Source: a virus
Reading direction: 5' to 3' (one strand)
Virus record (IMG/VR): IMGVR_UViG_3300025759_000874
Coordinates: 1-20,993 of that record
DNA length: 20,993 nucleotides
The notes beneath the pieces are model-generated. The model saw only the letters and a list, made by a program, of their open reading frames with translations, was not told the origin of the DNA and did no database searches. Shown piece by piece: positions 1-20,993 of the stretch (its first letter is position 1; each line of letters starts with the position of its first letter). The position numbers were made by a program, and so were the translations under genes.

Positions 1-2437
1 CACCCCAACTTAATGTACCAGCTGCGTCACTTAATAGTACATCCCCAGAAGTAGTTGCATCAGTAGCTGGAAGGACCCAAGTAACATTAGTAGAAACTGT
101 ATCAGCAGATTTAAAAGCAACATAATGAGTTGAATCTGCGTCATAAAATTTAACTTCACCTGTTGCTTTTAAGCCAATACCAGATCCAAAGTCACCTGAT
201 CCTGTAATAAAAATATCTTCAGTAAAATATGCGTCACCAGTAACAGTTAATTTTTCCCTGATAATACCAGTATCAACAGTTAATGTAACAAAATGTCCTG
301 TTGTGCCTGTAATAGTTGTAAATGCGCCTGATGTCCCACTTGCAAAAGTGAATACACCAGTGTCTACATTTACCCTTGCAAAATCCCCAGTGGTGCCTGT
401 GATTGTGCCACCTGTTAATACATCAAAATTACCACCGCTACCTGAAATAATTAAACCTGTTATATTTGCATCAGTAAATAAACCACTAGCACCTGAAACA
501 TAGCCACCAGTAGTTGTAATGTTACCTGTTGTTTCAATAACGAAATTAGCAACTGTAAAGTTACCTGTTGTGAAACTAGCGGTAACACCAGTAATTAAAG
601 TAACTCCAGAAATAGTAGTGATTATTCCACTAGTTCCACTGATGGTATCAAAATCCCCTGTGGCACCTTGAACAGTAGTTCCGGTAACAAGAGTAAATGT
701 ACCAGTTCCACCAGTTAAATTAGCAAAGTTACCAGTGCCTCCCGTTACAGTTGTTCCACTGACTAGAGTAAAGGTTCCTGTTCCTGCCGTTGCTTGGGTA
801 AAACTACCAGTAGCGCCTGTAACGGTGGTTCCGCTAACAAGCGTAAACGTACCAGTTCCACCTGTTAGTGTTGGAAATTGACCAGTAGTTCCGGTAATAG
901 TACCGCCATAAATTGTTCCACCTGAAATAGTAGTACTACCTGTTAAATTGCTAAAGGTAGCTGCAGAACCTGTAATTGTATCTGTGGAAATTAAATTGGG
1001 TACAACTAAATTTCCATAGTAACCACTTGCATTATTGCCTTCGTAATTAAAACCATTTCCACCACTGTAATCTAGTGTTGTGTTATTACCTGTAATGTTT
1101 GTAGTCCCTGTATTTATATAGTAACCAGCACCACTTGCTCTATTGGCTACAGGTATAACTAATGGATCTTGAATATAAACAACACCACTTGGCTCAACAG
1201 TAATTACATCTCCTGATGTAGTTGAATTTACGATAAAGTCATAACCAGTTGCTCTAGCAACTGTTGTAATTCCTGTAATTAACGCATCTTCGCCAACGTA
1301 TAATTTTTTGCCAACAGTTAAATCGCCAGTTAGAGTTAAACTAGGAAAACTTAAAGAGCTTGTAAAAGTACCTGTTGCTGCTGTAATTGATGTAAAGTTT
1401 CCTGTATCGCCAGTGACTGTAGTTCCACTTATAAGAGTAAATGTGCCTGTATCGGTACTTAAATTATTAAAATTACCAGTTGCACCAGAAATAGTAGTGC
1501 CTGTTAAGTAAGTAAAACTTCCAGTGTCTGCTGTTAAATTACTAAAGTTACCTGTGTCTCCTGTAACATTTCCTCCTGAAACATAAGTAAAAAATCCTGA
1601 CGTACTAGTTAAATTAACAATTTGTCCAGTTGTTCCAGTAATTGTTGTTCCTTTTACCGTATCTCCTGATACCAGAACAAAATTACCAGTACCTCCTGTT
1701 AATGTTCCTAATTGACCTGTTGTTCCGGTAACTGTTGCGCCTGAAACAAGCGTAAATTTTCCAGTGCCTGCATCTAATACAGAATACTGGCCAGTAGCAC
1801 CTGTAATTGTAGCGCCAGTAATATTGGTCGCAGTAAAGTTAGTAAAATTACCAGTGTCTCCTGTTATTGTTGCACCTGATATGGTGCTTGTAACTGTGGC
1901 ATTTGTGCCAGAAATCGTAGTAATACTGGCAGTAGTACCGCTTATATTTTGACCAGTGACATTAGTAAAAGCACCTGTGGCGCCCGTAACAGTTTGACCA
2001 GAAAGTCTGACAAAATTTCCGCTGCCTCCAGTTATAGTTGTAACTGTTAAATCTAATATATTTCCGGTATCGGTAAAAAGATTACCAACATTTACAACTG
2101 CTCCAGTAATATTCGCGCCACTTAATAGACTAGTAAATGTACCAGTTCCTGTACAATTTAAACGATTAAAAGTGCTTACACCTGTAACATCAATATTTGC
2201 GGGAGAAAAATTTCCTCCAACAGAAAGATTTCCGGTGACCGTTAAGTTACCGGAAACAGTTCCGCCAGTTAATTGAAGATAGTAAAAATTATAGTATTCT
2301 TTTGAAGAAGCAAACGTAAATTTTTTATTTTTTAAACCAGGGTCAACCTCAGAAACATCAACAAGCGTATACAGATCATCGTCTGCAATACTAGAGGCAT
2401 TAATAGCGCCTAGTTCTGTAATCTTTCTATCGGCCAC
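1..2437 (-). CDS. Tail-fibre-like repetitive structural protein, N-terminal part (C-terminus beyond left edge)
   Basis: The minus-strand frame stays open from a GTG at 2437 to base 2, giving 812 codons with no stop. GTG is chosen because an in-frame TAA lies directly before it and the product begins VADRKITELGAINASSIADD, the kind of short N-terminal module many cyanophage fibre proteins carry. After about 65 residues the protein becomes a long array of Thr/Gly/Ser-rich units of 25 or 30 residues (pattern TGxFTLVSGTTVTGATGNF), interrupted near the middle by a less repetitive domain. The last visible part (WVLPATDATTSGDVLLSDAA, then GTLSWG) resembles the stretch before the C-terminal domain of many phage tail fibres. 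Such repeats usually form a trimeric beta stalk. I infer an adsorption fibre or appendage. The receptor-binding or chaperone end is not in the window. No convincing Shine-Dalgarno site precedes the GTG. Confidence 0.85.
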   Translation of the reverse strand, partial: MADRKITELGAINASSIADDDLYTLVDVSEVDPGLKNKKFTFASSKEYYNFYYLQLTGGTVSGNLTVTGNLSVGGNFSPANIDVTGVSTFNRLNCTGTGTFTSLLSGANITGAVVNVGNLFTDTGNILDLTVTTITGGSGNFVRLSGQTVTGATGAFTNVTGQNISGTTASITTISGTNATVTSTISGATITGDTGNFTNFTATNITGATITGATGQYSVLDAGTGKFTLVSGATVTGTTGQLGTLTGGTGNFVLVSGDTVKGTTITGTTGQIVNLTSTSGFFTYVSGGNVTGDTGNFSNLTADTGSFTYLTGTTISGATGNFNNLSTDTGTFTLISGTTVTGDTGNFTSITAATGTFTSSLSFPSLTLTGDLTVGKKLYVGEDALITGITTVARATGYDFIVNSTTSGDVITVEPSGVVYIQDPLVIPVANRASGAGYYINTGTTNITGNNTTLDYSGGNGFNYEGNNASGYYGNLVVPNLISTDTITGSAATFSNLTGSTTISGGTIYGGTITGTTGQFPTLTGGTGTFTLVSGTTVTGATGSFTQATAGTGTFTLVSGTTVTGGTGNFANLTGGTGTFTLVTGTTVQGATGDFDTISGTSGIITTISGVTLITGVTASFTTGNFTVANFVIETTGNITTTGGYVSGASGLFTDANITGLIISGSGGNFDVLTGGTITGTTGDFARVNVDTGVFTFASGTSGAFTTITGTTGHFVTLTVDTGIIREKLTVTGDAYFTEDIFITGSGDFGSGIGLKATGEVKFYDADSTHYVAFKSADTVSTNVTWVLPATDATTSGDVLLSDAAGTLSWG
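676..900 (-). repeat. Exact-period 75-bp coding repeats in the fibre gene
   Basis: Three successive units place the same core (plus-strand gagta or gcgta followed by aa) at 691, 766 and 841, an exact 75-bp or 25-residue spacing. Each unit encodes a close variant of TGTFTLVSGTTVTGATG. DNA identity is imperfect, mainly at third positions, so this is an old, selected protein repeat rather than a recent slippage expansion. Confidence 0.75.
1435..1840 (-). repeat. Second block of 75/90-bp coding repeats in the fibre gene
   Basis: The same motif recurs at about 1435, 1510, 1585, 1675, 1750 and 1840. The spacings are 75, 75, 90, 75 and 90 bp. The 90-bp units carry five extra residues (for example VKGTTITGTTGQ in place of VTGATGN). 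The 25/30-residue alternation suggests a stalk assembled from two unit lengths. Confidence 0.65.
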
Positions 2438-2485
2438 TTAACTACATACAACCTGTTTCATCATTATAAATCCCCTGTATCTGAT

Positions 2486-2845
2486 TTATTTTTGTACTTT
2501 GATTTCAATTTTAGGTAAAATATTTGTTGCATAGTTCCAGCAAGATTGCACCCCAAAGACTAATCCGCAAGAAATTGCAAACATTAAAATAATTTCTGCG
2601 ACTGTAAGATTTCTTCTATTGTTTACCAAGGGGGTTTTAACAGTTTTGCTTTGAGCGGGGGGTTGCATTTGTTGTTGAACTTGATTTTGTTCAAATGCTA
2701 ATCTTTGCTGCAAAGCCTGTTGAATTGCAAGTTCTTTAGCTTGTTTCTTCAGCTGCTCCAGCATTTCTGGGGTGATCTGTTGCTGAGGCTGACTGGAAGG
2801 AACTTGGCTTTCCATCTGACAATTTTGTTTTTTATACACTAGCAT
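2486..2845 (-). CDS. Small coiled-coil protein with one membrane segment, unknown function
   Basis: A 119-residue product if it starts at the ATG at 2845, or 109 residues from a second in-frame ATG at 2815 (MESQVPSSQ). Neither has a clear Shine-Dalgarno site. Residues 12-65 are very rich in Gln, Glu and Lys and have a heptad-like pattern typical of a coiled coil. Residues 82-104 (VAEIILMFAISCGLVFGVQS and flanks) are a single hydrophobic membrane-spanning segment, followed by a short charged tail ending KIEIKVQK. It lies 48 bp upstream of the fibre gene on the same strand and is probably co-transcribed. A single membrane span plus a soluble coiled coil could suit a holin- or spanin-like lysis accessory or a virion membrane protein, but nothing here decides this. 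Confidence 0.7.
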   Translation of the reverse strand: MLVYKKQNCQMESQVPSSQPQQQITPEMLEQLKKQAKELAIQQALQQRLAFEQNQVQQQMQPPAQSKTVKTPLVNNRRNLTVAEIILMFAISCGLVFGVQSCWNYATNILPKIEIKVQK

Positions 2846-2862
2846 TAATTAAAACAAACTGC

Positions 2863-3270
2863 ATGATGACTGGAATTAGAAAAGCAATAGAAGACGTTGC
2901 TCATGAACTAAAAGGAATTAAAAATATTCTTAATTCTTTATGGTTTGAAAAAACTAAAGACGATAAAACTATTTCTTTATGTCCTGATGCTTATGCCGAT
3001 GAGTACGTTTCAACGGAAGAATGCGGACGCCGTTTAAATGTATCTGATCAAACAATTAGAAATTGGATCGCAGTCGGCCGAAATAAAGCTGACAAAGGAT
3101 GGAAAGAAGGTATACACTATATAAATATTGCGCCTGATCCTGGAAAAAAAGCGATTATTCGTATTCCTTGGAATCAATTGATTCAATCTTTTAGTAAGAA
3201 TAAAAAAATTGAGTCAAGCGATTTTTTCAAAAGCGCTTTATACAAAACCTCTCACAAAGATACTTTATAA
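2863..3270 (+). CDS. Excisionase-like helix-turn-helix DNA-binding protein
   Basis: A 135-residue product. Residues 47-75 (DEYVSTEECGRRLNVSDQTI, then RNWIAVG) form a MerR/excisionase-type helix-turn-helix. It is followed by the wing-like stretch GIHYINIAPDPGKKAIIRIP, which in this fold carries basic residues that contact DNA. The same arrangement is seen in the protein at 12484-12720, so the two are probably distant paralogues. Residues 1-30 are an amphipathic helix rich in Lys and Leu that may serve for dimerization. The gene opens the plus-strand operon and starts 17 bp from the divergent gene at 2845, so any promoter must overlap one of the two coding ends. The next gene starts one base after its stop. 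It could be a transcriptional regulator or a recombination directionality factor. Confidence 0.75.
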   Translation: MMTGIRKAIEDVAHELKGIKNILNSLWFEKTKDDKTISLCPDAYADEYVSTEECGRRLNVSDQTIRNWIAVGRNKADKGWKEGIHYINIAPDPGKKAIIRIPWNQLIQSFSKNKKIESSDFFKSALYKTSHKDTL

Positions 3271-3271
3271 T

Positions 3272-3766
3272 ATGGCACATCGTTTTGATGGAATTGATTT
3301 TTCAATTCTTACAATTAAAAACTATAAACAAATATTGCCAGAATCTTTAGTTAAACAGGTTTTATATTTTTTACCTCCTTTTGGTTCTTTTGATGATGGA
3401 TGTCTTAGACGGTATCTAGAAAACATAAAAAATTATGAGGAAGAAGATGAAGGTTTAGGCATGACTTTAGCCAACCGATTAAGGTTGGCTTTTAAAGATA
3501 TGCAAGCAGATACAATTTGTGGTAAATTTCCACTTGCAGAACTACCTTTAAAAAGACGACTGCGGTGCGTAGCTGAATACTTAATTCGATCGGGAGAATT
3601 TGATAAGTTAAAAGATGAAAACGGAAAGCTAATTAAAAAACGTGGCAACCTCGGCAAACTTGTTGTAATATACAAACCACTCCCAAAACTATTAGACTCT
3701 TTATCAAAACAAGGTTTAATTAAACATGAACAAGAGAGAAAAATTAATTCGTGCGACCTTAGGTGA
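3272..3766 (+). CDS. Hypothetical phage protein
   Basis: I take the ATG at 3272 (MAHRFDGIDFSIL), one base after the preceding stop (TAATATG). An upstream in-frame ATG at 3209 would run back into the previous gene. The product is 164 residues, soluble, with no signal peptide. A Lys/Arg-rich central part (residues 80-140: LPLKRRLRCVAEYLIRSGEF and following) could be a small winged-helix-like DNA-binding region, but I do not recognise a family. The last 41 bases overlap the next gene in another frame. Its position between an HTH gene and DNA-metabolism genes suggests a role in phage DNA replication or regulation, which is inference only. Confidence 0.65.
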   Translation: MAHRFDGIDFSILTIKNYKQILPESLVKQVLYFLPPFGSFDDGCLRRYLENIKNYEEEDEGLGMTLANRLRLAFKDMQADTICGKFPLAELPLKRRLRCVAEYLIRSGEFDKLKDENGKLIKKRGNLGKLVVIYKPLPKLLDSLSKQGLIKHEQERKINSCDLR

Positions 3767-4106
3767 AGACATTAATGAGGAAAAGCTTAAAATGCTAGAC
3801 ACAACATCCAAATTTATTTTGGGTGACATGTGTGAAATGTATAGAAAATTCTGGGCTATTGAGGGGCCTGGTGTTCTTTGCTTTCAACCTACTGGTCAAC
3901 GTGCGGTATTCTTTTTAACTTTAAAAGAACTTCATGCCGCACAAGAAGAATGTGAGACACAAAATAATGGCGATTTAGCTGAAACATTTAGAAGAGTGTT
4001 GGCTGCAGCACAAAAAATTAACCCAGAAGAAAAAGCTGGTTATATTATTAATGACAATGAAGGAATTCGTTATTTTGAAGTAGATTACGAAAAAGACAAA
4101 GATTAA
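3726..4106 (+). CDS. Hypothetical phage protein, acidic C-terminus
   Basis: A 126-residue product from the ATG at 3726, which has an AAGG 11 nt upstream. It overlaps the previous gene by 41 bp and its TAA stop shares a base with the next ATG (TAATG), so the three genes are translationally coupled. The sequence is soluble and mixed alpha/beta, with FLTLKELHAAQEECE as a likely helix and an acidic end (YFEVDYEKDKD). No catalytic motif or known family is recognised. It belongs to the same early/middle operon as the methyltransferase homologue and dCTP deaminase. Confidence 0.65.
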   Translation: MNKREKLIRATLGEDINEEKLKMLDTTSKFILGDMCEMYRKFWAIEGPGVLCFQPTGQRAVFFLTLKELHAAQEECETQNNGDLAETFRRVLAAAQKINPEEKAGYIINDNEGIRYFEVDYEKDKD

Positions 4107-4696
4107 TGGCAATACCTAATGTTCGCAAAGGTTTGAATGAAGACCGAGAATATATTACAAATTATGACTTGACTTCTGCTGCTCATCAATTGTTGGGCGG
4201 CATTGAGTTAGACGTGGCAAGTTCTAAAGTTGCCAATGAATATATCCAGGCAGAAAATTTTTTTACTCCTACCGATGATGGTTTAAATGTACAGGACTGG
4301 TACGGTCGTGTTTATTTATTTCCACCTTCTGGTGCTTATTTCTGGAATAAAAAAGAAGATCGCTGGAAAATGACTAGGGCCTCTTCTCCTTCTTTAACTT
4401 CATCTCACGCTGTTTGGTTCCGTAAGCTTTACAGGTCTTGGTGGAAAGGAGATATAGAACAAGGTCTTTATTTTACCAACTGTCCTGATATGATTCGTTA
4501 TGAACAAAAGATTTTTGATTTTCCTGTTTGTATTTTAAAAACAGCGCCAACACTAATAAAACATACCAGTGAAGGAATTGGCATACAACGGACTTGTACT
4601 TCTCTTTTGGTTTATCTGCAGCCAAAACAAGACACCACATTTTTTACAGAAAAATTTATTGACATTTATTCCCCAAAGGGGCGCATAATTGTTTAA
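4106..4696 (+). CDS. Phage-type DNA N-6-adenine methyltransferase homologue with a degenerate catalytic motif
   Basis: A 196-residue product. The layout matches the phage Dam-like family (Pfam DNA_N-6-adenine MTase): GIELDVASS at 32-40, FFTPTDDGLNVQDWYGRVY at 52-70, PP at 73-74, then WFRKLYRSWWKGDIEQGLYF at 104-123 and a C-terminal FPVCILKTAP and TSLLVYLQP. Family members normally have [D/N]PP[Y/F] after GRVW; here it reads FPPS (72-75), so both the catalytic Asp/Asn and the aromatic base-flipping residue are replaced. The enzyme may therefore be inactive, altered in specificity, or a DNA-binding relic that masks sites. The start is fixed by the TAATG overlap with the previous gene. Length is close to the family norm. 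The homology call is firm and the activity is doubtful. Confidence 0.75.
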   Translation: MAIPNVRKGLNEDREYITNYDLTSAAHQLLGGIELDVASSKVANEYIQAENFFTPTDDGLNVQDWYGRVYLFPPSGAYFWNKKEDRWKMTRASSPSLTSSHAVWFRKLYRSWWKGDIEQGLYFTNCPDMIRYEQKIFDFPVCILKTAPTLIKHTSEGIGIQRTCTSLLVYLQPKQDTTFFTEKFIDIYSPKGRIIV

Positions 4697-4725
4697 TGTA
4701 GTTATACCAAGAAAATTCAAAATTT

Positions 4726-5316
4726 ATGTCGGTGTTGTCAGACTGGGAAATCAAAGAGCTGGCTGAACAGCAGGACATGATTTCTCCTTTTATTGATTAT
4801 TCATGTAAGGAAAAAGATGGGAAACGTATTCTTAGCTACGGACTTGGTTCTTATGGTTATGATATTCGTCTATCTCCTAGCCAATGTTTAATTTTTGGTG
4901 GCACTCAAAGAGGAGATTGTGATCCAAAAAATTTTAATTCAGATGATATTTTAAAAGCTGCTGAACTGTTAGAAGATGAAAATGGCCAGTATTTTATTTT
5001 GCCCCCGTATGGCTATTGCCTTGGTGTGGCTCAAGAACATTTAAAACTGCCCAGAGATGTGACAGTTGTTGCTGTTGGAAAATCAACTTACGCTCGTTCA
5101 GGTATTCTTGTTAATATCACTCCAGCTGAAGCTGGTTGGGAAGGTTATCTTACTTTGGAAATTAGTAATTGTACTGGTTTATTTAATCGTATCTATGCCG
5201 ATGAAGGTATTACCCAATTAATTTTTCATCGGGGAAAGCCATGTGAAACTAGCTACCAGGATAGAAAAGGTAAGTATCAAAGTCAGAAAAAAGAAGTTGT
5301 TTTTTCTAAAGTTTAA
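4726..5316 (+). CDS. dcd: dCTP deaminase (trimeric dUTPase/Dcd family)
   Basis: A 196-residue product, close to the usual 190-200. Family motifs are in order: SYGYDIRLS at 42-50, KSTYARSGI at 119-127 with the conserved Arg124, AGWEGYLTLEISN at 136-148 with Glu145 at the position of the catalytic glutamate (E138 of E. coli Dcd), and the C-terminal SYQDRKGKYQSQK that closes over the nucleotide. It would convert dCTP to dUTP, feeding dTMP synthesis for phage DNA replication; a bifunctional dCTP deaminase/dUTPase is possible but cannot be decided by eye. The start ATG lies 29 bp after the methyltransferase homologue. Its stop overlaps the stop of the convergent gene (TTAA at 5313-5316). Confidence 0.93.
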   Translation: MSVLSDWEIKELAEQQDMISPFIDYSCKEKDGKRILSYGLGSYGYDIRLSPSQCLIFGGTQRGDCDPKNFNSDDILKAAELLEDENGQYFILPPYGYCLGVAQEHLKLPRDVTVVAVGKSTYARSGILVNITPAEAGWEGYLTLEISNCTGLFNRIYADEGITQLIFHRGKPCETSYQDRKGKYQSQKKEVVFSKV

Positions 5317-5651
5317 CCATAAGGTTTTCCAGAAAATCGTTTTGGTTTTTCAGCGTAGTTGGTTCCACCTGATTTACCAAAACGATCTCCTGAAAAGTAA
5401 CCTGGCACATCTCCACCAGGACCTAATGGATAATCAATTTCCATTTTTTTTCTATATTTACCAGCTGCTTTAGCTGCTCTCATATAACTAGTAATTTGTT
5501 TTTCTTTTTGATTTGACGGACCAACAATATCAATATCTTCTTCTTCTAAACGTCTTAAATCTGTATTATAAATTCGACCTGGATTTAAGTCTGTGACTTC
5601 ACTTCCAGAGCTAGCTGAATCTTTTAAAGGATCGTAGTTTAAATCAAACAA
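5313..5651 (-). CDS. Hypothetical Gly/Lys-rich phage protein with non-ATG start
   Basis: A 112-residue product when read from a TTG at 5651 (FDLNYDPLKDSASSG after the start). It is hydrophilic: an acidic middle (RRLEEEDIDIVGP), a basic helix (SYMRAAKAAGKYRKKME) and a Gly/Pro-rich tail (YPLGPGGDVPGYFSGDRFGK). No family is recognised. It is the only minus-strand gene inside the plus-strand operon and meets the dCTP deaminase gene stop-to-stop with a 4-bp overlap. No ATG is available in this frame upstream, because an in-frame TAG precedes it. A short ATG frame ending in the TGA at 5644-5646 reads MAKLDKDLV and would join this frame by a +1 shift (listed separately). The true start is uncertain. 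Confidence 0.65.
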   Translation of the reverse strand: MFDLNYDPLKDSASSGSEVTDLNPGRIYNTDLRRLEEEDIDIVGPSNQKEKQITSYMRAAKAAGKYRKKMEIDYPLGPGGDVPGYFSGDRFGKSGGTNYAEKPKRFSGKPYG

Positions 5652-5673
5652 GGTCTTTATCTAGTTTTGCCAT
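5644..5673 (-). other. Nine-codon ATG frame overlapping the start of 5313-5651; possible +1 frameshift or sequencing error
   Basis: On the minus strand an ATG at 5673 encodes MAKLDKDLV and stops at TGA (5646-5644), overlapping the TTG start of the 112-residue gene in the +1 frame. A +1 shift at CTT-GTT-TGA would give a fused N-terminus MAKLDKDL joined to FDLNYDP, a more ordinary-looking start than TTG. Alternatives are a leader peptide with re-initiation, or a missed/extra T in the sequence. Confidence 0.35.
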
Positions 5674-5708
5674 AGTATTATTGTAAGAGGAATAAATCAA
5701 TTAAAAAA

Positions 5709-6065
5709 ATGTTGATGAATGCATCTAATTTTTTAGACAGTTTTGTAAAAGATGAAATTGATTGTCGTTGCTTAAGCGAAGAAACTTTTGGGCAACCTTT
5801 AGACAATGCAGATAATGATGTACCTTTGTATGATATGTACAATCGTGGTCTTTCAGCATGCGAAACAGGGATGGAGAGAAAAAACTTGGCTTTGGAGGGA
5901 ATGAAGAGACCGGGGAAAACTGGTTACATTCCGTCAGTAGAGGAAGCTCACCTGTATCCAGGAACATTGCCGATGGCGAGCGAGAAGATCGGCATGAACT
6001 TACCACCTGCGGAGCTGACGCTAGAGGGCCTGAGATCCCTTCAGCGCCGTGGTTTAGCGAATTGA
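5709..6065 (+). CDS. Hypothetical phage protein crossing a GC-rich island
   Basis: A 118-residue product from the ATG at 5709 (a second ATG at 5715 is possible). An AGAGG lies 18 nt upstream, too far for a good Shine-Dalgarno site. Residues 1-58 are AT-rich in codon use and acidic (DEIDCRCLSEETFG, DNADNDVPLYDMY). From about residue 59 the DNA changes to roughly 50-60% GC and the protein becomes NLALEGMKRPGKTGYIPS and NLPPAELTLEGLRSLQRRG. The -1 frame is also open through this whole second half and continues into the DUF3310 gene. The heptamer A AAA AAC at 5879-5885 is in slippery phase. The first half is probably real coding; which frame is used in the second half is not certain. No family is recognised. 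Confidence 0.6.
   Translation: MLMNASNFLDSFVKDEIDCRCLSEETFGQPLDNADNDVPLYDMYNRGLSACETGMERKNLALEGMKRPGKTGYIPSVEEAHLYPGTLPMASEKIGMNLPPAELTLEGLRSLQRRGLAN
5879..5885 (+). promoter_or_regulatory. Candidate -1 ribosomal frameshift heptamer (A AAA AAC)
   Basis: In the frame starting at 5709 the codons are AGA-AAA-AAC, so the heptamer sits exactly in X XXY YYZ phase (zero-frame codons 5880-5882 and 5883-5885). A -1 slip moves into the frame that is open to 6316 and carries the DUF3310 domain. A 7-bp stem (TGCCGAT/ATCGGCA, about 5968-5994) lies downstream but about 80 nt away, so it is not an obvious stimulator. Runs of A are common in AT-rich DNA. Confidence 0.35.
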
Positions 6066-6076
6066 ACGAGCCTCCA

Positions 6077-6316
6077 ATGGTTGTGACTCTTTCTGGCGTT
6101 ATGCCAGAACTTGTTGATATGGTTAATCATCCCCCACATTATTTGGGAGATGGTGTTGAATGCATCCAAGCAATCGAAGCACAGTTAACCAAAGAAGAAT
6201 ATAGAGGATACCTAAAAGGTAACGTCGCAAAATATTTGTGGAGAGAAAAACAAAAAGGGGGTACTGAGTCTTTGAAGAAAGCACAATGGTACCTATCGCG
6301 ACTTCTTAATTCTTAA
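6077..6316 (+). CDS. DUF3310 family protein (SaV-like, annotated as nucleotide kinase-like)
   Basis: From the ATG at 6077 the product has 79 residues. An ATG at 6101 (MPELVDMVNHPPHY) and a longer form reaching back to an ATG at 5858 are also in frame. The DUF3310 signature fills residues 16-77: VNHPPHYLGDGVECIQAIEA, then YLKGNVAKYLWREKQKGG and LKKAQWYLSRLL. This small helical family is widespread in phages, next to DNA-metabolism genes. The name SaV or nucleotide kinase in databases is weakly supported. The gene ends the plus-strand operon, ten bases before a bidirectional terminator. The 12-nt gap from the preceding stop suits re-initiation. A frameshift fusion with the previous frame is the alternative. 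Confidence 0.8.
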   Translation: MVVTLSGVMPELVDMVNHPPHYLGDGVECIQAIEAQLTKEEYRGYLKGNVAKYLWREKQKGGTESLKKAQWYLSRLLNS

Positions 6317-6325
6317 TTAATTTTT

Positions 6326-6348
6326 TAAAACCTTTTTAAAAGGTTTTA
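6326..6348. terminator. Bidirectional hairpin terminator between convergent genes
   Basis: An 11-bp perfect inverted repeat, TAAAACCTTTT / AAAAGGTTTTA, is separated by one base, so the actual loop takes the inner A/T pairs. It is flanked by T-rich sequence on both strands. It sits exactly between the plus-strand stop at 6316 and the minus-strand stop at 6349-6351. Confidence 0.7.
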
Positions 6349-6666
6349 TTAATCTCTTTGTCTCCAATCATCTGTTTTTTCTTGGCTAAACCAATCGACA
6401 ATATCATCTGCGCTCTTAAAACCTGTTCTGTGATTACTTGGGTCAGGATCACCTAGGTCTAAATCGTTGAGCAAACTATCTAAACTGTTTGTTTCGATTT
6501 CTGGATTACAAGCAAATCTTCTAGCTTTTCTTAAAAGCTCTGCAGCAGATCGATTTGCTTTTGCTAATTTTTCAGCCCAAATAACATCGGTTAATTGAAC
6601 TTCTTGTTGTTTTGCAATACGGTTGCAAATAAATTGCAACCGTAAACGATATTCTGTAGATAACAT
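6349..6666 (-). CDS. Conserved small cyanophage-type protein, unknown function
   Basis: A 105-residue product starting MLSTEYRLRLQFICNRI. It is helical and charged, with a basic block SAAELLRKARRFACNPE and a C-terminal DLDLGDPDPSNHRTG motif. From memory, proteins with this opening and the DLGDPDPSNH element recur as small ORFs near lysis or terminase genes in cyanophages; I cannot verify this without a search. It is the last gene of the minus-strand late run 12360-6349, lies 12 bp after the NblA-like gene, and is followed by the terminator at 6326-6348. No enzymatic motif or membrane segment is seen. Confidence 0.75.
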   Translation of the reverse strand: MLSTEYRLRLQFICNRIAKQQEVQLTDVIWAEKLAKANRSAAELLRKARRFACNPEIETNSLDSLLNDLDLGDPDPSNHRTGFKSADDIVDWFSQEKTDDWRQRD

Positions 6667-6678
6667 GGTTTTTATTTA

Positions 6679-6966
6679 TTAAAAGGGTTCAAAAGGATCT
6701 TCGCCATCTTCTTCCTCTGGGGCAACGCAAGCAGCAAGTTCTGCTAATTCTAAATCAGTTGGAACATCAAAATCAATTTGAATATTTTCATTATCCATAA
6801 TCTCTTTTACTGCTTGCCATTCTAATAATCGCTGATAATAAAGAGTTAATAGGGCTGAATGTAATTCTTCCCATGTCATGTCTTTAGCTTGTATCTCTGC
6901 TTTTCGCATTGAAAACTGAAGTTCTAATGGAAGAACAAATTCTTGTGGTTCAGGCGTGTTTTCCAT
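6679..6966 (-). CDS. nblA: NblA-like phycobilisome degradation protein with acidic C-terminal extension
   Basis: A 95-residue product. Residues 12-57 (LPLELQFSMRKAEIQAKDMT, then WEELHSALLTLYYQRLLEWQ and AVKEIM) follow the NblA pattern: L-x-x-E/Q-x-x-F-x-x-R-x-x-E, a short linker with an M-[ST]-x-E-E-L/A turn, and a second helix with LY-x-Q-x-x. NblA is a helix-pair dimer that binds phycobiliproteins and brings them to the Clp protease. Host NblA is about 60 residues; here an acidic tail (residues 58-95, ending PEEEDGEDPFEPF) is added. The start is the ATG at 6966, with a strong GGAGG three bases upstream, the best ribosome-binding site seen in this window. It lies 25 bp downstream of the endolysin gene, so expression is probably late. 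This suggests the host has phycobilisomes. Confidence 0.78.
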   Translation of the reverse strand: MENTPEPQEFVLPLELQFSMRKAEIQAKDMTWEELHSALLTLYYQRLLEWQAVKEIMDNENIQIDFDVPTDLELAELAACVAPEEEDGEDPFEPF

Positions 6967-6991
6967 TAGCCTCCGTTTTATTTATATTATT

Positions 6992-7612
6992 CTAATCCAA
7001 CCAAAAGCCTTTATTGATATCGAATTCATTTCCAAAATCAGCTAGTATTTGAGGATTTATATTTTCTTCTAGTTTTTTGATTGCACGTACTTGATTTGGT
7101 GAAGCAACATAATTACGAAAAGCACGTAAAAGAATTTCAGTTGATCCCCAGGGAGATTCGTTAATTTCTTGAAAAAATAAATGAATTTCTTCTCTTCTTC
7201 TATCTACTAAATTTCCAATAACATTGTGTTCGCAATCAAAAATCCAACGAGAAAATTGATCAGCGACTTCTGACCAGTTCTCATTTTCAATATATTCAGG
7301 AAGACCTGTAAAAATAAAAGCAGACCAACCAATGGAATGAATAAAAGAAATTAAAGCTTCTTTCATTGACTTGTCTAAATGTAAGTTTAATTTATTTAAA
7401 TCATTTTCTATTAAATTAATTTCATCTTTGACATACTCTAATGCCTTTTTTTTAGTGCAACAGTGTTCTTTACATACAGGTTGTCCATCTGGATAGTACT
7501 GAGTTCCATAGCCAATAGTAAAAGGCGCATCCCCAGTGCATACATCGGGATACGCCTTTTCATTGAACCCTTCATATTTACAGATTAACTGTATTGCCTT
7601 TGAAAAGTTCAA
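6992..7612 (-). CDS. Phage endolysin, T4-type lysozyme (GH24)
   Basis: A 206-residue product. The GH24 active-site block is at the N-terminus: KYEGFNEKAYPDVCTGDAPF followed by TIGYGT. Glu14, Asp23 and Thr32 correspond to Glu11, Asp20 and Thr26 of T4 lysozyme, with three extra residues before the Thr. A Cys-rich insertion follows (PVCKEHCCTKK, 46-55). FIHSIGWSAFIFTG and NLVDRRREEIHLF match the C-terminal lobe, the latter resembling the usual GLxxRRxxExxL. The last about 50 residues are an extra tail. No signal peptide is present, so release needs a holin. The start is a TTG (7612): an in-frame TGA lies upstream, no ATG fits, and there is no Shine-Dalgarno site. A small hairpin precedes it. The role is host peptidoglycan cleavage at lysis. 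Confidence 0.88.
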   Translation of the reverse strand: MNFSKAIQLICKYEGFNEKAYPDVCTGDAPFTIGYGTQYYPDGQPVCKEHCCTKKKALEYVKDEINLIENDLNKLNLHLDKSMKEALISFIHSIGWSAFIFTGLPEYIENENWSEVADQFSRWIFDCEHNVIGNLVDRRREEIHLFFQEINESPWGSTEILLRAFRNYVASPNQVRAIKKLEENINPQILADFGNEFDINKGFWLD

Positions 7613-7620
7613 AATACTAC

Positions 7621-7636
7621 TGGTAAATCATTACCA
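7621..7636 (-). promoter_or_regulatory. Small hairpin just before the endolysin TTG start
   Basis: A perfect inverted repeat TGGTAA-ATCA-TTACCA (6-bp stem, 4-nt loop) lies in the 37-bp gap between the 37-residue gene and the endolysin, ending 8 nt before the TTG. On the minus strand no T-run follows directly, so it is not a classic terminator. It could limit ribosome access or be an RNA-processing site. Confidence 0.4.
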
Positions 7637-7649
7637 ATAATATAACAAT

Positions 7650-7763
7650 TTACTTGCCTTGACCACGTAATTTCTTTCTTCCGTGATTAGATTTTGAATG
7701 TTTTCCTTGGCCTTGTTTGGTTTTTTTGGGAGCACCCTGAATGTAACCACCGCCTTTTCTCAT
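7650..7763 (-). CDS. Very small, strongly basic phage protein
   Basis: A 37-residue product from the ATG at 7763 to the TAA at 7650-7652. It begins MRKGGGYIQGAPKKTKQGQG and ends GRKKLRGQGK; almost a third of the residues are Lys or Arg, with many Gly and Gln. The ATG overlaps the stop of the previous gene (ATGA), which supports genuine translation. Short basic proteins ending in a K/R-x-RGQGK-like tail are, from memory, common in marine cyanophages with no known role; nucleic-acid binding or packaging is a guess. Confidence 0.7.
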   Translation of the reverse strand: MRKGGGYIQGAPKKTKQGQGKHSKSNHGRKKLRGQGK

Positions 7764-7939
7764 TGGTCCCTCAAGATCATTTCACATAACATACTAAATA
7801 AAAACGTTTTTAACCGCAAGTAGTCTTCCTGTTGTTGAACTGGTCTTCCCGGATAGCCAGGCCAATTTTCAATTGCATCACAAACTGCATCGTATAGATT
7901 TCTAACATCAGTAGTTTCAAATTCACATTGAATCACCAT
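7760..7939 (-). CDS. Small conserved-looking protein with ENWPGYPGRP motif
   Basis: A 59-residue product from the ATG at 7939. It starts inside the end of the preceding gene (7-bp overlap, ATGGTGA) and its TGA overlaps the next ATG, so it is coupled on both sides. The sequence is acidic and helical: MVIQCEFETTDVRNLYDAVC, then DAIENWPGYPGRPVQQQED and a hydrophobic C-terminal helix FLFSMLCEMIL. The PGYPGRP element suggests a defined short fold. No family is recognised. Confidence 0.65.
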   Translation of the reverse strand: MVIQCEFETTDVRNLYDAVCDAIENWPGYPGRPVQQQEDYLRLKTFLFSMLCEMILRDQ

Positions 7940-8232
7940 TTAACTTTATGCGACCAATAGCGTGCAGAGAATTTATCGGGATTCGGATCTTGTGCATTAT
8001 GTCTAGCATAATAAGATTTTTTTCTTGCTTTATCTTTTTCAGTGGTAGGATTCTTGCCAGCTCCTTCTACACCTTGTTGGCCAAACCGTACAATTTTTTC
8101 TTTACCATCTTTACATGCTTTTACTACATGTGATTTAGTGGCATGTCCTGGCGTTTTTCTAGGCTTATTACAAGCCATTTCATCCTTTGCTAATTTAGCT
8201 GCTTTAGCTGCTTTCTTTCTTTTTTCTGACAT
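7933..8232 (-). CDS. DUF6321-like basic phage protein
   Basis: A 99-residue product rich in Lys, Ala and Arg. The C-terminal part, KEKIVRFGQQGVEGAGKNPT followed by KARKKSYYARHNAQ and KFSARYWSHKVKW, matches what I recall of the DUF6321 family found in cyanophages and other marine phages (VRFG, then RRKSFxARH, then YW-x-x-K-VKW). The N-terminal 25 residues are a Lys/Ala-rich helix. The ATG lies 2 bp after the stop of the 1247-residue gene and its own stop overlaps the next gene. Function is unknown; the charge pattern suggests nucleic-acid binding. Confidence 0.75.
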   Translation of the reverse strand: MSEKRKKAAKAAKLAKDEMACNKPRKTPGHATKSHVVKACKDGKEKIVRFGQQGVEGAGKNPTTEKDKARKKSYYARHNAQDPNPDKFSARYWSHKVKW

Positions 8233-8234
8233 GT

Positions 8235-11200
8235 TTATTTAAAGTAAGGAGCAAATTCACCTAAAAATTCTTGAGCACTTTTTGATTTTGTATAAGTGTC
8301 TTCATCATCATATCCTAAGTCAAATACATTAAAAACACTTGTTTCTTTTTGAGTTGTTTGTTTTGTTGTTGTTTGATTTTCATTCGTTCCATCCGTTTCA
8401 TCTTTTCCAAAATCAAGAAAAGAACTGATATTTGAATATGCTGCTAAAGGATCACTTAATGCATCTTGCAATCCAAAACCAAATTCTAAACCTTTACCAC
8501 TTTGTACTTCACCAAGTAATTCCATTTCAGAACGATCTACATCAGGTAAAAATGATTCATAAAATTCATCTTCTGTCCCTTGATAACCAGACTTTTGAAA
8601 ACTTTCAAACAACCATGTTTTACCTTTGGGTGCTTCATCTGTAAAATCTTCAGGGCGATCAATATATGTAATTCCTAAAATTTCTTGGCTTGGATCTTCT
8701 CGTTGTTCATTTAGATATTTAATATTTTCTCTAATTTCCAGGGCTGATCCTGTTCTCATGATATCAATAATGTATCCTTTTAAATCATCTAATGTACCTG
8801 TAAAATCTTCTAAACCTAAATCTTTTAAAATTTTATCGTATTTTTCATCGGCAAAATCTACTCCTTCTAGTAGTTCATCTGCAAATTCTTCAGGTGTAAT
8901 AAAACGACCGAAAGGAGAATCAATTGCTGCTGCTTTATCTTTTAAATAAGTATCAATAATGTTTTGTGCTTTATCGGTAATAATAGTAGTATTTAATAAA
9001 TCAAGTGCTGGATCATAGTCTTTGTATTGGCCAAGAGTCCAGTAATGTAGTTGCGCAAAATCATCTTTACTTAACGTCCACTTTCCTTCTTCATTAAATC
9101 CACCTAAACCATATCTATAAGCTTGTGAATACCATGTATCACCAATGGTTGTACCTGGAATTTCATTTTTAAAATTATTTTCTTGTGCATCTTCCCAATC
9201 TTTATTAACTGTCTCACTTTGATTTTGCAACTCTTGTTCTTTTTGCGGGTTTACTCTTGCTCCATTTCCCATAGGATCAAAATAAAAATCAGTATTAAAT
9301 TTAGATGTTTCTCCAATGCTCTTTTCAAGTTCTTCTAAATAAGCATTGGCTTGAATTTGTCCGGCATTTCTTAAAGCAAAAGCTAAATCTTCTGTTTGAA
9401 AAGGATTTTTTTCTTCTTGGCGAACATCCATATATTCAACAAATTCATCCATTGATCTGGATGTATCAAATCTTGGTTTTAAATAATCATTAACAAAATC
9501 CCTGGCAAATCTACCAGCAACTGTTTCATCTATTCCATCAATAGTTAAGTTGTTTCCTAGTTCTTCATCAAGAGAATCGATTGCATTTCTTTGATTAGTA
9601 ATTAAATTTTCTATTTTTTTTATAAATTCACTATATTCAGAAACTTCATTTCTTGTTGGACTTGTTTCTTGTATTAAATTTAATATGTCTAAAGATGATG
9701 TACTTAATGCGGCTCTTTCTGCTTCCGTCAAAGCGTTTAAACTTTCTGGATTTTCAAGTATTTTTTCTTCTTTTATTGCTTGATCATTTAAATAATTAAT
9801 TAACTCGGCTGTGTCATTAAATCCTGCTGCATCTAAAAATACCGCATTAAACTCACCTTCTTCTTGATTGTATGGATCAACACCTAGATTGCGGTTTAAA
9901 AATTTATTAAATGCGGTTAAAATATTTTCTTTTATTTCATAGGGTTGATAGCGTTCTTTGTTTTCTTCATAGTTAGGCGAATATCTCTTGCTTAGTGTAT
10001 CTTTAAACCATGTTTCCCAGTTATATTCAACACTGTTCTTTAAACCTGATATTGAACCTTCTAATTTATCTTCTAATCTTTTTGCATAATCTCTACCCCT
10101 ATTTGACATTGGTAGTATTCCACCAATGCCGCTGTCATTTAAAAATGAATCAGCAATTGTTTTTCCAGCATTAAAAACTTCAGAAAAAGAACCTAATCCT
10201 TGATAAAAAGCAATGTTTTGTTCTTTGGCTTTTTGGTTTTGAATTTCAGCAACTGTTTGCTGTAATGCGTCTTTTGTTAGATTACCAAATTGACTAACCT
10301 GTTGAAGTCTTTCTTGACCAATTAAATTATTGATCATATCTTCAAATTCTGTTATGTAAGCATCGCTTCCGGCTTCACTTTGAATATTTTCTATTGCTGT
10401 TGTATCAGCTTCTCTTTGAGATTTTAAAAACAAACTAACAAAATCATTTGGTTTATCTTTACTAATTTCAAAAACAGGGATACGACCACCAGCTAAACTT
10501 TCTGTTGAATACGCAGGATCGTTTTGTAATTCTTGCCAATAGCGATAGTCTGCGTTTTTTTCATCTCCTGATAAAGCTGCTTCATATTGTTTTTTCCAAT
10601 AGTCATTGTTTTTTATAACATCTAATTCAGAGTTTTCATCTAAGGTAACACCTAACTGTTTATCTCTTATCGTCTGGATACTTTCATCTGTAATAATATC
10701 TTCTGCTTGTAAATTTTCTCCTTCGTATTTTTTTAGATCTTCTGCTTCATTTGCTCTAACATTTTCACCATTTAATACTCGTTGAGTATAGTTAAATCTG
10801 TAAAAATTAGTAGCATCATAGTCTTCTTTGTTTTCTTTAGATGCAAAATCAGTTTTACTAACTGCTCCATATCTGCTTAAAAGATCAACATCATCAAGCG
10901 CAACAATATTGTCAAATTTATTTTTTGCTTCAATATCTTGAGTTTCATAATAATTTTTATTAAAATTTCCATAGGGCGGCTCTTTAAAAGAATTATAAGC
11001 TTCAGGGGCTAAACCTTCTTTAATATAAAAAGTTCTAAATAACTCTTCATAGCCTCTTTGGTCTGCAACATTTAAAGAAGTTAATGCTTTTAATAAACCA
11101 TCTCTATTTTCTAAATAATTACCCGTTTGATTTCCATTGATATTATTTCTTTGATCAAGAAAAGCTTGATGAGCAGCGTCTAAAACTTTATTTCTTTTAT

Positions 11201-11978
11201 TTGCTATAGCAACCTCAGCATCGTAATTGTTTATTTTTTCTTGATTTCTGCCTCTTTTTTCGGCATTTTCTGTATTTATTTTAGTTACTTGTGGTTGTGT
11301 GTTTTTTAAAGCACTATTTACTTGTTCATTTGCTTCTGCATTTTTTGCGCCTGATGCACCAACACTTACTGCTCTCCCATCAGCTTCATAACCATAACTT
11401 GCAATCTCTGTACTTCCTTGCGGTACAGCACCTCCAGGTGCTGTATATCTAACTTCTGCGGCTTTCCAGTTATTTGCAGATGCTGATGGAACGTGTGCTC
11501 GGACAACAGCACTTTGAGTAGTTTCAAGTGTTGGATAAACAGGAGTTAGGGGAATATTTCCTCCTAATTTAAAAGGCAAAAGTAAAGCTATATTATTTCT
11601 TGTATAACTAAGTTTTTCATTATCATCAAGATTTGGATCATAGTACAAACTTGTAGATGGATAATCTGCAGTAGTTGTTGTACTTGTTTGACTATTAATT
11701 ACAGAGCTAGGGTAAGTTTGTCCTTCTGATATTTCATTATCTAAAAAAGTATTTTCTTGAATTAAATCTAGATCACTACTAATAATAGTTTCTGCTTCAG
11801 GTGGTGGTGCTAAGGCTGCTTTTTGTTCCTCTAATTCTTTTAAAACTTGTTCTATGGCTTGTTCAGTTGTTAAAGTACCTCCGTGTGGAATTGTGGGCTG
11901 AACAGATACATTGGGAATATTTTGCACAGGAATCCCTGCTGTCATCCCTGGATTAAAAATAATAATTGGACCCGTCAT
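8235..11978 (-). CDS. Very large putative internal virion or tail-length-related protein (1247 residues)
   Basis: The longest gene in the window. The first 40 residues are Pro/Gly-rich (MTGPIIIFNPGMTAGIPVQN). The rest is strongly acidic, Asn/Asp/Glu-rich and mostly helical, with long stretches of coiled-coil character (for example EKINNYDAEVAIANKRNKVL and KFEKIDEN-like segments). A Thr/Gln-rich linker occurs near the end (TTTKQTTQKETS). There is no clear membrane segment, signal peptide or enzyme motif. The DNA is among the most AT-rich in the window. Its size and place in the late minus-strand run, next to small basic proteins and the endolysin, fit an internal core or ejection protein or an unusual tape-measure protein. 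It starts 4 bp after the HNH gene's stop (TAA-ATAA-ATG), so it is coupled to it. Confidence 0.75.
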   Translation of the reverse strand: MTGPIIIFNPGMTAGIPVQNIPNVSVQPTIPHGGTLTTEQAIEQVLKELEEQKAALAPPPEAETIISSDLDLIQENTFLDNEISEGQTYPSSVINSQTSTTTTADYPSTSLYYDPNLDDNEKLSYTRNNIALLLPFKLGGNIPLTPVYPTLETTQSAVVRAHVPSASANNWKAAEVRYTAPGGAVPQGSTEIASYGYEADGRAVSVGASGAKNAEANEQVNSALKNTQPQVTKINTENAEKRGRNQEKINNYDAEVAIANKRNKVLDAAHQAFLDQRNNINGNQTGNYLENRDGLLKALTSLNVADQRGYEELFRTFYIKEGLAPEAYNSFKEPPYGNFNKNYYETQDIEAKNKFDNIVALDDVDLLSRYGAVSKTDFASKENKEDYDATNFYRFNYTQRVLNGENVRANEAEDLKKYEGENLQAEDIITDESIQTIRDKQLGVTLDENSELDVIKNNDYWKKQYEAALSGDEKNADYRYWQELQNDPAYSTESLAGGRIPVFEISKDKPNDFVSLFLKSQREADTTAIENIQSEAGSDAYITEFEDMINNLIGQERLQQVSQFGNLTKDALQQTVAEIQNQKAKEQNIAFYQGLGSFSEVFNAGKTIADSFLNDSGIGGILPMSNRGRDYAKRLEDKLEGSISGLKNSVEYNWETWFKDTLSKRYSPNYEENKERYQPYEIKENILTAFNKFLNRNLGVDPYNQEEGEFNAVFLDAAGFNDTAELINYLNDQAIKEEKILENPESLNALTEAERAALSTSSLDILNLIQETSPTRNEVSEYSEFIKKIENLITNQRNAIDSLDEELGNNLTIDGIDETVAGRFARDFVNDYLKPRFDTSRSMDEFVEYMDVRQEEKNPFQTEDLAFALRNAGQIQANAYLEELEKSIGETSKFNTDFYFDPMGNGARVNPQKEQELQNQSETVNKDWEDAQENNFKNEIPGTTIGDTWYSQAYRYGLGGFNEEGKWTLSKDDFAQLHYWTLGQYKDYDPALDLLNTTIITDKAQNIIDTYLKDKAAAIDSPFGRFITPEEFADELLEGVDFADEKYDKILKDLGLEDFTGTLDDLKGYIIDIMRTGSALEIRENIKYLNEQREDPSQEILGITYIDRPEDFTDEAPKGKTWLFESFQKSGYQGTEDEFYESFLPDVDRSEMELLGEVQSGKGLEFGFGLQDALSDPLAAYSNISSFLDFGKDETDGTNENQTTTKQTTQKETSVFNVFDLGYDDEDTYTKSKSAQEFLGEFAPYFK

Positions 11979-11982
11979 TTAT

Positions 11983-12360
11983 TTATGCAGCTTCTGGATC
12001 TGGAGACAAGTTATTTACATTATAAGATTGAATACTGCAAGAAATGTAAGATACATCCATCCAGTCTTTAATTCTCTCTAGTCTTTCTTGACAAAAGTAT
12101 TTTTGTTCACGAAACCATTCCTCCATATTGCAGCTACCTTTATTACTATTACAACGTTGGCAAGATGGAACCAGGTTATTACGATTACTAGAGCCTGATT
12201 TAAAACGAGGAATAATATGATCTAAAGATGTTGCTGGTCTACCACAATAACCACAACAGTGGTTCCAGGCTTCGTATATTGATTGTCGATAACGTTTTTT
12301 GGCTAACCGAGGAGTGACTTCAATGAGCATAGAGAGGGGTTCCTTCTCGTCATTGAACAT
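11983..12360 (-). CDS. HNH endonuclease
   Basis: A 125-residue product from the ATG at 12360 (GAAGAG just upstream). A second ATG at 12330 (MLIEVTPRLAKKRYR) with AAGGA 10 nt upstream is also plausible. The HNH core is complete: zinc-binding C36-x2-C39 (CGYCGRP), catalytic D47-H48 (SLDHIIPRFKSG), NRNNLVPSCQRCN with the second C67-x2-C70 pair and the conserved Asn at about 62. Such proteins nick or cleave double-stranded DNA. In phages they act in packaging with the terminase or as free-standing homing nucleases. No terminase gene is next to it, so the homing-nuclease reading is at least as likely. It is divergent from the HTH gene at 12484 and is the first gene of the minus-strand run. Confidence 0.9.
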   Translation of the reverse strand: MFNDEKEPLSMLIEVTPRLAKKRYRQSIYEAWNHCCGYCGRPATSLDHIIPRFKSGSSNRNNLVPSCQRCNSNKGSCNMEEWFREQKYFCQERLERIKDWMDVSYISCSIQSYNVNNLSPDPEAA

Positions 12361-12483
12361 CTCTTCAGTTGCGGTTACTTTATTTTAAGATTCCTAAATT
12401 CGTATAAAAATAAGAAATGTTTATTAAAGCCATTAATAAGTTTGTTTTTCTATGTACTTTAAATATGCAAGCCAAATTCTTCT
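12361..12483. other. Divergent intergenic region (123 bp)
   Basis: AT-rich sequence between the divergent HNH and HTH genes. It must hold promoters for one or both. On the plus strand the stretch tatgtactttaaatatgc (about 12450-12468) has AT-rich, -10-like elements, but I see no well-spaced -35 box, so no promoter is called. Confidence 0.4.
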
Positions 12484-12720
12484 ATGGCAAAAGCACCTGA
12501 GTCAACCGGATGGTTTTCAATCAACAAAGCAGAGGAGATGCTTGGCTTAGACCGCAAAACTCTTTTCCGTTTCCGTGATGATGGAACCCTTAAGCTTGGC
12601 ACCCACTTTACAGCATTTCCTGGGAAAACCTGGTCACGAGACAGCTATTACTGGAATGTCAAAGCCGTTCAGCGCTTCTTGCAGACACAAGCAAGCGATC
12701 AGCAACCAATGGCTGCTTAA
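12484..12720 (+). CDS. Excisionase-like helix-turn-helix protein
   Basis: A 78-residue product. Residues 10-36 (WFSINKAEEMLGLDRKTLFR, then FRDDGTL) form a MerR/excisionase-type HTH. GTHFTAFPGKTWSRDSYYWN and VKAVQRFLQ complete the small winged fold typical of cyanophage and cyanobacterial excisionase-like proteins. The order of elements is the same as in 2863-3270. It is the only plus-strand gene between 6316 and the right edge. It overlaps the integrase-like gene tail-to-tail by 62 bp, and a strong plus-strand terminator lies 113 bp past its stop. It could be an excisionase or directionality factor of a former integration module, or a small regulator. No clear Shine-Dalgarno site is seen. Confidence 0.75.
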   Translation: MAKAPESTGWFSINKAEEMLGLDRKTLFRFRDDGTLKLGTHFTAFPGKTWSRDSYYWNVKAVQRFLQTQASDQQPMAA

Positions 12721-13096
12721 TACTTGTATAGTATTGTTTCCTGATTTTATAAGCTAATAATAAATCTGTAATATTTAATTCAATCCGTTGATTAGCCATT
12801 TCTTGATACAAGTTATAGCACAGTGTTCTAATACGGCCCCATAATTTTTGGGGTCGTTTTTCTTTTAAATTAAATAAAATAACCCACTGTGGATGCAGTG
12901 GGTAAATAGGACGTTTTTTATTTTTAATAAAAATAGTATTATCAGGACCCCATTTAAAGTCCCATAGTTTATCTGGCTTAACGCCATAAGTGGCAATCAT
13001 GCCATAAAGCCACGCAACGTTTTTTAATTTACTAAAAGAAAGTAGTTTAAAATAATCGTTTACAATTCGTTGATCAGTAGGAGGAGCGAGTTCCAT
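12659..13096 (-). CDS. Integrase-like protein (tyrosine recombinase catalytic-domain relic)
   Basis: A 145-residue product. The order of motifs follows the catalytic domain of cyanobacterial tyrosine integrases: KNVAWLYGMIATYGVKPDKL (25-44) aligns with the box I region [M/A]TYG-[L/I]-RPHE, IFIKNKKRPIYPLHPQWV (55-72) with the beta sheet KTG-xR-xxxPLxPEW, and ITDLLLAYKIRKQ (109-121) with YDLRHAYAIR. At each catalytic position a different residue is found: Lys40 in place of Arg I, and Leu113/Leu114 in place of the Arg and His of the HxxR-type box. The protein ends before the tyrosine box. This is recalled family knowledge, not an alignment I ran. I infer a non-catalytic descendant, possibly a DNA-binding protein. 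Its last about 20 residues are antisense to the HTH gene. Confidence 0.6.
   Translation of the reverse strand: MELAPPTDQRIVNDYFKLLSFSKLKNVAWLYGMIATYGVKPDKLWDFKWGPDNTIFIKNKKRPIYPLHPQWVILFNLKEKRPQKLWGRIRTLCYNLYQEMANQRIELNITDLLLAYKIRKQYYTSIKQPLVADRLLVSARSAERL
12834..12866 (+). terminator. Rho-independent terminator on plus strand, inside the antisense integrase-like gene
   Basis: Stem CGGCCCCA (12834-12841) pairs with TGGGGTCG (12849-12856), 8 bp with one G-U wobble and a 7-nt loop. TTTTTCTTTT follows immediately. Stem strength and U-tract are textbook for the plus strand. It would end the transcript of the HTH gene 12484-12720. Confidence 0.75.
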
Positions 13097-13204
13097 AGGT
13101 CTTTAATCGGTATTAACCATACTGTATATACTGGTCAAACCATTGCTACAGAACCATTAGTATTGCTTTGGTATCTGAGCTTATTATTAGTATACACTAA
13201 TTAA
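13097..13204. other. Short intergenic region upstream of the integrase-like gene (108 bp)
   Basis: AT-rich. On the minus strand TATACT (13194-13189) resembles a -10 box, but no well-spaced -35 box is seen. The near-palindromes gtatac/gtatatac appear at about 13126 and 13190. The region may carry the promoter of the integrase-like gene or an operator; nothing firm can be called. Confidence 0.3.
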
Positions 13205-13417
13205 TTAAACGCCACTCGCAAAGGCTGCCCAACAAGCTCCTAGGGCTTCTATAGTTGATGTTTCACCACTCTCATAAGGTAAATTAACTACATCACCAGC
13301 ATGGTATACAGTGGGTACTCCACTAGCTTTAATGTTACTAAATCCGTATTTGCGAACATTAATTTGTTCTTCCGAAAGAACAAAAACACCATCAACAATA
13401 TCACCAAAGTCAGCCAT
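13205..13417 (-). CDS. Small putative virion protein
   Basis: A 70-residue product, MADFGDIVDGVFVLSEEQIN through a Gly/Ala-rich end (ALGACWAAFASGV). It looks like a small beta-rich protein, with VPTVYHAGDVVNLPYESGE in the middle. The ATG overlaps the stop of the 545-residue gene (TAATG), so it is co-translated with structural genes and is the last gene of the capsid-side cluster. No family is recognised; a minor structural or stabilizing protein is inferred from position only. Confidence 0.65.
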   Translation of the reverse strand: MADFGDIVDGVFVLSEEQINVRKYGFSNIKASGVPTVYHAGDVVNLPYESGETSTIEALGACWAAFASGV

Positions 13418-15054
13418 TACGTTCCAGGTCTCCCACCTTGATATGGAATGTATTCTTTACCATTTTTATCATACATTCTAAAGCTCGACATTTGAACAAA
13501 ATCACTTGGTATATTAAATAGTTTCTGTGCCATTGGCATCATCATTGGAGCACCACAGTTATAAGGTGGTACATCCATTTTAGATAACCCATTTTTTACA
13601 ATTTCATATTCAGCTTTTTGATTATCTTTATTGGTTTGCTCTACCAGTTTTTGCTCCCATTCTGTTAAACCTTCTGCTGTTCCAACCGGAAAATCGGATG
13701 GCTCTGGCGGAAATACTTTTTCAGCAAATTTCATTGCATAGATATGTTTGCAATATCGAATTTCATCCAATAAAGGAGTCCAAAAGTCTGTAATTGAAGT
13801 TATGTTATAAGATCCATCTGGATTTCTTGAACTGTCATAATCGTTATAGCTGGGCATGCCTTCTGACCTTGCACCTTCAATAGAAGGTAAAGGAGTACTT
13901 CTTGTGTATACACCACCAAAATCTCTAAACATGCCAGGGCGATCTCTTAACGCACCTCGTTGTGTATCACTGGTTGGAGTAACCTGAGGTGGTATTTCGT
14001 ATTCAGCAGATGGAGCAACCACTTCCATTGCTCTATCTTCAGTTCCTTTTGACATTGCTCGATCATCAGGAATTGGATTTCCAAAACGATCTAGTTGTGG
14101 GCGCACCGTAGGTATAGGGCCAACACCAGTAACAACTTCACCTTTATACATTCTTTCAAAACGACCTGGTTTTACGGTTGATGCTTTAGTACGTGGAAAA
14201 ATTTTATTATTATTCGTGCTCCCAAGCTGGGAAATATAAGCGTAATCTCTTCTTGTAAAGTCTTGACATGAACAACAATATCTTGTTCCAGTCATCATGA
14301 ATCGACCTAGTTGAGGACTTGTTCTTGCTGGTGTAACAAAAACAGCATCCGTGGTTGATTCAACTGAACCTTGTTTTTGTAATTTAATAATTCCAGTTGC
14401 TTCTTGCGTTTCTACAACAACGGCTTGAATATAACCATATCTTTTTTGTGTTGTTGGATCAATTGTTTCTGAAGTAATTGGAGCACCACCATCAACGACT
14501 ATTCTGGTTTCAAATATTTCACCATTCATTGGATAAAGGGGTGGTCTACCAGGTCCTGTAAACACGTATAAAGGGGCTGGTAAAGGATTAAAAATACTCC
14601 AGTTTCCTGCTAATTTAACATACCAATAATCTTTGTCCTCTGTTACTGATAATATAGATGCTTTAGTCCCTAAGCCATCATTAATATTATCTAAACGTAA
14701 ACTTCCGCCTAGTCTTACACCGGCCCAGTGCATGCCAAGTTCTTTGTTCTTAGTTGGAAAACCTTGAAAAACACCTGGTATTCTTGGTTGTTGTCCTGTT
14801 GTTGGAACAGTGCCTACAGGAACAATATAATCAAATGGATAACTATAGACTTGCCCTATAGAACTATTTGAATAAATTTCAAAACCTCTTCTCCAGCGTG
14901 ACCAAGCTGATTCTCTATTAGAACTATAAATTGAATCAGGAACTGAGCCTTTAGAAAACTCAGTTCTGATTGGTGTTATGCCTTTAGGTTCAATACTTTT
15001 TGATTTAGCAAATGAATTAAAAGAACCGAAGGAGTTTCCGTTCTTTTTTCCCAT
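13417..15054 (-). CDS. Virion structural protein with a split SWIM-like zinc motif
   Basis: A 545-residue product. Residues 1-55 are Ser/Lys-rich and probably flexible (MGKKNGNSFGSFNSFAKSKS). Residues 60-250 look beta-rich. At 258-269 it reads TRYCCSCQDFTR and at 432-442 IRYCKHIYAMK. Together these give the SWIM zinc-finger pattern CxC...CxH (Cys261, Cys263, Cys435, His437), in which the two halves are normally 6-25 residues apart; here about 170 mostly Pro/Gly/Arg-rich residues are inserted. SWIM domains bind nucleic acid or protein. The C-terminal part (443-545) includes a charged helix (EWEQKLVEQTNKDNQKAEYE). It is the largest gene between the capsid gene and the integrase-like gene, between other structural genes, with 2 bp or less to its neighbours. 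I infer a neck, portal-side or tail protein. Confidence 0.7.
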   Translation of the reverse strand: MGKKNGNSFGSFNSFAKSKSIEPKGITPIRTEFSKGSVPDSIYSSNRESAWSRWRRGFEIYSNSSIGQVYSYPFDYIVPVGTVPTTGQQPRIPGVFQGFPTKNKELGMHWAGVRLGGSLRLDNINDGLGTKASILSVTEDKDYWYVKLAGNWSIFNPLPAPLYVFTGPGRPPLYPMNGEIFETRIVVDGGAPITSETIDPTTQKRYGYIQAVVVETQEATGIIKLQKQGSVESTTDAVFVTPARTSPQLGRFMMTGTRYCCSCQDFTRRDYAYISQLGSTNNNKIFPRTKASTVKPGRFERMYKGEVVTGVGPIPTVRPQLDRFGNPIPDDRAMSKGTEDRAMEVVAPSAEYEIPPQVTPTSDTQRGALRDRPGMFRDFGGVYTRSTPLPSIEGARSEGMPSYNDYDSSRNPDGSYNITSITDFWTPLLDEIRYCKHIYAMKFAEKVFPPEPSDFPVGTAEGLTEWEQKLVEQTNKDNQKAEYEIVKNGLSKMDVPPYNCGAPMMMPMAQKLFNIPSDFVQMSSFRMYDKNGKEYIPYQGGRPGT

Positions 15055-15056
15055 GA

Positions 15057-15821
15057 TTAGAAGAAACCGCCTTGCGCTGAAACATGAAGACCGTTGGTAT
15101 AACCACTGGGGAAAGGACCATCAGGAACCACGCCAACATAAATACGGTCACCTTTCTCTAAATAAATGCCTTTATTTCTAAGAGGAACACCATTTGTTAA
15201 GCTTGAAGTATCCCCTGCTTGTGGCATGGGATAAGCAACTTCAGGCATTACATCAGAACAATCAACTTGTTGTGTGTTAGCCGGAACAGTTTTTGAAAAT
15301 AAAATTTGATAATCACCACTTGCGGGAATAGGCGTCGTGGTTCCTCTTGTGTGGTAAAAAACAACTCTTACAGGATCTTGTTGACCATATGCAACACCTT
15401 CATAGGTAAAACCAGATGCAACTGTATAAGTTAAACCACCAAGTAAACCGGTAACTGCAGACGCACCTGTGTATTTGTAATATCCATAACCAGAGGTTGG
15501 TGCGCCTGTAGCAGTGATATCAGAAATTAAAACAACTTGACCACTAGAAATAGAAACAGCATTGCCAGAGGAAGCTGTTGTTAGTGTGTAATCAGGTGCT
15601 CTAGTTGCATCATCTCTAATAATAGAAATAGAATCAACGACTCCACCATTATTATTGTCTTCGGTTAACTCTGCATCCATATCAACAAGAATGGATGGTG
15701 CTTGACCACCTTGCACAAACAATGTGGAAGTACTGCCAACGGTTTGTGTAGTTAGTCTTACTGAATCAAACAGCGGTCTATCTACAAGTAAAGGCTGTTT
15801 ATTGGTGGAAGTTGAAGACAC
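15057..15821 (-). CDS. Putative virion structural protein, beta-rich
   Basis: A 254-residue product from a GTG at 15821 (SSTSTNKQPLLVDRPLFDSV after the start), preceded by AGATAACC. It is rich in Thr, Ser, Gly and Val with alternating hydrophobic strands, no membrane segment and few Lys, typical of a beta-sandwich virion component. The C-terminal part reads NKGIYLEKGDRIYVGVVPDG, resembling tail or baseplate-type surface proteins in which a gel-like sheet ends the chain. It is separated by 2 bp from the 545-residue gene downstream and 30 bp from the gene upstream. No named family is recognised; the structural role is inferred from context and composition. Confidence 0.7.
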   Translation of the reverse strand: MSSTSTNKQPLLVDRPLFDSVRLTTQTVGSTSTLFVQGGQAPSILVDMDAELTEDNNNGGVVDSISIIRDDATRAPDYTLTTASSGNAVSISSGQVVLISDITATGAPTSGYGYYKYTGASAVTGLLGGLTYTVASGFTYEGVAYGQQDPVRVVFYHTRGTTTPIPASGDYQILFSKTVPANTQQVDCSDVMPEVAYPMPQAGDTSSLTNGVPLRNKGIYLEKGDRIYVGVVPDGPFPSGYTNGLHVSAQGGFF

Positions 15822-15851
15822 GGTTATCTATATTGTTTTTTTAATTATAGC

Positions 15852-16142
15852 TTATGCCATTTGATTAAACAGTGATTGGAATTGATTAAATTCCTTTAAT
15901 CCATCCTGTGTTGCAGTTTCAAATAAACTTTCTGGATTTACTTGCATGTTAAAAAAATCTTGAAATGACTGACCATAATTATTTGTATCAGGCCGAAATT
16001 TAAAACGTGCAGCAGCAATAGTCTGTGTTATTTTTTGTGGATCAAAAGGATAATAAGAAATCAACCTTGATCGATTAAGTTCTCCCGGTGTATAGTCTGT
16101 AGACCCTTGATCTACATAATCAGCAAATGAACTTAAGTTCAT
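15852..16142 (-). CDS. Small putative virion-associated protein
   Basis: A 96-residue product, MNLSSFADYVDQGSTDYTPG to EFNQFQSLFNQMA. It is rich in Phe, Asn and Gln and probably helical. Its ATG overlaps the TGA of the transglycosylase gene (ATGA), so the two are translationally coupled. The C-terminal Gln/Phe-rich helix resembles the C-terminus of the transglycosylase protein (TLFQQMGAMFQ), which may mean that both dock onto a shared partner; this is speculation. No family is recognised. Confidence 0.65.
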   Translation of the reverse strand: MNLSSFADYVDQGSTDYTPGELNRSRLISYYPFDPQKITQTIAAARFKFRPDTNNYGQSFQDFFNMQVNPESLFETATQDGLKEFNQFQSLFNQMA

Positions 16143-16831
16143 TGGAACATTGCTCCCATTTGTTGAAACAAAGTCATCGGATCTATTAAAGGTCTTTGTT
16201 GTAATACTTGATTTAATAAATTATTACTCATAATATCTGCAATACTTTTACGTTTTTCTGTTTTTTTAGAGTCACCCAAAGAAATATTAATATTAATAGG
16301 AATACCATCAGCAGTTGTAGCTGTGGTGGTATTTGAATAGGGTTGGTCTGGATCTACCAGGTTTTGGTTAAATGCCTCTGTTCCAGTAAGATTAGAAGCT
16401 CCTAATAATTGTTCTGATTGTTTATATAAATCTCCACCGCGAGCCATTCTTGGTGCAGCAGAGGCTACACTAGTCTTATTGCTATCTTGTGCGTAAATAT
16501 TTGCATTAGGATTACCGCCTAACACAGTTGCATAGGCTTTTTGAATACCCATGCCTGGTTTAAATCCTCTTCCTCTAAAAAATCTTTCTACGTGTGGCAT
16601 TTGTTCTGCCACAGTATAATTACCAATCTTGTTAGGATTTAAACCAACTTCTTGTCTTTCTGGGCCACCAAATTGAATTAAACCGTAATAATTATTACCG
16701 CCTCCTCCCCAAACATTAGGGCGAAATCCCGACTCTTGAAGAATCAAAGCTCCCAGTTCATTGGGATCCATTCTTAAATTACGAGCTACTGCGCGAACAG
16801 CTTCTTTGTCTGCTTGAGTTAAATTTGCCAT
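16139..16831 (-). CDS. SLT-type lytic transglycosylase-like virion protein
   Basis: A 230-residue product. Residues 12-56 form a lysozyme-like fold of the SLT (soluble lytic transglycosylase) type: VRAVARNLRMDPNELGALIL, then QESGF with the catalytic Glu33, and NNYYGLIQFGG at 46-56 for the conserved G-[L/I]-x-Q motif. VAEQMPHVERFFRG follows the family's later helix. Residues 130-230 are a low-complexity tail with Thr-rich and Leu/Gln-rich segments. The gene sits inside the virion cluster, not with the endolysin, and is coupled at both ends (TAATG and ATGA). It is therefore probably packaged in the particle and used to open a local hole in host peptidoglycan during genome delivery. Confidence 0.8.
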   Translation of the reverse strand: MANLTQADKEAVRAVARNLRMDPNELGALILQESGFRPNVWGGGGNNYYGLIQFGGPERQEVGLNPNKIGNYTVAEQMPHVERFFRGRGFKPGMGIQKAYATVLGGNPNANIYAQDSNKTSVASAAPRMARGGDLYKQSEQLLGASNLTGTEAFNQNLVDPDQPYSNTTTATTADGIPININISLGDSKKTEKRKSIADIMSNNLLNQVLQQRPLIDPMTLFQQMGAMFQ

Positions 16832-18108
16832 TACTTTGTGCCCCCTCCAAACTTGCTAAGTTTTCTTAGAAACTCTTGTGCTTTATCTTTTTGATCTTCT
16901 GGTAACCCAATATTTGTTTGATCGCCTAAAGAAGGAATTCCTTGATAACCATAAGAAGGATTTGTTAGATTTAATTGAGGGACATTGGTAACAGGAGGAA
17001 CATAAGCTCCACTATAAGGACTAACATTTACTCCTGGCATTTGATTACCAAATGCTGCACTAGGATTGAAATTTATTCCAGCTTGAGCAGGCTGAGGCAA
17101 TCCCATTTGTGCTAACAAAGGATTAAAAGTACCAATGGTTTCTGCTCTTCTTTGTTCTGGTGTACCGTATTTTTCTTGGTGGATACGCATGCCAAGTTCA
17201 TCAAGAACTTGATAATCTTCTGGTGTTTTAGCTTTAGCTTTTAAATTCATGTATTCTTGCATGGCACCAGCGTTTCCTGCTTGCTGACCAGGGACTGGTG
17301 GTGCTGTGATAACAGGATCAGGAAGGTTAGGAGGTATGGGGGCTTGCTGACCAGGGAACCCTGCACCTGGTCTAAACTGTTCAGCACCTAAACCTGCTTC
17401 AAGTTCTGTTCTTTTATAGTCTTCAGGGAAACGAACTACTCTGGGCGAAGCTTGATAAGAAGCCAACGCTTCGGAATATTGCCGGGATAATTTAGGGTCT
17501 TTAATACGTTCTCTTGTTTGTTTATCAGTTAAACCAAGAGGATTGTTTAAGTCGTGTTGTAGTATTGTTGTTACTGCACTAACAGGAGCACTAAAAAGAT
17601 AACTTAACCCTCGTCCAAGAATATTTTGTACTCCTGCACCTGTAATAGCTCCAACAGGGGCAGGAACAGGAGAACGAGGTACATTTGTTGGTAGTCCCCC
17701 TTTCATAAATTGTCTTGCTAAAGCAGGATCACGAATGTAAGGAGCCCCGAATGTATTTGGAGCTGGACCTGAAATAGTTGGTCTAATAACAGGAGGACGA
17801 GGGGTACCAATTCCAACAGTTGGTGCTGTAATACCACGACCCAGGGGATTTGCACTGTTAATATTAAAACCCGTAATAGGATTTTGTGGATTAACTCCTC
17901 TTGATTGTGCTACAGCTTGCTGTACAGCGCCTGTTAAATTTCTTGCAGTGGCTTGCGCACTCCTACCAGTATCACTAACAATTCTATTAAACTGGCCTAT
18001 AGCATCCGTAGACAATCTACCTGGATCCCTTATAGTTTGAATAACTTCTTTAGGAACGCCTCCTCTTGCTAAAGCGTCCGATAGCCATCGAAAATTTGTA
18101 ATAGGCAT
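16831..18108 (-). CDS. Gly/Pro/Asn-rich putative virion protein
   Basis: A 425-residue product. The N-terminus (MPITNFRWLSDALARGGVPK) is helical. Residues 60-150 are rich in Pro, Gly and Asn with little regular structure. A short hydrophobic stretch (residues 165-190, YLFSAPVSAVTTILQ) may be amphipathic. A charged helical segment near 280-320 (EYMNLKAKAKTPEDYQVLDE) is followed by another Pro/Gly-rich part. No enzyme motif is seen. Both ends share bases with neighbouring genes (TAATG), and it lies between the putative connector and the transglycosylase-like gene. Internal or ejection proteins often look like this, but assignment rests on position. Confidence 0.65.
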   Translation of the reverse strand: MPITNFRWLSDALARGGVPKEVIQTIRDPGRLSTDAIGQFNRIVSDTGRSAQATARNLTGAVQQAVAQSRGVNPQNPITGFNINSANPLGRGITAPTVGIGTPRPPVIRPTISGPAPNTFGAPYIRDPALARQFMKGGLPTNVPRSPVPAPVGAITGAGVQNILGRGLSYLFSAPVSAVTTILQHDLNNPLGLTDKQTRERIKDPKLSRQYSEALASYQASPRVVRFPEDYKRTELEAGLGAEQFRPGAGFPGQQAPIPPNLPDPVITAPPVPGQQAGNAGAMQEYMNLKAKAKTPEDYQVLDELGMRIHQEKYGTPEQRRAETIGTFNPLLAQMGLPQPAQAGINFNPSAAFGNQMPGVNVSPYSGAYVPPVTNVPQLNLTNPSYGYQGIPSLGDQTNIGLPEDQKDKAQEFLRKLSKFGGGTK

Positions 18109-18569
18109 TAGCGGGCAACCTCACGTAAATACAAACGGGAACCAACAGCAGTGTCAGCAGGACCAGGTAATGCCTGGATAAATTCAGCGCCAGATCGATC
18201 AAACCGATACCGTGCCTGGAATGGATCCTTGTAGTTTGGAACGTACAGGATGCCAGCAAGACGATTGGTTTCGTATAAATAAATTTCGTCCCAAACTTTT
18301 AATGCTTCTTTTGCATTACTAGATCGGATCGTTCTATCAACGTCACCAGCAATCGTTTCTAAACGAGTAGAAGGAGTAGATGCAACTTCAGTTTTCTTTT
18401 CTGCCGTATCACAACGGCCAATTTGAATAATGATTTTGTCGTAAAAGAAAGAATCAGGTACTGTATTCATTGCTTCTTCTAGCCTGGCATAATCACCAGC
18501 TGGTACAGAAACCGTGAAGTATCCCAAATGATACCTTACCCTGCTTTTATCAAAATCAGAAAGTTGCAC
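18108..18569 (-). CDS. Putative head-tail connector or neck protein
   Basis: A 153-residue product from a GTG at 18569 (QLSDFDKSRVRYHLGYFTVS after the start), with AGATAACA directly before it, nearly the same context as the GTG start at 15821. It is a mixed alpha/beta protein: an acidic-basic helix near 25-37 (DYARLEEAMNTV), a strand pattern FYDKIIIQIGRCD and a central helix with many Arg/Glu. The first residues and the size resemble small connector or head-completion proteins encoded just downstream of capsid genes, but I cannot assign a family. It is the first gene after the terminator-like palindrome 18611-18632. Confidence 0.6.
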   Translation of the reverse strand: MQLSDFDKSRVRYHLGYFTVSVPAGDYARLEEAMNTVPDSFFYDKIIIQIGRCDTAEKKTEVASTPSTRLETIAGDVDRTIRSSNAKEALKVWDEIYLYETNRLAGILYVPNYKDPFQARYRFDRSGAEFIQALPGPADTAVGSRLYLREVAR

Positions 18570-18610
18570 TGTTATCTCTTGCTATCAACTAATTATAAAT
18601 TGTTATAATC

Positions 18611-18632
18611 AAAAGCCCCGCATATGCGGGGC
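18611..18632 (-). terminator. Rho-independent terminator-like palindrome after the capsid genes
   Basis: An 18-bp perfect palindrome (GCCCCGCATATGCGGGGC, 18615-18632) is followed on the minus strand by TTTTGATTAT. It begins 6 bp after the stop of the helix-hairpin-helix gene. It would end or reduce transcription after the capsid-head genes and so set a higher dose of capsid mRNA than of the genes downstream. Confidence 0.8.
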
Positions 18633-18638
18633 AATAAA

Positions 18639-19049
18639 TCAAATCCTAATAAGATTTGCTGAAAAGACAGAATCCCAATCGACTCTTTTAATTTGTCTCA
18701 ACTGCTCAAGGTTGCTAAACTTTTCACCCGATAAAGACATCTGAAGATCTTTGATTTCCTTGGCAGTCTTAATGCCGATTCCTTTTACATGATCAGCAAT
18801 CATTTGTGCAGTTGCATTGTTAATGCTTAATCGTGTTTCAGGAGGAAATGTCCTAGGTTCTTCTTTTGCAGCTTTATCTTTGACTTGAAGTGTCTTAACG
18901 GCTGTGGTTGCTGGTTTATCTTCTACTAACTCATTTTTATAAGCTGTAAAGACTCGATCATCTTGATCTTTAACCATAAACCAATCGCCGTCATCCCACT
19001 CAGTAACAACTGTTACCCGAGCACCTGTTTTTGTGTGTTGATAAAGCAT
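18639..19049 (-). CDS. Helix-hairpin-helix domain protein in the head gene cluster
   Basis: A 136-residue product. Residues 1-42 resemble a small SH3/KOW-like beta barrel (MLYQHTKTGARVTVVTEWDD, then GDWFMVKD and VFTAYKNELV). Residues 45-72 are a charged linker. Residues 73-130 hold a helix-hairpin-helix pair (LSINNATAQMIADHVKGIGI, with the GIG hairpin at 90-92, and KEIKDL, then FSNLEQLRQIKRVDW), the fold seen in ComEA-type non-specific DNA-binding proteins. In the cluster it sits between the capsid-associated gene and the putative connector. I infer a role at the packaged-DNA/portal side, in head completion. A strong hairpin abuts its ATG and a terminator follows its stop. Confidence 0.75.
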   Translation of the reverse strand: MLYQHTKTGARVTVVTEWDDGDWFMVKDQDDRVFTAYKNELVEDKPATTAVKTLQVKDKAAKEEPRTFPPETRLSINNATAQMIADHVKGIGIKTAKEIKDLQMSLSGEKFSNLEQLRQIKRVDWDSVFSANLIRI

Positions 19050-19078
19050 TAGGACCAGATATTTAATACCTGGTCCTA
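19050..19078 (-). promoter_or_regulatory. Hairpin directly abutting the start codon of 18639-19049
   Basis: A 9-bp perfect inverted repeat TAGGACCAG / CTGGTCCTA encloses an 11-nt loop. In the mRNA the 3' arm ends one base before the ATG. The 5' arm holds AGGA, the only Shine-Dalgarno-like sequence near the start, so the site is paired in the folded form. No U-tract follows, so this is more likely translational control or RNA processing than termination. Confidence 0.5.
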
Positions 19079-19092
19079 GTTTACCTCATCTA

Positions 19093-19872
19093 TCAGGAAA
19101 CGGTGCGAGCAGGAATGTAGGCTTCGATATCTTCGTAGCCGGGGGCGCTGTCGGCTTGGAAGTAACATGCTTCCACCACCAGATAGCCTTTCAGGCCTGC
19201 GTCTGCATCAGCAGCAGAGATCTGAATAGCAGCACCGGTAGCCGTAGCATTTGCCGTTGCTTTAGAGAACACAGAATAAGTTTCTGCACTCGTAATTGCA
19301 CGATAAACATTGTCAGCGGTAACACCAGCGGCCCCGGTTGCAGTCAACACAGGCACACTGCTTAACGCAGAATCACCAGCTGCATAGAAACCACCAGCAC
19401 CGGAAGCTAAGTTGGCTTGAGCAACGCCTTCACCAACGCCACTAGCGGCAACGGGAGCACCGCCATTGTTGCGACCAAAAGAAATTACAGCGGAAGTGCT
19501 GTAAACACCAGATGCCACACGATTATCGCCCCAACCGGATGCAACCGAAATGGTTGCACGATAAATATATGCAGGTTGCGCGGCACTACCAGAAATCACC
19601 ATGCCGGTGATGTCAGGACGGGTGTCATCGTTTCTATAAGGAGAAGGAACGATTACATTGCCAATACCGTTAACAGCGGTCGTACCGCTACCAACCTCGA
19701 CATAGCCGCGTTGCTGAAAATAACGATAACCAGGAGTAGCCAACACAGAAGTGGGGCCGCCTAAAGAAGCGTTATTAGTACCATCATCGTTGGTATCGAT
19801 GTTTTTATACCAACCATTAAGAGCCGAGGTTTGGTTACCCGGATAGATTTTTTTTGCAGATAAGTAGCTCAT
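19093..19872 (-). CDS. Putative capsid decoration or capsid-associated structural protein
   Basis: A 259-residue product directly downstream of the major capsid gene (34-bp gap), with AGGAAAA 5 nt before the ATG. It is rich in Ala, Gly, Ser, Thr and Val, with repeated beta-strand patterns (GMVISGSAAQPAYIYRATIS and GAAGVTADNVYRAITSAETY) and no membrane segment. Codon use is GC-rich like that of the capsid gene and unlike the rest of the window, which suggests high expression. The position next to the capsid gene, size and composition fit a capsid surface decoration protein or a second abundant head protein. The family cannot be named by eye. The hairpin at 19050-19078 follows its stop. Confidence 0.7.
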   Translation of the reverse strand: MSYLSAKKIYPGNQTSALNGWYKNIDTNDDGTNNASLGGPTSVLATPGYRYFQQRGYVEVGSGTTAVNGIGNVIVPSPYRNDDTRPDITGMVISGSAAQPAYIYRATISVASGWGDNRVASGVYSTSAVISFGRNNGGAPVAASGVGEGVAQANLASGAGGFYAAGDSALSSVPVLTATGAAGVTADNVYRAITSAETYSVFSKATANATATGAAIQISAADADAGLKGYLVVEACYFQADSAPGYEDIEAYIPARTVS

Positions 19873-19906
19873 CTATTTTTCCTATGTATGTTTACTTGAC
19901 TAAAAA

Positions 19907-20993
19907 TCAAACTGTGCCGTCATCTTGAACAAAGCTATAAGCATTGGTCACAAAGTCCTTATTCAGGATTTCAAAACCTGCGTACAGTTGCCAAATCAAG
20001 ATGATGAAGCGGCTAAAGTCATCGTTGTTGTTAATAAGCACTTGAGCGTTAGGACCGCCCACACCAACACCAACGGACTGAGGACCAAAGAAGAAGCCTT
20101 GTGAAACTTCCTTGGAAGCATAGCTGGAGCCGTTATCGAAGGAAGCAGTAACGTTCTTAGTCGGGAAGTTGGTGGACTCGAAGAACTTCACACCTTCAAA
20201 CTGGACGCCAGTAGGCATCACAGGCTCACCAGCCAGGAAGTAACCTTGACCAGCCTGGGGACCCATGTAGAAGCTGGCATTGTTAGGCATCATGGGGTTG
20301 CCCATGTACATGCCTTGGCCAGGAGCACCAGCGTAACGAGCGATCTCACGGAAGTCAGGATCACGACGCAGATGCATCATGAACACGGGATCGCAAATGC
20401 AACGATACAAACCGTCAGCAAAGGTAGGAACGTTGCGCTTACGCAGATCCTTAACAACAGTCAGCAGGTCAGTACGCACTGAGAACTGTTGTACTTGGCT
20501 GCCATATTCATCGGTGGTGTAGGAAACACGACCGGAAGAATCCTTAGTCTTGCCACCAGCGAAATAGTAACCACCTTGGGAGCTAGAAGCAGCACCATTG
20601 GCTTCAGACTTAGCGAGTTCATCAAGGAACACGCGATCACGCCAACGACGATAGTCATCCAGCAACGTTAAGGAGCCGATCGACTGGTGGAACATATTCA
20701 GATTACCGGTGTCCAGCAGCAGGCGCTGGGCGGTAATCAGAGTTTCACGAGCAATCTTAAAGGTAGAAGGCTGGGTGGGATCACCCGGATCTGCAGGGCC
20801 GGTGTATTCCTTCAGCACAACAAGCACCTTCTCCTTGGTGATGTTGCGGCTGTTAGCAGTACCAATGGTTTGGTCAGCAATACGCTCACGGCTGTCCTTG
20901 GTACCAGGAGTACCCCAGAACTTATAGCGGTCTAACTGAACGGTTTGACCAGGTTGGCGGGTGAAGTCATGAACAACAACCGGCTCAACGGCC
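19907..20993 (-). CDS. Major capsid protein, HK97-fold type (N-terminus beyond right edge)
   Basis: The frame is open from the right edge (first full codon at 20992) to the TGA at 19907, giving 361 visible residues. There is an internal GTG at 20827 but the frame continues upstream, so this is not the start. The first visible part reads AVEPVVVHDFTRQPGQTVQL and KFWGTPGTKDSRERIADQTI, the layout of the N-terminal arm and E-loop of N4-gp56-like capsid proteins. Later, GLYRCICDPVFMMHLRRDPD and FREIARYAG resemble the P-domain 'cannot-place' segment, and FSRFIILIWQLYAGFEILNK, FVTNAYSFVQ matches the C-terminal A-domain strand of HK97-fold capsids. Codon use is strongly GC-rich. It is the first visible gene of the late structural run. 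The capsid assignment is firm; the subfamily is tentative. Confidence 0.8.
   Translation of the reverse strand, partial: AVEPVVVHDFTRQPGQTVQLDRYKFWGTPGTKDSRERIADQTIGTANSRNITKEKVLVVLKEYTGPADPGDPTQPSTFKIARETLITAQRLLLDTGNLNMFHQSIGSLTLLDDYRRWRDRVFLDELAKSEANGAASSSQGGYYFAGGKTKDSSGRVSYTTDEYGSQVQQFSVRTDLLTVVKDLRKRNVPTFADGLYRCICDPVFMMHLRRDPDFREIARYAGAPGQGMYMGNPMMPNNASFYMGPQAGQGYFLAGEPVMPTGVQFEGVKFFESTNFPTKNVTASFDNGSSYASKEVSQGFFFGPQSVGVGVGGPNAQVLINNNDDFSRFIILIWQLYAGFEILNKDFVTNAYSFVQDDGTV

Follow-up and report, generated by a model that had tools for sequence, protein, structure and literature searches.

Cyanobacterial tyrosine integrases of the PF00589 type are proteins of about 360 aa, with examples in Microcystis aeruginosa NIES-298 (WP_103113473), Picosynechococcus (WP_065717415) and the phage contig L127. 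In phage Int-Xis modules, an integrase gene lies beside a small HTH excisionase-like gene. A dead phage integrase is usually dismissed as a remnant of a lysogenic lifestyle that has been lost. In eukaryotes, DUF3504 of animals represents domesticated Crypton tyrosine recombinases in which the catalytic tyrosine, Arg II and other tetrad residues have been lost, and for which DNA- or protein-binding roles have been proposed; the yeast proteins Gcr1 and Cbf2 are treated in the same paper (PMC3212892).

The locus considered here comes from a virus record of 20,993 bases, analyzed over its whole length and referred to below as the window. The gene of interest (12659-13096, minus strand) is an ORF of 145 aa with an ATG start and a predicted pI of 9.9, which encodes an integrase-derived, catalytically dead mini-protein; the name FAM is used for this ORF and for its family. 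FAM shares with the cyanobacterial integrases ~111 aligned columns (P-x-D..I...WxYGMxATYG-x-x-P / hairpin / PLxPxW..LF-L / DL..A..R), a probably similar predicted fold and, in the case of some integrases, an HTH/Xis-type neighbor. It differs from them in its smaller size, in the absence of N-terminal or core-binding domains, in the replacement of Arg I and Arg II, in the loss of the GH...Y end, in carrying an embedded antisense terminator, and in matching no Pfam or PHROG family. Like DUF3504 and Gcr1/Cbf2, FAM keeps a tyrosine-recombinase domain after catalytic loss, whereas DUF3504 is eukaryotic, belongs to another recombinase lineage, is found within larger proteins and has no Xis partner. 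An integrase-type gene with a small, excisionase-like HTH gene as its neighbor recalls phage Int-Xis modules, but here the two genes overlap tail-to-tail, the integrase is non-catalytic, no att site was found, and the pair is located in a late structural block of phages that mostly carry no other integrase. Synechococcus phage S-EIV1 (KJ410740) has the same local gene order as the window, including the xis-like and HNH genes, but it lacks FAM, with only 50 bp between its c17 homologue and the xis-like gene.

Each of the motifs quoted by a first-pass annotation of this DNA was found in the translated ORF: ATYGVKPDK at residues 35-43, RPIYPLHPQW at 62-71 and DLLLAYKIRK at 111-120. Their counterpart in the cyanobacterial integrases reads WxYGMxATYGLRPHE ... 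YPLxPEW ... YDLRHAWAIR. Scans of Pfam, PHROGs, PADLOC and PDB sequences gave no family match for FAM; there was no DUF3504 match in Pfam, and neither the window protein nor any of the 73 members tested matched PF00589. Rfam and tRNA scans returned nothing, and no sigma-70 promoter for FAM was seen at a consistent position near its start. A search for close relatives yielded 8 FAM loci, while a degenerate YGM-x-ATYG pattern brought in >100 others, almost all of which encode this same protein on its own; further scans raised the family to 163 loci and 116 distinct core sequences. All sampled carriers, which are uncultured viruses of cyanobacteria, fall within the lineage of cyanophage S-EIV1. 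FAM was not found among cultured phages in the collection searched (INPHARED tblastn, three members as queries), and scans of host genomes with narrow back-translated patterns gave no copies, which is weak evidence of absence.

Profile comparison strongly upholds the annotation's view that the protein retains the framework of a cyanobacterial tyrosine recombinase. Aligned by hhalign with five full-length integrases from viral contigs, FAM gave a probability of 98.3% over 111 columns. These five integrases, like the FAM homologues, had been fetched via their common YGMxATYG motif, an ascertainment bias for which two controls were run, namely masking of the motif and use of an independent integrase profile. 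Masking of box I left the family HMM able to match the L127 integrase at 5e-8, relative to 2.8 for the best shuffled decoy, although most of the other integrases were lost; the family HMM was also tested against 4,082 ORFs, and the outcome is counted as support for integrase homology. The second control, a profile of three integrases of cyanobacterial plasmid origin that had not been picked by the YGMxATYG motif, detected the window FAM at E=1.6e-6 (4,082 ORFs) and recovered 155 family members, with the first unrelated ORF at 0.14. This profile evidence makes FAM a homologue of the cyanobacterial tyrosine integrases that covers the front of their catalytic domain; by alignment, it starts ahead of Arg I and reaches as far as the Arg II helix. 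Homology starts at approximately residue 194-233 of the integrases, and the frame has no room for an N-terminal core-binding domain. By reference to Cre/Xer structures, the part retained presumably begins where the catalytic domain begins, extends as far as the Arg II helix, and takes in the beta-hairpin plus what we take to be the counterpart of the Cre helix that contacts the major groove.

An AlphaFold model of FAM, built with 113 family sequences, had a pLDDT of 89.4 (89 for residues 1-127) and a pTM of 0.86. A comparison of folds had been suggested in the first-pass annotation, and the model probably resembles a tyrosine-recombinase catalytic domain: 17 of the top 18 Foldseek matches in the PDB were tyrosine recombinases, including XerA, XerH, XerD, lambda Int, Cre, Tn1549 Int and archaeal Xer (TMq about 0.27-0.57), but their E-values of 0.45-3.4 were not individually significant. 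A fold search of BFVD gave no significant match, with some integrases among the weak ones.

The replacement of active-site residues reported earlier (Lys for Arg I, Leu-Leu for R-H, and no tyrosine box) is seen in the integrase alignment. Codon 40 (12977-12979, minus strand), at the Arg I position, specifies Lys in the window; among the 116 members this residue is K in 74, T in 14, H in 7, N in 6, Q in 5 and R in 2. Codons 113-114 (12755-12760, minus strand), at the positions of Arg II and the adjacent His, specify Leu-Leu, corresponding to the Arg-His of the integrase "LRH". Position 113 is L, I, V, M or Q in 115 of the 116 members and R in the other; no member (0/116) has both Arg I and Arg II. 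The GH...Y box, i.e., the His/Trp-Tyr end, is absent, and most of the cyanobacterial relatives that are catalytic already lack the His of H-x-x-R, usually having Tyr instead. The broader claim that all catalytic residues have been lost stands for Arg I, Arg II and the tyrosine box, apart from the rare arginines just mentioned, but it goes slightly too far for the catalytic beta-hairpin Lys, which may be kept as K61 (Lys in 114/116 members, Arg in 2/116). Judged from its sequence, FAM cannot cleave DNA by the tyrosine mechanism, since it has neither the core-binding domain nor the His/Trp-Tyr end and, in nearly all members, neither Arg I nor Arg II. A separate C-terminal half of an integrase was looked for elsewhere in the genome and not found, and 15 of 16 long FAM contigs (44-84 kb) had no second integrase by Phage_integrase match. 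In the 83.5-kb, FAM-carrying record of L060, L142:1099-1968 encodes a tyrosine integrase of 290 aa that looks complete and belongs to a different type.

Selection on the protein, rather than random decay, had been proposed from the residues kept, and is supported by a median dN/dS of 0.14 (Nei-Gojobori, 183 pairs of moderate divergence). Together with the number of loci and distinct sequences, this value indicates that FAM is not a decaying relic. When loci were sampled by means of the HTH motif of the xis-like gene, FAM was present in 51 of 100 new loci and absent from 49, some of the latter being cut by contig ends. Its absence from many relatives, S-EIV1 among them, implies that its function is dispensable. 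S-EIV1 is the sole isolate in the phage collection to match the window in its capsid protein (84% identical) and in a 545-aa protein (61%). When the 545-aa protein is used for a tree rooted at its midpoint, FAM carriers fall on either side of the root, and the presence or absence of FAM changes 21 times, with at least 16 of these changes forced by supported branches. The pattern fits an old component that has been repeatedly lost, or exchanged; the counts cannot separate gain from loss.

The partner of FAM is an excisionase-like HTH gene of the HTH_17 type (12484-12720, plus strand) that encodes 78 aa and converges on FAM with an overlap of 62 bp. Its product scores 18.5 bits against HTH_17, under the cut-off of 27, and matches the PHROG 66 excisionase at E=2e-4. 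The xis-like family also matches HTH proteins located near a full Picosynechococcus integrase (1.7e-6) and near a full integrase on contig L018 (6e-4). Since these relatives lie close to real cyanobacterial integrases, the locus looks like a derived Int-Xis module. The tail-to-tail arrangement, noted previously for the window only, proved to be nearly invariant: a convergent xis-like gene occurs at 159 of 160 informative FAM loci, and the 3' ends overlap in 157 of the 159, by a median of 47 bp. The lone locus with full context but no recognizable xis-like gene is L100 (4825-5643), where HNH follows almost directly after FAM. In a set anchored on HNH instead, the xis-like gene was found at 88/88 FAM loci and at 36/41 FAM-less loci. 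Evolutionary distances of FAM and Xis correlate with r=0.75 over non-overlapping parts (partial value 0.62, given the 545-aa neighbor), compared with 0.28-0.46 for the other neighbor pairs tested, although physical adjacency by itself can raise such a value.

Where context exists, FAM is set in a late-strand block with the 545-aa protein (13417-15054, minus strand; the basis of the phage tree) on one side and HNH, a ~1000-aa protein and endolysin on the other. A small upstream protein of 70 aa (13205-13417, minus strand) is present in S-EIV1 and in part of the relatives. The HNH endonuclease (11983-12360, minus strand) is a fixed neighbor on the late strand; its PADLOC matches to PDC-M01B and PtuB involve the HNH part only and give no evidence for a defense system. 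In the divergent xis-HNH intergenic region (12361-12483, plus strand), about half of the relatives have a sigma-70-like -35 sequence ~55 bp upstream of the start of xis, though it is not evident in the window. The leader AATCTTAAAATAAA-TAACCGCAACTGAAGAG that precedes the HNH start (12361-12400, minus strand) is strongly conserved in the lineage, and largely so in S-EIV1 too; it may act as a leader element or as a late promoter.

In FAM-less relatives, the site flanked by the 545-aa/c17 genes and the xis-like gene is a slot for cargo, and it can carry either psbA (photosystem II D1) with hli-like genes or tail genes with collagen-like GXT repeats together with a glycosyltransferase (L162:600-2930, L240:4320-6620 and L172:860-3240; also L146, L189, L157 and L217). 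A full integrase in this slot was considered and rejected, as eight long slots that were inspected contain psbA, glycosyltransferase or tail genes. Elsewhere in the window, a second HTH protein (2863-3270, plus strand) has a weak likeness to excisionases or regulators (PHROG E about 0.01) and is not matched by the xis-like HMM, and positions 1-2440 (minus strand, running past the window edge) are repetitive and read as a long tail-fiber-like protein with TG-rich repeats.

A feature missed by the first-pass annotation is a predicted antisense terminator embedded in FAM codons 77-90. Hairpin A (12833-12857, plus strand), within codons 80-88, is followed on the plus strand by TTTTCTTTTA according to the terminator scan, with a U-tract at 12858-12867 (plus strand) that is antisense to the LKEK codons of FAM and is 83% U over 57 sequences. 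Relative to synonymous-codon shuffles, hairpin A has a z of 12, the strongest of 2,659 possible hairpins. Compensatory changes affect 9 of the 10 stem pairs in these 57 sequences (<85% identical), and cells in which both partners have changed number 90, vs 30 in shuffles. On the xis strand, the stem pairs in 98% of cells (560 of 570), 461 as Watson-Crick and 99 as G-U pairs, with none of the A-C mismatches that would read as G-U on the FAM strand. Pairing of this kind indicates selection as RNA of the xis transcript. With its GC-rich stem-loop, U-tract and RNA-level conservation on the transcribed strand, hairpin A is predicted to be the intrinsic terminator of the opposing xis-like gene. The terminator follows directly after xis in 32 of 35 FAM-less relatives, and lies within the body of FAM in 122 of 123 carriers. 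A dip in dS accompanies it (0.38 in codons 77-90 vs 0.87-0.98 in codons 31-62 and 91-122). Outside codons 63-90, dN/dS is 0.10-0.13 (0.12 in codons 1-62 and 0.11-0.12 in codons 91-122), so selection acts on both the protein and the RNA signal, and conservation of LKEKQP is in part that of RNA rather than purely of protein.

A second terminator-like element, hairpin B (12882-12903, minus strand), occupies codons 65-72 (YPLHPQWV) and is followed by a T-rich stretch. It has a z of 6.4 against synonymous shuffles but is treated as unproven, since its pairing (83%) is barely above that of shuffled sequences (82%). If hairpin B does terminate, full-length FAM would need translation-coupled read-through.

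The favored account, to which an even chance is given, is that FAM descends from one half of an earlier integration/excision module, now reduced, and that it assists the Xis-like protein without catalysis, by binding DNA or a partner. The two proteins would most likely regulate phage transcription, with a DNA- or partner-binding role for FAM proposed from its basic character and from its retention of the beta-hairpin and DNA-contacting-helix region. The simplest account for the C-terminal loss would be that xis collided with the 3' end of int. The xis-like transcript would be expected to run ~110 nt into FAM, on the opposite strand, before it stops, and thus mutual regulation by transcriptional collision or antisense pairing may occur. 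More tentatively, and with clearly less than an even chance, the Int-Xis module may have been rebuilt as a non-recombining regulatory pair that is coupled both at the protein level (shared DNA or complex) and at the RNA level (collision or antisense). Against an accessory or regulatory role, the DNA affinity of FAM may be weak without the core-binding domain and catalytic arginines, the protein is dispensable, as judged from the relatives without it, and no conspicuous operator- or att-type repeat stood out in the window.

Alternatively, FAM might interfere with competitors that share its cyanobacterial host (temperate phages, plasmids or genomic islands): it would poison recombination by their active tyrosine integrases, either occupying the att sites or entering the tetramers as a dead subunit. 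Its derivation from an integrase type of cyanobacterial plasmids (Microcystis, Picosynechococcus) would suit such a role, as would its accessory nature, with about half of the relatives lacking it and 16-21 changes on the tree, as for genes tied to particular rivals. Nevertheless, interference appears rather unlikely, as it leaves the strict pairing with the xis-like gene without explanation. Moreover, FAM has no core-binding domain, nor does it have the C-terminal region by way of which the subunits of recombinases such as Cre/Xer usually associate.

Reuse of the fold outside of DNA work, for example in virion assembly or as a chaperone for the surrounding structural genes, is suggested by the position of FAM in the late-strand block. 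It is harder to reconcile with the Xis linkage, the pI of 9.9 and the many relatives that have the same structural genes but no FAM, and is considered distinctly improbable. The terminator raises a further possibility, namely that function resides mainly at the DNA level and the frame is an ageing relic that persists because of the xis terminator. While the strong, covarying conservation of hairpin A within the frame and the associated drop in dS are in keeping with this idea, it is largely refuted by the low dN/dS of codons outside of the hairpins and by invariant residues distant from them; in addition, FAM-less relatives possess the terminator without the frame, which is therefore not needed for it. 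Such a relic is regarded as very improbable. Scarcely any credence is given to a split or Xer-hijacking system in which an active recombinase, either host Xer or a resident integrase, acts in trans under the direction of FAM and Xis, since, although an Int-derived and Xis-like pair without catalysis of its own and the complete-looking integrase in the L060 record are compatible with it, no att repeat or dif-like site rose above chance, no copies were found in genome contigs with the patterns tried, and nearly all of the long FAM contigs lack a Phage_integrase match.

If the reading of FAM and Xis as a regulatory pair is true, the module would parallel, among viruses, the domesticated Crypton recombinases known from animals. 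With >100 distinct sequences in a widespread cyanophage lineage, FAM offers a testable case of a recombination module put to another use. Hairpin A shows clearly how a predicted terminator can be maintained by covariation within a protein-coding gene on the opposite strand, a caution that RNA signals may underlie residues that look "conserved" where phage genes overlap.
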